A DNA stretch of 64,000 bases from [Phormidium] sp. LEGE 05292 (lineage in GTDB: Bacteria > Cyanobacteriota > Cyanobacteriia > Cyanobacteriales > Aerosakkonemataceae), in assembly GCF_015207735.1 (NCBI RefSeq), contig NZ_JADEWG010000001.1:124001-188000 (forward strand). The letters run 5' to 3'. The notes under the pieces are model-generated. The model worked only from the letters and a program-made list of their open reading frames with translations, was not told the origin of the DNA and searched no databases. The position numbers were made by a program, and so were the translations under genes. How positions within the stretch are numbered: the stretch's first letter is position 1; each line of letters opens with the position of its first letter. This document shows, one piece after another, positions 1-64,000 of the stretch.

Positions 1-1661
1 CGTTCAGTGACATCAGTTGCTACAGCAATTGCAATCCAACAATTCAACTCTGCTTCATATCGGGAAGTCATAATATCGGAAATCCAACGCCAAGTTCCAT
101 CTTTATGTTGAAACCGATATTCCATTAAATTAGTTCGACCAGCAAAGATATCTTGATAACGATTAGGAAGCAATAAAGCTAAATCTTCTGGTAATACTCG
201 TGACATCCAAAGATGATGATTTTCTGTTAATTCTGCGGCGGTAAAACCAAAAACTTTCTCACAACCTGCGGAAAAATATTCAGATTCCCAACTACCATCA
301 GCAAATACTCGATAGCTGATAATAGCAGCGATCGCACTATTAAGAATATCATCAAGTTTAGCTTGCGAACGTTGTAAGGCTACTTCTAGCTGTTTGCGAT
401 CGCTAATATTTGTAGTTGTCCCCACCATTCGCACCGAATTTCCCTGACTATCTTTAATCACAAAACCCTGATCTATAACATCCAAATATTGATTATTTTT
501 ACAGCGAACTCTATACTCAACTTCATAACGATTTTGATTGACTAATTGACTCAATCCTCTCTCCTTTACTAAAGGCAAATCTTCTGGATGAATCACACTT
601 GACCACCAATCTGGCGTTGGTTCTGCTTCTTCGGGTAAATAGCCAAAAATGCGTGTTAAACCATCGGTTCTTTCTACTAAATTTGTTTGCAAATTCCAGT
701 CATAAATTAAACAATTTACTGCCGCAGCTGCTAATTCAAAACGCTCTTTTTGCAATTGCAAATCTGATAAAGCTTGCTTACGTTTACTAATATCATAAGC
801 AGTACCGAGAATTTGTCTAGGTGAACCATCAGTATTTCGACTAAATACAGTTGCCCGACCACTAAACCAACACCACTCACCATTAGCTCGTCGCATCCGA
901 TATTCTAGTTCTAAAACTTCTCCTTCTTTAAGTGAGTGAAACTGTGCGATATGAGCAGGAAATTTAATTAAATCTTCGGGATGCACCAATTGAGGAAATA
1001 ACATTTCTCCCATTTCTTGAATTTGTTGCGGTGTATATCCCAGTATGTCACTAATTTGCTGATTTACATAAATATTCCGATTTTCTAGTAAATCATAAAT
1101 ATATAAGATTCCTGGAATTGTATCAGTTATTTGCTGTAATAAATGTTGACTTTTTTGAAACTGCTGTTCATGAAGTGAAAGCTGCCGAAGCGGATTCTGA
1201 GTATTTTCTGTACAATTAATAAAAATTCCTCCCACCTGATTACTTTCATCCCGAATTGGGCTATATGAAAATGTTATATCAACCTCTTTTCGGTATTTAT
1301 TACGGTGCGTGAATAGCAGCATATTCTCCGAGCAGGCAGCTTCGCCAGTTTCCCTGACTTTTTGTAGCATTGAACCCATCTTTGACCACATTTCTGGACA
1401 AACTTCAGCAAAAGGTTTTCCTAACGCATGGGGATGATTTTCTGCCAAAAAGGGGATGTAATTATCGTTATAGAACTTGATAAACTGAGAACCCCAACAA
1501 ATGAAGATTGGATAAGGAGAATTGAGCAGAATACTCACCGCCGTCCGTAAACTTTGCGGCCAATTTTTTACTACACCTAAAGGAGTATTCCCCCAGTCAA
1601 AACTTCGCATTAATACTCCCATTTCTCCGCTACCAGCAAAAATATCTTGAGGAACATTCAT
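1..1661 (-). CDS. Multi-PAS sensor protein, N-terminal part (runs off the window)
   Basis: An open frame reads leftward from ATG 1661 to the window edge without a stop (553 codons visible). It holds about four consecutive PAS-type sensory modules (roughly residues 20-150, 160-290, 300-420 and 430-553), recognisable by repeated GY.PEE/GYTPQQ-like helices, HPEDL motifs and PAC ends such as GTAYDISKRK and GTTTNISDRK. The last visible residues, ending VTER, are the end of a fourth PAC motif, so an output domain (histidine kinase or GGDEF) should follow outside the window. No membrane segment is visible, so it is probably a cytoplasmic sensor. The first module resembles the N-terminal PAS of cyanobacterial hybrid kinases. 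The PAS assignment is firm; the output activity is unknown. Confidence 0.8.
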   Translation of the reverse strand, partial: MNVPQDIFAGSGEMGVLMRSFDWGNTPLGVVKNWPQSLRTAVSILLNSPYPIFICWGSQFIKFYNDNYIPFLAENHPHALGKPFAEVCPEMWSKMGSMLQKVRETGEAACSENMLLFTHRNKYRKEVDITFSYSPIRDESNQVGGIFINCTENTQNPLRQLSLHEQQFQKSQHLLQQITDTIPGILYIYDLLENRNIYVNQQISDILGYTPQQIQEMGEMLFPQLVHPEDLIKFPAHIAQFHSLKEGEVLELEYRMRRANGEWCWFSGRATVFSRNTDGSPRQILGTAYDISKRKQALSDLQLQKERFELAAAAVNCLIYDWNLQTNLVERTDGLTRIFGYLPEEAEPTPDWWSSVIHPEDLPLVKERGLSQLVNQNRYEVEYRVRCKNNQYLDVIDQGFVIKDSQGNSVRMVGTTTNISDRKQLEVALQRSQAKLDDILNSAIAAIISYRVFADGSWESEYFSAGCEKVFGFTAAELTENHHLWMSRVLPEDLALLLPNRYQDIFAGRTNLMEYRFQHKDGTWRWISDIMTSRYEAELNCWIAIAVATDVTE

Positions 1662-1961
1662 CTTCTATCTCTCCAATTTCTATCCCTGATAATTCAAGAT
1701 AATTTACTTGGACTGATTAAAATTTCCCTTGTTCTACTGCTCGCTTGCTGCAAGGAACTGATTGCTTATTGCCTCTCTGTTTTGGCACGATGAATTAGAG
1801 AAAAATGCAGCAGACATGGTTTTTTATTTTCTGTTCAACGAGTAATCCAAAAGATTTATTCCGTTAGTAAAAATCAGTTTATACCGGATGGCAGATGGGT
1901 TGAGTAAATTATTACTGATAAATTGTAAATGTCAAAAGAAGAGGTTAAAAAGAACATTACC

Positions 1962-2231
1962 ATGAATATTCTTGCTTGGATCATTTTAGGTTTGATTGCT
2001 GGTGCGATCGCTAAAGCTATTTATCCCGGACACCAAGGCGGTGGCATTCTCGGCACCATCTTACTAGGTATCATCGGCGCTTTGGTTGGTGGAAGTTTGG
2101 CTAACTTACTTACTACAGGGACTTTAGCTCTAACCTCGTCAACCTTAAGTATTGCTGGCGTTATTGTTGCTGTTTTAGGTGCAATTGTTGCCATCTTCCT
2201 GTGGAACTTGTTCACTCGCAGTGCGGCATAG
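1962..2231 (+). CDS. GlsB/YeaQ/YmgE family stress-response membrane protein
   Basis: Small, very hydrophobic, glycine-rich protein (89 aa from this start) with three predicted membrane helices separated by short loops. It starts MNILAWIILGLIAGAIAK and continues through the PGHQGGG loop and a GIIGALVGG helix typical of the transglycosylase-associated/GlsB family. Members are stress-induced inner-membrane proteins of unknown biochemical role. An upstream in-frame ATG at 1929 would add 11 charged residues; I prefer 1962 because family members begin at the hydrophobic helix. It stands alone, transcribed away from the PAS sensor gene. Confidence 0.8.
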   Translation: MNILAWIILGLIAGAIAKAIYPGHQGGGILGTILLGIIGALVGGSLANLLTTGTLALTSSTLSIAGVIVAVLGAIVAIFLWNLFTRSAA

Positions 2232-2701
2232 GTAACTTTTGGTTAAAGCCCTTTGTTTTTGGCTTTCATGATTTTTTTAATCGCTGTAAAATTCAGGCTC
2301 AAATTATCACTGCTTCCTTAATCCATGCAGTGATTTTGAGCCCATACACCATTAACATAACATAAATAAATCTAGTTTTCTAATTACTGGAGTGCCAAAT
2401 ATTACTCAATAATAATAATAACTAATGAGTAACAAAAAGCACTCTATTAATAATAACGGAGTCTCAATTTTACTTATAGGACTTCGCAAAATATTTATTG
2501 AGAGTTTATCCAGCAGATGCTAAACGTTTAAAAAAATTACGATACCCAGAAGTTAGTAGCAATCAAACAGGAGAAACAAACTTTTCTTTTGAATAAAACT
2601 TTATGGGATAATTGAAGATTGAGATTTGCTAAAAATTAGGTGCGAATGCTGGCAGTATATTCTAGGAGTAATGATGATGAAATTCCCTTTTAATTAGCCT
2701 A
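2232..2701. other. Intergenic region with possible coding remnant
   Basis: This 470-bp AT-rich gap holds no complete gene. A plus-strand open frame at 2480-2596 (39 codons including the stop, no start codon, preceded directly by TAG) reads DFAKYLLRVYPADAKRL and continues with charged residues to a normal stop. It looks like the C-terminal scrap of a lost gene but is too short to assign. Trinucleotide AAT/ATA runs near 2408-2455 are simple low-complexity sequence. Confidence 0.25.
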
Positions 2702-3733
2702 CTAATTTTGCAACAACGTAGCTGTACCATTAGCTACTATTTGCGCTACTCCAGTAAAAAATTCTTGGTCAATCGTATCAGGGTTGTCTGTTGATTTATG
2801 ATAGTGAAGAGAGCGAAAATTGGCTGTATCGGTTATTAAAACTGCACCAATTCCTCGCATCCAAAAAGGTGCATGATCGCTACGCAATAAATCAGGTGTT
2901 GCTATACCTTTTAAAGGAATAGGTAAAGTCACGATTGGTGGTAAACTAGGAGCAGTTTTCTGATTAAATGCTGCAAGCAATTGAGTACTTTCCCTATCAC
3001 CTATTACTGCTAAAAAATCTCCTTTGTCACTTGGCGGGGTAATTAGTAAACCGGGAGGATATTGCTGACATCCGGGAGTATGGCAAGCAAAACCAACCAT
3101 ATCTAAAATAATTGCACCTTGTAAATTGGTTAAATTTTCCGGTTGATTAGCAAAAGCGAAACTACCCAAAAGTCCTTTTTCTTCTAAGTCGAAAAAGGCA
3201 ATTTTTAAGGTTCTTGCTGTAGGAAATTTACTCAATAAACGCGCCACTTCTAAAACGGTAGCAACACCGCTAGCGTTATCATCTGCGCCGGGAGAACCAA
3301 TAACTGTGTCATAATGCGCTGCTAATAAAATGGTTCCCGCTTTGGGGTTAGTTCCGGGTTTTTCTGCTACTAGATTAACACCATACTCGAAAGTTTGTAG
3401 AGTTGGTGACCATCCCGATTTTTTTAAATTGTTGATAATATAATCTCTAGCTTTACTGCGGCTAGCGTCTTCGTAGCGTTCAAAGTTTAAAGCTTTAATA
3501 TGTGCTAATAGTTGGTGGTTACTAACTTTTGGTGCTGCGATCGCTTGCGAGGTTTTAAGTTTTGGGGTAGGAATTGGTTGTGGGACTATTTCTGGAGTGT
3601 AATTTGTTGTTAATTGGGATGCTAGTAAGTTGGAGTACCAATTGCTCATGAAGTTGTTAGTGTAGGAAGAGAAAAAGATTGTTGTAGTTGTGGCGATCGC
3701 AAACAACCATCCCCACCATAACCATTTTTTCAT
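2702..3733 (-). CDS. M28 family zinc aminopeptidase (exported or membrane-anchored)
   Basis: Predicted co-catalytic zinc peptidase of family M28 (343 aa). An N-terminal hydrophobic segment (residues about 4-22) acts as a signal peptide or anchor, followed by a Pro/Thr-rich linker to residue 70. The catalytic domain shows the M28 signatures in order: AAHYDTV (His140, Asp142), the bridging aspartate in GADDNASG (about 149-156), the catalytic glutamates in FDLEEKGLLGS (about 181-191), an Asp at about 211, and a late His in RSLHYHKSTD. Members release N-terminal amino acids from peptides, here in the periplasm. Monocistronic. The specific substrate cannot be told. Confidence 0.85.
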   Translation of the reverse strand: MKKWLWWGWLFAIATTTTIFFSSYTNNFMSNWYSNLLASQLTTNYTPEIVPQPIPTPKLKTSQAIAAPKVSNHQLLAHIKALNFERYEDASRSKARDYIINNLKKSGWSPTLQTFEYGVNLVAEKPGTNPKAGTILLAAHYDTVIGSPGADDNASGVATVLEVARLLSKFPTARTLKIAFFDLEEKGLLGSFAFANQPENLTNLQGAIILDMVGFACHTPGCQQYPPGLLITPPSDKGDFLAVIGDRESTQLLAAFNQKTAPSLPPIVTLPIPLKGIATPDLLRSDHAPFWMRGIGAVLITDTANFRSLHYHKSTDNPDTIDQEFFTGVAQIVANGTATLLQN

Positions 3734-3754
3734 TTTTAGGCGTTAATAATATAT

Positions 3755-3880
3755 TTTTTTACCACAGATGACCACAGATAAACACAGATAAACACAGATG
3801 TTTTAATTTCAACTTTTGGTCAAACTTTAAAGTTTTAATTATTAAACCGCAGAAGCACGCAGAAGCACGCAGATGAAAGA
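3755..3880. repeat. Short direct repeats (ACAGATAAAC and AGCACGCAGA types)
   Basis: The 200-bp gap between the peptidase and asnS contains short tandem-like units: CACAGATAAA repeated around 3772-3800 and AGAAGCACGC repeated around 3849-3870. Related CATCTGCGTTCAT-type words recur at about 5397-5425, 44440-44465 and 45095-45115. These are intergenic repetitive words common in cyanobacteria. No function is visible. Confidence 0.5.
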
Positions 3881-3934
3881 AAGCAGATAAAATAATGGGA
3901 TTATTAACTTTTTCTGCCTTCTGTATTTCTACTA

Positions 3935-5323
3935 TTAAAATTCCACAGTCAATGGCGCACGAGGGAAAGGAATTACATCTCTAATATTAGCCATTCCAGT
4001 CATAAATTGCACCAATCTTTCAAAGCCTAAACCAAAACCTGCATGAGGAACTGTTCCAAAGCGACGCAAATCTAAATACCACCATAAAACTTTGGCATCT
4101 ATTCCTAACGTTTCAATGCGTTTTTCCAGCACATCTAAACGTTCTTCTCTTTGGGAACCGCCGATAATTTCACCTATTTTTGGGGCTAAAATATCCATTG
4201 CGCGAACGGTTTGTTCATCATCATTTAACCGCATATAAAAAGCTTTAATTTTCGCCGGATAATCGGTAACAATTACAGGCTTTTTAAACTTTTCTTCTGC
4301 TAAATATCTTTCATGTTCCGATTGTAAATCCAAACCCCAATTAACGGGAAATTCAAACTTTTTATCTGCTTTTTCCAAAATTTTAATGGCATCAGTATAA
4401 GTTAAACGTTCAAACTGATTATTAATGATATTATCCGCCGTCGCCAACACCGAATTATCAATCCTTTGGTTGAAAAAATCCATATCTTCCGAACAGGTTT
4501 CCAACACATATTTAAAAATATATTTCAGAAACTCTTCTGCCAAATCCATATCACCTTGAAGATCGCAGAAAGCCATTTCAGGTTCTACCATCCAAAACTC
4601 AGCTAAATGGCGGGAAGTATTGGAATTTTCGGCGCGAAAAGTTGGCCCAAATGTATAAACATTAGAAAAAGCCATCGCCATAACTTCCGCTTCCAGTTGT
4701 CCGCTAACCGTTAAATAAGCTGGACGACCAAAAAAGTCTTTACTGTAATCAATTTCTTGCTTTTCAGTGCGAGGAACTTTATCTAAATTAAAACTTGTAA
4801 CCGAGAACATTTCCCCTGCACCTTCACAGTCACTAGCAGTAATAATTGGTGCATGAATCCATAAAAAACCGCGTTCTTGGAAAAATTTATGAATCGCAGT
4901 TGCACAAGCATTTCTCACGCGAAAAACTGCGCCGAAGGTGTTAGTACGCGATCGCAAATGTCCAATATCTCTTAAAAACTCAAACGAATGCCGTTTCTTC
5001 TGCAATGGATAAGTTTCTGGATCGGCTTCTCCAAACACTTTTGCACTAGAAGCCTTCAATTCAATTCTTTGTCCCTTCGCCGGAGACGCAACCAAAACCC
5101 CTTCAACTTCCACCGACGCACCAGTATTTAATTGTTTAATTATTGTCGCATAATCCGCCAAATCAGGATTCAAAACCACCTGTAAATTTGCCATTGAAGA
5201 ACCATCATTCACCTCAACAAAAGCAAACTCCTTTAACTCCCGCTTAGTGCGAACCCAACCTTGCACCTTAACAGATTCATCAGGTTGACCATTTTTCAGA
5301 ATATCAGCAATACGTCGAGTCAT
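3935..5323 (-). CDS. asnS: Asparagine--tRNA ligase
   Basis: Class IIb aminoacyl-tRNA synthetase that charges tRNA-Asn (462 aa, the usual length). An N-terminal OB-fold anticodon-binding domain (residues about 1-100, [13 protein letters not shown]) is followed by the class II core: motif 1 region near 130-150, motif 2 [16 protein letters not shown] (about 230-246) and motif 3 [12 protein letters not shown] (about 434-445). The EN..TSRHL.EF signature distinguishes AsnRS from AspRS. Cytoplasmic and essential. It is flanked by repeats and has its own promoter region. Confidence 0.96.
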
Positions 5324-5525
5324 AATGATTAATTGATTTTAACTGAGACACTTAGAACTTCATTATATTAAACCACAGAAATAAATCATCCCTCTTCATC
5401 TGCGTTCATCTGCGTTCATTTGCGGTTAAATTAACCAAAGACTAGGCTACCCAACAAAGATACAAAACTTTCTTTCTTCCTTCGCGTCCTTTGCGCTCTT
5501 CGCGGTTCAAAAAATCTTATCTAAA

Positions 5526-7274
5526 TTAATCACCAATAGCAACCCCCTCCCGACGAGGATCGGCCCCCCCGATGAGTTCGCCATTTTTAATTTCAATCCC
5601 ATGAGAACCGCTATTTAAAGGAATAACAATCACCTGATGACCACGCCTTTCCAAATCTGCCTTAAAACTAGCATAATTAGTATCAGCTTCCAACTCCGTC
5701 GGGCCATTACGACTACCAAAATTAGGTAAAGAAATCGCCTCTTGAACATCAATATTCCAATCTAAAACCCCCACCAAAACCTTAGCGACAAAATTAATAA
5801 TTCCGCTACCGCCAGGAGAACCAATAATTAAAATTGGCTGCTTTTGAGCATTAAAAACTATCGTTGGAGACATAGAACTTCGGGGACGTTTCCAAGCTTC
5901 CACACGGTTAACAACAGGTTGACCATTCTCTTGGGGAACAAAGTTAAAATCCGTCAATTGATTATTTAATAAAAACCCCCTTACCATCAACCGAGAACCA
6001 AAACCGCTTTCAATAGAACTAGTCATAGAAACGGCATTACCATCTTTATCGACGATCGAAAAATGAGTAGTCGCAGGTAAATCTAACCAATGAATCGATC
6101 GCCTTTCTCCAGAAGAAACTACAATATTTCCCGGTGTAGCTTTTCCCATAGAACGGTTAGGATCGATCGCACTCCCCCGCACCCGCAAATACTGCGGATC
6201 GAGTAACCTTTGAGTAGGAATCTTCACAAAATCGGGATCGGCTAAAAACCGATCGCGATCGGCATAAGCAAGTCTACCCGCTTCCGAAAATAAATGCACC
6301 ATTTCAATTGGTTTAGACTTCAAACTAGCTAGATCGAAATTCTGCAAAATTCCCAATATTTGCAAAACCGTAATTCCGCCAGAACTCGATGGCCCCATGC
6401 TACAAACTTGGTAAACTCGATATAAACCACAAACAGGATCGCGCTTTTTTGCCTGATATTTAGCTAGATCGGAAAGCGTCAAATCTCCCGGATTCACAGG
6501 CGATCGATTAACAGTTTCCACAATATCTTTAGCAATTTCCCCTTGGTAAAAAGCATCTGCGCCTTGATTTGCGATCGCTCTTAAAACCCCCGCCAAAGGT
6601 CGATTTACTAGTTTACTACCGACAGGTTTCGGCTGACCATTTGCTAAATAAAAATAATCCCTACTATTAGGAAAACGTTGTAAATACTTTTCCCTACTCA
6701 GCAGTTGATACAGTCTGGGAGAAATCGGAAAACCATTTTCTGCCAACTCGATCGCAGGTTGAAACAACTCTCGCCAAGGAAGTTTCCCTTCTTCCCGATG
6801 TACCATTTCCAACATCCGTACAACCCCAGGTACACCGACAGACTTTCCTCCAACTACCGCCGCGAATAAATCTAAAGGTTTACCTTCAGCGTTCAAAAAG
6901 CGATCGCTTCTCGCCTTCCCAGGTGCGGTTTCCCGACCATCATAACTCAGTAATTTCCCCGTTGTGCCATCATACAACAGTAGAAATGCCCCACCGCCAA
7001 TACCCGAAGACTGCGGTTCTACCAAAGTTAACACCATTTGGACTGCGATCGCCGCATCCACAGCATTACCTCCCCGCCGCAGAATAGCGATCCCCGCCTG
7101 AGAAGCCAATACATTACCAGTAACTACCATTTGTCTTTTAGCGCGGACAGCTTGCTTTTCAATCCTTCCAGTGTCTCCCTCTGGCGCAGGTAAGTCTTGA
7201 GTGCGAACTGGGAAAACAAAGTTACAGGAAAATACCAAGGCGGTAAAAATGACTTTCCAGAATTTTTGTTGCAT
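5526..7274 (-). CDS. ggt: Gamma-glutamyltransferase (glutathione hydrolase)
   Basis: Ntn-hydrolase precursor (582 aa) that cleaves the gamma-glutamyl bond of glutathione and related compounds in the periplasm. There is an N-terminal signal peptide (residues 1 to about 25). The large-subunit signature GNAVDAAIAVQMVL and the SSGIGGGAFLL loop are present. The autoprocessing and catalytic threonine is the first Thr of TTHFSIVD (residue about 402), where the chain splits into large and small subunits. Substrate-binding GSPGGSGII and the P..RSSMSPTIV region follow. All key residues are intact. Single gene. Confidence 0.93.
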   Translation of the reverse strand: MQQKFWKVIFTALVFSCNFVFPVRTQDLPAPEGDTGRIEKQAVRAKRQMVVTGNVLASQAGIAILRRGGNAVDAAIAVQMVLTLVEPQSSGIGGGAFLLLYDGTTGKLLSYDGRETAPGKARSDRFLNAEGKPLDLFAAVVGGKSVGVPGVVRMLEMVHREEGKLPWRELFQPAIELAENGFPISPRLYQLLSREKYLQRFPNSRDYFYLANGQPKPVGSKLVNRPLAGVLRAIANQGADAFYQGEIAKDIVETVNRSPVNPGDLTLSDLAKYQAKKRDPVCGLYRVYQVCSMGPSSSGGITVLQILGILQNFDLASLKSKPIEMVHLFSEAGRLAYADRDRFLADPDFVKIPTQRLLDPQYLRVRGSAIDPNRSMGKATPGNIVVSSGERRSIHWLDLPATTHFSIVDKDGNAVSMTSSIESGFGSRLMVRGFLLNNQLTDFNFVPQENGQPVVNRVEAWKRPRSSMSPTIVFNAQKQPILIIGSPGGSGIINFVAKVLVGVLDWNIDVQEAISLPNFGSRNGPTELEADTNYASFKADLERRGHQVIVIPLNSGSHGIEIKNGELIGGADPRREGVAIGD

Positions 7275-7428
7275 TGTGCAGTTGCAGAGTCGGGGATCAT
7301 TGATACATAACTGATCCCCACTTTAACTCATACTTAATCTATGTCGATCGGGGATCGCATAACTTCTGTGCAATGATTTGTGCATAGCAGATTACCCAAG
7401 CAATGCACAATGGGGAAAATACAGGTCT

Positions 7429-7812
7429 TTAATTTGCACAAGACTTCAACAACCAACCGATAATCATCCCGATCCCCGCAAACCGCACTGCCATCCAAAA
7501 AGGTTCTTTCAAGCTACTCCAAGAAAACAAGCTACTTTCTAAATTAACTTCCAAAGTTTCTAATTCCTGCCGAATTTGCTTTAACTGGGCTTTCATTTCC
7601 TGGGATCGCGCAATACTGCGGTCTTGACGGACTTCCTCATAGCGATGTTTTAATTCTGTTTGTCGTTGGCGATCGCGTTTTACCTGTGCATAACGTTCTT
7701 TTAACGCCGTTAGCGATCGTTCTACTTCCACCAAAGCTTGCTCAAACTCTGGTTCACTATTTCCCGATCCCTGGGGATCGCTAGACGCAGATGGTTCCTC
7801 TGGTGGCTTCAT
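7429..7812 (-). CDS. Coiled-coil protein with C-terminal membrane anchor
   Basis: Unrecognised 127-aa protein. The N-terminal 30 residues are Pro/Ser/Glu-rich, residues about 30-90 form a strongly charged coiled coil (ERSLTALKERYAQVKRD, then LKQIRQELETLEVNLE), and the last 30 residues contain one hydrophobic helix (AVRFAGIGMIIGWLLKSC), so it is probably tail-anchored. I chose ATG 7812; an upstream in-frame start at 7902 would overlap the divergent gene at 7850 and gives a non-conserved-looking leader. It is divergently transcribed from that gene across a 37-bp gap. Confidence 0.65.
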   Translation of the reverse strand: MKPPEEPSASSDPQGSGNSEPEFEQALVEVERSLTALKERYAQVKRDRQRQTELKHRYEEVRQDRSIARSQEMKAQLKQIRQELETLEVNLESSLFSWSSLKEPFWMAVRFAGIGMIIGWLLKSCAN

Positions 7813-7849
7813 AGAATACAGTAAAGGTAAATGCAAATGTGATTTCAGT

Positions 7850-8137
7850 ATGAGTGAACCTACCCAGCTACTTAAAACCGACACCTTGAACCAATTTACC
7901 ACCTTAGAACTGGCTCAAGCTTTAATGGAACGCCTTGCCATTACACCTAATGATTGGCATCGCCTCAAATCGAATCGTCAGGCGCGTGCAGGTGAACAAG
8001 CTGCCGCCGCACTGGTATTTTTGCTCAAAGATCAGCCAGAAGAAGCTTTATCGCGCTTTAACCAAGCCTCCGGCTGGTTAGATCGATCGCTCTCTGCACC
8101 TCCCTGTCCCTCTCACGGTCACGATCGTTCTCACTAA
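7850..8137 (+). CDS. Conserved cyanobacterial small helical protein (DUF6439-like)
   Basis: 95-aa soluble protein, mostly alpha-helical: FTTLELAQALMERLAITPNDWHRLK followed by an Ala-rich helix (AGEQAAAALVFLLK) and a His-containing, less ordered tail. It resembles the small cyanobacteria-specific protein family known only as a domain of unknown function; I assign that from general likeness, not a search. It shares a short divergent promoter region with the coiled-coil gene. Confidence 0.6.
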   Translation: MSEPTQLLKTDTLNQFTTLELAQALMERLAITPNDWHRLKSNRQARAGEQAAAALVFLLKDQPEEALSRFNQASGWLDRSLSAPPCPSHGHDRSH

Positions 8138-8349
8138 TATCCCACCCTCAAAAAGTGGCTGCTCGTTCAGCCACTCAACCTGAAAATCAGGAACATTAAG
8201 ATTTATTAGCTGACCAAAAATCGCTAATTTGTGAGCTACAATTAATTACCCAACACAAGGTAGCGGAAATAACTAACTAAACATCTGAAATAAGGTTAAA
8301 ACAGCTTTTTAACCAGCTTTTTAACTTCTCCCTTCCAGCCTTCTACTAT

Positions 8350-8805
8350 CTATCGCACTAATGGTAACTTATGACGGCTCTTGACATATTTACACAGACT
8401 TAACTCTCTGGCTTCTGGGTTCCAATGCACTTGATCGAAAACTTGGTAAAGAATATACAAGCCTCTACCACATTCTGACTCTTCCGAAGGCAGATACTCA
8501 TTGTCATCGGTAGGGCGACAACAACAAGGATTAGGTTTAAACCCCAAACCTTGGTCTGAGATCACCCACCAGTAGTGATCTGCGATCGCGGCAAATTTCA
8601 CCACAACTGTTTTACTAGGATCTAAGTTGTTCCCATGTTTAGCCGCATTTACCAACGCCTCCTGTAAACCTAGTCGCAATTCCGCTTGCCAAGAGTCAGG
8701 AATCTCTGACACCAGCAAATCCAGAATTGGACAAAGGTAAAGAGTCGAAGCAAAGCTAATCGTAGCCCAGCTGCGCCCAACTGGACGCTTAGATATAGCA
8801 ATCAC
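8350..8805 (-). CDS. Anti-sigma-factor-type ATP-binding protein (RsbW/HATPase_c_2)
   Basis: 151-aa single GHKL ATPase domain of the serine-kinase anti-sigma family. The N box is RLGLQEALVNAAKHGN, the G1 box DQGLGF and the G2 box GRGLYILYQVFD. In partner-switching systems such proteins phosphorylate an anti-anti-sigma factor or sequester a sigma factor. No partner STAS protein or sigma factor is adjacent, so the target is unknown. The insert rich in Cys/Arg/Asp (NPCCCRPTDDNEYLPSEES) between G1 and G2 is unusual for the family and may be a lid insertion. Confidence 0.8.
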   Translation of the reverse strand: MIAISKRPVGRSWATISFASTLYLCPILDLLVSEIPDSWQAELRLGLQEALVNAAKHGNNLDPSKTVVVKFAAIADHYWWVISDQGLGFKPNPCCCRPTDDNEYLPSEESECGRGLYILYQVFDQVHWNPEARELSLCKYVKSRHKLPLVR

Positions 8806-9475
8806 TTTGAAAACCCCCTCGTTTTCAGGTGGACAGACTGAAATCTCTGCACAGACTCTATCCCTACGCTCATAACTTAATAGTTTCGTTATAAACTCCT
8901 GCTTCAGTCTAATGGGAATATTTTTAGGTTTTGTTACCTATTTGGCAATTTTATTGATTCGCATTTTCCTCTCAATGCCTAATGTTAGTTAATTCCCATT
9001 ACCTCAGCCATTTCATTTCCTTTCATTCAAGTTTGTGATTGCCCATAGCTTTATAAAAGCCATACAAATACATCCTGAACAGGTGTAATTTTTTGGTAGG
9101 GTTTTTACTACCTATTTATATTGTATCCAAATCTTCTTAAAAGACCAGAGCCTTTTGAGTAAATCTGCCCATTTGTTCTGTTCCTCTGGTTTCAATGTAA
9201 CATAATATACAAAAATGCCAATCGCTTGGACAGCAGAAACCATCGCAGTCCTGGCATACTTGGCTAAACTGAAACCGACCTAAGTTATAGTCGCTTATTT
9301 AGGGCAGTAATTGCAAGAGTAATGGACAACCATTTCTCAATCCATCAGGATCAGCAAATAAATAGCTCTGAGAGTAAAACCTCAAATCAGCTTCAAATAG
9401 CTGCTTTCAGCTTAACAGCCACCTATCAAGAAATCTATACTGGGAAATAGGAAGACCAATATCTGAGGGAAGAGC
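8806..9475. other. Long intergenic region with a possible 42-aa ORF
   Basis: This 670-bp gap is mostly AT-rich with no recognisable RNA gene. The only protein-like frame is a plus-strand ORF at 9322-9450 (ATG to TAG, 42 aa, starting MDNHFSIHQDQQINSSESK) that ends 25 bp before the next gene and is preceded by a weak purine-rich stretch (AAGAG). It could be a leader peptide of the downstream membrane-protein gene or chance. Confidence 0.25.
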
Positions 9476-10789
9476 ATGGCTCCAAATCCCACCATCATGC
9501 AGGCTGTAGAACAGTTGAACTACCGTGTTACGGTAGGCGACATCGCAGCACAAACCGGATTAAATATCAACCAAGCTGAACAAGCATTATTAGTATTAGC
9601 TTCTGATGCAGGAGGACATTTACAAGTAGCTGAATCAGGAGAAATCGCCTATCAGTTTCCGCGAAATTTTAAAGCAGTGCTACGCAACAAATTTTTCCGG
9701 TTGCGGCTACAAGAATGGTGGCAAAACGTTTGGCAAATTCTGTTTTATTTAATTCGCCTGAGCTTTGGTTTAATTTTAATAGCTTCGATCGCATTAATCT
9801 TCATTACGATCGCCATAATTTTAATCGCCCTCAACTCCAGCCGAGACAGTGACAGTTCCGGCGGCGACTTTGGCGGTGACTTTGATGGCGGTTCAGTTTT
9901 TGCCCCAACATTTTGGTTTAGTGATTGGTGGTTTTGGGTATTTTATCCCAACTACGATAGCCCCCAATACCAATATCATCGACGGGAAAAACCCCAACTA
10001 AATTTTTTAGAAGCAATCTTCTCATTTTTATTTGGTGATGGAAACCCTAACGCCAACTTAGAAGAAAGACGCTGGCAAGAAATTGCCACAGTAATTCGCA
10101 ACAACCAAGGCGCAATAGTAGCAGAACAAATAGCACCCTATTTAGATGAATTAGGAGAAGGTTACTCCCGCGAATATGAAGACTATATGCTACCAGTACT
10201 AACAAAATATAATGGTCGTCCAGAAGTTAGTCCTGACGGGCAACTAGTTTATCACTTTCCCGACTTACAAGTAACAGCTACCCAACAAGAAATCCAACCA
10301 GTAACACCATATTTACAAGAATTGCCTTGGCGATTTAGTGCAGCTACTTCTGGACAAATTCTGTTAGCTTGTGGATTAGGAGCGATCAATTTAGTTGGTG
10401 CATTAGTGTTAGGAAATCTCTTGACTGGCGGTACTGTCGCTGCCCAAATTGGTGGATTAGTTGCCTTTGTTCAATCAATTTATTGGCTGTTACTCATTTA
10501 CGGAATAGCTTTTCTGACATTACCTTTAGTTCGTTATTTTTGGCTGCAATGGCGCAACAGTAAAATTGCCAAGCGCAACCAAAAACGCCAACAAAGAGCT
10601 AACTACTTAACCCAAGCAACTGCCGAATTAAAGAAAAAAATTACTTATGCTCGTCAATTTGCCGCCCAAAACATCATTAAGCGAGAGGACTTAGCTTACA
10701 CTACAGAAACCGACTTAATCGAACAAGAAATTGCCAACAAAGATAAAATCGACGCTGAATGGCAACGCCGATTAGAATCTGGATCTTAG
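9476..10789 (+). CDS. Membrane protein with two winged-helix-like repeats
   Basis: 437-aa protein of unknown function. An N-terminal module (residues about 5-62) looks like a winged helix (VTVGDIAAQTGLNINQAEQA ending in GEIAYQFP) and is echoed at about 200-270 (IVAEQIAPYLDE ending in GQLVYHFP). Between them lie a transmembrane segment (about 84-118), a Gly/Asp-rich low-complexity stretch and an aromatic-rich segment (TFWFSDWWFWVFYP). Two more hydrophobic hairpins occupy about 288-355, followed by a basic coiled-coil tail to the C terminus. The layout suggests cytoplasmic winged-helix domains tethered to the membrane. Not recognised beyond this. Confidence 0.6.
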   Translation: MAPNPTIMQAVEQLNYRVTVGDIAAQTGLNINQAEQALLVLASDAGGHLQVAESGEIAYQFPRNFKAVLRNKFFRLRLQEWWQNVWQILFYLIRLSFGLILIASIALIFITIAIILIALNSSRDSDSSGGDFGGDFDGGSVFAPTFWFSDWWFWVFYPNYDSPQYQYHRREKPQLNFLEAIFSFLFGDGNPNANLEERRWQEIATVIRNNQGAIVAEQIAPYLDELGEGYSREYEDYMLPVLTKYNGRPEVSPDGQLVYHFPDLQVTATQQEIQPVTPYLQELPWRFSAATSGQILLACGLGAINLVGALVLGNLLTGGTVAAQIGGLVAFVQSIYWLLLIYGIAFLTLPLVRYFWLQWRNSKIAKRNQKRQQRANYLTQATAELKKKITYARQFAAQNIIKREDLAYTTETDLIEQEIANKDKIDAEWQRRLESGS

Positions 10790-10864
10790 AAACTGGGGTC
10801 TGGGAGATGGGGAGAATTAGATTTTACCTTCTCCCCTGCTCCCCTGCTCCCCTGCCCCTCTGCC

Positions 10865-12043
10865 TCACCTAACTCTAATTCTGGCTAGACTCGCCCCCCG
10901 ATAATAATGATTGAGGATTTGTTGGTAATTTGCACCTTGACGAGCCATTCCATAAGCACCCCATTGACTCAAGCCTATGCCATGACCAAAACCTCGACCA
11001 TCAAAACGGAAAGAGATTGGTAGAGATTTATTATTGCCTTCTGGGGTGACGGTGAACCAGGTACTTCTTAATTCAAATATTCGCTGCAATTCTGCACCAC
11101 TCATAATCCGCGAACCCTTGTCACCAACAACTTTTACCGTCATAATCCGCCCGTATGGAGAGATTCGTTCTGGTGTCAAAGATTGAACTTGTCCGACACC
11201 GCTAATGCGGCTACTGAGTTGTGGTTGAGTAAATGATCTTGTCCACTGATAACCGGGAGTTCCTTGATCGAAGTCTGGAACAGCACGGAGATAAGGTAAG
11301 GCTTGTACACCCCAAACATTTTCGACGTTTTCTGTGTGTCCTCCAGAGGCGGCGTGATAGGCAGCTAAAATCAGTCGGCCTCTATAAGTGAGTACTTGTC
11401 CTGCGGTGGAATCTACAGCGTTGTAAAAGCTGGGTGATTCGGTTTCTACTCCGCGATAAACTTGCCAAGCGATCGTATCACCGACATCAAAAAGCCGATT
11501 GCCTCTAGTTTGCCGTTGGTAAAGGGCATAAGTACGGGCGGCGACAGCTTGCGCTTTTAATGCTTCTTGAGGCCAGTTTGTGTAAACTTCGCCTCCCAGG
11601 ACACTGTAAAGGTATCTTTCCAAGTCTACATAGTTGACTGCTGTTAGACCTTGGTTTGTGGGTACGACTAGAGTGCGTCCTCGATACCACTTATCGCCAA
11701 TCCACACAAAGCCTTTGTTAGTCGGTTCCACCCACAAGGCATTGGATAGCCAACGGTTCATCTTCACTCTACCGCTGTCGGTTTCTGCAACAAAGGCGTT
11801 GAGTGGGGCGATTTCTCCTACTGGTTTTCCAGTGGCATCGCGGACGATCGCTTTTGTCGAACTACCGATTTTGACTTGGTTGGCATTTTCTTCGATCGCC
11901 ACTCGCAATTCTAATGCGGCTTGGGCAGGCGCAACTAGAAGCATCCAGAACAACAGCGACAACCAAAATTTTTTTCCTGATTTCGGAAATAACTGTTTCT
12001 GTCTGACAGATAACAAGGAAAGCATTAAACTTCTGGCTAACAT
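10865..12043 (-). CDS. SpoIID/LytB domain protein (exported)
   Basis: 392 aa with an N-terminal signal peptide (hydrophobic core about residues 26-42, ending APAQAA). The central SpoIID region contains LERYLYSVLGGEV, the catalytic-type motif QALKAQAVAARTYAL preceded by WP, and the C-terminal GRGFGHGIGLSQWGAYGMA that closes SpoIID domains. In sporulating Firmicutes SpoIID is a lytic transglycosylase cleaving denuded glycan strands; cyanobacterial homologues are thought to act on periplasmic peptidoglycan. It is a stand-alone gene and the first ATG gives a normal signal peptide. Confidence 0.85.
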   Translation of the reverse strand: MLARSLMLSLLSVRQKQLFPKSGKKFWLSLLFWMLLVAPAQAALELRVAIEENANQVKIGSSTKAIVRDATGKPVGEIAPLNAFVAETDSGRVKMNRWLSNALWVEPTNKGFVWIGDKWYRGRTLVVPTNQGLTAVNYVDLERYLYSVLGGEVYTNWPQEALKAQAVAARTYALYQRQTRGNRLFDVGDTIAWQVYRGVETESPSFYNAVDSTAGQVLTYRGRLILAAYHAASGGHTENVENVWGVQALPYLRAVPDFDQGTPGYQWTRSFTQPQLSSRISGVGQVQSLTPERISPYGRIMTVKVVGDKGSRIMSGAELQRIFELRSTWFTVTPEGNNKSLPISFRFDGRGFGHGIGLSQWGAYGMARQGANYQQILNHYYRGASLARIRVR

Positions 12044-12102
12044 CTGGTAAACACCTCCTCACACGGCGGAGAATCGAGGTTACAAAGGATTTCTATAGTT
12101 TG

Positions 12103-12208
12103 ACTTAGGTCTTGCACTTCTGAGGCGGAGCCTCTATTTCTCGTTCCCAGGTTCAACCTGGGAACGAGGGTTGGGAGGTTCTACCTCCTTAAGTTTGCAA
12201 GATCTAAG
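12103..12208. repeat. Imperfect palindromic interspersed element
   Basis: About 106 bp with nested inverted symmetry. The outer arms (ACTTAGGTCTTGCA near 12103-12116 versus TGCAAGATCTAAG near 12197-12208) are near-complementary. Inside is a perfect 14-bp stem, CTCGTTCCCAGGTT at 12140-12153 against AACCTGGGAACGAG at 12155-12168, plus smaller hairpins (GGAGGT/ACCTCC). It looks like a small non-autonomous repeat (MITE-like) in the gap between divergent genes. No ORF. Confidence 0.6.
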
Positions 12209-12360
12209 TTTGAATTTGGCAAAAAAATTTTCTTAAGTTGGCTATGCTAGACAGTCCTCTAGAATACCTTAATTGGGTAAATAGGTAAAGAAAAACTTTT
12301 TCCTAGTTAAAATGTCAATGGGGTAATCCCTGAAATTTTCGTAGGGTTGGCTTAATTTAA

Positions 12361-13293
12361 GTGCAGATTACTTTTTTTGGGACAAGTTCCGGTGTACCAA
12401 CGCGATCGCGCAATGTTTCAAGTGTTGCCTTGCGCTTACCTCAGCGTGCAGAAGTTTGGCTATTTGACTGCGGCGAAGGCACTCAACATCAGCTTTTACA
12501 TAGTGAGTTGAAAATTAGCCAAATTACTCGCATTTTTATTACCCATACGCACGGCGACCATATTTTTGGGTTGATGGGTTTATTAGCAACTTATGGTTTG
12601 GCTGGCAATCCTACTAAGATAGATCTTTATGGGCCGCCTGGTCTAAATGATTACATTAAAGCTTGCCAACGTTACTCATTTACTCATTTTTCCTATCCCT
12701 TAAAAGTGCATACTGTTGAGCCAGGAATAGTTTATGAAGATGACGAATATATTGTTAAATGTGGTCTTTTAAAACATCGAGTAACAGCGTTTGGTTATCG
12801 TGTAGAAGAAAAAGATAGACCAGGACGTTTTGATGTGGAAAAAGCCAAGGAATTAGGCATTCCTTCCGGCCCGATTTATGGCAAACTCAAACGAGGCGAA
12901 CAAGTTACTTTGCCCGATGGAAGGGTAATTAATGGCGCTGATTTATGTGGGCCAAATCAAACTGGGCGTAAACTAGTTTACTGTACAGATACGGTTTATT
13001 GTGAAGGCGCTGTTGACTTAGCAAAAGATGCTGATTTATTAATTCATGAAGCTACTTTTGCTCACCAAGATGCAGAATTAGCTTTTCAAAGATTACATTC
13101 TACTTCCACAATGGCAGCCCAAGTAGCTTTACAAGCGGGCGCAAAACATTTAATTATGACTCATTTTAGCCCCCGTTATGCCCCAGGCAATGATATTCAA
13201 TTAAATGATTTGTTGAATGAGGCAAAAGCAATTTTTCCTAATACAACAATGGCTTATGATTTCCTCGCTTATGAAGTGCCGCGTCGGGATTAG
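12361..13293 (+). CDS. rnz: Ribonuclease Z
   Basis: Metallo-beta-lactamase-fold endonuclease (310 aa) that trims the 3' end of tRNA precursors lacking CCA. The N-terminal [19 protein letters not shown] is the RNase Z opening. The zinc motif HTHGDH is at residues 62-67, with further ligands in YCTDT (the Asp) and the late His of MTHFSPRY. The flexible-arm region ([15 protein letters not shown], then [11 protein letters not shown]) that binds the tRNA elbow is present. Start is GTG at 12361; no upstream ATG fits the conserved N terminus. Confidence 0.95.
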
Positions 13294-13307
13294 GGACTGG
13301 GGACTGG

Positions 13308-13391
13308 GGACTGGGTACTGGGGACAAGGGGACAAGGGGACAAGGGGAAGTTATTAACTCAAAACTTTCCCAGTACCAAGTACCCAGTCCC
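13308..13391. terminator. Inverted repeat between convergent rnz and glgX
   Basis: GGGACTGGGTA at 13308-13318 is complementary to TACCCAGTCCC at 13381-13391, which abuts the glgX stop codon. The intervening sequence carries tandem GGGGACAA units and GGGGACTG units. The position between two convergent genes suggests a bidirectional transcription terminator or an inserted palindromic repeat. There is no U-tract typical of a strong intrinsic terminator. Confidence 0.4.
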
Positions 13392-15506
13392 TTATTTAGC
13401 AACTAAGATTATTACCGATCGATCGCCAATTAAAATTCCATGTTGTTCAGTTAAAATTGCTTCATTTCCCGGTTGGCAAATATCTTCGGGAAAGGCGAGT
13501 CCTGTATTAACAAAAAGGTGCCATTTTAATTCTGAAGGTAACTTAGGTAATTCAAACCAGTGGCTTTCCCAGTGCATATTCATTGCTACATAAATTGAGT
13601 CATCTTTGACAGTACCTCCTTTAGCGTGTTTGCCACAAAGCATAAAAGCTAAAGTGCGACAATAGCTTGCCCAATCAGGTTTCCACGCATAAACACCATG
13701 CCAACTAATATCGGGATAACCACTTTCCATATAGTCTTGATTGCGAAAGTATTCCCGATTTCTCAACACTGGATGGGCATGACGAAAAGCTATACAATTT
13801 TTCACGAATTGGAAAAAATTATTATTGGTTTGTAATAAATTCCAATCTAACCAACTTAATTCTGAATCATGGCAATATGCGTTATTATTTCCTTGCTGCG
13901 ATCGCGCCATTTCATCGCCCATCAGTAACATCGGAATGCCTTGACTAACTGTTAAAATGGCGATCGCATTCTTCATTTGCCGACGGCGCAAATTAATTAT
14001 TTCTGGATCGTCAGTTTCGCCTTCGACTCCACAATTCCAGCTAAAATTATCATTTGAACCATCTCTACTTTCCTCTCCATTAGCTTCATTATGTTTTTCG
14101 TTATAAGCCACCAAATCTGCTAAAGTGAAACCATCATGAGCAGTAATAAAGTTTACCGAACTATCCACAGTCCTGTCTGTCCAAGCATACAAATCCGGCG
14201 AACCTTGAAGGCGTTGCACCATTTCTCCGACTAAAGGATCGCCTTTAATAAACTTCCTTACCGCATCCCGATATTTACCATTCCACTCGCCCCAACGATC
14301 ATAATCTGGAAAAGAACCAACCTGATAAAGTCCGCCAGCATCCCAAGCTTCCGCAATTAATTTACACTTGGCTAAAACTGGGTCATAAGCTAAAGTTTCT
14401 AACAATGGTGGATTAGTTAAAGGTTCACCTTTGGTATCCCGTCCTAAAATTGATGCTAAATCAAATCTGAACCCGTCAATGTGATATGCAGATGCCCAAA
14501 ACCGCAAACAATCTACTACAAATTGTCTAACAATTGGGTGATTACAATTAAGCGTATTACCGCAACCACTGAAGTTATAATACAGCCCTTCGGGAGTCAG
14601 CATATAGTAGGTTTTATTATCTAAACCCCGAAAAGAAATTGTTGGGCCATTTTCGTTGCCTTCTGCGGTATGGTTAAACACTACATCTAAAATTACTTCA
14701 ATGCCATTTTTGTGTAGTTCTTTAACTAAAGTTTTCAATTCATTTGCTTGATTACCATAATTACCTGTGGCTGCATATCCAGCTTTCGGGGCATAGAAAC
14801 CTACTGTATTGTAGCCCCAGTAGTTAAATAATCTTTCATCATTAAAAGGATTATGTCGAGTATTATCTAACTCATCAAACTCAAAAATTGGCATTAATTC
14901 CACACAATTAATGCCCAATTCTTTGAGATAAGGAATTTTTTCTTGTAGTCCAGCAAATGTACCTTGATGTTCTAGTTTAACTCCAGAGGAAGGGTGACGA
15001 GTAAAACCTCGGACGTGCATTTCGTAAATAATTAAATCTTCTTCGGGAATTTCCAAAGGTCGATCGCCTTCCCAATCAAACTCTTTGCTAACAATTTGTC
15101 CGCGATAGGGGTAAATATCATCTTCTCTTAAAGTATTTCCCCAAACATCCCTACCACCCACACAAGTAGAGTATGGATCTAGAAGAATCTTAGTGCGATC
15201 GAATCTGTGCCCTGCTTCTGGATTGTATGGGCCATCGACACGATATCCATATTCTAGGTCTTCGTATTTTGGTAAATCTAAAACTATCATGCTGAGTACA
15301 TTGCCTAAGCGAAACTCGCTGGGAAAAGGAATTTCGGCATAAGGTTCTGGCGCATCTTTTTTGAATAGCACTAATGTCGCAGCGGTAGCATGACTAGAGT
15401 AAATAGAAAAATTAATCCCTCCTGGTACCGGAGTTGCGCCAAAAGGAATAGGATGTCCCTGTAATAGTTTGAAATTACCGTAAGTGTAACTGTGATAAAT
15501 TTCCAT
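13392..15506 (-). CDS. glgX: Glycogen debranching enzyme GlgX (isoamylase type, GH13)
   Basis: 704-aa enzyme that hydrolyses alpha-1,6 branches of phosphorylase-limit glycogen, feeding glycogen breakdown. An N-terminal CBM48-like domain (GGINFSIYSSHATAATLVLF) precedes the GH13 barrel with IYEMHVRGFTRH, the nucleophile region DGFRFDLASILGRD, the acid/base region AEAWDAGGLYQ and FITAHDGFTLADLV. GMLLMGDEM-like (IPMLLMGDEMARSQQGNNN) closes the catalytic core. Length and motifs are complete. Monocistronic. Confidence 0.94.
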   Translation of the reverse strand: MEIYHSYTYGNFKLLQGHPIPFGATPVPGGINFSIYSSHATAATLVLFKKDAPEPYAEIPFPSEFRLGNVLSMIVLDLPKYEDLEYGYRVDGPYNPEAGHRFDRTKILLDPYSTCVGGRDVWGNTLREDDIYPYRGQIVSKEFDWEGDRPLEIPEEDLIIYEMHVRGFTRHPSSGVKLEHQGTFAGLQEKIPYLKELGINCVELMPIFEFDELDNTRHNPFNDERLFNYWGYNTVGFYAPKAGYAATGNYGNQANELKTLVKELHKNGIEVILDVVFNHTAEGNENGPTISFRGLDNKTYYMLTPEGLYYNFSGCGNTLNCNHPIVRQFVVDCLRFWASAYHIDGFRFDLASILGRDTKGEPLTNPPLLETLAYDPVLAKCKLIAEAWDAGGLYQVGSFPDYDRWGEWNGKYRDAVRKFIKGDPLVGEMVQRLQGSPDLYAWTDRTVDSSVNFITAHDGFTLADLVAYNEKHNEANGEESRDGSNDNFSWNCGVEGETDDPEIINLRRRQMKNAIAILTVSQGIPMLLMGDEMARSQQGNNNAYCHDSELSWLDWNLLQTNNNFFQFVKNCIAFRHAHPVLRNREYFRNQDYMESGYPDISWHGVYAWKPDWASYCRTLAFMLCGKHAKGGTVKDDSIYVAMNMHWESHWFELPKLPSELKWHLFVNTGLAFPEDICQPGNEAILTEQHGILIGDRSVIILVAK

Positions 15507-15764
15507 ACTTTATACTTACAAACATCATGAATCTTCTTATTGTCTCAGATCCAAATGTAGTTTGCTTCCAAATTAGATATAGTTTTTAGATTATCTTAAA
15601 TTTTCACTTTTTTTCTGTTACATAAATATCAATTTAACTATAATTTGATTTAATTAAACTTAAGTATACTTTTCTTAAAATTACTCTATTTATTGTAAAA
15701 ATATTTCGGATTAAATAAGGTTAAAGGAATAACCTTACCCTTAATCCTTACCTTGAATAAAAGT

Positions 15765-16235
15765 CTACTCTACTTTTTCCTTAATATTCTCAGAAGAAGA
15801 TTCTACCTCATCAAGATTTCTTTGTTTTTTCAACAGGCGGGTAATTAGAGTATTTAAATGTACTTGGGTGTCAACTGGCGATCGCGGCAATGGAGTCTCC
15901 AAATTAGGCCAAGTCGGTAAATCAGAACAAGGACAATTATTAGGTGGTAATCCCAAATTCCTCACTGGTATTGGCATAGAACAACGCGCACAAGAGTTTA
16001 AATCCCAAGCAGGTGTCAGCAATTCGGTAATTGTTTCTTGTGTACCTTCGAGATTACAATCACCAGAATTAGGAGAGATTATTCTTTGCCAACATTCTTC
16101 AAATTCGTCGCTATAGCGATCGCCTTGAATCACTCTTTGCGGCAACAAAGCCTCTCTGCCATTGCGAATCAAAACTCTCTTACCTAGTTGAAACCAATAG
16201 GCAATGTATTGTTTAACTTGTTCTTCAGATGCCAT
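15765..16235 (-). CDS. Conserved hypothetical protein with Cys-rich zinc-type motif
   Basis: Unrecognised 156-aa soluble protein. The N-terminal third is helical (ASEEQVKQYIAYWFQLGKRV). A Cys cluster (CARCSMPIPVRNLGLPPNNC, then PCSDLP) around residues 80-105 could bind one zinc or iron ion and is followed by PTWPN. The C terminus is basic then acidic. I use ATG 16235; a GTG at 16253 would add six residues. Such proteins sit in cyanobacterial genomes without known role. Confidence 0.55.
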   Translation of the reverse strand: MASEEQVKQYIAYWFQLGKRVLIRNGREALLPQRVIQGDRYSDEFEECWQRIISPNSGDCNLEGTQETITELLTPAWDLNSCARCSMPIPVRNLGLPPNNCPCSDLPTWPNLETPLPRSPVDTQVHLNTLITRLLKKQRNLDEVESSSENIKEKVE

Positions 16236-16628
16236 AGCTTTTAATTGAATCACTGGTTAAAACTAGTACAAGAAGGTAAAAAGCAGAGAACAGAAGGCTC
16301 TAAGATAGAAGGAAAAAGAAAATAACACTTTTCCAAATTTTTTCCTGAGCGTTTAACTAATATTTATTTCTGCCTTACTACACTAGGGAGCAATGGATAT
16401 TATCATGAATATCTCATAGCTGTTTCCCGATCTTAGTTTTTTTTTTCAAATTATGTTTCCATCTAATAGAGGAGTAACTCAGCTATAAAAAGGCATAAAC
16501 TTTCTGCTGAGTCAATCATAGCCTTTAGCGATCTTCTTCCAAAAGAAATAAAATATTTATTTCCCATGTTGAGTAAGGTAAAAAGTCTCAATCTGGGAAA
16601 ATGGCATTAATCAGGTAACAGCGATTTG
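16236..16628. other. Intergenic region without recognisable gene
   Basis: About 390 bp of AT-rich sequence upstream of the Cys-rich protein gene and downstream of cobU. I see poly-T/poly-A runs near 16436-16448 but no ORF, tRNA or strong hairpin. Confidence 0.3.
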
Positions 16629-17186
16629 CTATTTGTTGTTTAGGGGGCTACCAAGCTGACTTAAGTTTAAAACATGACCTGCTGTGACTAAGTAAGTGGG
16701 ATTAGCGATCGCTCCTAATTGACGTACTAAAGTACCTAAGCGATCGCGGAAAAGCCGACCTGCTGGATATGCCGGAACTACACCCCAGCCTGTTTCCTCT
16801 GCTACAAAGATTACATCACAATTACAATTCTCAACAATTTCTAACAATTCTTTTAAGATTTTCTGCCACTGAGTTCGATCGTATTCTAATAAATTCGCTA
16901 CCCATGTTCCCAAAGAATCTACCAATAAGCAATTACTACTTTTTGCTGACTCAATAGTTGCGCCTAAATTCACGGGTACTTCCCAAGTTTGCCAAACAGA
17001 AGGACGGCGCTGAATGTGTTGAGAAATTCTCGCCATCCACTCGGCATCATCAGGAGCTTTTTGAGCAGTTGCTACATAGATTACCGATTTTCCTGATTCT
17101 TGCGCTAGTGATTCCGCCCACTCACTTTTCCCCGATCGCGCAGGCCCAGTTACTAAGATTACTCGTCTTTTAGATAATTTATTCAT
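16629..17186 (-). CDS. cobU: Adenosylcobinamide kinase / adenosylcobinamide-phosphate guanylyltransferase
   Basis: Bifunctional enzyme of cobamide synthesis that phosphorylates adenosylcobinamide and transfers GMP to give adenosylcobinamide-GDP. The P-loop GPARSGKSEWAE is near the N terminus, followed by YVATAQ, the RRPSVWQTWE region carrying the guanylylated-residue neighbourhood, LLVDSLGTWVANLL and the family-typical EETGWGVVPAYPAGRLFRD. Start ATG 17186 (185 aa) matches the family; the TTG at 17219 adds eleven residues unlikely to be translated. No other cobalamin genes are adjacent. Confidence 0.9.
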   Translation of the reverse strand: MNKLSKRRVILVTGPARSGKSEWAESLAQESGKSVIYVATAQKAPDDAEWMARISQHIQRRPSVWQTWEVPVNLGATIESAKSSNCLLVDSLGTWVANLLEYDRTQWQKILKELLEIVENCNCDVIFVAEETGWGVVPAYPAGRLFRDRLGTLVRQLGAIANPTYLVTAGHVLNLSQLGSPLNNK

Positions 17187-17452
17187 ATAATCTGGATCGG
17201 CTTTAAAAGCTACGAACAATCTGATCGATAGGGGCTGATTCCCTTTTTCGCTACGTACTTAACGGTACTTAATAACTGGACAAGTGTCAAAGATTTTACG
17301 GATATCGATAAATACTTTTATTTGGTAGCATGAGAAAAGTTCAACGCAAATTTTTTAACTTCATCTCTAAAAAGGAATAATTAAAACTTTTGGTAATAAA
17401 TGTAGCTTTTCGTAAACAACCGATAAGTTAGTTAACAATTAGGCGGAAGTTT

Positions 17453-18370
17453 ATGAGCAAAATTTCTGCAATTATTTGTACACATAATCGAGAAAAATAT
17501 TTAGGTGCGGCTATTGATAGTTTGCTGGCACAAGATTTTCCTGATTATGAAATAATTGTTGTAGACAACGCTTCGAGCGATCGCACTCGTGAAATAGTTC
17601 AAGCACGCCCTAGCGTGAAATATGTATATGAACAAATCACGGGATTATCAGTAGCTCGCAACACAGGGGCAAAATCAGCCACAAGTCAAATTCTCGCATA
17701 TCTTGATGATGATGCCGTAGCTAATCCCAATTGGTTGAGTGTACTGTATGCAGCTTATCAGAGCAACGAAAAATTGGCGATCGCAGGTGGCAAAGTTACC
17801 TTAATTTGGCCGGAGGGAATTTTACCCCCAACGTGGCTCTCCGATGACTTAGCGGGAAATTTAGGCGCATATAATCTGGGTGACAAAATTGTTTATATCG
17901 ATCGCCCAGGCTTAACTCCCAGAGGCTTAAACTATTCTATTCGACGTAAGTTTCTCGAAGAAATCGGTGGTTTCGACGTTAACCTGGGTCGAGTTGGGAA
18001 AAAATTACTATCCAACGAAGAACTACTAATGACAGAACAAGCTTTAAACCGAGGTTGGCAAGTCGCCTATATCCCGGAAGCTTTAGTACAGCATAACGTT
18101 TCCCCAGAACGAGTTAACCGCCAATGGTTTTTAAGTCGAGGTTGGTGGCAAGGCATCAGCGAATATTACCGCGAACAACTAGTCGGGAAAGCCGGAGTAA
18201 AACAACTAGGACGAGGTGGCGAACGCTTAATGTACGGTGTTTATAAATCAATGAAATATTTTCGCCATCCCGACCGACGGTTTGAAAATTTAGTGTATAG
18301 TTACGGTCAAATTGGATATTTAAGTGCCGTAATCATGGGGTTATTTTCTGCCGCAAAACGGGAAAAATAA
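17453..18370 (+). CDS. Family 2 glycosyltransferase
   Basis: 305-aa GT-A glycosyltransferase. It opens with the family 2 nucleotide-sugar motif SAIICTHNREKYLGAAIDSL, then VVDNASSDRT, AYLDDDAVANPNWL (the DxD metal site, DDD) and GGFDVNLGRVGKKLLSNEE where the base residue lies. The C-terminal part binds the acceptor (FLSRGWWQGIS). There is no membrane segment, so it is likely cytoplasmic or peripheral, making extracellular or lipopolysaccharide sugar chains. First of three consecutive polysaccharide genes (next start 81 bp on). The donor and acceptor sugars cannot be read from sequence. Confidence 0.85.
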   Translation: MSKISAIICTHNREKYLGAAIDSLLAQDFPDYEIIVVDNASSDRTREIVQARPSVKYVYEQITGLSVARNTGAKSATSQILAYLDDDAVANPNWLSVLYAAYQSNEKLAIAGGKVTLIWPEGILPPTWLSDDLAGNLGAYNLGDKIVYIDRPGLTPRGLNYSIRRKFLEEIGGFDVNLGRVGKKLLSNEELLMTEQALNRGWQVAYIPEALVQHNVSPERVNRQWFLSRGWWQGISEYYREQLVGKAGVKQLGRGGERLMYGVYKSMKYFRHPDRRFENLVYSYGQIGYLSAVIMGLFSAAKREK

Positions 18371-18451
18371 GATCGGGCGATGAGTTGGTTTCTCCTGAGA
18401 CTCACTTGCCAATTATCTTGAAGTTTATTGCTAAATTAAGCACCACTAATC

Positions 18452-19435
18452 ATGACTGCCACAGCCAAAAAAATCCCAGTCTCCGTGTTGATTCCCGCCA
18501 AAAACGAAGAAGCTAACTTGCCAGCTTGTTTAGAAAGTGTAGCAGTGGCGGATGAAATTTTTGTCGTGGATTCGCAAAGTAGCGATCGCTCGATAGAAAT
18601 ATCCGAAAAATATGGAGCAAATGTAGTGCAGTTTTACTTTAACGGTCGGTGGCCGAAAAAGAAAAACTGGTCATTAGATAATTTGCCTTTCCGCAATGAG
18701 TGGGTTTTAATAGTCGATTGTGACGAACGCATTACTCCAGAACTTTGGGCAGAAATTGCCGCTGCTATTGAAAACCCAGATTACAACGGCTATTACTTGA
18801 ATCGGAAAGTCTTTTTCCTGGGAACTTGGATTCAGCATGGTGGTAGATATCCTGATTGGAATTTACGTCTATTCCGTCACCAAAAAGGACGTTATGAAAA
18901 CTTGGGTACGGAAGGAATTCGTAACACTGGAGATAACGAAGTTCATGAGCACGTAATTTTAGAAGGCAAAGTTGGCTATCTAAAAAATGATATGTTGCAC
19001 ATTGACTTTCGCGATATATATCACTGGTTAGAACGACACAATCGTTATTCTAATTGGGAAGCTCGCGTTTATTTGAACTTGTTAACTGGCAGGGCAGATG
19101 ATGGTACGATCGGCGCTAATATTTTGGGAGATGCGGTTCAACGCAAACGCTTTTTAAAGAAAGTTTGGGTACATTTACCTTTTAAACCTTTGTTGCGCTT
19201 TTTGATCAGTTATGTTTTCCAACTGGGCTTTTTGGATGGGAGAGCCGGATATACTTATGCTAGACTTTTGAGCCAATACGAATTTCAAATAGGGGTAAAA
19301 CTCTACGAATTACGCCGTTTTGGTGGTCAGTTAAACAACGCACCACAACCAGTTACTCCTCCAAAAACTGTGACATCTACAACTGATTCTCCTACCACCA
19401 GCGATTCTACAGCTTATGACTCAGTGGGTTCCTGA
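18452..19435 (+). CDS. Family 2 glycosyltransferase, WaaE/KdtX-like
   Basis: 327-aa glycosyltransferase of the type found in LPS-core and colanic-acid pathways. SVLIPAKNEEANLPACLESV is the N-terminal donor-binding motif, VVDSQSSDRS and VDCDERITPELW carry the DxD-type metal site, and NRKVFFLGTWIQHGGRYPDWNLRLFR is the acceptor-region signature of this subfamily. A hydrophobic segment near 250-270 may associate with the membrane. The Thr/Ser/Pro-rich tail (last 30 residues) is low complexity and overlaps the next gene by 20 bp if that gene uses its first start. Confidence 0.85.
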   Translation: MTATAKKIPVSVLIPAKNEEANLPACLESVAVADEIFVVDSQSSDRSIEISEKYGANVVQFYFNGRWPKKKNWSLDNLPFRNEWVLIVDCDERITPELWAEIAAAIENPDYNGYYLNRKVFFLGTWIQHGGRYPDWNLRLFRHQKGRYENLGTEGIRNTGDNEVHEHVILEGKVGYLKNDMLHIDFRDIYHWLERHNRYSNWEARVYLNLLTGRADDGTIGANILGDAVQRKRFLKKVWVHLPFKPLLRFLISYVFQLGFLDGRAGYTYARLLSQYEFQIGVKLYELRRFGGQLNNAPQPVTPPKTVTSTTDSPTTSDSTAYDSVGS

Positions 19436-19450
19436 ACCAGCAGACCCAAT

Positions 19451-19487
19451 TTCTGCATCCAAAAAAGAACCCTTGATGGATGCAGAA
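19451..19487 (+). promoter_or_regulatory. RNA hairpin over the acetyltransferase start
   Basis: TTCTGCATCC (19451-19460) and GGATGCAGAA (19478-19487) are perfect 10-bp inverted repeats. The 17-nt loop contains the purine-rich AAAAAAGAAC and the right arm begins just after the ATG at 19476. In mRNA this would sequester the initiation region unless opened, for example by ribosomes finishing the preceding gene. Confidence 0.45.
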
Positions 19488-20039
19488 CCTTGGATAGATT
19501 TAAGGAAGTACGATCAATCAAATTTCGATCGCGGTCGTTCCAATTGGATAATTTTACTTTGGTGGTTGGTGCAAGCGATCGTATTTCCCCTCACACCCCA
19601 CCAACTTCACGCACCCAGAAATACTTTACTACGTTTATTCGGTGCCAAAATCGGCAAAGGAGTAGTCATTCGACCGACCGCCCGTTTCACTTACCCTTGG
19701 AAAGTAGAAATCGGCGATTACAGCTGGATTGGTGATGACGTAGTTTTGTACAGTTTGGATTACATTCGCATCGGTCGTCACAGCGTTATTTCCCAAGAAT
19801 GCTACCTTTGCACCGGAAGTCACGACTTTCAAGACCCCACTTTTAGTTTAATTACCGCGCCGATTACTATTGGTAACGGCGTTTGGGTGGCAACTGATTC
19901 CTTTGTTGGCCCAGGTGTAGAAATTGGTGCAAATACTATAGTAGGGGCACGCAGTAGCGTATTTCGCAGTTTGCCAGCCGGACAAGTTTGTTGGGGTAGT
20001 CCCTGTCGTCCCCACCATCCGCGAAAAATGAACTTTTAG
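19476..20039 (+). CDS. WcaF-like acetyltransferase (hexapeptide repeat)
   Basis: 187-aa left-handed beta-helix acyltransferase of the colanic-acid WcaF type, expected to O-acetylate a sugar in the polysaccharide made by the two preceding glycosyltransferases. It starts with DLRKYDQSNFDRGRS, a membrane-proximal aromatic segment (WIILLWWLVQ) and then hexapeptide turns (IGKGVVIRPTARFTYPWKVEIGDYSWIG). The catalytic His lies in YLCTGSHDF and the closing signature is WGSPCRPHHPRKMNF. An in-frame ATG at 19416 would extend it by 20 residues and overlap the upstream gene; I prefer 19476 by family alignment. Confidence 0.8.
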   Translation: MDAEPWIDLRKYDQSNFDRGRSNWIILLWWLVQAIVFPLTPHQLHAPRNTLLRLFGAKIGKGVVIRPTARFTYPWKVEIGDYSWIGDDVVLYSLDYIRIGRHSVISQECYLCTGSHDFQDPTFSLITAPITIGNGVWVATDSFVGPGVEIGANTIVGARSSVFRSLPAGQVCWGSPCRPHHPRKMNF

Positions 20040-20088
20040 CAGAAGTTAGGAGATAGTTAAGAGGGTAGAAGGCAGAAGGATTTTTTCT

Positions 20089-20262
20089 GAAGTCTATAGG
20101 GCAGATAAATTGTTTGCGACTCTCGATCCAACAACGCGAAAATTATCGATCGCAAATCCCGAAACAGACGAACGTAAATCAATTCTTCTGACAGATACAG
20201 TGGGATTTATTCACGAACTTCCACCCCCACTAACGATCGATAATAAAATGTCACAGAGCTAA
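20089..20262 (+). pseudogene. hflX: Fragment of GTPase gene hflX
   Basis: The translated frame reads [20 protein letters not shown], then about 15 variable residues, then [17 protein letters not shown]. This is the switch I / G3 (DTVGF) part of the G domain of the ribosome-splitting GTPase HflX, about 45 codons. It lacks the P-loop, the G4 motif and any start codon, and after ELPPPL the reading departs from the family and stops at TAA 20260. It is therefore a relic left by deletion, lying between the acetyltransferase gene and the IS element. Confidence 0.8.
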
Positions 20263-20341
20263 GCAGATAAGAGCAAAAGGGGAAAAGGGGAAAAGGGGAA
20301 GTTAATTAACTTAAAAATCCAACCCTAATGTCGGCAGGGGT

Positions 20342-20369
20342 CTCCCGTTAACCTCCGGTATAACGGGAG
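20342..20369. repeat. IS left-end hairpin
   Basis: CTCCCGTTA (20342-20350) pairs with TAACGGGAG (20361-20369) around a 10-nt loop. It is the subterminal hairpin of the IS200/IS605 element, near the tnpA 3' end. Confidence 0.8.
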
Positions 20370-20412
20370 GGGAATGCCGATTTGATATAAAAGTGAGCGT
20401 AGCGAAAACGAT

Positions 20413-20655
20413 TTAATTCTCTGGTGTCGCTTGTTGGTCGACATATTTTTTTAACTGTTCAATGGTAACACCGCCACAACTAGCAACAAAATAGGAACCA
20501 GTCCAGAACACAGGTTTTTTATAAAACTGGTATAAATAATCAGGAAATTCTTTTCTAATTAAACGACTAGAGACAGTCTTTAAATTAGCAATGAGTGTTA
20601 TATTAGCTTGATGATTATAACCTACCAGTACAAAATCAAACCCAGTGACGAGCAA
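20413..20655 (-). pseudogene. tnpA: IS200/IS605 Y1 transposase TnpA, N-terminally truncated
   Basis: About 80 codons match the C-terminal half of the HUH single-strand transposase: IANLKTVSSRLIRKEFPDY, KPVFWTGSYFVASCGG and IEQLKKYVDQQ. Complete TnpA is about 135-140 aa with the HUH metal motif (HVHLL) and a CTKYR-like start; those are gone, and the open frame runs directly into the divergent tnpB start at 20608. The catalytic tyrosine helix is at most partly kept. Not expected to be active. Confidence 0.85.
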
Positions 20656-21616
20656 GTGTCTATCCTGGAAAATTGGATGGAATTATTGCGCCGTCACTGG
20701 AATTTTGCACTTGGTCAAAGGTTAGATTGGCTCAATTCAACTCGATGTCAGATTAACTATTGCTCTATTATTTCTGAACCGATTGGGGAAATACCAGAAA
20801 AAGTAGATTATTACACTCAACAAGCAGCACTTAAAGAAACTAAAGTATTATTTCCTGAATATAAGGAAATTTATACAGAAGTACAACAACTTAATTTACA
20901 AAGGTTAGATAAAGCCTGGAAGCGATGGTTAATTCCTGATAAATCAGGTAAACGTGGAGGAAGACCAAAATTTAAGAAAAAAGGCGAATTAAGGTCTATT
21001 AGTTTTTCGAGAGTAAATCATCCTAAAGCTGCCTGTTTTTTAGCAGGAAATACTTTAAGGATTCCTAAACTTGGTGGATTTCTAGTAGTTTTGCATCGTG
21101 ATATTCCTTTATGTTTTACTCCCAAAACAGCAACTATAGTTAGAAAAGCTGATGGTTATTACGTTTGTATTACTGCGTCAGATGAAACAATACCAGATTT
21201 AAAGCCAATTGATACAGTTAAAACTGCGGTAGGAATTGATGTAGGCTTAAAGGAATTTTTAACAACATCAGATAATGAAACTGTAGCAACACCACAATTC
21301 TACAGGAAAGTACAAAGTCATTTAGCACGTCAACAAAGATTTATATCACGGCGTTGTTAAAGTGAATCCACATAACACATCACAGAATTGTTCTGGTTGT
21401 GGCGTAAAAGTTCCGAAAACTTTATCAGTTAGAACTCATTGTTGTCCCAAGTGTAATTTAACTTTGGATCGTGATCAAAACGCTGCAATTAATATCTTGA
21501 TAAAAGCGTTACAAGCGGTGGGACTCATCGTTTCTGCGGGTGGAGGCTTCGTCAATAGACAGCCTGTGAAGCCTGAAGCTTGGGGTTTTAGTGGAGTGCA
21601 ATTAGCTCTATTTTAG
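20608..21616 (+). pseudogene. tnpB: TnpB RNA-guided nuclease gene with internal deletion
   Basis: Two frames together make a shortened TnpB. Codons 20608-21360 encode the N-terminal domain and RuvC I region (TAVGIDVGLKEFLTTSDNE, with the catalytic Asp), ending FYRKVQSHLARQQRFISRRC stop. In the +1 frame from about 21354, VKVNPHNTSQNCSGCG and CCPKCNLTLDRDQNAA give the zinc ribbon and RuvC III Asp. The usual segment between, about 90-100 aa including the RuvC II glutamate (VEDL motif), is missing. A single deletion with frameshift at about 21340-21356 explains it. Intact TnpB uses an omega RNA from the right end to cut DNA; this copy cannot. Confidence 0.85.
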
Positions 21617-21626
21617 TCCTAAGAAG

Positions 21627-21658
21627 CCCCCGTTATATTTCGCAGAAATTAACGGGGG
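21627..21658. repeat. IS right-end hairpin
   Basis: CCCCCGTTA (21627-21635) pairs with TAACGGGGG (21650-21658). It lies 10 bp past the tnpB stop, matches the left-end hairpin core, and would lie within the omega RNA / right-end region of an IS605-type element. Confidence 0.75.
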
Positions 21659-21743
21659 AGAACGTCACAATTTCATAACTCTCCCTAACTCAGAACGCAA
21701 AAAACGAAGCTAATAATTTTTCCTGTTCGCCGTTTCCTAACTT

Positions 21744-22139
21744 TTAATAAGGACATGGAATTCTTCTGGGATAACGAACTCGCTGCCTCGATCTGGGAAT
21801 ATAAACTTCTTCCTCTACACATATCTGTTCGGGAAATTCACTGCGATCGCGATCGAACCAACTACCACCTGAGCGAAATTGGGCGCGACATCCATTTGTT
21901 ACCCAAACAAAACCTGGGCGATAGTCCCAATCTCTACCACGTATACAAGGGGTGCGAGATAATACTCTTTCTAAAACTACGCCACGTCGGGTATCCATTG
22001 AACATCTTGCAGGTTGAAAATTAATACTCTGGCAAATAGCAGCGCTTTGAGCTGAAGCTGACTTAGCCATGATGATAGTAGCGGCAACTGCAACCGTAGC
22101 AGCACCAGCTAAAGCGACTTTTTGACACATATTGGTCAT
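21744..22139 (-). CDS. Secreted DUF3011-like protein
   Basis: 131-aa exported protein. A clear signal peptide (VALAGAATVAVAATIIMAKS, cleavage near ASAQS) is followed by one DUF3011-type module: a Cys start (ICQSINFQPARC), VVLERVLSRTPCIRGRDW, then GFVWVTNGCRAQF. The tail is basic with IPCPY. Six cysteines suggest disulfides in the periplasm. Domain function is unknown. Confidence 0.8.
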   Translation of the reverse strand: MTNMCQKVALAGAATVAVAATIIMAKSASAQSAAICQSINFQPARCSMDTRRGVVLERVLSRTPCIRGRDWDYRPGFVWVTNGCRAQFRSGGSWFDRDRSEFPEQICVEEEVYIPRSRQRVRYPRRIPCPY

Positions 22140-22294
22140 TAGTTAAACTCCTCACTGTACAGGGCTTAGGTAGCTTTTGCATCTGCCCCCCGATAGACCA
22201 ACAGTATCTCTAAGTTAGGTACTCTCGTCAACTACTTAGATTTTTGAGCATTTGATAACCTGGTTGGGTAATTGAAAGTTTTGATATCCATTAC

Positions 22295-22885
22295 TTAGGA
22301 TTTGTAACGCTTTTGAGGGGAGAGTATACGGGCTGCGATCGCACCACCAATAAAGCCAAACAAATGCCCTTGCCAAGAAATCCCAATTTGGGTTGGTAAA
22401 ACACCCCAAATCATACTACCGTAAATGAAAAGTACGATTAATGATAAAAGAATAGATCCTGGACTACGTTGAAAATAGCCCCGAAATACTAAATAACCCA
22501 GATATCCAAACACAACTCCACTAGCACCAATATGAATACTATGAGGTGGTGCAAATAGCCAAACACCTAGACCACTAACGATCATTGAAACGACACTGAC
22601 AACAAAAAAATCGCTGGTTTCTCGTAACATGATTAACCAGCCAAGAGTTACAAAGGGAATGGTGTTGGCTGCTAGGTGCACGAAGTTTCCATGTAGAAAG
22701 GGGGCAAATAATATGCCACGCAGTCCAATAGGCGAACCGGGAATAATCCCAAAGTTGTCCAGTTGACCGTGAAAAACGGTTAGGTCGAAAAATTCTAGAA
22801 TCCACATTAGGGCGACAGTTCCCCCCAAGATTAGTACTTGGGTTTTTAATTCATTAGCGATCGCTTTTACATCCTCGCGACTCAT
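22295..22885 (-). CDS. Rhomboid-family intramembrane serine protease
   Basis: 196-aa polytopic membrane protein with about six hydrophobic helices. The rhomboid features are in order: HGNFVHLAANTIPFVTLG (oxyanion-helix region with HxxxN), the nucleophile motif GASGVVFGYLGYLVFRG, and the catalytic His in SWQGHLFGFIGG. Both members of the Ser-His dyad are present. It cleaves transmembrane substrates within the inner membrane. Monocistronic, and the ATG at 22885 puts a short charged cytoplasmic N terminus before helix 1. Confidence 0.9.
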   Translation of the reverse strand: MSREDVKAIANELKTQVLILGGTVALMWILEFFDLTVFHGQLDNFGIIPGSPIGLRGILFAPFLHGNFVHLAANTIPFVTLGWLIMLRETSDFFVVSVVSMIVSGLGVWLFAPPHSIHIGASGVVFGYLGYLVFRGYFQRSPGSILLSLIVLFIYGSMIWGVLPTQIGISWQGHLFGFIGGAIAARILSPQKRYKS

Positions 22886-23433
22886 TTCTTTTCCTCTGGG
22901 ATAGCAAGTTGTATATGTCTAAGGTAGCAACTTCAGGGATAAAGTCTAGCCATTCAGATAGGTTTGGGAGGTGTAGGGAAGTCAGGTGGCAACAACCTGG
23001 GTCAGTTCCTTGGTATTTGGCAATATATGTTTAGCTTAGCGATCGTCTTGATTCCAAAATTGATCCTATAAGTACAATTACCCGTATAAATACTTAAATA
23101 ACTATTTTTTTACCTACATAAATACATATTAACTACAGCACCAACTCCTATGCAAAAAATTTTTATTTATAGTTTAATTAAAAATAAAAATATTCGGGAA
23201 ACTAGATCGTAATAATAACTAATATTCCGAGGCAATTTGAGAATAAATAACTAGTTTCCTATGTATATCTAGCATTGAACTTTAGTGAATTAACAGCAAT
23301 TTAATATAGAGATTGATTACTATAAAGACTTAGTAAAAACAGCGAAAACATATTGCTTTTCACTAAATACTAGAAGATATTCATAAACAAGAGTAAATCT
23401 TTAACTTCTAACGGAAATTACAGGAATAAATCC
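22886..23433. other. Long AT-rich upstream region of the PEP-CTERM gene
   Basis: 548 bp with no convincing ORF, RNA gene or strong inverted repeat. The half nearest 23434 is very AT-rich and would be the 5' untranslated or promoter region of the PEP-CTERM protein; AGGAATAAATCC before the ATG gives a modest ribosome-binding site. Confidence 0.3.
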
Positions 23434-24171
23434 ATGCAATCTAAATTTTTAACAGGATTAATGATCGCTACAGCTTCAGTAGCCAGCGTATTTTACACCA
23501 CAACAGCTAGTGCTTTGCAACTTAGCAACTCAATGTGGTCTCAGTTCAATAAATACGTACAAACAGAGCGTTTACAACTTGAAGGAGCCGAGCTTTTAGA
23601 GCTAGATCCTGCTAGTTTGAGATGGGAAAATGGTGTTAATGACGCAGAGATTTACTTTATTAATGAAGGCGCAGGTTTTAGAAATGCTCTCTACTATTCT
23701 GTGAATAATGGCCCTGAGAAGCTAATTTGGGGCGATATTGCTTCTCCTAACAGCATTTTGTCAGAAAGTGATGGCCCGATGAAATTAGGTCAAGGTTTTA
23801 GTTTAGGCAGCTACCAAGGTAATACTCAGTTATCTTTGTCCCTTGCTGCTAATGGCAACAAAAGTGCTATGTACGGTGGTGTCGCCGCTAATAACGCTGA
23901 TGGATTACAGCACATGGTTGCTTATAATGTGAATGCTGGTGGCGAAAATTGGGTATTAATTGGTTTTGAAGATTTATTTGGAGCTGAAGGGGCAACTGGT
24001 GGCAATAACCAAAACTCTGACCGCGATTTTAATGATGTAGTGGTTGCGGTTCGTGGTGTTAAAGGTACTGCCTTCGCTAGCGTACCTGAACCTTCTGCAA
24101 TGCTTGCTTTGTTAGGCGTAGGATCTTTTTTAGGATTGCGCCGTCGTCGCCAAAGCACGAATGAAATTTAA
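23434..24171 (+). CDS. DUF4114 protein with PEP-CTERM sorting signal
   Basis: 245-aa exported protein. There is an N-terminal signal peptide (to about residue 27, TASALQ). The DUF4114 module has its hallmark C-terminal motif, WVLIGFEDL followed by DRDFNDVVVAVRG, an acidic calcium-binding-like strand. The end is a textbook PEP-CTERM signal: VPEPSAMLALLGVGSFLG then RRRR, recognised by an exosortase that anchors or releases the protein at the cell surface, often with exopolysaccharide. The exosortase is not in this window. Confidence 0.9.
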   Translation: MQSKFLTGLMIATASVASVFYTTTASALQLSNSMWSQFNKYVQTERLQLEGAELLELDPASLRWENGVNDAEIYFINEGAGFRNALYYSVNNGPEKLIWGDIASPNSILSESDGPMKLGQGFSLGSYQGNTQLSLSLAANGNKSAMYGGVAANNADGLQHMVAYNVNAGGENWVLIGFEDLFGAEGATGGNNQNSDRDFNDVVVAVRGVKGTAFASVPEPSAMLALLGVGSFLGLRRRRQSTNEI

Positions 24172-24306
24172 TAAAGATAAGGCTATAACGTTAATCAAAG
24201 CTGGTCTGTTGTCAGGACTAAAATCCTGCTACTTGGGAAGACTGTTAGCGATAGCCTTTACTACAAACTTGATGAGAGTTAGAAATTTTTTGTTCCCTGT
24301 TGACCT

Positions 24307-25206
24307 TTATTCCAGCGCAAATACCATTTGTGGGAGTAACAGAACATTCCCCTCTGAATTAACTACTTTACCAATGCCCAAAAAGCGATCGTCTTCGTGA
24401 TAAATTTGCTGCACATTTCCTAAGTGTTCGGTTGAAATATCTGAAAGTGGAATGCGTTGACCTTGACACCAAGCTTTAGCTTCTTTTGCTGATAGATTGA
24501 TTATTGCTAAATGTTCTAAAACTGTTTCTGGGGAAATGGGGTTAAATGTTCCTTGTTCTAGCTGAGTTTCTAAGTCGGCAAAAGTCAAACTTTTGGTTAA
24601 TTGTAAGCCACAACTGGCGGTGCGAGTTAAGGCGGCGAGAGTTCCTCCTGTTTGTAAAACTATTCCTAAATCGCGTGCGATCGCTCTAATATAAGTACCA
24701 GGCCCACAAGCGATTTCCAGGTCTAATTCGGGAAATTCTCCCCCACGCCAATCTAAAATATCTATTTGATGAATTTCCACAGGTCTAGGGGCAACAATAA
24801 TGTTTTCTCCGGCACGAGCTAAGTCATATAAACGTTTACCTTGGACTTGAATTGCACTATAATTAGGTGGGATTTGTTGAATAATTCCCTGAAACTTTTC
24901 CAAAGCTATTTTCACTGCTTCTAAAGTTAAGTTATTTGCGGATTTTTCGGCAATTACTTCTCCTTGTAAATCATCTGTAGTCGTAGTTATTCCTAATTTA
25001 ATAGTGGCGCGATAAGCCTTATCTTCCCGCAGGTATTGTAACAGGCGAGTTGCTTTACCCAACGCAATGGGTAAAACGCCCGTTGCTGCGGGATCTAATG
25101 TTCCGCCATGTCCGACTTTTTTTTGACGTAAAAGACGGCGTACTTTAGCTACGCAGTCATGAGAAGTAATACCAAAGGGTTTGTTTAAGTTAAGGAAACC
25201 TTGCAC
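24307..25206 (-). CDS. truB: tRNA pseudouridine(55) synthase TruB
   Basis: 299-aa enzyme making pseudouridine 55 in the T loop of tRNAs. LNLNKPFGITSHDCVAKVRR is motif I, GHGGTLDPAATGVLPIALG holds the catalytic Asp38, and CGPGTYIRAIARDLG is a later conserved motif. A PUA-like C-terminal region follows (about 230-299). It ends 27 bp before, and has its start just downstream of, the DUF1400 hydrolase gene on the same strand, so the two may be co-transcribed. Confidence 0.94.
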   Translation of the reverse strand: MQGFLNLNKPFGITSHDCVAKVRRLLRQKKVGHGGTLDPAATGVLPIALGKATRLLQYLREDKAYRATIKLGITTTTDDLQGEVIAEKSANNLTLEAVKIALEKFQGIIQQIPPNYSAIQVQGKRLYDLARAGENIIVAPRPVEIHQIDILDWRGGEFPELDLEIACGPGTYIRAIARDLGIVLQTGGTLAALTRTASCGLQLTKSLTFADLETQLEQGTFNPISPETVLEHLAIINLSAKEAKAWCQGQRIPLSDISTEHLGNVQQIYHEDDRFLGIGKVVNSEGNVLLLPQMVFALE

Positions 25207-25233
25207 GATTTAGTAATTAATAATTGGTGATTT

Positions 25234-26934
25234 TTAGTTACGCTTAGTGGGCGAGATTACCGTTTCTGGTGATGGACGCTCTAAAGCTAATTTTAACTCA
25301 GCTTCGGTGAGCGATCGCACCAAACTTAAAGGCAAAGGCTCTTGACTTAAATATCCAATGTAGGATGGAGTCAAATAAGCTTGATATTCTCTCTGATCGG
25401 CAACATAAAATTTAAAGAAAGCCACACTGAAAACTTTTATGTAATCACGCGCCAAGGCAGGATTTGGGCCTATTACTGATGACGGCAAAGGTACACTAGA
25501 TTGAGATTCAGCTAAAGTAGAAAAATGTGTACCGTTATTCATGATTAATAAGTATTTTTGGGGATCGTTTAGCCAAGTAAAAGGCACAATTTGTTCTGGT
25601 AAAGCGGGTGCAACTGTATCAGCAGTACCCGCAACTATAGCCACAGGAATATTAATATTTTGCAGTCCGTCTTTACCAAAAACGCTACTACCAATAGGGT
25701 TAATAGCAATTATCGCTTTGACTCTTGAATCTTGCAAATCATAATTGTAATTGGGTAAAACTAAAGCGCGACATTGCAATAAGAGTGACAAATTCCAAGT
25801 AGAATTAATTGCAGCACAATCTTTTTGTAGACTATTAAAATCGATACCTGCACCTGCTAAAGCTAATGTAGTATAACCGCCGAAAGATTGACCAATTACT
25901 CCCACTTGTTGAGTATTTATCCGACCTTGATACAAAGGATCTGTTTGAGAAAGTCTCTCTAATTCATCGAGGAGAAACTTAACATCTAAAGGTCTATTAG
26001 TAAATTCGTAAGGTTGAGCAGCTTCTTCTGCTTTACCTGCAAACAAATTTTGCAATTGCTGTGCATTACTACCAGGATGTTCCAACACAGCAACCGCTAG
26101 TCCAAATGAAGCTAAATGTTGGGCTAAATAAGCAAAGGTTTCTCTATCTGAACCTACACCATGAGAAATTACAATTACTGGTGCTGGAGTTGTTTGCTGA
26201 TTAATGTTATCAGAAATTGGTAAATAAATATCTGCTTTAAAATTGCGGTTGCGGCGTAGGTCTTGTAATTGTATTGTTTGCTTATTAACTGTGAAAGATC
26301 CTGGTTGGCGTAAGTTGGGTAATGTAGCTATTTGTGCAGCAGTTTGATTAGCTACTAAAGTAGTCCCTTGTTCATTAACAGCTGCAATTGCTTTATTAGA
26401 TTGCTCGATTAATTTGGATAAATCATCTGCAAGTTGTAAACCTCTTGTTAAATCAATTCTGACTCCAGATGCAGGAAATTTTCGCAAAACATTTAGTAAG
26501 GTAATTCCCTCTGGATCGTTGGCGGCGGAAATTAAAGCTTGTTGAATTGGTTGGGAACCATATTCTCCAGATTCCGTCTGAATAACTTGTCCTAATCTTC
26601 GCAGTAAAATTTCTGCTTGTGGTGTGTTGAAGAATTGAGAAACCGCGATCGGTCTGACTTCTAAACGTTTGAGTAATATCTGACGTAACAGGGCTTGTTT
26701 TTGAGGATTAACATATTGAACGTAAGGAGCTAAATCCTGGTTAACTACTCCTCTTTTAGCGTAAGCTTCCAAAGAATTTACAGAAATTGTACGTTTTAAT
26801 ATGTCTAAAGACACTTGCACTCGCTCTGCGGATCTTGCAGGAAAAGTAGATCCAATACTTGTCAGCAGAGAAATTCCTAGTAAAATTCCTACCCAATTAA
26901 ATGATTTGCCGATCGAGTAAGTTAATTGACGCAT
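25234..26934 (-). CDS. Alpha/beta hydrolase with N-terminal DUF1400 domain
   Basis: 566-aa exported protein. A signal peptide (about residues 10-35) is followed by the cyanobacterial DUF1400 module (AERVQVSLDILKRTISVNSL and the LLRRLGQVIQ region, to about 200), then an alpha/beta hydrolase related to platelet-activating-factor acetylhydrolases: PVIVISHGVGSDRETFAYLA (oxyanion region), nucleophile elbow GQSFGGYTTLALAG, and an acid/His pair later (VAGTADTVAP, NNGTHFS). Expected esterase or lipase in the periplasm. It lies 27 bp upstream of truB. Confidence 0.85.
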   Translation of the reverse strand: MRQLTYSIGKSFNWVGILLGISLLTSIGSTFPARSAERVQVSLDILKRTISVNSLEAYAKRGVVNQDLAPYVQYVNPQKQALLRQILLKRLEVRPIAVSQFFNTPQAEILLRRLGQVIQTESGEYGSQPIQQALISAANDPEGITLLNVLRKFPASGVRIDLTRGLQLADDLSKLIEQSNKAIAAVNEQGTTLVANQTAAQIATLPNLRQPGSFTVNKQTIQLQDLRRNRNFKADIYLPISDNINQQTTPAPVIVISHGVGSDRETFAYLAQHLASFGLAVAVLEHPGSNAQQLQNLFAGKAEEAAQPYEFTNRPLDVKFLLDELERLSQTDPLYQGRINTQQVGVIGQSFGGYTTLALAGAGIDFNSLQKDCAAINSTWNLSLLLQCRALVLPNYNYDLQDSRVKAIIAINPIGSSVFGKDGLQNINIPVAIVAGTADTVAPALPEQIVPFTWLNDPQKYLLIMNNGTHFSTLAESQSSVPLPSSVIGPNPALARDYIKVFSVAFFKFYVADQREYQAYLTPSYIGYLSQEPLPLSLVRSLTEAELKLALERPSPETVISPTKRN

Positions 26935-27211
26935 AATTTAGGAGGTTTCATAAAGACAAATTCTGCAATAACTTAGCTGTTCATCGTTCCAAGAAAGTAC
27001 AACGATGCTCATTACCTACTTCTATACTGACTAACAATTTTCCAAAAGTCGAGACTTTTGTGATTTTAAACAAAGCTGCAAATCAGCCTTACACAAATAT
27101 CGAAGAATTTGTTAGAATATATAACCTATTATCTTTTTATCGAATCAGGAAATAGTCGGAAATTAGTTCTGCGATATTCACTGAAATTTAACTTATAGTT
27201 ATCGCCAGAAA

Positions 27212-28135
27212 TTAATGCTTTTTCCCCAAGGCAATAGTCATTGAACCAACTACAACTAAAAGTGCACCCAAAACTCCTAAAATTGTCAGGTTGTTGGTTA
27301 CAACCCAAGTTGGAAATAAAAATGCTACTATCCAAACGGATATTAAAGTAACAATGGGAGCACTAGATATTACTGCGCTGACTCGTGATGCTTCCCAATG
27401 TTCTAAAGATTCCGCAAAAGCGCCGTAAGCAATAATTGTATTCAACCCACAAAAAATCAGCATAGAAAACTGCAAAGGCGTTAAGCTAAGTATAGATTGG
27501 GGTTGAGCAAAAGGAGCGAATAAAACAGAACAAATGCCATAAATTAATAGCATGACATTGGCTGAAGTTAATTGTTGCAAAAGTTGTTTTTGAGCTAAAC
27601 CGTACACTGCCCAAACTATAGCAGCTATAATAATTAAAGCTGAACCAAATAAATATGTTCCTTGAGCATTAATCAAGGTTTTTAGTTGTTCATTAAAAAA
27701 CAAAGCAAATCCTAACGTTAACACTCCTAAACCTGTCCATTGCATCAGGGTATAACGTTCTTGAAAAATATAGATTCCTCCTAATCCCATTAACACGGGA
27801 GCAAGTTGAATTAAAACTTGGGCATTTGCTGGAGTTGTGTAGGCTAAACCTATTAAATACAGGATATAGTTGAGGGCTAAAAATATGCTAGCAATTACCA
27901 ACAAACTTAAAGGAAGAGAACGTAATTTTTCCCCAGAAGGTAGTTGCTTTCTGGTAGCTAAATACACTCCAAGTAATCCAAAAGACATGAAAAATCTAAA
28001 CCAAGTAACGGTGTAGGGATCTAATCCTTGAAGTGTTACTTTTAGGGCTATGGGTAGAATACCCCATAAGAAAACGGTTAATAGTGATAACCCTAACCCT
28101 AAACGCCATTTTCCCGAACTTTGATGAAGTAACAT
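27212..28135 (-). CDS. EamA/DMT-family transporter
   Basis: 307-aa inner-membrane protein with ten predicted helices in two EamA halves (about 14-145 and 160-300), typical of the drug/metabolite transporter superfamily. Motifs include WFRFFMSFGLLGVYLA in the first half and a Pro/Gly-rich loop before FNEQLKTLINAQG. Substrate unknown; relatives export amino acids or metabolites. Flanked by intergenic regions on both sides. Confidence 0.85.
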   Translation of the reverse strand: MLLHQSSGKWRLGLGLSLLTVFLWGILPIALKVTLQGLDPYTVTWFRFFMSFGLLGVYLATRKQLPSGEKLRSLPLSLLVIASIFLALNYILYLIGLAYTTPANAQVLIQLAPVLMGLGGIYIFQERYTLMQWTGLGVLTLGFALFFNEQLKTLINAQGTYLFGSALIIIAAIVWAVYGLAQKQLLQQLTSANVMLLIYGICSVLFAPFAQPQSILSLTPLQFSMLIFCGLNTIIAYGAFAESLEHWEASRVSAVISSAPIVTLISVWIVAFLFPTWVVTNNLTILGVLGALLVVVGSMTIALGKKH

Positions 28136-28292
28136 TAGGCAATTTTAGATTTTGAAGTGGATATTCAATACTAAATCGGGGTTAACTACACCCTTGATCT
28201 TTTATAATGAACCGCTCCAGACGCAGAGGACACAGAGACAAGAGGGAGAATATAGAGTGGGTAATTAACCCGTATTCGGGATAATTACCTTT

Positions 28293-30365
<2,073 letters not shown>

Positions 30366-30516
30366 CTAAGCACAAATACTAGTGTAACGTTCTGTATAGA
30401 AATAGCCATCCTATTTAAGTTGTAAACTCTTCCTCTTTCCTCTGTGTCCTCTGTGCCTCTGCGGTTCAAAAAACATTTAAACTTTAAAATTATGTAAGAT
30501 TGTTTGAGGTAAAAAA

Positions 30517-30735
30517 ATGAGAGTTTGGTTTGCTAGTTTCCTGTTATTGTTTGCTTTAGCACAACTCTTTAACTGGATGAAACACTTATCTTTGCCATTA
30601 CCAGTGTTCATTTTAGGTGGGTTGCTTTTAGCGATCGCATCTAACTATAATAAGCGATCGGGCTGGCCTTTTTGCAATCAAATATCCAACTCAGAAGTTA
30701 AACATATTGAAGCACCAACAGACAGATTAGATTGA
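30517..30735 (+). CDS. Small membrane protein, conserved hypothetical
   Basis: 72-aa protein with two hydrophobic helices (VWFASFLLLFALAQL and PLPVFILGGLLLAIASNY) separated by a short loop with WMKHLSLP, then a polar tail. GAGGTAAAAAA precedes the ATG. Composition and hydrophobic pattern support a genuine inner-membrane gene; no function known. Confidence 0.55.
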   Translation: MRVWFASFLLLFALAQLFNWMKHLSLPLPVFILGGLLLAIASNYNKRSGWPFCNQISNSEVKHIEAPTDRLD

Positions 30736-30830
30736 TAGAAATATGAATCTTAGAATTAGAGTTAGTGCGATCGCTTGATCTGTCACCACTATCTTACAAT
30801 TAACATTTTCTGACCAACCCAACAAATTAC

Positions 30831-31982
30831 TCAAGTTAACATTAGTGGTTTATTTGTAGGTGGTGTGCTTTTTCCACAAACTTCGTAAATATCTTGCGCT
30901 TGTTGTTTCCCTCTAGGGACTACGCGATCGATCCAACGCACTTCAAAATATTCGGATTGAGTCAATTGAGAAATTACTGAATCACTAGCGATAATTCCAC
31001 AACTGTAATGTTTAGTTAATTCTTGCAGTCTTGATGCTGTATTTACCACATCACCAATTACTGTAGAATCAATCCGAGAATCAGCACCCAAAGCTCCTAT
31101 AATGCCTTTACCTGTATGGATTCCAATCCCAATATTAATGGGTTCTTCTAAGTTATATTTATCCCGTCCTTTATTAAATTCAATAATTTTTTGCTGCATC
31201 ATTAATGCCCCATTTACAGCATCTTGGGGGTGACTTTCTGGGCGATCGAATACAGCCATTAAAGCATCACCCAAGTATTTGTCAATAAACCCGTTATTTG
31301 CCATAATACAAGCATTCATTTCGGTAAAAAATACATTTAACCATTGAAAAGTCTCACTGGGAGTTTGCCCTTCACAAATTGTAGTAAACTTGCGAATATC
31401 ACAAAACAAAACCGTAATTTCTTCTTCTTGAGAGTTGCCTAATTGAATTGATTCTACTCCATTAGGCGCAATGCGATGCAGAAATTGATCGGGAACAAAT
31501 AAACGTAGCTTTTCGGAAAGTGCTAAATTAATATTCCAAGCTGCTGAGAATTGCCGTTTGGTTTTCTCTTTAATTTCTTGTTTTACTTGTTGCGATCGCA
31601 TTTCCTGAAGCCGTAACATATTAGCAATTTTTTGCAAAAGTAAATTATTTTTAAACGGCTTAGTTAAAAAATCATCACCCATTACTTCTAAACCGCGCAA
31701 TTTAGAATAATCATCATCTAACGCTGTCAAAAAAATAATCGGTATAGTTTGTAAATTACTATCTTCTCGTAACTTTTGACAAACCGCAAAACCATCCATT
31801 CCGGGCATCATAATATCTAATATAATTAAGTCGGGAATAGATGTTTCAGCAATTGTCAGTGCTTCTATTCCTGAAGTCGCTGACAGAGTTTTGTAACCTT
31901 CTACTCGTAGTAAACATTCTAGTAAAGTAATATTCACAGGCTCGTCATCTACGAGCAAAATGGTTGGCGGGTGGTTTAGCAT
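30831..31982 (-). CDS. Response regulator with class III adenylate/guanylate cyclase domain
   Basis: 383 aa. An N-terminal receiver domain (ILLVDDEPVN, phospho-acceptor Asp56 in LIILDIMMPGMDGF, then the switch Thr in IPIIFLTAL and the Lys in LTKPF) is joined by a short coiled coil (about 120-150) to a cyclase homology domain: VTVLFCDIRKFTTICEGQ with the first metal Asp, YLGDALMAVFD with the second, and VIGDVVNTASRLQEL carrying the transition-state Asn and Arg. It should produce cAMP or cGMP under phosphorylation control. The hybrid kinase about 470 bp upstream, same strand, is a plausible partner. Confidence 0.88.
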   Translation of the reverse strand: MLNHPPTILLVDDEPVNITLLECLLRVEGYKTLSATSGIEALTIAETSIPDLIILDIMMPGMDGFAVCQKLREDSNLQTIPIIFLTALDDDYSKLRGLEVMGDDFLTKPFKNNLLLQKIANMLRLQEMRSQQVKQEIKEKTKRQFSAAWNINLALSEKLRLFVPDQFLHRIAPNGVESIQLGNSQEEEITVLFCDIRKFTTICEGQTPSETFQWLNVFFTEMNACIMANNGFIDKYLGDALMAVFDRPESHPQDAVNGALMMQQKIIEFNKGRDKYNLEEPINIGIGIHTGKGIIGALGADSRIDSTVIGDVVNTASRLQELTKHYSCGIIASDSVISQLTQSEYFEVRWIDRVVPRGKQQAQDIYEVCGKSTPPTNKPLMLT

Positions 31983-32197
31983 AATTAAACAAAAAACTAC
32001 TAGTGTGGTACAACCACAAATTCCAACTTAGCAATAACTCCAAAGTCTTTAATTTTTTATGGCTTTGGTAATAGAGATACACCCGCTTTGTTCTGAACAT
32101 TAAGCCAGTGCAGTTGAAAAAAAGTGAAAAAGCTTGATCTAAGTTTAAGCCTTCTTTTCCTCTGTTGTCTGCCCTGGAGCTTTCCGCGTTTTTGTAC

Positions 32198-32361
32198 TAA
32201 CGCAAGTTGCTAGTTATTAATTCTTTCGGAGTTCCCCCCTTGAGTAAGGGGGGTGGTGGGGGGATCTAACGCTGTGATTACTAGGTTTTGATCCCCCCAA
32301 CCCCCCTTATTAAGGGGGGCTGAACAAAGAGTCAGACTTCTAATTAGCAACTTGAGTTACT
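32198..32361. repeat. Palindromic MITE-like element, 164 bp
   Basis: The gap between the cyclase and kinase genes holds one large imperfect palindrome. The outer arms (CAAGTTGCTAGTTA at about 32202-32215 versus TAATTAGCAACTTG at about 32341-32354) are complementary, and so are the inner arms (CCCCCCTTGAGTAAGGGGGG against the CCCCTTATTAAGGGGGG run near 32301-32319, and GGGGGGATC against GATCCCCCC). The G/C-rich core resembles the element at 43546-43646. It has no coding capacity. Origin as a non-autonomous repeat is inferred. Confidence 0.65.
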
Positions 32362-32455
32362 AGTTGTCAGGACTTTTACTCAAACGCCTGGAAAGCTTTC
32401 TTAATATATTGAAACAATTTAACTAAAAATCTTCAACTCTCAGCCCGGTTACTTA

Positions 32456-34732
32456 CTAATTTATTTCTTTTGGTGCTGTGTCTGTATACAAGCGCACACA
32501 AGCAATTAACTCATCGACTTTTAGGGGTTTACTCAAGTAGCCGTCAGCACCAGCGGCTAAACAACGATCGCGATCGCCAGACATAGCGATCGCCGTAACC
32601 GCAACTACTGGTACTCGTTTCCACAAATCATGCGCCTTCAGTTGGCGGATAATCTGAAATCCATCCACTTGGGGCAATTGAATATCCATTAAAATCAAAT
32701 CTGGTAGAGACTGGGGCGTAACTAAAGGAGAATAAATTGTCTGCATCATCGTTCCGCCATCATAAATCATCTCTACTTTATACCCTTCAAGTTCCAGCAC
32801 TTCGGAAATAAAAGCTTGGTTGTAGACTTGATCTTCCACCACCAAAACTCGCTTACTCTGGAATTTAGCTGGAGAAACTGAGGGTTCTTGAAGTCGCAGA
32901 TTAATTTTCGATGGCTGTGGGAACTCTACTGGCACTATCCCAGTTTGTTCCTGACGCATTTCCGTCAGCGGTAGCCAAACGCGGAACTTACTGCCTTTAT
33001 TTTCTTCCGATTCTAAAGAAACAGTACCACCATGTAATTCTGCTAACCGCTTTGTCAACACCAAACCCAAACCAGTACCTTCGTGATGACGTGCTAGGGA
33101 AGCATCCACCTGTTGAAAAGGACGGAACAGGAAATGCCATTTATGTTTGGGAATACCAATACCGGAGTCTTGCACTTCCAAGCAGAGGTAAGGAGTGCTG
33201 GGATTGATCGCAGAGCGATCGGGCCGATATTCTTTCTCTAATTGGCTACCATAAGCTAAACGGCTAGAAAGTTTAATTTTTCCGCCTTCCGGGGTAAATT
33301 TTACTGCATTGGAAAGCAAATTAATCAAAATCTGACAAGCCCGACGTTCGTCAATGTTCACCTGTTCCAAACGGTAATCTAATTCCAAAGTCAGCGCCAG
33401 TCGCTTTTTCAGTGCCCGCACTTGAATCATTTTCAGGCATTCTGTACATAGATAGTGGATTGAAATTGGCTTTAAGTTTAGTTCAGTTTTGCCAGCTTCA
33501 ATTTTGGAAAGATCGAGAATGTCGTTAATTAGCTGTAACAGGTGTTCGCCGCTTTTTTCGATCGTCTGAACATAATTAAGTTGCCGATCGCTCAAAGAAC
33601 CCGCGCTTTGGCGTAACAATAAATCAGAAAACCCTAAAATACTATTTAACGGCGTGCGTAACTCGTGAGACATCGAAGCTAAGAACTCTGATTTCATCTG
33701 CGAAGCGCGTTCTAAGTCTTCGTTGATCCGCAGCAAATTTTCTTGGGCTTGCACTCGTTCGATCGCCACACCCAAAGTCCGACAAGCTGCAATCAACATA
33801 TCTTGTTGCGGCGCTTCTTGTAGCTTCTGTAAACTCCGCGATTCTAAAGTTAGTACCCCAATAATCGTACCATCAGCTGCCGGGATCGGAAAAATCCCCA
33901 ATTGTCCGATCGCCGGATGCTTAAACCCAGGTAAAGCTTTCGGATGTTTATAATAATCATCGACAAAGATTGGTTCCCCAGTTTCCACTACATCCCAGAG
34001 TAACCCTTGACCATAAGGAATGCCTTGATTTAATAATGCAAGCATTTCCGCAACGGCAATTTCTCCATGAGTAGCAATAAATTGTGCCGAAATCCGATTA
34101 GTAATGGCGCTAGCATAACGCCGATCGCCATTACCTATAATTACTTTGACATCTCCGAATGCCGCGCCCGTTACTTCTACCAAATAGCTAAGGGCAAATT
34201 TGCCCAGTTCTTGTAAATCAGTAGCAGGTTGGAGTCGTTCTGTAAGTTGCAGTAAAAAGTTTAACCGCCTGACTTCTGCATTTAAGGAAGTTTGGGTTTC
34301 TGTGGCTGAACGCAGTGCTTGCTGATATGATGTCACATCACGGAACGTAAATAACCGTCCTCCGTCAGATGTCAATGTAGTGTAAACTTCCAAACAAATG
34401 CCATTACTTTGTTGCAAGTAAAAACAAGTGTTTGCTGTATCTGCTGTTTGTAAATATGTTTCCAACTGTTGCTTTTGTGATTCTGACCAGTAGCCTTGTT
34501 CTACAATAAAGTTGAAAATAGCTTCATCAGTAGGTTGTTTTTCCAGAAATACTGGAGATAATCCCCAAATCAGTGTCAACTTATTGTTAAATAAGATTAG
34601 CTGATGGGATTGAGCAAAAAGCGCGATCGCATTGTCCACTTGATTAACGATTAAATCCTCTTCTTGCTTTAGTTTTTGTAGGCGCATCTTTATAGATTCT
34701 AAATTCATCTTTAGTAGCAGTATTGAGGGCAA
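32456..34732 (-). CDS. Hybrid sensor histidine kinase (PAS-GAF-HisKA-HATPase-REC)
   Basis: 758-aa soluble hybrid kinase. The order is a PAS-like region (about 25-135), a GAF domain (about 165-320, with GEPIFVDDYYKHPKALPGF), a HisKA dimerisation helix with the phospho-His in MSHELRTPLNSILGFSDLL (about 354-372), the GHKL ATPase (N box ILINLLSNAVKF, G1 DSGIGI, G2 HHEGTGLGLVLTK) and a C-terminal receiver (VLVVEDQVYNQ, Asp in LILMDIQLPQVDGF, SKPLK). It autophosphorylates and relays phosphate inside the protein, possibly on to the cyclase response regulator downstream. An internal ATG at 34708 is an alternative start. Confidence 0.92.
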   Translation of the reverse strand: MPSILLLKMNLESIKMRLQKLKQEEDLIVNQVDNAIALFAQSHQLILFNNKLTLIWGLSPVFLEKQPTDEAIFNFIVEQGYWSESQKQQLETYLQTADTANTCFYLQQSNGICLEVYTTLTSDGGRLFTFRDVTSYQQALRSATETQTSLNAEVRRLNFLLQLTERLQPATDLQELGKFALSYLVEVTGAAFGDVKVIIGNGDRRYASAITNRISAQFIATHGEIAVAEMLALLNQGIPYGQGLLWDVVETGEPIFVDDYYKHPKALPGFKHPAIGQLGIFPIPAADGTIIGVLTLESRSLQKLQEAPQQDMLIAACRTLGVAIERVQAQENLLRINEDLERASQMKSEFLASMSHELRTPLNSILGFSDLLLRQSAGSLSDRQLNYVQTIEKSGEHLLQLINDILDLSKIEAGKTELNLKPISIHYLCTECLKMIQVRALKKRLALTLELDYRLEQVNIDERRACQILINLLSNAVKFTPEGGKIKLSSRLAYGSQLEKEYRPDRSAINPSTPYLCLEVQDSGIGIPKHKWHFLFRPFQQVDASLARHHEGTGLGLVLTKRLAELHGGTVSLESEENKGSKFRVWLPLTEMRQEQTGIVPVEFPQPSKINLRLQEPSVSPAKFQSKRVLVVEDQVYNQAFISEVLELEGYKVEMIYDGGTMMQTIYSPLVTPQSLPDLILMDIQLPQVDGFQIIRQLKAHDLWKRVPVVAVTAIAMSGDRDRCLAAGADGYLSKPLKVDELIACVRLYTDTAPKEIN

Positions 34733-34998
34733 AGAAACTATTTATACAATGGTTAATTTAACAAAAATTAACATTTTTGGTTGGTGAGTCTACTATCTGA
34801 TAGGTTGTGATCTAAAACACCTGCGTAAATTAAACAAGTGGAGAAAATATATTTGAAAAACCTGCTCTTAATGCTTGGTTCACTTCACCTGTCGTCAAAA
34901 AATATATCTCTCAAGGTCTACACTACCCATAATGGGTGAACGCTTTGAGTTAAATAGTGGGCACACTTTTGTTATAGGGAATTGAGGAGCTAGAGTCC

Positions 34999-36126
34999 AT
35001 GTTAATAGCTGAACAACGGGCAGATGAATTGCGAAAGCAGCTGCAAGTGGACTGTGAAAACATCAGCCAACAGACCCAAGAGAGTATTATAAAGTGGTTA
35101 TTAGGAAAAGATTTAGAGCGTTATGAAACCTTAGCCCCGAATCAATCAGCAATTGCCAAACAAGCAATAGAGTATCGTTACCGGATTTTACGGCATCGGT
35201 ACTTAGGAGTAGGGCCAGAAAGAGCATATAAAAATTTAATGACTCGCTTGGGTTCTTTGGTCATGCTCCGCAATAAAATTAAGACTTGGGTAGCCTTGAG
35301 TCGCGATCGCCAAAGAGCAGTAGTTGATGTTCTCCAGGAGGTAATTCAAGAATTATTGCAGTCCGATCGTTATCTACAAGAACAAATAGGCTGGATTCGG
35401 GAATGTACAGAAGACCCCAGATTGCGGAATGCTCTGTTATTAACCAGTACCGAAGAGTACTGTATGCGCCCGATTCGCAACCAACCTTTACTACTGTATC
35501 GTTTTGTTAACTACTTGCGACGTACTCAACGGGGCGGGATTACCCAAGTACCAACAGGAGACTTAGTGCGCTTAGTTTCCGAAGAAATAGTCCCCGAAGA
35601 AGCAGAAAACCCAGTCAGTTTGTTGGATAATCAAGCGATCGCCCAATACATAGAAAACCAAGAATGGGAAGAAAAACAAGCTGCCCGTCTCGCTGTTAAA
35701 AAAGAATTTGAAGCATATTTAGCCACAAATATTGATTCTCTAGCCTCGGAATGGCTCAAGCTTTATCTTCAAGGCAGATCCCAAGAAGAAATAGCCTGCG
35801 CTTTAAACAAACCTATTAAAGAAATCTATCGCCTGCGAGAAAAAATCAGCTACCATGCCATCAAAGTTTTTGCCCCAAAAATACAACCAGAGTTAGTTTC
35901 CACCTGGTTAGAAACCTCACTAAAAGAACACCGTCTAGGCTTAACCCCAAGTCAGTGGCAAGAATATTGGGACAGTTTAACACCACAACAACGGCGACTG
36001 TTGGACAAATTAACCACTGGCAAAACCCTAGAAGACGTAGCCCAAGACTTAAACCTGAAGACTAATCAAGTAATGGGGGAATGGATTAAACTTTACCTGG
36101 CAGCACAAGAAAAGCGCAACGCTTAG
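34999..36126 (+). CDS. HetZ-related protein
   Basis: 375-aa protein of the HetZ family, DNA-binding regulators of filamentous cyanobacteria (HetZ acts early in heterocyst differentiation). The C-terminal third is the clear match: an HTH-like segment (GRSQEEIACALNKPIKEIYR), then PELVSTWLETSLKEHRLGLT and the QWQEYWDSLTPQQRRLLDKL repeat and a final helical HTH-like unit (TLEDVAQDLNLKTNQVMGEW). The N-terminal half differs from canonical HetZ as I recall it, so this may be the paralogous group annotated HetZ-related rather than HetZ itself. It is followed by a PatU-like gene, as in hetZ-patU clusters. Confidence 0.75.
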   Translation: MLIAEQRADELRKQLQVDCENISQQTQESIIKWLLGKDLERYETLAPNQSAIAKQAIEYRYRILRHRYLGVGPERAYKNLMTRLGSLVMLRNKIKTWVALSRDRQRAVVDVLQEVIQELLQSDRYLQEQIGWIRECTEDPRLRNALLLTSTEEYCMRPIRNQPLLLYRFVNYLRRTQRGGITQVPTGDLVRLVSEEIVPEEAENPVSLLDNQAIAQYIENQEWEEKQAARLAVKKEFEAYLATNIDSLASEWLKLYLQGRSQEEIACALNKPIKEIYRLREKISYHAIKVFAPKIQPELVSTWLETSLKEHRLGLTPSQWQEYWDSLTPQQRRLLDKLTTGKTLEDVAQDLNLKTNQVMGEWIKLYLAAQEKRNA

Positions 36127-36531
36127 TAAAGAAATATAAAAAATCCAGGAAAAATTTTATTTTGAGGTAATGAGTAAAACGGTGCAAATATTTGCGATCG
36201 CTAACTCTAGCCATACAGTATCAGAAGACAACAGTTATAATATCCTGTAACTACCAGGGTGTATCGGAACCTGATACTTAGTTAAGTATTTATCCTGAGA
36301 AATTCAGGAAAAATCGCTTAAAGTTAACAGGTAATTTTTAATTGACTTTTGGCTGACCTGAAAACTTGTCATTTACCAGTTGATCCTCTCCTGCAACTCT
36401 ATTAGGCAGGAGAAGTATTGAGCTAAGTCCCAGCATTACTCAAAACCCATCAGGAACAGAGGAAAAAAAACAAGTAGAGACAAGAAAAGGTAACAAGTCA
36501 GAAAAAAACATCCAGGTCAGAGTAAATATTT
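36127..36531. other. Leader-like gap with inverted repeat
   Basis: This 405-bp gap separates the HetZ-related and PatU-like genes. GTATCAG at 36218-36224 and CTGATAC at 36271-36277 form the arms of a stem around CCTGTAACTACCAGG, itself a small hairpin. This could be a regulatory mRNA structure or part of a promoter. No ORF or known RNA family is recognised. Confidence 0.3.
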
Positions 36532-37761
36532 ATGCCACCTTTACAAGTTAGCTCTATAACAAGCAAGCAAACCAAAACTCAGGGAGAGGCTTTTTCATCA
36601 ATGAAAGATGACCCGCTTCAAGTAAATGAAGCCATGTTCCGCCTGATTGATGGTATTCTTCCCTTTGAAGCCTGTCTATATCATCAAGTCGTACCTCTTT
36701 CCCTAGAGGGAACCCGCCTGAACTTAGGTATGGTAGATACAAATGATACAGAAGCCTTGGATTATGTCCGCCGCATATTGGCTTACATGAACTGCTCGTT
36801 ATCACCACAACCTCTTTCTGCCAAAAATCACCAAGCATTGCTCTCAGCTTACTTAAGCCACACCGGACAGTTAAAGCCAACAGTATCCAACATAGAACAA
36901 CAAGAAATACCCAGAGGAAAGGCAAACCAAGATAATAAACCCACCCTGATTTTAGATGATGAAGAATCGGCTATAGATTATATAGAAGAAAAAAAACCAC
37001 CAGTTGTAAATTCACCACCAACAGTTCAGCAGCACTTAACAGCACAGAAACCACTATCTGCCAGTTCTAGTGCGAATAAGAAAGCACAAACACCTCCTGT
37101 TGCTCCCAGTCCAGGTTTGAGTTTACCGACTTTGGAAGTAGAAGCGCAATATCTATCTAGTCCGATCGAAGTATTGGCAAAACTGCCACCCAAAGTTTTA
37201 CTCAATGAATTACTCGCAAGAGTATTAGCCGGAGGAATTGGTCGGTTATATATAGAAAATCATGGCGACAAAGGACGGATTCTCTGGAGTCAAAACGGAG
37301 TTCTCCAGTTAGTCTTAGAAGGGGTAGATTCCTCTATCCTCCAGGGATTAATTCAAGAACTCAAGCGGTTAACCCACTTGCCTATGTTGCCAGTGGAAAA
37401 ACCAAAGCAAGCAGAAATTGAACGTATTTACAAGCAAAACCGCTTGTTGCTACGCCTACGAGTCATGCCTGCTACTTATGGAGAAGAAGCCACCCTTCAA
37501 GTACTAAGGGGCGCAGCTTTGAAATTTTATCAACAGCAACAGTTGGAAAACTTGAGTCGAGATGCCTTAAACATTGCCCAGCAGTTGCACCACAAAGTTA
37601 ATGAAATTCGAGACCGGACTAATCTTGACCCAAGCTTAAATACAGATAAGCTAGACGCTTTACCAGCTTTAGATGAAGTAGTTCAAAGCGTGGAAGAACA
37701 AATTAAATATTTAAGAATTATACAAGCTCAAGCTAAGAAAAATGACCATAACACAAAATAG
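36532..37761 (+). CDS. PilB-N-terminal-domain protein, PatU-like
   Basis: 409 aa. An MshEN/PilB N-terminal-like domain (about 25-115: FRLIDGILPFEACLYHQVVP, LNLGMVDTNDTEALDYVRRI) is followed by a disordered Pro/Ser/Gln linker (about 120-205) and a second domain (about 210-330) resembling the N2 part of pilus assembly ATPases (LLARVLAGGIGRLYIENHG, EEATLQVLRG), then a coiled-coil tail. The Walker A ATPase core of PilB is absent. This architecture, after a HetZ-family gene, matches PatU of filamentous cyanobacteria (heterocyst pattern regulation). ATG 36601 is an alternative start. Confidence 0.65.
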   Translation: MPPLQVSSITSKQTKTQGEAFSSMKDDPLQVNEAMFRLIDGILPFEACLYHQVVPLSLEGTRLNLGMVDTNDTEALDYVRRILAYMNCSLSPQPLSAKNHQALLSAYLSHTGQLKPTVSNIEQQEIPRGKANQDNKPTLILDDEESAIDYIEEKKPPVVNSPPTVQQHLTAQKPLSASSSANKKAQTPPVAPSPGLSLPTLEVEAQYLSSPIEVLAKLPPKVLLNELLARVLAGGIGRLYIENHGDKGRILWSQNGVLQLVLEGVDSSILQGLIQELKRLTHLPMLPVEKPKQAEIERIYKQNRLLLRLRVMPATYGEEATLQVLRGAALKFYQQQQLENLSRDALNIAQQLHHKVNEIRDRTNLDPSLNTDKLDALPALDEVVQSVEEQIKYLRIIQAQAKKNDHNTK

Positions 37762-37948
37762 TCCCGAAAGGAGTTAATGCTTTTACCTTTAAATAAGAAA
37801 TTCATTACGGCTGATTGAGCCTAAATTACCCGTCCCTAGACTACGATGGTAATTGCTAATAGTTTCTGCCACAAAAGCAGCCCTTGTTCAACCAAGGAGA
37901 AGACTTTTATTGCTGCCGATGCTGGTAATCGTGATTTTAAGATCTTTC

Positions 37949-38632
37949 ATGCAGACTGAAGATTTTAGTGAACTTTTTCCGCTTTTCAATACGGTCAATC
38001 CAGAGACCTTAGAATGGTTGCTATCGGTTGCCGACGAACACGAGTATCCCTCTGGCAGAGCAGTTCTTATGGAAGATGCTTGGGGTAATGCGGTTTACTT
38101 CGTGCTATCCGGTTGGGTGAAAGTCCGGCGCATTGCTGGTAACGATCGCATATCGCTGGCAATTCTAGGAAAAGGCGATTTTTTTGGAGAAATGGCGATT
38201 CTTGATGAATCTCCCCGTTCTACAGATGTCATTGCCCTGTCCTCAGTGCGATTACTCAGCGTTCACGCGCAGCGATTTATCCAGACTTTGTTTAAAGACC
38301 CGCAGCTACACCATAGAATGCTGCAACTGATGGTCAGAAGACTGCGCCAGATGAATCTTCGTTTTCAATTACGTCATCAACCACCCGCAGTTAAGTTGGC
38401 TAATAGTTTGATTTCTATGGGGGAAAACTACGGTCAAGTTACAGATACAGGAACGGAAATTTACAATATTCCATTCAAAGATTTGGCTGATGTAGCTGAT
38501 GTGGGTGTCGAGGATACTACTAAGATCATGGAAAAATTAGATAGTAAGGGTTGGATTAAAATCGACCCGTCGCGTCAAGTTATCCATTTAATCAATCTTA
38601 AGCAGTTGGCGCACCTTGCAGGAAAAATTTAA
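37949..38632 (+). CDS. Crp/Fnr family transcriptional regulator
   Basis: 227-aa regulator with an N-terminal cyclic-nucleotide-binding beta-roll (about 25-125: YFVLSGWVKVRRIAG, GDFFGEMAILDESPRSTDVIA, where the phosphate-binding cassette reads GEMAILDESPRST, close to cAMP-binding Crp) and a C-terminal winged helix (IPFKDLADVADVGVEDTTKIM). The arginine-serine pair of the cassette is kept, so a cyclic nucleotide ligand is plausible and would fit the cyclase gene at 30.8 kb. I chose ATG 37949 because it opens the conserved N terminus; upstream TTG 37853 and ATG 37919 are possible. Confidence 0.85.
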   Translation: MQTEDFSELFPLFNTVNPETLEWLLSVADEHEYPSGRAVLMEDAWGNAVYFVLSGWVKVRRIAGNDRISLAILGKGDFFGEMAILDESPRSTDVIALSSVRLLSVHAQRFIQTLFKDPQLHHRMLQLMVRRLRQMNLRFQLRHQPPAVKLANSLISMGENYGQVTDTGTEIYNIPFKDLADVADVGVEDTTKIMEKLDSKGWIKIDPSRQVIHLINLKQLAHLAGKI

Positions 38633-38751
38633 TCCGCTGTCACAACTTTTTAACTCGGTAAGGAAGAGGATTAAAGCAATTTTCTCCTCTTTCAAAATAT
38701 TGATTTGCAATTTTGAGCTAAGTAAATAAACATTATCAATTTTCAATTGCC

Positions 38752-40542
38752 ATGACAGAAGCAACTACCATTCGCCCTAGTAACTTGCCACGCACTGCAC
38801 CTAAAATACACTTTCAAGTGTCGATGCCTCAACCTAGTTCACATTTGTTTGAGGTGATTTTACAAATTTCGGGATGGTCGGCATCAGTTTTAGATTTAAA
38901 ACTTCCAGTTTGGACTCCCGGTTCTTATTTGGTGCGCGAGTATGCGAAAAATTTGCAAGATTTTTCAGTGCAAGCAGGGAAGACAATTTTGCCTTGGCGT
39001 AAGTTAGCCAAAAATCACTGGCAAGTGGGAACAAATGGGGTTTCAGAAGTTACAGTGCGCTATCGAGTTTTTGCCAATGAGTTATCGGTAAGAACTAATC
39101 ATTTAGATAGTTCTCACGGTTATTTTAATCCAGCGGCGCTATGTTTCTATATCCCAGAATTTACGGAACAACCAATCAAAATTACTATTGTTCCTCCGCA
39201 AGCCGATTGGCGCATTGCTACACCTTTACCTGCTGTTTCTGGTATGGAAAATACTTTTGAGGCGGCAGATTTTGATACTTTGGTGGATAGTCCGTTTGAA
39301 ATTGGTGTTCATCAATTTTATCAGTTTGAAGCTTTGGGTAAATCCCATGAGTTAGTAATTTGGGGAAAGGGAAATGCGGAACCGGAAGGAATTATTGAGG
39401 ATACTAAAAAAATCATTCAGGTAGAGGCAGATATTTTTGGAGGTTTACCTTACGAAAGATATTTGTTTTTGCTGCATTTGTCTCCCAATATCGGTGGAGG
39501 TTTGGAACATAAGTATGCTTGTTCGTTAATTTATCCCCGGTTTAATTTCCGCAAACAGGAGAAGTATGAGAGTTTCATGCAGTTAGTGGCGCATGAGTTT
39601 TTCCATTTGTGGAATGTGAAGAGATTGCGTCCGAAAGGCTTGGAAAAGTTTGATTATGATGGGGAAAATTACACTCCTTCGCTGTGGTTTTCGGAAGGAA
39701 CTACTAGCTATTACGATTTACAAATTCCTTGGCGTGCGGGAATCTATGATGCTAAGACTTTTTTGCATAATTTAAGTAAGGAAATTACTTTGTTGCAGAC
39801 GAAACCAGGTAGAAAAGTTCAACCTGTAAGTGAGTCGAGTTTTGATGCTTGGATTAAGCTGTATCGCCGGGATGCGAACAGTGATAATTGTCAGATTTCC
39901 TATTATTTGAAAGGGCAATTGATTTCGTTTTTGTTGGATTTGCTGATTCGGGAGAGACAGGGAAATGGGCGATCGCTTGATGATGTGATGCGCTATATGT
40001 GGGAGAATTTCGGTAAGGCGGAAATTGGGTTTACAGGTGAACAGTTGCAAGATGCGATCGAATTAGTAGCCGGAAAAGATTTAAGTGACTTTTTTGCCAG
40101 CTATATCGATGGTGTTGAAGAGTTACCTTTTGATAAATATTTAGCACCTTTCGGCTTACGTTTACAAGCTGATATTGATGCCGATCAGCCTCCTTATATT
40201 GGCTTAAAAGCCAAATTTCAAAATGGCAAACAAAAAATTGAATTTGTCGAATTTGATTCACCTGCACAATTAGCTGGTGTTAGTGCTGATGATGAATTAT
40301 TAGCAATTGATGGAATGCGAGTCAATGCAGATCAATTGAACGAAAGGTTAAAAGATTATCAACCAGGAGATACAATTCAATTGTCAATCTTCCATCAAGA
40401 TGAATTGCAAACTTTGTTAGTTACCTTAGCAGATCCTCAACCTACTAATTACAAAATTGTAGCTGTGGAAAATCCTAATCAAACTCAGCAAGAAAACTTT
40501 CACGCTTGGTTAGGAATTCCCTTAGCAAAACTGGCGAATTAA
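38752..40542 (+). CDS. M61 family metallopeptidase with PDZ domain
   Basis: 596-aa zinc peptidase of the glycyl-aminopeptidase (M61) family. An N-terminal beta-rich domain (about 15-180) leads to the gluzincin core with HEFFHLWN (zinc His281 and His285, catalytic Glu282) and the downstream Glu in WFSEGTTSYYD. A C-terminal PDZ domain (about 480-560: FDSPAQLAGVSADDELLAIDG) probably feeds substrates. There is no signal peptide, so it is probably cytoplasmic. ATG 38752 starts the protein; GLKAKF and the tail are normal. Confidence 0.9.
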   Translation: MTEATTIRPSNLPRTAPKIHFQVSMPQPSSHLFEVILQISGWSASVLDLKLPVWTPGSYLVREYAKNLQDFSVQAGKTILPWRKLAKNHWQVGTNGVSEVTVRYRVFANELSVRTNHLDSSHGYFNPAALCFYIPEFTEQPIKITIVPPQADWRIATPLPAVSGMENTFEAADFDTLVDSPFEIGVHQFYQFEALGKSHELVIWGKGNAEPEGIIEDTKKIIQVEADIFGGLPYERYLFLLHLSPNIGGGLEHKYACSLIYPRFNFRKQEKYESFMQLVAHEFFHLWNVKRLRPKGLEKFDYDGENYTPSLWFSEGTTSYYDLQIPWRAGIYDAKTFLHNLSKEITLLQTKPGRKVQPVSESSFDAWIKLYRRDANSDNCQISYYLKGQLISFLLDLLIRERQGNGRSLDDVMRYMWENFGKAEIGFTGEQLQDAIELVAGKDLSDFFASYIDGVEELPFDKYLAPFGLRLQADIDADQPPYIGLKAKFQNGKQKIEFVEFDSPAQLAGVSADDELLAIDGMRVNADQLNERLKDYQPGDTIQLSIFHQDELQTLLVTLADPQPTNYKIVAVENPNQTQQENFHAWLGIPLAKLAN

Positions 40543-40617
40543 CATGGCTTAGGGTGCGTTACGGTTACACCTAACGCACCTTTTTAATTCCATTAATTTA
40601 CGAAAATATAAACTACC

Positions 40618-41196
40618 ATGCTAACATTCACAGTCAACTTAAATCCTATTATTAAACTCACTGATGAACAATTTTATCAGCTTTGTCGAGCTAATCCCGA
40701 TGTAAAATTTGAACGTAATGCCACAGGAGAAATTATTATTATGTCGCCAACAGGAGGGGAAACAGGAAACTTTAATTCTGAGATTAATGCAGATTTTGTG
40801 ATTTGGAATCGTCGCACTAAATTGGGTAAAGTCTTTGATTCTTCAACTTGCTTTAAACTTCCTAATGGTGCAGATCGTTCTCCAGATGTAGCATGGATTC
40901 AAAAATCAAGATGGGATGCACTTACCACCGAAGAGAAAGAAAAATTTCCGCCAATTGCGCCAGATTTTGTGTTGGAGTTAATGTCACCTACTGATAGTTT
41001 GAAAGAAACTCAGAAAAAAATGCAGGAATATATAGATAATGGCGTAAAACTCGGTTGGTTAATTAATCGAAAAAACCGAAGGTTAGAAATTTATCGCCAA
41101 GGAAAAGCTGTAGAATTGCTAGAGTCTCCAACTGAATTATCAGGGGAAGATGTGTTACTAGGATTTGTCTTAAATCTACAATTTATCTGGAATTAA
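40618..41196 (+). CDS. Uma2-family (DUF820) putative PD-(D/E)XK nuclease
   Basis: 192-aa protein of the very abundant cyanobacterial Uma2 family, which has a restriction-endonuclease-like fold. Conserved pieces: FERNATGEIIIMSPTGGETG, RSPDVAWI (catalytic-type Asp), APDFVLELMSPTDSLKETQKKM (Glu and Lys) and YIDNGVKLGWLINRK. No substrate has been established for the family in general. It converges on the HD-domain gene and their 3' ends overlap by 21 bp. Confidence 0.88.
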   Translation: MLTFTVNLNPIIKLTDEQFYQLCRANPDVKFERNATGEIIIMSPTGGETGNFNSEINADFVIWNRRTKLGKVFDSSTCFKLPNGADRSPDVAWIQKSRWDALTTEEKEKFPPIAPDFVLELMSPTDSLKETQKKMQEYIDNGVKLGWLINRKNRRLEIYRQGKAVELLESPTELSGEDVLLGFVLNLQFIWN

Positions 41197-41796
41197 CTCA
41201 GCTAATGGTTCTTTTTTCAGATAACCTGCGGCAATACAATCAGCAATAATTTCTTCGACTAATTTACCTAGAATAGGTGATGCTTCTTGTACAGGAGACA
41301 TTCTTTTTCTAACTAAGTTTTCGGTAATTCCATGAGTTTGCCAAGTTCCGCCGTAATTTTGTTGATTTTGGAGGAGGGGTTGTAGGCGATCTAAGGCGAT
41401 CGCAAATTTAGCAGTTTCAGTTTTTGATTCCTCGAATTCTTCCCAAAGTTGCCTTAATTCTTCAGCTTGTTCTGAAGGTAACAAACCAAAAATTCGAGTT
41501 GCTGCTTTAATTTCCCTTTCCGCTTTGTCTAAGTTTCCTTTTACGTCATAACAGAAAGTATCTCCCGCATCAATTTCAATTAAATCGTGAATTAATAGCA
41601 TTTTAATTGCTTTAATTATATCAACTTCTGGTTCGGCATATTCGGCTAAAATTATTGCCATAATTGCTATATGCCAAGAGTGTTCGGCGCTATTTTCTTG
41701 GCGGGAACCATTAGTTAATTTAGTTTGGCGCAGAATGTTTTTAAGTTTGTCAATTTCGATAATGAATTGGATTTGTTGGGTGAGTCGATCGTTCAT
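41176..41796 (-). CDS. HD-domain phosphohydrolase (YfbR/HDDC2-like)
   Basis: 206-aa HD hydrolase. The metal-binding signature is complete: NSAEHSWHIAIMAIILAEY (first His), LLIHDLIEIDAGDTFCYD (the HD pair) and a later Asp in FAIALDRLQPLL. Relatives are 5'-deoxynucleotidases acting on dNMPs. Its C terminus (KKEPLAELIPDKL) overlaps the 3' end of the convergent Uma2 gene. Confidence 0.85.
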   Translation of the reverse strand: MNDRLTQQIQFIIEIDKLKNILRQTKLTNGSRQENSAEHSWHIAIMAIILAEYAEPEVDIIKAIKMLLIHDLIEIDAGDTFCYDVKGNLDKAEREIKAATRIFGLLPSEQAEELRQLWEEFEESKTETAKFAIALDRLQPLLQNQQNYGGTWQTHGITENLVRKRMSPVQEASPILGKLVEEIIADCIAAGYLKKEPLAELIPDKL

Positions 41797-41908
41797 ATTT
41801 TTTGAACCGCAGAGGCGCAGAGGACGCTGAAAGAATAAAGAGAGGTGTTAAAAAGTTATTTAGGAGGCTGTATTATGATAATTAACACTGGCAAAAAAGG
41901 GGGCGAAT

Positions 41909-42370
41909 TTGACAAATTATTGGTTGATGAAGTCGGAACCAAATGTTTATAGTATAACGGATTTGCAGCGCGATCGCCAAACTATTTGGGACGGTGTGCG
42001 TAACTATCAAGCGCGAAACTTTCTGCGCCAAATGAATCCAGGTGATTTAGCATTTTTTTATCATTCTAATAGTAATCCTCCGGGAATTGTCGGGTTAATG
42101 CGTGTAATAAAAAACAATATAGCCGATCCTACTCAATTTGATGCAAACAGTAAATATTATGACCCTAAATCTACTCCTGACTCTCCGCGCTGGCAAACTG
42201 TAATTGTTGAATTTAAAGAAGTTTTTCCCGAAGTAATTAGTTTAGAAAAGCTCAAACAAAAGTTTAATGACGATGAGCTTTTAATCGTCAAAAAAGGTAA
42301 TCGTTTATCAGTAATTCCTGTATCCGAAACGGTGGCGAAAAATATTTTAAATAGGTTATTTATTAAATAA
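41909..42370 (+). CDS. EVE-domain protein
   Basis: 153-aa single EVE domain, a PUA-like fold that binds modified bases in DNA or RNA. NYWLMKSEPNVYSITDLQ opens the family; WDGVRNYQARNFLRQM, DLAFFYHSNSNPPGIVGLM and the YDPKS and SPRWQTVIVEF segments follow in the right order. The start is TTG 41909, preceded by AAAAGGGGGCG, because no ATG lies before the conserved WLMKSEP. Cytoplasmic; the modified base it reads is unknown. Confidence 0.88.
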   Translation: MTNYWLMKSEPNVYSITDLQRDRQTIWDGVRNYQARNFLRQMNPGDLAFFYHSNSNPPGIVGLMRVIKNNIADPTQFDANSKYYDPKSTPDSPRWQTVIVEFKEVFPEVISLEKLKQKFNDDELLIVKKGNRLSVIPVSETVAKNILNRLFIK

Positions 42371-42420
42371 AAGGGTAGGATTCACCTACCCCAAATCAAG
42401 CATTAAAAACAGATTTGAAT

Positions 42421-42759
42421 TTAAGAACCTTCAACTTTTTCAATAGCAATTGTGAGATGGGCAACTAATGCACCAATTGCTCCAATTGCTGCTACAATGG
42501 GAAACATTGCTGTACCAACTACTCCTCCCACAACACCAATAGTTAGAGGAATTTCTATTAATGTATGCCCTTCTTCATTTTTGATGGTGATGCGACGAAT
42601 GTTTCCTTGATGAATCAATTCTTTAATCTTACTTACTAAGGCATCACCACTAATACTAAACTCTTCAACCCTAACTTTTGGTTTTGCATCTTCAGTTTCA
42701 GGTTCAACAGTAGTTATTTCAATTTCAACAGGTTTTGCTTCGTCTTGAGGTGAATTCAT
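42421..42759 (-). CDS. DUF4342 protein
   Basis: 112-aa protein: an acidic, Glu/Lys/Pro-rich N terminus followed by the DUF4342 region (VEEFSISGDALVSKIKELIH, RRITIKNEEGHTLIEIPLT) and a hydrophobic Gly/Ala hairpin (GVVGGVVGTAMFPIVAAIGA) likely in the membrane. The start is fixed by a strong GGAGG (complement of 42768-42772) eight bases before ATG 42759; a TTG farther upstream lies inside that site. Function unknown. Confidence 0.85.
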   Translation of the reverse strand: MNSPQDEAKPVEIEITTVEPETEDAKPKVRVEEFSISGDALVSKIKELIHQGNIRRITIKNEEGHTLIEIPLTIGVVGGVVGTAMFPIVAAIGAIGALVAHLTIAIEKVEGS

Positions 42760-42859
42760 TGTTAAATCCTCCAATCTTAAATTTCAGAAAATGAAAGTAT
42801 TTACAATTAATTGATTACCTCCTACATTAGAATCATTCTAACAACTAATCTTAATTTTC

Positions 42860-43477
42860 ATGAACAGCCAAATTTCACTGCTAGCACAACTTTCTTGGTG
42901 GAATAACGTTATTCGCACTAATCCTCAAGATGCTAAGGCATATATTCGGCGGGGAATGACTAATTTTAAATTGGCTAAAATTGCCGAATCTATTGAGGAT
43001 TTTGACACAGGAGAGAAGTTAGAACCAAGTCTAACTCCATATCTTTGGCAACGTGGTCTATCTTACTATTATGCCGAAAAATTTGCCGAAGGTGCTAACC
43101 AGTTTGAGATAGATTTAACAGTAAATTTTCACGATGTTGAAGAAACTGTGTGGCGATATCTTTGTATTGCTAGGTTTCGAGGGGTTAATGAAGCGAGGAA
43201 TACTTTATTAGAAGTGCGAAACGATCCACGAAAGGTAATGCGGTATGTTTACGATCTGTTTGCGGGAAATTGTACAACAGAAGATGTGTTAATTGCTGGG
43301 GAATCTGAAGGTAAGCAAGGTAAATTTTACAGTCATCTTTACTTGGGTTTGTATTACGAAGCTGAGGGAGATGTGAAAAAAGCTCAAGATTATATTGTGA
43401 AAGCGGTTAGTTATCAGTTAGAAGATTATATGTGGTATTTAGCTTGCGTACATCAGAAATTAAGAGGTTGGAATTAG
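42860..43477 (+). CDS. TPR-repeat protein
   Basis: 205-aa helical-repeat protein. TPR units are visible (PQDAKAYIRRGMTNFKLAK, TPYLWQRGLSYYYAEKFAEG, YSHLYLGLYYEAEGDVKKA). It has no signal peptide. A scaffold role is inferred from the fold only. Transcribed divergently from the DUF4342 gene. Confidence 0.75.
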   Translation: MNSQISLLAQLSWWNNVIRTNPQDAKAYIRRGMTNFKLAKIAESIEDFDTGEKLEPSLTPYLWQRGLSYYYAEKFAEGANQFEIDLTVNFHDVEETVWRYLCIARFRGVNEARNTLLEVRNDPRKVMRYVYDLFAGNCTTEDVLIAGESEGKQGKFYSHLYLGLYYEAEGDVKKAQDYIVKAVSYQLEDYMWYLACVHQKLRGWN

Positions 43478-43545
43478 CTATAAATATCAATGTTTGTTAC
43501 AAATGTTTGGGGTGGGCGGGTTTTGATTTGAATCTTATATAAATT

Positions 43546-43646
43546 ACGCACTCTCTGCCTGAAACCTAGATCCCCCCTAGCCCCCCTTACCAAGGGGGGA
43601 ACCTTCTCAGTCCCCTTGGGAAGGGGGTTGGGGGTACTGAGTGCGT
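43546..43646. repeat. MITE-like G/C-rich palindromic element
   Basis: About 101 bp bounded by ACGCACTC (43546-43553) and its complement GAGTGCGT (43639-43646). Inside are nested runs (CCCCCCTTACC with AAGGGGGG; CCCCTTGGGAAGGGGG) that resemble the element at 32198-32361. No ORF. Likely a non-autonomous repeat dispersed in this genome. Confidence 0.6.
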
Positions 43647-43720
43647 TATTAGTTTTGCTTTCCCACGTTTTGGCTAAACCCGCCTCTCCCAAATTGTATT
43701 AATCATCTGTATAAATGACA

Positions 43721-44416
43721 TTAATTCCGATTTTTTCGATAAAAAGATGCTAGTTTTTCTGGGGGAACTCCCAGGTAATAACCAAGAATCATTAATTGAT
43801 TAATTAAGGTAGTTTTTATGATGCCAAGTTGTTGCCAACGGCGACCTGATGTGATAACTGGTGGGGAAATAATGGCAATTTTTCCTATCTTTTTTAATTT
43901 ACGAATAAACACGAAATCTTCCATAATTGGTTGGATGGGAAAACAACCAATTTTTTGGAATATTTCTGCTTTAATAAAGATAGCTTGATCGCCGTAAGGT
44001 AGGGAAAAAAAGTGCGATCGCCAATTCACCATCTTCTCTACTAACCTAATTCCTCTAATTTTCGCATCAATTGCTAATTCAAAAGCACCCCCAACTACTC
44101 CCGGTTTTTGTGTTGCTGCCAAAACCATTTGTGGAAAATTAGCAGGTAAAATTGTATCACCATGCAAAAATAGGAGAATGTTTCCAGTTGCGATCGCAGC
44201 GCCAGCATTCATTTGGATCGATCGTCCGCGAGGAGAAGACAAAACTTTACAACCGAAACTTTCAGCAATAGCAAAAGTTTCATCTTCGCTTCCACCATCG
44301 ACAACAATAACTTCTAACTCTGAGTAATTTTGTAAATTAAGCAATATATTTTTAATTACTTTAGCTTCGTTCAATACAGGAATAATTACTGATATTTTTA
44401 TTTGGTTGTTTCTCAT
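43721..44416 (-). CDS. TIGR04283-type family 2 glycosyltransferase
   Basis: 231-aa GT2 enzyme: ISVIIPVLNEAKVIKNILLN, VVDGGSEDET, LLFLHGDTILP (DxD-like HGD), VEKMVNWRSHFFSLPYGDQAIFI and PIMEDFVFIRKL are the signatures of the subfamily named for arsenosugar synthesis. I use ATG 44416; a TTG at 44428 is the alternative. The TIGR04282-type gene ends 18 bp upstream of this start, so the two probably form an operon. No arsM is present in this window, so the arsenosugar role is only by family name. Confidence 0.85.
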   Translation of the reverse strand: MRNNQIKISVIIPVLNEAKVIKNILLNLQNYSELEVIVVDGGSEDETFAIAESFGCKVLSSPRGRSIQMNAGAAIATGNILLFLHGDTILPANFPQMVLAATQKPGVVGGAFELAIDAKIRGIRLVEKMVNWRSHFFSLPYGDQAIFIKAEIFQKIGCFPIQPIMEDFVFIRKLKKIGKIAIISPPVITSGRRWQQLGIIKTTLINQLMILGYYLGVPPEKLASFYRKNRN

Positions 44417-44434
44417 AAAATTAATCAAAAAAAT

Positions 44435-45073
44435 TTATCTGCGTTCATTTGCGTCCATCTGCGGTTTAAAATCCAAAATTGCTAGGTCTTCTGGTCTGTC
44501 AATATCAGAAAGAGTGCTAAGATAAGCAACTGCTAACTTCAGATTTTCCGCAATTTTAACTGTTTGCTGTAATACCTCAGAAGTTCCCCAGTTAACTCCG
44601 GTGAATAATTCAGGTATTAACCGCTTTAACCCTATTAAATAATAACCGCCATCTGCTGCACGACCAAGCACTAATTCATGTTGGGAAAGTGCTGCAAATG
44701 CTTCTTCTATGATTTGATAATTTAGCATCGGACAGTCCGAACCAATAATTACAACTTTCTCTATTCCGTTGTTGAAAGCTGTTTGAAAAGCGGTCGCCAT
44801 TCGCCTACCTAAATTACCTTCACTTTGTTGTCGATAAGTAATATTTTCTCCCAACCATGCTTGCATTAATTGTTGGTTTCCACCAGTAAAATGCACTTCA
44901 ATTAAAACGTTTTGAACTTCTTTTACTTGAGTAATTACAGTTTCAGTTAATTGTCGATGCAAATTTGCTGCGCCTTCAGCTCCAAGAACTGGAATTAATC
45001 GGGTTTTGGTTTTTCCAGGTTCGGGGTAGCGAGTAAAAGTTATTAAACAGTTTTTTGGGTTGTTGTTAGTCAT
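44435..45073 (-). CDS. TIGR04282-type nucleotidyl/glycosyl transferase (DUF2064)
   Basis: 212-aa GT-A-fold protein: LITFTRYPEPGKTKTRLIPVL is the nucleotide-binding loop of the family, VVIIGSDCPMLNYQII carries the metal Asp, and LVLGRAADGGYYLIGLKR is the C-terminal signature. Typically paired with the TIGR04283 glycosyltransferase, as here, in a two-gene unit associated with arsenosugar biosynthesis. Start ATG 45073. Confidence 0.88.
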   Translation of the reverse strand: MTNNNPKNCLITFTRYPEPGKTKTRLIPVLGAEGAANLHRQLTETVITQVKEVQNVLIEVHFTGGNQQLMQAWLGENITYRQQSEGNLGRRMATAFQTAFNNGIEKVVIIGSDCPMLNYQIIEEAFAALSQHELVLGRAADGGYYLIGLKRLIPELFTGVNWGTSEVLQQTVKIAENLKLAVAYLSTLSDIDRPEDLAILDFKPQMDANERR

Positions 45074-45154
45074 TGGTCATTAGTTAAGATTTTTTAACCG
45101 CAGATGTTCATTAAGCTTTCTTGTCGGATGCGAATGACCAATGACCAATGATCA

Positions 45155-46126
45155 TTAACTCATTTCTAGCATTCTTTGCATGGGTCGCAATGCAGCAATT
45201 CTAAGATGTTCTGGTAAAGTGAGTTCAGGGGTGCAATTTTTCATTGCTAGATATAACTTTTCTAAGGTATTTAATCGCATGAAAGGACATTCGTTGCAGG
45301 CGCAATTATTCGTTGGTGGTGCAGGAATGAATTGTTTTTGCGGTTCCTGTTTTTGCATTTGGTGAATGATTCCCGGTTCTGTGGCTACGATGAATTCTTG
45401 AAAGGAACTTTCGTGAGAATATTTCAATAAAGCACTGGTGGAACCGATAAAGTCAGCGTGGCGTAAAACTGGTGGTTCACATTCTGGATGTGCTAAAACT
45501 TTGGCTTCTGGATGAGCAATTTTTAAATGGACAATCTTCTTTTCAGAAAAGTTTTCATGAACGATACAAGCACCTTGCCAAAGTACCATTTCTCTTTTAG
45601 TTTGCTGCATCACGTAGCGTCCGAGATTGCGATCGGGCCCAAAAATAATCGGCTGAGTTTCGGGAATTTGGTTAACTATTTTCACTGCATTAGAACTGGT
45701 GCAAATAATGTCACTCATTGCTTTAATTTCTGCCGAACAATTGATATAGGAAATTACCAAATGTTCGGGGTGTGCAGCTTTAAAAGCAGCGAACCGATCG
45801 GGAGGACAGCTATCCGCTAAAGAACATCCAGCATTGAGATCTGGTAAAAGTACCAATTTATCTGGGTTGAGAATTTTGGCAGTTTCTGCCATAAAGTGAA
45901 CCCCAGCAAAAACAATTACGTCAGCATTTGTACTGGCGGCGCGGCGGGACAGTTCCAAGGAATCACCGATATAATCTGCTACATCTTGAATATCTGAATC
46001 TTGATAATAGTGAGCCAAAATAACTGCATTTAGTTCCTTTTTCAGAGCGTTGATTGCTCCAACTAAATCATCAGGGATTGCTGAAGTTTCAGTAGATTCT
46101 GTGGGAGGTAATGTACTAATAAACAT
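45155..46126 (-). CDS. nadA: Quinolinate synthase A
   Basis: 323-aa [4Fe-4S] enzyme condensing iminoaspartate with dihydroxyacetone phosphate to quinolinate in NAD synthesis. Family motifs: [39 protein letters not shown], the first cluster Cys in [10 protein letters not shown] (Cys101), the second in WQGACIVHE and the third in [13 protein letters not shown]. All three cluster ligands are present and length is normal. Housekeeping; alone in its transcription unit. Confidence 0.95.
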
Positions 46127-46567
46127 AGGTAATTGCTAATTAAAGTAAGAAGACAAGATTGTTACTGTCCATTAATTATAGTTGATTTTACTAAAAATAG
46201 GGGTAGAGAGTATCAGTAAGAATTACATAAACTTCTGCTATTAGCGCCTAGAGCGCCAGTCTAGTAAAAGAGGTTGACAAAATGAACCAAAGGATATTTG
46301 TACAGACCCTGGCAGGGCGAACGCGAGTGCGTGCTGTAGGCATCAGCATTCGGGAAGAAAATCTTGGGTTTTGTACAATAAATTGTCGCCCGTTCTGCGT
46401 AGCAGTTCCCGAAGGGTATGCTTCGCCCCTACAGATATTTTTACTAATGTGGGATGCTCCCAGAAAATCTTTTATTTAATAGACATTTCCAAAAAAGATT
46501 GTAGAGACGTTGTATACAACGTCTCTACAAGGGTTTCAAGTAACGCACCTTTAATTTCTGGAGATGT
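46127..46567. other. Intergenic repeats with a 32-bp perfect palindrome
   Basis: 441 bp without a credible gene. 46499-46530 is a perfect 32-bp palindrome whose arm is GTAGAGACGTTGTA, a common cyanobacterial hairpin. Just before it, 46380-46440 carries a repeat-like stretch (GTAGCAGTTCCCGAAGGGTATG...). The plus-strand ORF at 46282-46479 runs through this repeat and is probably chance. Confidence 0.5.
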
Positions 46568-46861
46568 CTAATGATTATGCTGATGGGTGTTTGGCATGGG
46601 TTGGGGTGATTCTTGTGCTGGGGGGGAGTGGCGCACTAATCCCATTGCGTGTGTGCCAAAACTTGCTAATCCCATTGTTACCAGTCCGGTACTTAGTAAC
46701 CCCATAGACACTAAACCTGCTGAGAAAATCCCCATTGAAATTATACCGATCGACACAATTCCATGAGTCGAAACGCCGATCGCCACAATTCCATGTGCGG
46801 ATATACCTATGGCTACAGTACCATGAGCCACAGTCCCTACAGACAACCATTTCTTTTTCAT
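46568..46861 (-). CDS. Small repeat protein with hexapeptide-like turns and His tail
   Basis: 97-aa protein made almost entirely of a six-residue period: HGTVAIGISAHGIVAIGVST, HGIVSIGIISMGIFSAG and so on, alternating HG and MG turn positions, then a Pro/Gln/His tail (NTHQHNH). This pattern predicts a small beta-solenoid, possibly membrane- or metal-associated. The overlapping frame 46575-46991 has Cys/Trp-rich random-looking sequence and I take it as its shadow. Function unknown. Confidence 0.6.
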   Translation of the reverse strand: MKKKWLSVGTVAHGTVAIGISAHGIVAIGVSTHGIVSIGIISMGIFSAGLVSMGLLSTGLVTMGLASFGTHAMGLVRHSPPAQESPQPMPNTHQHNH

Positions 46862-47042
46862 GACAAACCTGCTGCTGAGAGCTTTGATTCGGCAATACTT
46901 TAAGCAGTTTTACTTGGCTTGTCAAAAGACAGGCTGTAGTAATGGTGGAAATATTTATTGATTTGGCGATCGCTCTGGAGTAAGCTGCCAAAATAGTCCT
47001 TGCTTGCCTATCCTAAGAAAAGATAAAAGAATAAAGTCAGGC

Positions 47043-47984
47043 ATGGACATTTTGGGGAATCAAAATCAACTAATTAAAATTGCAGTGGTCGGAGATGTTC
47101 ACGACCAATGGGAAGCGGCGGATGGAGAAGCTTTACACCGCTTGGATGTGGACTTGGTGCTATTTGTCGGGGATTTTGGCAATGAGTCGGTAGGAGTGGT
47201 AGAGGCGATCGCATCTCTCGACATCCCGAAAGCGGTAATTTTGGGCAATCATGATGCGTGGTACACTGCTACGGACTGGGGTCGCCAGCGTTGTCCTTAC
47301 GATCGCACAAAAGAAGATTGGGTTCAGGATCAGCTAGATTTACTGGGAGAAACTCATGTTGGATATAGTAATCTCGATTTTCCAGAGTTTAACTTAACTG
47401 TGGTTGGCAGTCGTCCTTTTAGTTGGGGTGGCGAGATTTGGCGAAATGCCGATTTTTACATCGAACGCTATGGTGTGACTGGTTTTGCTGAGTCTACTAA
47501 GCGAATTATGGCAGCAGTTAACAATGCTGCTTATGATACGATTATTTTTCTCGGTCATAATGGCCCTGTGGGATTAGGCGATCGAGCGGAAGACCCTTGC
47601 GGGAAAGACTGGGAACCTTTGGGGGGAGATTTTGGGGATTCGGATTTGGCAAGTGCGATCGACCAAACCAAAAAAATGGGAAAATCCATTCCCCTGGTAA
47701 CTTTTGGACACATGCACCATCACCTCCGCCACCGCAAAGACCGCTTACGCACACAGATTTCCACCAGTGACGATGGTACAGTCTATTTAAACTCTGCGAG
47801 TGTGCCCAGAATTATTCACAAAGGTAGTCACACTCAGCGCAACTTCTCCTTGGTGACATTGCAAGCTGGTGTTGTGACTCAAGCATCCTTAGTCTGGGTA
47901 GACAAAGACTATAGCGTGATTTCCGAGCAAATTCTCTATCAACTTTCGCCAACGGAAACTCAAACTGCCTGTAGTCATTTGTAA
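47043..47984 (+). CDS. TIGR04168 metallophosphoesterase
   Basis: 313-aa calcineurin-like phosphoesterase conserved in cyanobacteria and plants. Metal ligands are visible in order: KIAVVGDVHDQW (D and H), LFVGDFGNE, VILGNHDAWYTATDWGR (NHD), FLGHNGPVG and FGHMHHHL. A Cys in GDRAEDPCGKDW is a family feature. ATG 47043 lies before the conserved strand; TTG 47004 would add thirteen residues. Substrate unknown. The next feature is tRNA-Ser, 30 bp on. Confidence 0.85.
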   Translation: MDILGNQNQLIKIAVVGDVHDQWEAADGEALHRLDVDLVLFVGDFGNESVGVVEAIASLDIPKAVILGNHDAWYTATDWGRQRCPYDRTKEDWVQDQLDLLGETHVGYSNLDFPEFNLTVVGSRPFSWGGEIWRNADFYIERYGVTGFAESTKRIMAAVNNAAYDTIIFLGHNGPVGLGDRAEDPCGKDWEPLGGDFGDSDLASAIDQTKKMGKSIPLVTFGHMHHHLRHRKDRLRTQISTSDDGTVYLNSASVPRIIHKGSHTQRNFSLVTLQAGVVTQASLVWVDKDYSVISEQILYQLSPTETQTACSHL

Positions 47985-48014
47985 TTATTCCTGATAAGAT
48001 AAACAAATGTGCCT

Positions 48015-48101
48015 GGAGAGGTGGCAGAGTGGTCGATTGCGCTTGACTTGAAATCAAGTGTGGCAGCAATGTCACCGTGGGTTCAAATCCCACCCTCTCC
48101 G
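48015..48101 (+). tRNA. tRNA-Ser (anticodon UGA)
   Basis: 87-nt class II tRNA. Acceptor GGAGAGG pairs with CCTCTCC; D arm TGGCAGAGTGG...; anticodon stem-loop CTTGA-CTTGAAA-TCAAG with TGA as anticodon; long variable arm; T arm GTGGG-TTCAAAT-CCCAC; discriminator G. Bases 48074-48090, in the variable arm/T arm, are the protospacer of the CAST homing guide. The transposon end starts 34 bp after the gene, leaving the tRNA intact. Confidence 0.96.
48074..48090 (+). other. Homing protospacer in tRNA-Ser
   Basis: ACCGTGGGTTCAAATCC in the tRNA gene is identical to the 17-nt guide at 48285-48301. It is preceded by TGTC (48070-48073), fitting the GTN PAM known for Cas12k. From the last PAM base to the transposon end at 48136 there are 62 bp, inside the 60-66 bp window reported for V-K insertion. 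Confidence 0.9.
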
Positions 48102-48135
48102 TTGAGTTTTTTAGAGCTATTGGGATAAAGATTTT

Positions 48136-48267
48136 TGTACGTTCGCAGATTAAATGTCGCTGTTCGCAGATTAGTGTCGGGATTAGCAGACTTGTTAACT
48201 TTCTTAACACAATTCGCAAATTCATGTCGCTAATTGACACCTCCTATCTATTCGCACGTTAATGTCG
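48136..48267. repeat. Transposon end with four TnsB-binding-type repeats
   Basis: The end begins TGTACG. Repeats of consensus TTCGCA-n(2)-TTA-n-TGTCG occur at 48142-48159, 48163-48179, 48213-48229 and 48251-48267, all in the same direction, with starts 21, 50 and 38 bp apart. The GTCG/TGTCA-type word resembles the TGTCATT/TGTCGTC words of known V-K ends such as ShCAST. The second end is not in the window. Confidence 0.88.
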
Positions 48268-48284
48268 TACAAGTTAATGAGGAT

Positions 48285-48338
48285 GGATTTGAACCCACGG
48301 TCTTTCAATCTACCAACTACTTATTATTATATTTATCC
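48285..48338 (-). CRISPR. Delocalised homing crRNA unit targeting tRNA-Ser
   Basis: On the minus strand a decayed repeat ending TACGTAGTT-free half (GTTGGTAGATTGAAAG, complement of 48302-48317) is directly followed by the guide ACCGTGGGTTCAAATCC (complement of 48285-48301). The guide equals 17 nt of the adjacent tRNA-Ser gene and then diverges, so its effective length is 17 nt, as described for V-K homing guides (Saito et al. 2021). The last 13 bases of this repeat differ from the array repeat at two positions, and both changes turn G-U into A-U pairs with the tracrRNA anti-repeat. The repeat's 5' half is unrecognisable. Confidence 0.88.
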
Positions 48339-48351
48339 TCTGCGATTGTTA

Positions 48352-49276
48352 TAGTTCCAACACCCCTAGTTGGGATGGTAGTTGAAACTAGAGTGGGTAG
48401 AGCGTAGGAAAGAGAGGAATTGCACTTTCAACCCACCCCTAGTTGGGATGGTAGTTGAAACAACTGGTTTGTTTAGTAATTTGAGTGTTGGTATTAATGG
48501 CTTTCAACCCACCCCTAGTTGGGATGGTAGTTGAAACTTCAGGGAGCACAGAGGTAAGCTAGAAAAGGAAAAGCTTTCAACCCACCCCTAGTTGGGATGG
48601 TAGTTGAAACTTTGGCCCCCCTATAAACCAAAATGAGCCTTACTGTACTCTTTCAACCCACCCCTAGTTGGGATGGTAGTTGAAACGAAAACTATATAGC
48701 AGAACGATTCTCCAAAACTGCTCTTTCAACCCACCCCTAGTTGGGATGGTAGTTGAAACTTAAATTTTATGCTCCAGGCTTTATTATGAAATTATCGGAC
48801 TTTCAACCCACCCCTAGTTGGGATGGTAGTTGAAACCTCCCATATATCTTCAGAAACTTCTTTAACTAGTGCAGCTTTCAACCCACCCCTAGTTGGGATG
48901 GTAGTTGAAACATTGATCTGTATCTATTGCCTAATAGGTTTAGCTTTCAACCCACCCCTAGTTGGGATGGTAGTTGAAACCCAGCCAAGAATCCGCCTTG
49001 ACTGAGTAAATAGATTCCTTTCAACCCACCCCTAGTTGGGATGGTAGTTGAAACGAGACCGCCTTACGACATAACTGAGCCGCCTACTCTTCTTTCAACC
49101 CACCCCTAGTTGGGATGGTAGTTGAAACCGAAATTTTCATAGCTACTGATGCAGAGGTCGTCGACTTTCAACCCACCCCTAGTTGGGATGGTAGTTGAAA
49201 CAATATAACGCACTGTTGGGGTAATTTCAAAGATGTCATCTTTCAACCCACCCCTAGTTGGGATGGTAGTTGAAAC
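48352..49276 (-). CRISPR. Type V-K CRISPR array, 13 repeats and 12 spacers
   Basis: Repeats are 37 bp; on the minus strand each begins GTTTCAACTACCATCC and ends GGGGTGGGTTGAAAG, close to the known Cas12k repeat. Twelve are identical and the one at 48352-48388 has lost its last 10 bases, so it is the leader-distal end and the array reads leftward, away from cas12k. Repeat starts: 48352, 48425, 48501, 48574, 48650, 48723, 48800, 48875, 48944, 49018, 49092, 49165, 49240. Spacers are 32-40 bp, all different. Spacer targets cannot be identified from the window; none matches the tRNA gene. Confidence 0.97.
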
Positions 49277-49480
49277 AACGGCAGCTAAAACAGTTACCTG
49301 AACTAGCTTTTAGAGGCGATTTTCGTGAACCTCTAAATTTGTTGTGCTACCTCTGCCTTAAACAGAGAAGCAACCATCCCGCAAAAAGACTGTAATCCTT
49401 AACCCATAAGGGGTTCGAGGTTTTCGTAAACCTCCTGGGGATTTGACCCCCGCTTCGGTTCACGAAATAAGGAAAATTGA
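49277..49480 (-). other. Array leader between tracrRNA and CRISPR
   Basis: About 200 bp between the tracrRNA core and the first repeat, on the minus strand. It is structured: TTTCGTGAACC (near 49461-49471, minus) pairs with GGTTTACGAAA (near 49417-49427) around a GGGGGTCAAATCCCC hairpin, and a second GGTTCACGAAAA copy lies near 49322-49333. This is expected leader or tracrRNA 3' extension sequence. No ORF is credible here. Confidence 0.55.
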
Positions 49481-49481
49481 G

Positions 49482-49702
49482 GGTAGATTCCCCCTTGGTC
49501 GGGGGTGATTCAGTAGCCACTACAGCAGCATATCTGCACCCAATTTGCTGGGAGCGCACCTATCCTGTTTGTCAAAAGACAGACAGCAGCATCAGGGTGA
49601 GCAGCTACCAGGGTCAGAAAGCAAGACTGTCTTCCGACAGCCAAACTAACCCATACTTTTCACAGCTCAGAGGCTAAAAAGCATGAACTGCGGCGCTATT
49701 AA
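49482..49702 (-). ncRNA. tracrRNA of Cas12k
   Basis: Between cas12k and the array, minus strand, the sequence follows the ShCAST tracrRNA closely: TTAATAGCGCCGCAGTTCAT at its start, then GCTTTCTGACCCTGGTAGCT, CACCCTGATGCTGCTGTC, GGATAGGTGCGCTCCCAGCA, TGTAGTGGCTACTGAATCAC and the CCCCCGACCAAGGGGG hairpin. The anti-repeat is AATCTACCC (complement of 49481-49489), which pairs with GGGTGGGTT of array repeats (two G-U) and with GGTAGATT of the homing unit (all Watson-Crick). Exact ends are inferred by likeness; the ShCAST RNA is about 216 nt. Confidence 0.92.
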
Positions 49703-49749
49703 CTATTTTACTGTCAAGGTTCAGATATTTGCCAGGATTTAGCTTTATT

Positions 49750-51663
49750 TCAAGCTTTGCTTACACGAGACTGATAAGCTGAGAAGGCTAATTCTCTAGC
49801 CTTCTCTTGGACACTTACAGTACCAAGGCGTGTTTGCATCCCCACCTCAATGGAGATGCCAGCCTTTGCTGCCTGAGCCTGGATGCTTTCAATTAATCTG
49901 TTATAGCTCCACTGGTGGATATTAATCCGGTACTGTTTGGCATACAGTTTCTGAACTTCCACAAGGCCGGGATGTTTTTGCTGAGCACGGGTTTCTAGTT
50001 CAGATTGGATAATCTCCCGCATATCCTTAAGGTCGGGTAAGACGATACTGCCAGCTTGGAAGCTGATTGCGATCGCCACAATCTCTTTAGCCAATAATCG
50101 ATCTATGTACTGCCCCAACTCAGAAGCCCCAAAGTCATTGGGTGCAGAGCGTTTTTGAGCTTTATGGCGTTGGTGAGCCCCATCTTGTTGCTCAAGACGC
50201 TGACGGTTTAGCAGTGGATAATTCTCCCCAAGTAGCTGACGGACACTACGATAAGTGAGGACTGTTTGTGCGATCACATCCACTACCGCTACTGTGGCGG
50301 GTTTGTCTAACCCTAAGCTCACTCCCACCAGGATGTGAGATCTACCTTCGTAAATGGGCTGGCTAGGGCGATTAAAAGGGGTATCCATTCGCTTAAGACT
50401 GGTTTGCTTAGCCTTAGTCCTATTAGATACTTGCTGGTTCTTATTTAAATTGTCCTCTTTCTTCTTCTTAGTGAGGTAACTAGTAATCTGAGCAGCTTTC
50501 TGGGAGCGTACTTGTTCAGTTCCTTCCTTAGTCCATAGGCGAGTATCAATTGTGCAGTGAAGGGCTAAGCGATGGACTTGCCAAGGCTCCCCTTTCCCTT
50601 CCCCTTCTTGCCAAGCTAAGCGACCACTCCTTAAAGCAAACAAGGCGGTTGAATGCTGGCCTTTACTCTCACGTTTAGTCTCTTGGTCTTCCCAGAAGCG
50701 TTGAAACCAGGGTAACTGACGGCGATCGCAATACACTTCAAAGATTAGCTCTGTTAAACCAGTAAACTCAACACAGAGCCGACCTTCCTGGTTCTTTGAC
50801 CAACGTAAATCTTCGCCACCTAAGAGTACTGGAAAAGGCAGACAACTGAATTTGGTTAATAGGATATCCTGCCAACCCTTGGCCTCATGATTGTCTTGGG
50901 GGACGGTAGTAGTTGCGAGATCTAATGTCTCTAACCATCGAGTATTGGTTAATTCTCGGCCCTTTGGAACTCGACTGGCTAACTTTTCGCTAAGTCGTTC
51001 AATTTCAACCTCGACCTTACGGCGACGGAGGACGAACTTCTCTGGGTCTTCCTCTGTATCGTTAACTTTACAGCCGTTCTTGATGAGATAACAGATGGCA
51101 CACTGCCGTAGGATATCGTCTGTATTCCGATACGCCTCAAACAAGAGCTTAGATAAGTTACGGTTGGGAGCGGCAGCCTTGCTGTTACCCTGTTTTTCCT
51201 TTCCTGACTCCAATTGGAGGATAACCTCAGCTAATATTTCAGCCGCCTTAGTCCGAAGGGCATCCAAAGTGTAACCACTAGCTTCTACCAATTGGGCATC
51301 GCTTTTGAGCATTTCTAACCAGCTTCTTTTCCCATCTAGCTTATGCTGTAGTTGCTTTTGAATAGCCAACCAAGATTTGTAGATGTATTTCACTACGGAA
51401 ATAGCTGAGCTATAGAAACGGCCAGGTTGACCTGTAAAGCGAGGGTCAGTTTTGAGAGATTTGCATAGCTGGCTAACAACATCAAAATCCTTATCAGCAG
51501 GGAGTTTACCCTTTTGTCTCCAAGTCTCGAAATCAGGATGACGAGCGACTTGTTCTAGTAGTTCATTAATTAATGGCGTATTCCTTTGAACCATCAACTT
51601 CCATAGTTTCTGGCGGGTAGATTCACTGGCAACTAAGCGACACTGTATTGTAATTAAACTCAT
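49750..51663 (-). CDS. cas12k: Cas12k, RNA-guided target-binding effector of type V-K CAST
   Basis: 637 aa (ShCas12k is 639). Near-collinear with ShCas12k: ITIQCRLVASESTRQKLWKL at the N terminus, NTPLINELLEQVARHPDFE, LKTDPRFTGQPGRFY, IYKSWLAIQKQLQHKLDGK, EEDPEKFVLRRRKVEVEIER and SHILVGVSLGLDKPATVAVV. The RuvC-like domain lacks the full catalytic set, as in all Cas12k, so it binds but does not cut; it recruits TniQ, TnsC and TnsB to the target. Its start overlaps the upstream DUF262 gene by 41 bp, implying co-transcription and translational coupling. The tracrRNA follows 48 bp downstream. Confidence 0.97.
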   Translation of the reverse strand: MSLITIQCRLVASESTRQKLWKLMVQRNTPLINELLEQVARHPDFETWRQKGKLPADKDFDVVSQLCKSLKTDPRFTGQPGRFYSSAISVVKYIYKSWLAIQKQLQHKLDGKRSWLEMLKSDAQLVEASGYTLDALRTKAAEILAEVILQLESGKEKQGNSKAAAPNRNLSKLLFEAYRNTDDILRQCAICYLIKNGCKVNDTEEDPEKFVLRRRKVEVEIERLSEKLASRVPKGRELTNTRWLETLDLATTTVPQDNHEAKGWQDILLTKFSCLPFPVLLGGEDLRWSKNQEGRLCVEFTGLTELIFEVYCDRRQLPWFQRFWEDQETKRESKGQHSTALFALRSGRLAWQEGEGKGEPWQVHRLALHCTIDTRLWTKEGTEQVRSQKAAQITSYLTKKKKEDNLNKNQQVSNRTKAKQTSLKRMDTPFNRPSQPIYEGRSHILVGVSLGLDKPATVAVVDVIAQTVLTYRSVRQLLGENYPLLNRQRLEQQDGAHQRHKAQKRSAPNDFGASELGQYIDRLLAKEIVAIAISFQAGSIVLPDLKDMREIIQSELETRAQQKHPGLVEVQKLYAKQYRINIHQWSYNRLIESIQAQAAKAGISIEVGMQTRLGTVSVQEKARELAFSAYQSRVSKA

Positions 51664-53437
51664 AATTATTCTTACTTAATTCATCAGTTAAATGCTTACC
51701 CATTGCTTTACCGATTAACTCAAGTAAGGCATAGGTTCTAGCACTAAAGAAAGCATCAAAGTCGTTGGTTCTTAGAAGTCTTGGCTCTATTAAATGTGTA
51801 CGTAAGATTTGATTCAACCTTCCCTGAGAAATGCCAGATGATTCTAGTTGTTTTAGATAATCTGAAGGGGCTTTTCCACCTAATAGCCTGTTGGTATTAG
51901 CTGTAATTGGTGTCTTGTTAATAATACTGTTATAGCGTTCCCGACAAATACCTTGCTGATAGCACCACGCTTGAGGAAAGATATGATGATTCTGTATTTC
52001 TTCCTCAAAGAATCTAAGATTAATTATAGGTTGACCACAGCTAAAATCGGTCGCCCCATAGCATTTAAGTAGTGTTGATATTCCCCGGTAAGCTGCCGCA
52101 TCATGATTAGATAGTTTACGTAAACGTCTCGCTGTTAAAGTAGTATCTTTGATGCTGGAAGGAAGAGATCCACCATTGAGCCATTGGGAAACTTCTAGCA
52201 TATCTTTGGCAGCTTTTCTTTCAGGCCAACCTGTATATACTTCACCAAAAACAGCACAGTAATACCACTGCTTAAGTTGAGTTCTTACTAACTCATCCTT
52301 CAGGCGTTCTCCTAATACTGTGAGGATAGCTGCTAAAGCTACAAGCTGATTGTGGTAAGGTAGTTCACTTGCATCAAATATGGCTAGGGAATACAGAAAC
52401 TTAGCAGCTTCCTCATACCCACGACTAACTGGCTCAGCCCAAGCCTTGTACTCTGATAAGCTCAGACGCATTAGCTGTTGCCTTGTACAGCCAACTGCGG
52501 GAAGTTGGTCACAACTGTAGCCTCGATTAATCGCTTCCATTCTGTGGGTATAAGTAGCGACTAAGGTAACAGCTTGGAGGAAATCACTATTCTTTAAGAG
52601 ACGCAGCACTTTTACAGACTGGAAATGCTTCTCCTTAATCTCCCAATCTTCTTTTAGAGAAAAGCCATTAACAGCATAGGTGGCTGTCATTCTATCGAAG
52701 TAATTAGGCTCCTTAGAAGGCTCAATAATTTGGCATACTGCTTCTTTAGGTGGCTCACTTTTGGCAATGACAATGGGAAGTAAACAATGTTCAAACTTAT
52801 TAATAATTGATACTTCAAACTGCTCTATTAGTTCCCGTTTGCATGGCTTATAGTTCCAGTATTTAGAGTATTTACTCCGCCATTGGCTAAAGTTAAATAC
52901 TTGATTAATTGGGAAAAGGCCAGATTTATACTCCTGTTCAGGGGTGGAACAATCTATTAAGTATTGCCATTGACAAGATAGTGTTCTTTCTGAGTTTAGG
53001 CTAATGATGCTATCGGCTCGATCAATAGTGGGAAAATCTAGAGCCTTAGCCATGTCAATGTAATACCACTTTTGGGTAATTCTTTGACTATTACCTTGTT
53101 TAAGGCATACTGGTTGTTTGGATAAAAGTGCCATAAACAAAACTGTTAAACTTTCCTGACCCTCAAGAATTAATAGCTCTGGTTGGGGTGCCTTTGGTAG
53201 GCAAACACCGTCGATGAGTCTGGGTTTGATCTCAACATTTAGGTTCCTCTGTTCAATTAACTTGATCTCTTTGATGGGGTAGCCAAGAGACACCATCGCT
53301 AACAACTGTTTTACATATTCATCATCCCAACACTGACTGTTCTTAGGTTCGGCTTGTTGGACTATCCCTCGCTTGATATCGCAGAGGAAGTTGAACAAGG
53401 GTTCTTTGGTGAAATCAAAGCTAGAAATAGATAACAT
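51623..53437 (-). CDS. DUF262/HNH (GmrSD-like) protein overlapping cas12k
   Basis: 604 aa. The N-terminal half (about 1-250) has the DUF262 layout, with EGQESLTVLFMALL (92-105) in the place of the usual DGQQRLT nucleotide motif. The C-terminal half has an HNH/DUF1524-like nuclease: NHHIFPQAW (His484, His485) and NSIINKTPITANTNRLLGGK with the expected Asn residues, then SDYLKQLE. GmrSD enzymes cleave phage DNA with modified bases in an NTP-dependent way. The altered DGQQR motif may mean changed or lost nucleotide use. It is cargo, ending inside cas12k (41-bp overlap). Confidence 0.75.
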   Translation of the reverse strand: MLSISSFDFTKEPLFNFLCDIKRGIVQQAEPKNSQCWDDEYVKQLLAMVSLGYPIKEIKLIEQRNLNVEIKPRLIDGVCLPKAPQPELLILEGQESLTVLFMALLSKQPVCLKQGNSQRITQKWYYIDMAKALDFPTIDRADSIISLNSERTLSCQWQYLIDCSTPEQEYKSGLFPINQVFNFSQWRSKYSKYWNYKPCKRELIEQFEVSIINKFEHCLLPIVIAKSEPPKEAVCQIIEPSKEPNYFDRMTATYAVNGFSLKEDWEIKEKHFQSVKVLRLLKNSDFLQAVTLVATYTHRMEAINRGYSCDQLPAVGCTRQQLMRLSLSEYKAWAEPVSRGYEEAAKFLYSLAIFDASELPYHNQLVALAAILTVLGERLKDELVRTQLKQWYYCAVFGEVYTGWPERKAAKDMLEVSQWLNGGSLPSSIKDTTLTARRLRKLSNHDAAAYRGISTLLKCYGATDFSCGQPIINLRFFEEEIQNHHIFPQAWCYQQGICRERYNSIINKTPITANTNRLLGGKAPSDYLKQLESSGISQGRLNQILRTHLIEPRLLRTNDFDAFFSARTYALLELIGKAMGKHLTDELSKNNYEFNYNTVSLSCQ

Positions 53438-53537
53438 TCAATAGTTTTGTTACGGCCTATAATTGCAACCTAGTTCTTGATACTTCTTAGAGTCAAGGAA
53501 GTTTTGTCAATCTGCAAAAGGGGAACCCTTGACTTCC

Positions 53538-53813
53538 TTACTCCCCGATGTGCCAGCGTTCTAGTAAGGGGTGAATTCGCTCGGCATTGGAGAGGAGAAA
53601 ATCAGTCATTGCCAGTATTCTTTGGTAGGGTCTGCCTGCGGTGCGTCGGCTGGCTTGTCCTGCTAACCAGTGGTAAGTGGTTGATTTGGAGATGCCGCAG
53701 ATGGCAGCCAGTTCCTCATAACCTATGTCCCAGCGATAGCTGAAGTCTTGGGGTGACATTAACATCTGCTGTAGCAGTTCCAGTACTTGTTGGCGTTTCT
53801 GCCGTTCAGACAT
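53538..53813 (-). CDS. Small HTH protein
   Basis: 91-aa protein: a helical N terminus (SERQKRQQVLELLQQML), then a helix-turn-helix (YEELAAICGISKSTTYHWLA) and GRPYQRILAMTDFLLSNAE. ATG 53813 has AGAGGGAA in front and overlaps the stop of the upstream gene by 8 bp, so I prefer it to the 53882 start. Probably a DNA-binding regulator or a plasmid/element maintenance protein. Function not known. Confidence 0.65.
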   Translation of the reverse strand: MSERQKRQQVLELLQQMLMSPQDFSYRWDIGYEELAAICGISKSTTYHWLAGQASRRTAGRPYQRILAMTDFLLSNAERIHPLLERWHIGE

Positions 53814-54117
53814 TGTTCCCTCTGGTATGACCTGGTTGTAAGTTGGGTAAGCTTTGCAGGTCATCTTCAAAGGCAAAGTCATAGCTGGTTAGGGAGCGAG
53901 AGGGGCTTTGTTCGTCAAGTAATACTAAGTAGTGCAGTCCAGTGACTTGGCAGCTTGCTTCTTCGGTGTAGATGACCCCGATGACACGACCAAAGTCTCC
54001 ATTGGGGACTTGGAACCAACGTACTGATTCACCAAGCTGGAATCTTTGGGGTGGTAAGGTTTCTGGGATAACTTCTGGCAGGGCTACCGGAGGAATCTGA
54101 GGTGGCACGTCAGGCAT
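53806..54117 (-). CDS. Hypothetical protein with SH3-like regulator-type domain
   Basis: 103 aa: Pro-rich N terminus (PDVPPQIPPVALPEVIPETL) then FQLGESVRWFQVPNGDFGRVIGVIY, a small beta-barrel-like stretch (about 28-80) seen in cyanobacterial element-borne proteins. Its stop overlaps the start of the HTH gene, so the two are one operon. It starts next to the palindromic operator at 54190-54230. Function unknown. Confidence 0.55.
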   Translation of the reverse strand: MPDVPPQIPPVALPEVIPETLPPQRFQLGESVRWFQVPNGDFGRVIGVIYTEEASCQVTGLHYLVLLDEQSPSRSLTSYDFAFEDDLQSLPNLQPGHTRGNNV

Positions 54118-54189
54118 TAAAACTCCTCAATGGTTATTACTAATTGGGAAATGCTTCGACTTTTGTGGCGTTGTTTTATATTAGTTTAG

Positions 54190-54230
54190 CACGAATACTC
54201 GAATTCGCGTATACGCGAATACGCGAAACT
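54190..54230. promoter_or_regulatory. Palindromic operator between divergent regulator genes
   Basis: ATTCGCGTATACGCGAAT at 54203-54220 is a perfect 18-bp palindrome, flanked by extra half-sites (ACGCGAA at 54221-54227, CGAATACTCG on the left). It lies in the 141-bp gap between the leftward HTH operon and the rightward ribbon-helix-helix gene, where an autoregulatory operator would be expected. Confidence 0.7.
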
Positions 54231-54258
54231 AGTAAAACGCTCATGGGAAAATCGGAAC

Positions 54259-54456
54259 ATGAGTAAGAAAGATCCAGGGATGGCTGAACTCAACGGCTAT
54301 GTCCCCAAAGAGTTGAAGCTGAAGTTTAAGTCGTTATGCGCCGCCCAAGATAAGTCGATGAGCGAGGTCTTGGTGGAGCTAATTACTGATTGGATAAACG
54401 AGCAGGAAGATGAAGAGGATACCTTATCACGTAGGGATGACACTTTTGGTAAATAG
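54259..54456 (+). CDS. Ribbon-helix-helix (CopG/Arc-type) regulator
   Basis: 65-aa protein: MAELNGYVPKELKLKFKSLC forms the beta strand and first helix, DKSMSEVLVELITDWI the second helix, and an acidic tail (NEQEDEEDTLSRR) follows. Such dimers bind palindromic operators, and the palindrome at 54203-54220 lies 38 bp upstream. In V-K CASTs Arc-type repressors have been reported as alternatives to CvkR, so it could regulate the neighbouring operon or cas12k. Convergent with the hsdR gene. Confidence 0.75.
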   Translation: MSKKDPGMAELNGYVPKELKLKFKSLCAAQDKSMSEVLVELITDWINEQEDEEDTLSRRDDTFGK

Positions 54457-54468
54457 TCCGCCTTCTAG

Positions 54469-57409
54469 CTAGGCATCTTCTGCCTCTCCCTGATTTTCCT
54501 CTTTTAGCTTGTCGATATATAGCTCGAACATCCACCTGAATAGAGCAGTTTCAAAGTCTTTATTTATCTTAATTTTGGGATAAAAGTCTTGAAAGTTAGG
54601 ACTATTTTCCCTGAATAAAGCTATTATTTGCTTCTGCGCTGTTTCATAGAAGGTTGTTTGGGCTTTTTCAGCGTTGACTTGTACCTTTTGCTTTAGCTGT
54701 ACATCTTGAGATAATCTTTTTGTTACTGTCTCAACGCAGACTTTATCGGCATCAGTTAAATTAACGCCGTAGCGATTGTTAAACTCTTGAATAACTTGGG
54801 AAAGAGGAACCTCTACCTTAACTGTTGGAGTACCATAACCTTTGATTTCAGGGGCTTGCAGTAACGTTTGTGCGATGTTATCCAGTTTTATGGTACCGCT
54901 AAAGGTTTGTTGAATTCGATAGGCTTCTAATTCTATTCCTTGGGGAAGCGTAAAGGGAGATTCTTGGTGAGATGGTTGTATCTTTGTTAGGAGTAAGTGA
55001 CCTAAGCTGTAGAGTTTTTCTAAATCTACATCAGTAAATTTAACAATTTGAGATAGATAGAGATAGAGGCGAACATATTCGGTGAGAAGCTCTCTAAAGC
55101 GGTTTTGGTCGTCTTCTTCTGCTTCGTCAAAGCGTTCAACTACAGGAGAAATTGCAGCTTCTAATTGGTCTACGGCTTGGGGATTTCTAAAGTAAATATT
55201 GGTAACATTTTCAAGTTCTGACGTATCATAAAATCCAAACTGTTTAAGCTTTCGTTCCAGGTTGTAGAGGCGGTCGGGGTCTGTACCTTGGCTAAGAGAG
55301 GTGGCGGTGTAGTAGCGTTGAAAGGCATTTTTGATAGTCTGCCAGTCATTGATAAAATCCAGCACCATTGTCTCGTTCTTGCCGGAATGGCAACGGTTGA
55401 GGCGGCTAAGGGTTTGCACGGCTTTGATGTCTTTGAGCGGTTTATCCACATACATGGTGTGCAGTAGGGGTTGGTCGAAGCCTGTTTGGAATTTGTCAGC
55501 GACAATGAGAATGCGGTACTCATCCTTTCTAAAGGCTTCGGCTATGTCGTGGATGTTTTCTCCAGCACTGGCAGTATTCATGCTGTATTCAGTGTATTTG
55601 ATTCCGTTGAGAGTTACCGTTTGGGAGAAAGCAACTAGGGTCTTGAAAGTGTATCCTTTCTCCTGAATGTAAGCGTCTACCACTTGTTTGTAGCGTACTG
55701 CTTGAGGGCGGGAACTGGTAACGATCATCGCTTTGGCTTTACCGTTGATACGCTGTTGAACGCGATCGCAAAAATGCTCTACTATAACTTCAACTTTCTC
55801 TCTAATCGCCTCTTCCTTGAGATTGACGAATTTGTGAAGAGCACGGGCAAGTTGTCCAGTAGTGCAATGTGGGTCTTCGGTGGTCGCTTGTAGCAGACGA
55901 TAGTACTGCTCATAGGTGGTATAGTTTTGCAGCACATCGAGGATAAAGCCTTCTTCAATAGCTTGGCGCATTGAGTATAAATGGAAAGGGTTATAATTCC
56001 CCTCCGGTTGAGGTTCGCCGAATAGTTCTAGAGTTGTATCCTTAGGGGTGGCGGTGAAGGCAAAATAACTGAGGTTGTTAAGCCTGCCGCGTTTCTTGGT
56101 TTCCCTCACGATAAAGTCTTCGTCATCTTCCTCGACATCGGCTAAGACGGCATTCATACTTCTGGTGGTTTTGCCGCCTTGGGAGGAGTGCGCTTCGTCG
56201 ATGAGGACGGCAAAGCGTTTGTTTAGCATTTGGCTGGTTAGCCGCAGCACTTGAGGAAATAAAAACAAGCTACAAACAATCACCTGTTTGCCGTCTTGGA
56301 GGGCTTGTTTGAGTTCTGCACCAGTTGGGGGAGTGGCGACTGTACCGCGCACCTGTTCAAATTGCTGAATATTGTCTTGGAGTTGTTTGTTAACGATGTT
56401 GCGATCGCTGAATTACAATAATGGAGTTAAAAACCCTTTGGTCATTGGGGTCAAAGAGATTCTTGAGTTGATGAGAAAGCCAAGCAATGGTGTTACTTTT
56501 GCCGCTACCAGCACTGTGCTGAATCAGGTAGCGTTGTCCTACACCTTTAGCTAGGGCATCGGCTAGGAGTTTCCGTACTGCGTCAAGTTGATGGTAGCGG
56601 GGGAAAATCAGGCGCTTTTCGGGGGTTAACTGGATGAAGTTTTTAATGAGGTTAAGAACACTGTCAGGTTGCCAAATTTCTTCCCACAGGTAAGCAGTAC
56701 GACAGCTTGTAGGATGGGGAGGATTGCCTTTACCTTGTTTATGGCCTTTATTAAAGGGTAAAAACTTAGTTTTACTGTCCTGTAAGTGAGTAGTTATTTC
56801 CACTTCGTCTGGGGCAATGGCAAAGTGGCATAGACAGCGACCTAAGGTAAAGAGAGGTTCTGTAGAATCCCGTTGTTTGCAATATTCCTCTTTAGCATCT
56901 TGAATGTCTTGCCAGGTGAAGTTATTTTTCAATTCGGCAGTAAAAATGGGTATACCGTTTAAGAATATTCCCCAGTCTAAGCTATGGTTTGGAGTCTTTT
57001 TGCTGTAGTGGAATTGGCGCAGTATGGTAAAGCTATTTTGCTCGTACAGGGTTTGTAGTTCTGGGTTGCGGCTGCTGTTAGGTTGAAAGTAAACGAGTTT
57101 GAAGGTACAGCCATAGGTTTTAATACCGTTTCGCAGGACATCCAGGGTGCCTCGGCTGGTAATTTCGCTGGCTAAATAGTTGAGGAATTTGGTTTCTGTA
57201 GCGTCGCCATGATGTTGTTTGAGTTGTTCCCATATTTCTGCCTGGGTTCTCTGGATAAACTGGATTACGTCTTTAGGGATTAGGCAACGGGCTGTATCGT
57301 AGGTTTGAGTGCGTTTCTCGTCATCGTAGGTTTGAGTGCGTTTCTCGTAACCTCTATTTATCAGGCTTTGTTCGATGATGGCTTCTAAGTCTTTTTCTAA
57401 GGGAGTCAT
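54469..57409 (-). pseudogene. hsdR: Type I restriction enzyme subunit HsdR, frameshifted
   Basis: Two adjoining frames make one HsdR of about 970 aa. The first (57409-56390) has the nuclease motif IFTAELKNNFTWQD (PD-(D/E)XK), FPRYHQLDAVRKLL and the Walker A HSAGSGKSNTIAWL, then ends SIIVIQRSQHR stop. The second (to 54469) continues in the +1 frame with DRNIVNKQLQDNIQQFEQVR, then LIDEAHSSQGG (DEAH), SYFAFTATPKDTTLELFGEP and the helicase C motifs. The break sits at or beside the GCGATCGC octamer 56401-56408, where one extra base accounts for it. HsdR is the translocating and cleaving motor of type I systems. A sequencing error is possible. Confidence 0.85.
57298..57348. repeat. 27-bp tandem duplication inside hsdR
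   Basis: CGTAGGTTTGAGTGCGTTTC at 57298 recurs at 57325 with period 27 (24 bp identical). It is in frame and inserts nine residues near the HsdR N terminus, giving EKRTQTYDDEKRTQTYD. A recent duplication. Confidence 0.9.
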
Positions 57410-57429
57410 AGAGATTTTGGATTACAGGT

Positions 57430-58749
57430 TTAATCTGATAGTTCGGATACATCTATTTTTCCCGTGACAGCAGCAGAGATTAACGCGGTTCGGTATTCTT
57501 TTAGCTTTTCTATACCTTCGCGGATTTTGGCGATGAGGGCATCTATCTTGGCGGTTTCGCGGTCGAGGTAAGATGCGATCGCTACTTGCTCATCAAATGG
57601 AGGAACAGACAGAGGAACTCTGGCAAGAATCGTAGTGTTCAAGTTATCCATAGTTGCACCTACAGATTCAAGCAATAGCCAGTCACGAACTCCACTGGTA
57701 GACAGTATCCAATTCAAGAACTGGGGATAAGCTACATCGCGTTTTAGCCTCATTCGTAAGCTTCCAGTTCCATGCCCGTCACTAATCCGAGGTAATCCCG
57801 CATCAAAACGCCCCCCAGCCTTCTTCTCAGCTTCCACTGCTTTCTTATCCCCTTCCCATTTTTTGCCATAAGGAGGATTCGCCAACATATAGTCAAAGCT
57901 TCCCTGGTGCTGAGGGTTTGCCAGCGTAGTGCCAAACATAATCTGTTCGGCATCCCTACCGTCAGCACTGAGGATATACAAATCAGACTTGCAGACTGCA
58001 TAAGTTTCTGGGTTCACCTCCTGTCCAAACAATCGCACCGTAGCAGTGGGGTTCATCGCTTCAATCCACTTTTTCGCAGAAATCAGCATCCCGCCCGTAC
58101 CGCAGCAGGGGTCATAAACCGTCAGCTCAATATACTCTTGAGTTAGCGCTTGCTCATCCAGACACATCAACAGACTTACCATCAACCGAACTACATCTGG
58201 CGGCGTGAAGTGTTCCCCTGGATTCTCATTGAGTGCCTCATTAAACTTCCGAATCAACTCCTGGAAAATGTCCCCCATTTCCTGGTTAGAAACACGGTCA
58301 GGATGCAAGTCAATTTCATTACTCTTAAACCGCTCCATGACCAGGAAAAGCAATCCCGATTCATCTAACCGTTTAATCGTGTTCCGAAAATCAAACTTCT
58401 CCAGAACATCTCGCATATTTTTACTAAAGCCATTAATATAATCCTTGAGATTAGCCGCTAAGTTATCTGGGTCTTCTAATAACGATTCAAATGTATATTT
58501 TGAAGTATTGTAAAAGGCGTATCCCGATATGTCCCTGAGCATATCGTCCAAAGCATCCTCTGGCAACGAATCCTTTAATTGTTGGTACTCTTCCAGTACT
58601 TGCTTTTTAGTCTGTTCTAGTACGTAATCAATCCGCCGCAGCACCGTAAATGGCAAAATTACATCCCGGTACTTACCGCGATTGAACGTATCCCGAATCA
58701 AATTCGCGATACCAAAGATGAAATTAGCCTTCTCACCAAAGTTATTCAT
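57430..58749 (-). CDS. Type I HsdM N-terminal part fused to HsdS C-terminal part
   Basis: 439 aa. Residues 1-325 are the N-terminal domain and methyltransferase core of HsdM: NFIFGIANLIRDTFNRGKYR, motif I DPCCGTGGM, NPPYGKKW (catalytic NPPY) and GRFDAGLPRISDG. Normal HsdM continues another 150-200 aa. Here residues 326-439 instead match the end of an HsdS specificity subunit (GTTILARVPLSVPPFDEQV-like, DRETAKIDALIAKIREGIEK, YRTALISAAVTGKIDV). A deletion that joined the two genes in frame near 57775 would explain it. The DNA-recognition domain TRD1 and most of TRD2 are lost, so it should not methylate specifically. Confidence 0.8.
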   Translation of the reverse strand: MNNFGEKANFIFGIANLIRDTFNRGKYRDVILPFTVLRRIDYVLEQTKKQVLEEYQQLKDSLPEDALDDMLRDISGYAFYNTSKYTFESLLEDPDNLAANLKDYINGFSKNMRDVLEKFDFRNTIKRLDESGLLFLVMERFKSNEIDLHPDRVSNQEMGDIFQELIRKFNEALNENPGEHFTPPDVVRLMVSLLMCLDEQALTQEYIELTVYDPCCGTGGMLISAKKWIEAMNPTATVRLFGQEVNPETYAVCKSDLYILSADGRDAEQIMFGTTLANPQHQGSFDYMLANPPYGKKWEGDKKAVEAEKKAGGRFDAGLPRISDGHGTGSLRMRLKRDVAYPQFLNWILSTSGVRDWLLLESVGATMDNLNTTILARVPLSVPPFDEQVAIASYLDRETAKIDALIAKIREGIEKLKEYRTALISAAVTGKIDVSELSD

Positions 58750-58880
58750 TCACTAGCTCTCTGACAACAGCCCCAACAAGCGAGGTGATAGTTTCTACTG
58801 GAACGTAACAAAGTGCGATCATAACCAGTAGGAATCCAAGCCGCTTGGAATACAATACAATTCTGGCATTTTATGGCTCG
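58746..58880 (-). other. Possible zinc-ribbon scrap overlapping the hsdM start
   Basis: An open minus-strand frame of 44 codons ends in TGA that overlaps the hsdM ATG (ATGA). It reads AIKCQNCIVFQAAWIPTG and later HLACWGCCQ, i.e. two CxxC pairs like a zinc ribbon, but no ATG, GTG or TTG lies before the first pair and a TGA precedes it. A decayed gene start or chance. Confidence 0.25.
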
Positions 58881-58949
58881 TCATCCTCCTCGTGGGGTGG
58901 CTTTAGTTGAATGAATCTTTTAATGGCAACACTCTACTGCTCTTTGAGA

Positions 58950-59474
58950 CTAAGCAGCTTTGGGGTTCCTGCTACGTTCAGCTTTAGCTTTATTTCTAAA
59001 CTCTCCAAAGTCAATTACTGTAGAGTTCTCAGCAGCATCCCATATATCGTCTACTACTTCTTGAAATGCAGGTAAGACAAGCAGTGTATATTGACCAATA
59101 CCTTTACCACGCTTGTCTCCCACCTTTAATGCAGAGATTTGACAGCCTAAATCCGACCAATCTTCTTTTATCCAAAAGACCTCATCACCTGCCACGACAA
59201 TCCTTTTGTCTCTTAAACTCCCATCTATATTGCACTTGTCAAAGTATTCTAAGACTCTGCGGATCATCTGGAGGGAGGTATTCTCCCGTAGGTCTCGAAT
59301 AGCTTTGATATCTAAAAGCTGTTCCCAAGTGTAATAGACTTCAGGTTTCTTCTTCCCATTCCATATTCTCTCTGGCACGACCAATCCAGCACGCTCAAGA
59401 GATTGTAACTGATTGGAGGTCGCCCCAGTCAGTTCCATTATCTCTTTTCTACTGAACCGATCGATCACAGACAT
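58950..59474 (-). CDS. MerR-type regulator, CvkR candidate
   Basis: 174 aa. An N-terminal MerR winged helix (FSRKEIMELTGATSNQLQSL, then RIWNGKKKPEVYYTWEQLLD and AIRDLRENTSLQMIRRVLEY) is followed by a C-terminal region (about 90-174) without MerR metal-sensing cysteines. V-K CASTs commonly encode such a MerR-type repressor of cas12k and tracrRNA (CvkR). In known elements it lies near cas12k; here it is 7.3 kb away in the cargo, divergent from the YjzC-like gene, so the assignment is likely but unproven. Confidence 0.7.
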   Translation of the reverse strand: MSVIDRFSRKEIMELTGATSNQLQSLERAGLVVPERIWNGKKKPEVYYTWEQLLDIKAIRDLRENTSLQMIRRVLEYFDKCNIDGSLRDKRIVVAGDEVFWIKEDWSDLGCQISALKVGDKRGKGIGQYTLLVLPAFQEVVDDIWDAAENSTVIDFGEFRNKAKAERSRNPKAA

Positions 59475-59585
59475 AAAAAGTATTCAAAACACAAAACTGA
59501 ATACATTTGTTAGGATACGGGAGGAGCATGAGCCAAGCCGCTAAACTTTCTCATGCTCTAGTAGTTTCTAAGAGGGAATATTCCC

Positions 59586-59756
59586 ATGATCTACCGTCCA
59601 GGTCAAATCGTACCTACAAGCGGCCAATACGCCGTTGTTAATCTGCAAGGATATAGTATTGGTCGTGAAGTTACGGTTGTTAAGGGGGAACCTTTTCCAC
59701 CCGTTCCTTCTGGTTACGGTTTTAAGTTAGTTGACCCAACTAAACACTGGCGTTAA
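59586..59756 (+). CDS. YjzC-like small protein
   Basis: 56-aa protein: MIYRPGQIVPTSGQYAVVNL, then GREVTVVKGEPFPPVPSG and KLVDPTKHWR. The PG..VP.SGQY...VTVVKGEP.PP....G..KLVDPTKH layout matches the short YjzC-like family of unknown function. GAGGGAA lies before the ATG. It is followed by a clear stem-loop at 59780-59810. Cargo gene; role unknown. Confidence 0.75.
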   Translation: MIYRPGQIVPTSGQYAVVNLQGYSIGREVTVVKGEPFPPVPSGYGFKLVDPTKHWR

Positions 59757-59779
59757 TTACATACTACCTTGCCTTGTTA

Positions 59780-59810
59780 CCCTAAGACCTTCTTTTAGAT
59801 CGTCTTAGGG
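59780..59810 (+). terminator. Stem-loop after the YjzC-like gene
   Basis: CCCTAAGAC (59780-59788) pairs perfectly with GTCTTAGGG (59802-59810) around a 13-nt loop, 24 bp after the stop codon. Probable terminator, though no T run follows. Confidence 0.5.
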
Positions 59811-59869
59811 TGGATATTGGGGTAGCAAAATGCTGGATTGCGATAACACTAAGTAAAGGAATTAACTTA

Positions 59870-60286
59870 ATGTCAACAGATATTGCAAAAGCCGTCATGG
59901 GCGTGTCAGCAGGTATCGATGCGATTAAAAAGCTTGGTGATTTGGCAGTCAAATCTCAAAACCTAGAACTGCGAGAAGGGATTCTTAGCCTTAGAGAACA
60001 ACTTTTAGAGGCAAAAGACGCACTTCTAGATGCAAAAGAACAGGTCTCTAATTATAAGGAAGAGAACGCTACACTCAAAACTAGGATTACAGAACTTGAG
60101 CAGAGATTAGCAAACGGCAAAGAAGAAATTAAGCTGACTGTTAAAAAGGGTGGCTATTACAAAGAAGACGGCGACGGTCCTTACTGTACAGGTTGTTATG
60201 ACAATGATAAGAAATTGATCAGAGTTACTGACGTTGGCCCTATATGGCGTTGCCCTGTCTGTAGAAGTGTAGCTACTAAAACATAA
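59870..60286 (+). CDS. Coiled-coil protein with C-terminal zinc ribbon
   Basis: 138 aa. An N-terminal helix (STDIAKAVMGVSAGIDAIKK) leads into a coiled coil (about 35-100: LREQLLEAKDALLDAKEQ, LKTRITELEQRLANGKE) and a short zinc ribbon with two CxxC pairs (CTGCYDNDKKL, then WRCPVCRSV). ATG 59870 follows AAAGGA; the longer start at 59810 overlaps the terminator. It reads into the PD-(D/E)XK gene 10 bp later, so the pair is probably one operon. Function unknown; a partner of the nuclease is possible. Confidence 0.7.
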   Translation: MSTDIAKAVMGVSAGIDAIKKLGDLAVKSQNLELREGILSLREQLLEAKDALLDAKEQVSNYKEENATLKTRITELEQRLANGKEEIKLTVKKGGYYKEDGDGPYCTGCYDNDKKLIRVTDVGPIWRCPVCRSVATKT

Positions 60287-60296
60287 CCTTATATCT

Positions 60297-61103
60297 ATGT
60301 GGGAAAAGGATGACTACGATGAAGAGGAGCGGCCCCCCGATCCTGCTCAAGAGAAAGCAGAGGAAGAATTGAGGCAGTTTTTCCTTGCTAATAAGGAGGC
60401 AGTTTTCTTTTCCCGGCAAGTAGCGGTTCGATTTGAGGATAAATACTTCCACTGGGTCACAAACCGTGCCATTTGTAATTTGATTGAGTTAAATGAATTA
60501 CAAACAGAGACACGCGAGCTAAGCACTGGTGGGAGTATCAAGCTTTTGTGGAAGCGTGGCTATAGGTATTACAAACGTTCTGCAACTGAAGTAGTCAAGC
60601 TTGTAGAGGAGTACTCAAACCCTAATATGACTGCCGCTCTCGGTTATCACGGCGAACTGATGGTGCTGGAAGGGTTTGCTCGGAATCATTTTGTTCTGCT
60701 TGGTAGAGGACTGCGCCAACTAGGGGAGCTTATTTGGACACAAACCGAGCATGATATGGACTTCATCTTTGAGCGGGATAGCGTCAGGTACGGCGTTGAG
60801 GTTAAGAATACCCTTGGCTACATGGAACAAGAAGAACTCAATATTAAGATAAACCTATGTAAGTCTCTTGGTATTAGACCAGTGTTTGTCGTCCGAATGG
60901 CACCAAAGAACTGGATTCATGAAGTATCTAAAGCAGGCGGCTTTATCCTCATTCTCAAGTACCAACTATATCCCTTTACACATATACACCTGGCACGTAA
61001 GGTCGCTTCTACCTTGAGTCTCCCCGTTGATGCCCCCCGTACTCTCTTGGATCGCACTATGAATCGTTTTCTATTTTATCATCGGAGTAATTATGTGAAT
61101 TAG
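60297..61103 (+). CDS. Putative PD-(D/E)XK nuclease
   Basis: 268 aa. The N-terminal half (about 20-110) resembles a winged-helix/HTH domain (VFFSRQVAVRFEDKYFHWVT). The C-terminal half has a restriction-endonuclease-like core: GELMVLEGFARNHF (Glu), HDMDFIFERDSVRYGVEVKN with the D...EVK catalytic triad, and GIRPVFVVRMAP. Similar endonuclease-like proteins act in defence systems. It is the second gene of a two-gene unit with the zinc-ribbon coiled-coil gene. Substrate unknown. Confidence 0.65.
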   Translation: MWEKDDYDEEERPPDPAQEKAEEELRQFFLANKEAVFFSRQVAVRFEDKYFHWVTNRAICNLIELNELQTETRELSTGGSIKLLWKRGYRYYKRSATEVVKLVEEYSNPNMTAALGYHGELMVLEGFARNHFVLLGRGLRQLGELIWTQTEHDMDFIFERDSVRYGVEVKNTLGYMEQEELNIKINLCKSLGIRPVFVVRMAPKNWIHEVSKAGGFILILKYQLYPFTHIHLARKVASTLSLPVDAPRTLLDRTMNRFLFYHRSNYVN

Positions 61104-61261
61104 GATTTCAATTCACATAGCACTTGTCTGAAACCCTTATAAACATTACTTTTCTCTACATACCTCTATAAATACTTTTTGCCTATTCCCTCAACTTGGT
61201 TTCGTGGGCTAACAAAACGCTCATCACTTAGTTAAGCCTTAGCTCTGAATAAATAGAAAGA

Positions 61262-61284
61262 AAAGGTGGATAGTATCCACCTTT
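61262..61284. terminator. Bidirectional terminator hairpin
   Basis: AAAGGTGGATA (61262-61272) and TATCCACCTTT (61274-61284) are perfect arms of a hairpin, between the rightward nuclease gene and the leftward KilA-N gene. The A/T-rich outer arms give U-rich ends in both directions. Confidence 0.75.
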
Positions 61285-61307
61285 GATCATTTTAAGTCCT
61301 AGCTTAT

Positions 61308-62123
61308 TCAACATTCATTCAACAGATTGGCAACCTGTTTAGCTGCTGCATAAGATATACTGGCACAGCGTTTAGCGTCACTAGGATTAAGAGAACAAAT
61401 TCGTTTAGCACTGAGAACTTTAGCAAAGTCAGTCGTAGCCAACTCCTCAATATTCATGCCATCTTTGCAGTTCTGCTTCTTCTTTAGACCCCTAGAAGCT
61501 CGGAACTGTTTGGTATCTCCAATAATTGGTTTGTAGACCTGATACTTGCAGAAGCCATAATCCTGACGACTTTGAACACCATGCTGAGATAATACAGATT
61601 CGTAATAGTCTTCCTTAGGTACAGATTCAAGACGGGCAGTAATATATTCTGACGATTTACCTTGTTTCTGCCAACTTCGGATAGCTCTTTGACGACTACG
61701 CTTAATACCTAACTCTGGATCTGCTTCTTCCTCTATTCGTTCTTTAAGAACAGTCAATGCCCACTGATGAAATTCGGGTGAGAGTATTTGGGCATAGTCA
61801 ATAGCTAGTTCAGGAATAGCATAAGTACCAGCTTTGTTACCCCCAGTAATGACAATAAGAACTTCTGGAACTTGGGCAATTAAGCGTTGTGCTTCAGGAC
61901 GCTTACCCATTTTTCGTTCAACCCAAGTGGGCACCGTGCCCACTTGGGTTGCAAGGTGCTGAAGTAATTCTTGGGTTTGGCTTAAGCGTATCCAATCACG
62001 GGGGGTTTTGTTAGCTGGTTTATCAGATGCTTTCCACATATCCGTTAAGCTAACCAAGCCATCATCTTGAAGACCGATCATAGCCCCTTTATAATTTAAT
62101 TGCTTGTTAGGTAATTTAGGCAT
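61308..62123 (-). CDS. KilA-N domain protein
   Basis: 271 aa. The KilA-N DNA-binding fold is near the N terminus: DDGLVSLTDMWKASDKPANK, TPRDWIRLSQTQELLQHL, then AGTYAIPELAIDYAQILSPE and FHQWALTVLKER. The rest is basic and unassigned. KilA-N proteins come mostly from phages and mobile elements. ATG 62123 follows AAAGGAGA; the TTG at 62144 is too close to it. The segment QVGTVPTW (codons over 61919-61951) is encoded by a 33-bp palindrome. Confidence 0.85.
   Translation of the reverse strand: MPKLPNKQLNYKGAMIGLQDDGLVSLTDMWKASDKPANKTPRDWIRLSQTQELLQHLATQVGTVPTWVERKMGKRPEAQRLIAQVPEVLIVITGGNKAGTYAIPELAIDYAQILSPEFHQWALTVLKERIEEEADPELGIKRSRQRAIRSWQKQGKSSEYITARLESVPKEDYYESVLSQHGVQSRQDYGFCKYQVYKPIIGDTKQFRASRGLKKKQNCKDGMNIEELATTDFAKVLSAKRICSLNPSDAKRCASISYAAAKQVANLLNEC
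61919..61951. repeat. 33-bp perfect palindrome inside the KilA-N gene
   Basis: Sixteen bases on each side (arm CAACCCAAGTGGGCAC, 61919-61934) mirror each other around one central base, 61935. Translated it gives TQVGTVPTW in the domain linker. A repeat inserted in frame or a regulatory site. Confidence 0.9.
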
Positions 62124-62381
62124 TATAGTCTCCTTTTGTTTCAAATTCTGGTTGACATAATTTCAAATCAGCGGTATGCCAAAAGGTTGCTTATATGCCT
62201 ACAATGCCTTACAATAGAAGACAGAAAAGCATACAAAGTTTTTACCGCAGTAATTAGGATGACTGGGGTAAGGTTTTTGTGCATTTGGTCTACCGCTTTG
62301 CGAGTAGGTAATTAAGGGTAATGGGAACTAAATCCCCGAACTCTTAAACATTTAGTTCAAAACCTCCAAAGAGTAATGTTG

Positions 62382-62469
62382 TGGAAGTGGTGGGACTCGA
62401 ACCCACAAAACCCGGGCAAGGTTTGACCGATTAGGAGTCGGATGCGTTTACCAGTTCCGCCACACTTCC
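62382..62469 (-). tRNA. Leucine-type class II tRNA with anticodon CCU
   Basis: 88 nt. Acceptor GGAAGTG pairs with CACTTCC, discriminator A. The D arm GCGGAACTGGTAAACGC is of leucine type; anticodon stem TCCGA/TCGGT (one U-U at the top) with loop CTCCTAA, anticodon CCT; long variable arm (CAAACC/GGTTTTG); T arm GTGGG-TTCGAGT-CCCAC. A CCU anticodon decodes AGG, normally arginine, whereas arginine tRNAs have a short variable arm. It lies in the cargo, so it is a mobile-element tRNA gene. Intron and CCA are not encoded. Confidence 0.85.
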
Positions 62470-62478
62470 AAGCTTTAA

Positions 62479-63183
62479 CTACAACGGGGATTGGGCGTAG
62501 GAAACCCGATCCCCGTTGCAGTCTGTGTTAAAGAGGTCTGGATGGAAATCAATTGCAGAGAATCTATTGGTTTCAGATTCTGTGCTTTGTTCTTTATCTT
62601 GTTCTTGAATGGGTAAACAGTAGCGTTTCTGTTTCTTCTTCTTTGTTAAGGGATCTATCATGATTTTTCCCTCCTCTACACCCCTCCTAATTTCAGTAGC
62701 AAATGAGCTCTTGGCTTTTAAAAACTCTTCCTCGGTCTGAAAGTCGAAGACACGTTGAACCAATTGAGAAAGATTCAGATTAGGTTCCAAGGATAAGACT
62801 TCAAGTGCAGCCTCAATATAACTTTTATCTCTGAACTCAGGACGACGCATTTCTTTAGGGGTGCGAGGATTTAGAGTGGTTACATCAGAGTGACGCTGTG
62901 TTGTGTCTTCAGCTATATCTTCATCTTTGACAGATGAGACCGGAGTTACAGATTGGAAACTACCATTCAAATATGAGTCCTTTACCTCCTGGTTAAGCTT
63001 GGGTAAATCTCCATCTTCTTCGGTTAAACCTTTTATGGTTCCCTCTATATTCTTAGCTAAAACACGAAGTTTAACTGCCTCGGCTTCTAGTCGTAATGCC
63101 TCGGCTTCATATTCTTCAACCTGCTTCTTAGTTTCGGCAAGCTTCTTCCTTAACCAATAGATCGGCTCAGAATTCGTAGTCAT
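62479..63183 (-). CDS. Coiled-coil protein with winged-helix-like C terminus
   Basis: 234 aa. The N-terminal third is a strong coiled coil (LAETKKQVEEYEAEALRLEA); the middle is acidic and Ser/Thr-rich; about 115-190 looks like a winged helix (KSYIEAALEVLSLEPNLNLS, LVQRVFDFQTEEEFLKAKSS). Not recognised. ATG 63183 is preferred over 63201. Its stop is 10 bp before the CCU tRNA, so both could share a transcript. Confidence 0.6.
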   Translation of the reverse strand: MTTNSEPIYWLRKKLAETKKQVEEYEAEALRLEAEAVKLRVLAKNIEGTIKGLTEEDGDLPKLNQEVKDSYLNGSFQSVTPVSSVKDEDIAEDTTQRHSDVTTLNPRTPKEMRRPEFRDKSYIEAALEVLSLEPNLNLSQLVQRVFDFQTEEEFLKAKSSFATEIRRGVEEGKIMIDPLTKKKKQKRYCLPIQEQDKEQSTESETNRFSAIDFHPDLFNTDCNGDRVSYAQSPL

Positions 63184-63366
63184 AAAGACATCATAACTCA
63201 ATCTCTTTTAAATGGAAGGATTTTACTGAACATCTTCAAACTCTGAAGTTAAATATACTCACCTAAAACACTGTTGATAGTAATTTAATAAATGATTTAA
63301 GAATAAAGGCACTACATATAGCCCTCTTGAGTAAATGAAATCACTTAAAAGGTTATTTTAAATCTA

Positions 63367-63648
63367 ATGGCTTAGTCTAAAAAAGGCTTCCAAGAGGTTG
63401 ATAACTTACTAAGGCAGCAGAGTGAGCTTCTTAATCACAAGTACTATGGCTGGAAGAGCAATGGGTCTGTGACAGAAGCCATCTGGGTCAGGTGCACTAG
63501 CGACATTAAGTACCGAGAGATAAAAGATCACCAAGATCAGACCCATCCCATGAGACTGATCGTATCCTTGGGCTTTGATGAAGTATCCCATCTAGATACC
63601 GATCGCATCACTAAACAATCGGCTTCTGGTACCTCGCCATCTCCTTGA
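63367..63648 (+). pseudogene. Small gene with a nonsense codon at position 3
   Basis: From ATG 63367 the frame reads M-A-stop(TAG)-SKKGFQEVDNLLRQQSEL, then about 60 codons of protein-like sequence (YYGWKSNGSVTEAIWVRCTS, KYREIKDHQDQTHPMRLIVS) to the TGA at 63646, opposing the end of tniQ. The TAG could be one C-to-T change from CAG. The part after about 63610 is antisense to tniQ. A broken small cargo gene is likely, but coding status is not proven. Confidence 0.35.
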
Positions 63649-64000
63649 ACTCCATACGGCACCGTTGGCAAACCCCTTCCTCCCACAAAGCAGGGATATC
63701 AAACTTTTTGTCACAGTTAGGACACTTAGAGAGTAAACGCAATTGGTGGCGATCGCACCCTGCCGTTGTCTTGAACTGCCACTCCATTTGATGGCAGGGA
63801 GCCTCTGCATAACAAGCCCCACACAAACGTATAGACCAACGCCACATCCCAACACCCTTGGGCGGCAGCATCTTATATAAACTGCCAACATCAACGTTAA
63901 TAAGCTTGCTTAGTGCTGCCAATTCCTCTTCTCTTGGGAAAGGATTAAAATATAACTTTTCCCATCTGGCAATTACTGCTGGAATACCGACAAGTGTCCC
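63611..64000 (-). CDS. tniQ: TniQ of the V-K CAST, C-terminal part (cut by the window)
   Basis: 130 visible codons, running off the window edge; ShTniQ is 167 aa, so about 35 residues are missing upstream. The reading GTLVGIPAVIARWEKLYFNP, then MLPPKGVGM, RLCGACYAEAPCHQMEWQFK, CDRHQLRLLSKCPNCDKKF and IPALWEEGVCQRCRMEF follow ShTniQ closely, including its Cys/His zinc-binding set (C-GAC-Y, CDRH, CPNC, CQRC). TniQ bridges the Cas12k-RNA complex to the TnsC filament. The TTG-initiated 103-aa reading inside is not the real start. Confidence 0.95.
   Translation of the reverse strand, partial: GTLVGIPAVIARWEKLYFNPFPREEELAALSKLINVDVGSLYKMLPPKGVGMWRWSIRLCGACYAEAPCHQMEWQFKTTAGCDRHQLRLLSKCPNCDKKFDIPALWEEGVCQRCRMEFKEMARYQKPIV

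Follow-up and report, generated by a model that had tools for sequence, protein, structure and literature searches.

A 17-nt guide matching the adjacent tRNA-Ser(UGA) gene in a type V-K CAST of [Phormidium] sp. LEGE 05292, with hints that the site was used repeatedly

Background

The homing-guide mechanism of type V-K CASTs is already published, as the "anchor spacer" of PMC9938897 and as the truncated repeat-spacer unit of PMC11406308, in the passages of both papers that concern attachment. The former, a survey of 118 cyanobacterial systems, describes there a truncated repeat (R*) followed by an anchor spacer, usually of 17 nt, whose protospacer usually lies in a tRNA gene; the PAM is GTN and stands 46-82 nt from the left end, with one exception. 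PMC11406308 states in its corresponding passages that, in nearly all cases, the att site is served by a truncated, separate crRNA, citing Hsieh and Peters 2021 among others, and the delocalized homing crRNA of Saito et al. 2021 (Cell) is cited in PMC10949235 and listed in PMC10293859. As rendered by these citing texts, Saito et al. and Hsieh and Peters (bioRxiv) give the mechanism, in which a separate truncated crRNA serves the tRNA att site and the other crRNAs serve the other pathway; the present element appears to use the same mechanism and adds one more natural case. ShCAST of Scytonema hofmanni likewise has, according to PMC10949235, a 17-bp tRNA-matching motif with a CRISPR direct repeat upstream, although that motif matches tRNA-Leu and the guide described here matches tRNA-Ser(UGA).

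What is added here is confined to the tRNA-Ser(UGA) target and to signs that this site has been used repeatedly. The locus offers a clean natural guide-target pair at a tRNA-Ser gene, together with its PAM, its spacing, both ends and apparently empty sites in relatives. Pairs of this kind are of value since, in the relevant passages of PMC11406308, the att-site crRNA explains nearly all natural V-K insertions, whereas there is otherwise much off-site insertion, for reasons that are unknown.

A type V-K element beside tRNA-Ser(UGA)

The window, that is the whole stretch of DNA analysed, comprises 64,000 nt of [Phormidium] sp. LEGE 05292 (GCF_015207735.1, NZ_JADEWG010000001.1:124,001-188,000, which is G000:C123:124001-188000 in our numbering of genomes and contigs); the host assembly (G000) amounts to 7.5 Mb in 351 contigs. 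The element at tRNA-Ser(UGA) is a type V-K CAST, and the window holds its left part. Its features are as follows, in window coordinates unless the contig is named:

48014..48102, plus strand: tRNA-Ser(UGA), the gene that serves as attachment site, oriented towards the transposon (ARAGORN, tRNA-Ser(TGA); Rfam RF00005)
48070..48073, plus strand: PAM TGTC, with the GTN portion GTC at 48071-48073 (from the sequence)
48074..48090, plus strand: 17-nt protospacer ACCGTGGGTTCAAATCC in the T-arm region of tRNA-Ser (sequence, repeat search)
48136..48174, plus strand: left end of the transposon, whose terminal 39 bases recur inverted as the right end at C123:191134 (window-equivalent 67134, beyond the window)
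48285..48301, minus strand: probable 17-nt homing guide, or anchor spacer (sequence, repeat search, cross-locus scan)
48302..48314, minus strand: truncated repeat R*, GGTAGATTGAAAG (sequence)
48351..48387, minus strand: decayed last array repeat (repeat search and script)
48425..49276, minus strand: CRISPR array with 12 intact 37-nt repeats (Rfam RF01329, 12 matches; repeat finder)
49277..49749, minus strand: presumed tracrRNA gene in the gap between array and cas12k (by position only, after the layout given in PMC9938897)
49750..51663, minus strand: cas12k, 637 aa (NCBIfam NF038191, 912 bits, cut-off 150)
63611..64000, continuing past the window end, minus strand: tniQ, 172 aa (Pfam TniQ)
C123:188158-189006, beyond the window, same strand as tniQ: tnsC-like gene (Pfam TniB/AAA_22)
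C123:189011-190870, beyond the window, same strand as tniQ: tnsB-like gene (Pfam Mu-transpos_C)

The terminal sequence TGTACGTTCGCAG..., which starts at 48136, recurs as an exact 21-mer in inverted orientation at C123:191114-191134. Since this 21-mer sits at C123:172136 and, inverted, ends at 191134, the CAST measures 18,999 bp from end to end; with up to three mismatches, the 21-mer is found at one further place only in the host assembly, on C147 (three mismatches). Over their outermost 39 bases (TGTACG...) the two ends do not differ, and these matching inverted ends bound the genes. A pattern scan for TTCGC...GTCG-type sites found four within the outer 200 nt of the left end and two within the outer 300 nt of the right end. 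Read inward from the right end, the Pfam matches give a tnsB-like gene, a tnsC-like gene and tniQ on one strand, and no Pfam match to TnsA was obtained among the ORFs searched, which were part of the element's ORFs. The type V-K identity proposed in the sequence-only reading is thus borne out by Cas12k, TniQ, TnsC-like and TnsB-like genes lying between 39-nt identical inverted ends.

The CRISPR array adjoins the tRNA-side end, the same arrangement as in the V-K layout of PMC9938897, and its repeat reads towards the left end on the minus strand. In the passages of that survey that we draw on, the tRNA gene usually points at the left end and the array reads towards it, as here; the truncated repeat (~12 nt there), the 17-nt tRNA-matching spacer and the GTN PAM are also shared, and the PAM-to-end distance of 62 nt falls within the 46-82 nt given. 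The present element differs from the systems described there in targeting tRNA-Ser(UGA) and in being without a target-site duplication. The presumed tracrRNA region (49277..49749) gave no Rfam match.

The guide and its target

The guide, read on the minus strand from 48301 to 48285, equals the protospacer at 48074-48090 in 17 of 17 bases, and the repeat finder reports the two as a 100% inverted repeat. It is directly preceded by R*, which by hand count agrees in 11 of 13 bases with the array repeat at its 3' end (GGTGGGTTGAAAG), and the whole unit lies outside the array. These observations agree with the sequence-only reading, which had claimed a 17-nt guide equal to tRNA-Ser sequence, placed outside the array behind a degenerate repeat, with a GTN-type PAM and a spacing of 62 nt; the distance from PAM to transposon end is indeed 62 nt (48074-48135).

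In all likelihood, the truncated repeat-spacer unit is the homing guide of the element to tRNA-Ser(UGA). By analogy with published work on transcription, loading and insertion, the unit, which lies between the array and the left end, would yield a short crRNA with which Cas12k is loaded; the crRNA-Cas12k complex would bind the T-arm region of tRNA-Ser(UGA) beside the GTC PAM, and TniQ, TnsC and TnsB would then insert the element ~60 nt downstream, just past the tRNA. The array spacers, judging from the literature, are presumably for other targets.

A very unlikely alternative is that the 17-mer is a chance match or a captured tRNA fragment with no guide role, the element having reached the tRNA by other means. 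T-arm-like sequence is indeed common, and the 17-mer with up to three mismatches occurs at 22 places in the assembly (both copies counted), 13 of them in called tRNAs. However, the exact 17-mer occurs at only two places in the 7.5-Mb assembly, guide and target, and among the 22 places the only one besides the target to have a GTN PAM is in tRNA-Ser(CGA) (CGTC), with a mismatch at position 2. The guide consequently fits tRNA-Ser(UGA) best, and this tRNA alone without mismatch; PAM and spacing both fit, and the full fit in the host genome is to tRNA-Ser(UGA) only.

Pairing between R* and the presumed tracrRNA region was also considered and was set aside as uninformative, since R* pairs no better than its shuffled versions: the best duplex has -11.4 kcal/mol against a shuffle mean of -11.5 (sd 2.0, n=200), the shuffles being scanned at a coarser step than R*.

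Guides and adjacent tRNA genes at other Cas12k loci

We scanned 83 loci, consisting of 40 from public contigs, 40 regions from genomes of the phylum, and the window, L006 and L007. A Cas12k match is present in 45 of 386 phylum genomes, above the cut-off in 37; shorter fragments, G048 and G072 were left out of the 40 regions taken from them, the last two having contigs as long as those of L074 and L072. To be eligible, a locus had to include the C-terminal end of Cas12k with 1.2 kb or more of downstream sequence; 70 of the 83 loci did, and a convergent tRNA lies within 3.6 kb in 55 of these 70. At each locus the best 17-mer after a TTGAAAN motif (at most one mismatch) was compared with the adjacent tRNA beside a GTN PAM.

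The guide matches its own adjacent tRNA at 17/17 in 29 of the 55 loci, at 16/17 in 22 and at 15/17 in one, which makes 52 loci at 15/17 or better; the three loci with an adjacent tRNA and no such guide are L098 (none), L141 (11) and L142 (13). When guides were compared with tRNAs of loci with other anticodons, with motif and PAM imposed in the real and control comparisons alike, none of 2,768 comparisons reached 15/17, the maximum being 14/17 (seven cases), and 47 of them scored 0. The scan itself required the GTN PAM and the TTGAAA-like motif, so finding them at the 52 loci is not independent evidence; the base after TTGAAA, which was left free, is G in 52 of 52. Some loci are near relatives, and we therefore counted distinct guides: the 52 loci hold 33, directed at 21 tRNA types, and tRNA-Ser(UGA) is the target of one of the 33 distinct guide/target pairs, that of the present element. 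Past the 17th base, identity falls to 0.24-0.42 per position (positions 18-25), so the guide ends at 17.

These data bear directly on the possibility of a chance or captured tRNA fragment. The 17-mer of the window directly follows a TTGAAAG repeat end, as at 52 of the 55 comparable loci, the guides of those loci match their own tRNA and not others, and the match stops at 17 in distinct guide/target pairs, all of which argue against that possibility and for the homing guide. Since the guide of the present element matches the neighbouring tRNA, it explains where the element landed; this account of its location, and the resemblance to reported homing guides noted in the sequence-only reading, are both supported.

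It is extremely unlikely that homing was instead driven by a protein selector of the TnsD kind, as in the I-B2 and I-D CASTs found at tRNA genes, with the guide as a leftover. TnsD is used at tRNA genes by other CAST types, according to the passages of PMC10293859 and PMC11406308 on target selection, but the sole TniQ-family protein found here, with part of the element's ORFs searched, is the small 172-aa TniQ; moreover, V-K CASTs are described in those passages of PMC11406308 as being without an additional TniQ/TnsD protein, and agreement between guide and tRNA across loci would be unexpected under protein selection.

A convergent tRNA within 3.6 kb is absent in 15 of the 70 eligible loci. 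In seven of these (L085, L133, L137, L140, L143, L163 and L166) the R* guide agrees with one or another tRNA of the set in 16 or 17 of 17 bases, in a comparison that is uncontrolled, and the other eight have no guide of at least 15/17 to any tRNA of the set. In the tRNA-less loci L067, L070 and L147, a motif-led match of 14-23 nt leads to a downstream place outside called tRNAs.

Exactly one mismatch to the own tRNA is seen in 16 of the 33 distinct guides. Position 15 holds 6 of the 18 mismatches (simulated p ~0.007 for any one position, kinship ignored).

The tRNA-Ser site in relatives

The left flank together with the tRNA, used as a query, found a match in 148 of 148 genomes searched, many over the tRNA part only. 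The string of R* plus guide, searched with up to three mismatches in 386 cyanobacterial genomes, is exact in its own genome only; the other matches are eight in six genomes, with two or three mismatches, most of which we take, from their letters, for tRNA sequence.

The prediction about the attachment site in other strains holds in part. Among ten family genomes, the host included, seven carry the GTC-ACCGTGGGTTCAAATCC protospacer at the UGA locus, and in four of these seven a V-K-like end follows, at 62 nt from the PAM in the window, 59 in G386 (a congener), 53 in G389 and 45 in G390, the last just outside the 46-82 nt given in PMC9938897. The other three with the protospacer (G393, G391 and G387) show no V-K-like end at 45-62 nt, and G392, G388 and G394 have a different sequence at the site, with no such end in the 330 nt read. 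If a site is called empty when it has no TGTAC end 14-44 nt past the tRNA and on reading of 330 nt, tRNA-Ser(UGA) is apparently empty in three relatives, the kind of site that the sequence-only reading proposed to look for, although a complete empty site across both flanks was not shown. The 3.5-kb right flank had no match in 29 relative loci, a weak test given that these span only ~1.5 kb beyond the tRNA.

As the genomes of G386, G389 and G390 gave no Cas12k match in a genome search, we regard their ends as remnants. The relic in G389 shares the TGTACGTTCGC end and includes one CRISPR repeat as well as sequence resembling the window's region beside the array; an inverted tRNA 12-mer is absent within 3 kb of the relics in all three genomes. 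The pattern of a tRNA followed by an end was found at 10 places in 8 of 388 genomes (388 being the genomes searched, not a tally of carriers of the tRNA pattern), and at none in a reversed-pattern control; ends were assessed visually, and the counts are small. Four candidates were dropped from the relic count: G470 and G530 have ends unlike V-K, and G145 and G119 have V-K-like ends with no GTN PAM at the protospacer, and therefore presumably used another guide.

In the host, tRNA-Ser(CGA) (L231/L010, C338:4066-4129) is followed by a V-K-like end at exactly 62 nt from its GTC PAM; the guide of the window differs from this tRNA by one mismatch (position 2). The tRNA-Ser(CGA) of G390 likewise has a V-K-like end, 60 nt from the PAM.

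Possible serial insertion at one attachment site

V-K insertion usually leaves a 5-bp target-site duplication, a trace that is not defining. None is present here, the 5 nt outside the ends being ATTTT (left) and TTTGT (right); this does not exclude V-K membership, because duplications decay and because a V-K-like end forms the right flank. Two nucleotides past the right end, at L005:3137-3180 (C123:191137 onward; window-equivalent 67137), stands TGTACAATGACAATTTGTTTGTC (TGTACAATGACAATTTG...), which resembles a second V-K end. On the simplest reading, an older V-K element was already present at a similar distance from the tRNA, the present element would have inserted into or next to its end, and a few bases would later have been lost. 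An older V-K-like end abutting the element suggests repeated use of one att site.

Clusters of Cas12k matches occur elsewhere, with three (one a fragment) within 34 kb in G382 and two within 13 kb in G143. The homing guides of the G382 cluster (L149, L137 and L143) match one tRNA-Ala(CGC) sequence and those of the G143 cluster (L134 and L133) one tRNA-Pro(CGG) sequence; in both genomes the R* guides of the distal Cas12k copies match, at 17/17, the tRNA sequence beside the proximal copy.

From the sequences compared, the tRNA-Ser site has likely been used repeatedly by V-K elements. Given the abutting older end, the CGA end at 62 nt, the relics at 45-60 nt and the Cas12k clusters, we lean slightly towards a broader reading, in which the tRNA-Ser T-arm is a recurring V-K landing site in Aerosakkonemataceae where unlike elements arrive serially at similar distance, newcomers settling on the tRNA side of the older element, so that a queue forms with little exclusion. 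If unlike elements do use one site repeatedly, exclusion between V-K elements would become testable.

Cargo and further Cas12k genes

Within the transposon, a tRNA-Arg(CCT) gene is carried as cargo at 62381-62469 (minus strand), and a 604-aa ORF at 51623-53437 (minus strand), which overlaps the start of cas12k by 41 nt, matched nothing in Pfam or NCBIfam at E 0.001. The MerR-family protein gene at 58950-59474 (minus strand) is far from cas12k, unlike the regulator that PMC9938897, in its description of the layout, places next to cas12k; the protein could be a CAST regulator or unrelated.

The host genome has two further Cas12k genes, on C292 and C212. The contig of the latter is 3.9 kb long and stops ~200 nt after the gene; no array is visible there. 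The former belongs to a second CAST (L007), whose guide matches the adjacent tRNA-Ala(GGC) at 16/17 beside the PAM GGTA.

A type I restriction-modification cargo occupies 54469-58749 (minus strand) of the window, with an HsdM-like ORF that includes a specificity domain (57430-58749, minus strand) and HsdR matches in two neighbouring ORFs (56390-57409 and 54469-56352, minus strand); a 26-nt direct repeat lies within this region at 57296-57348.
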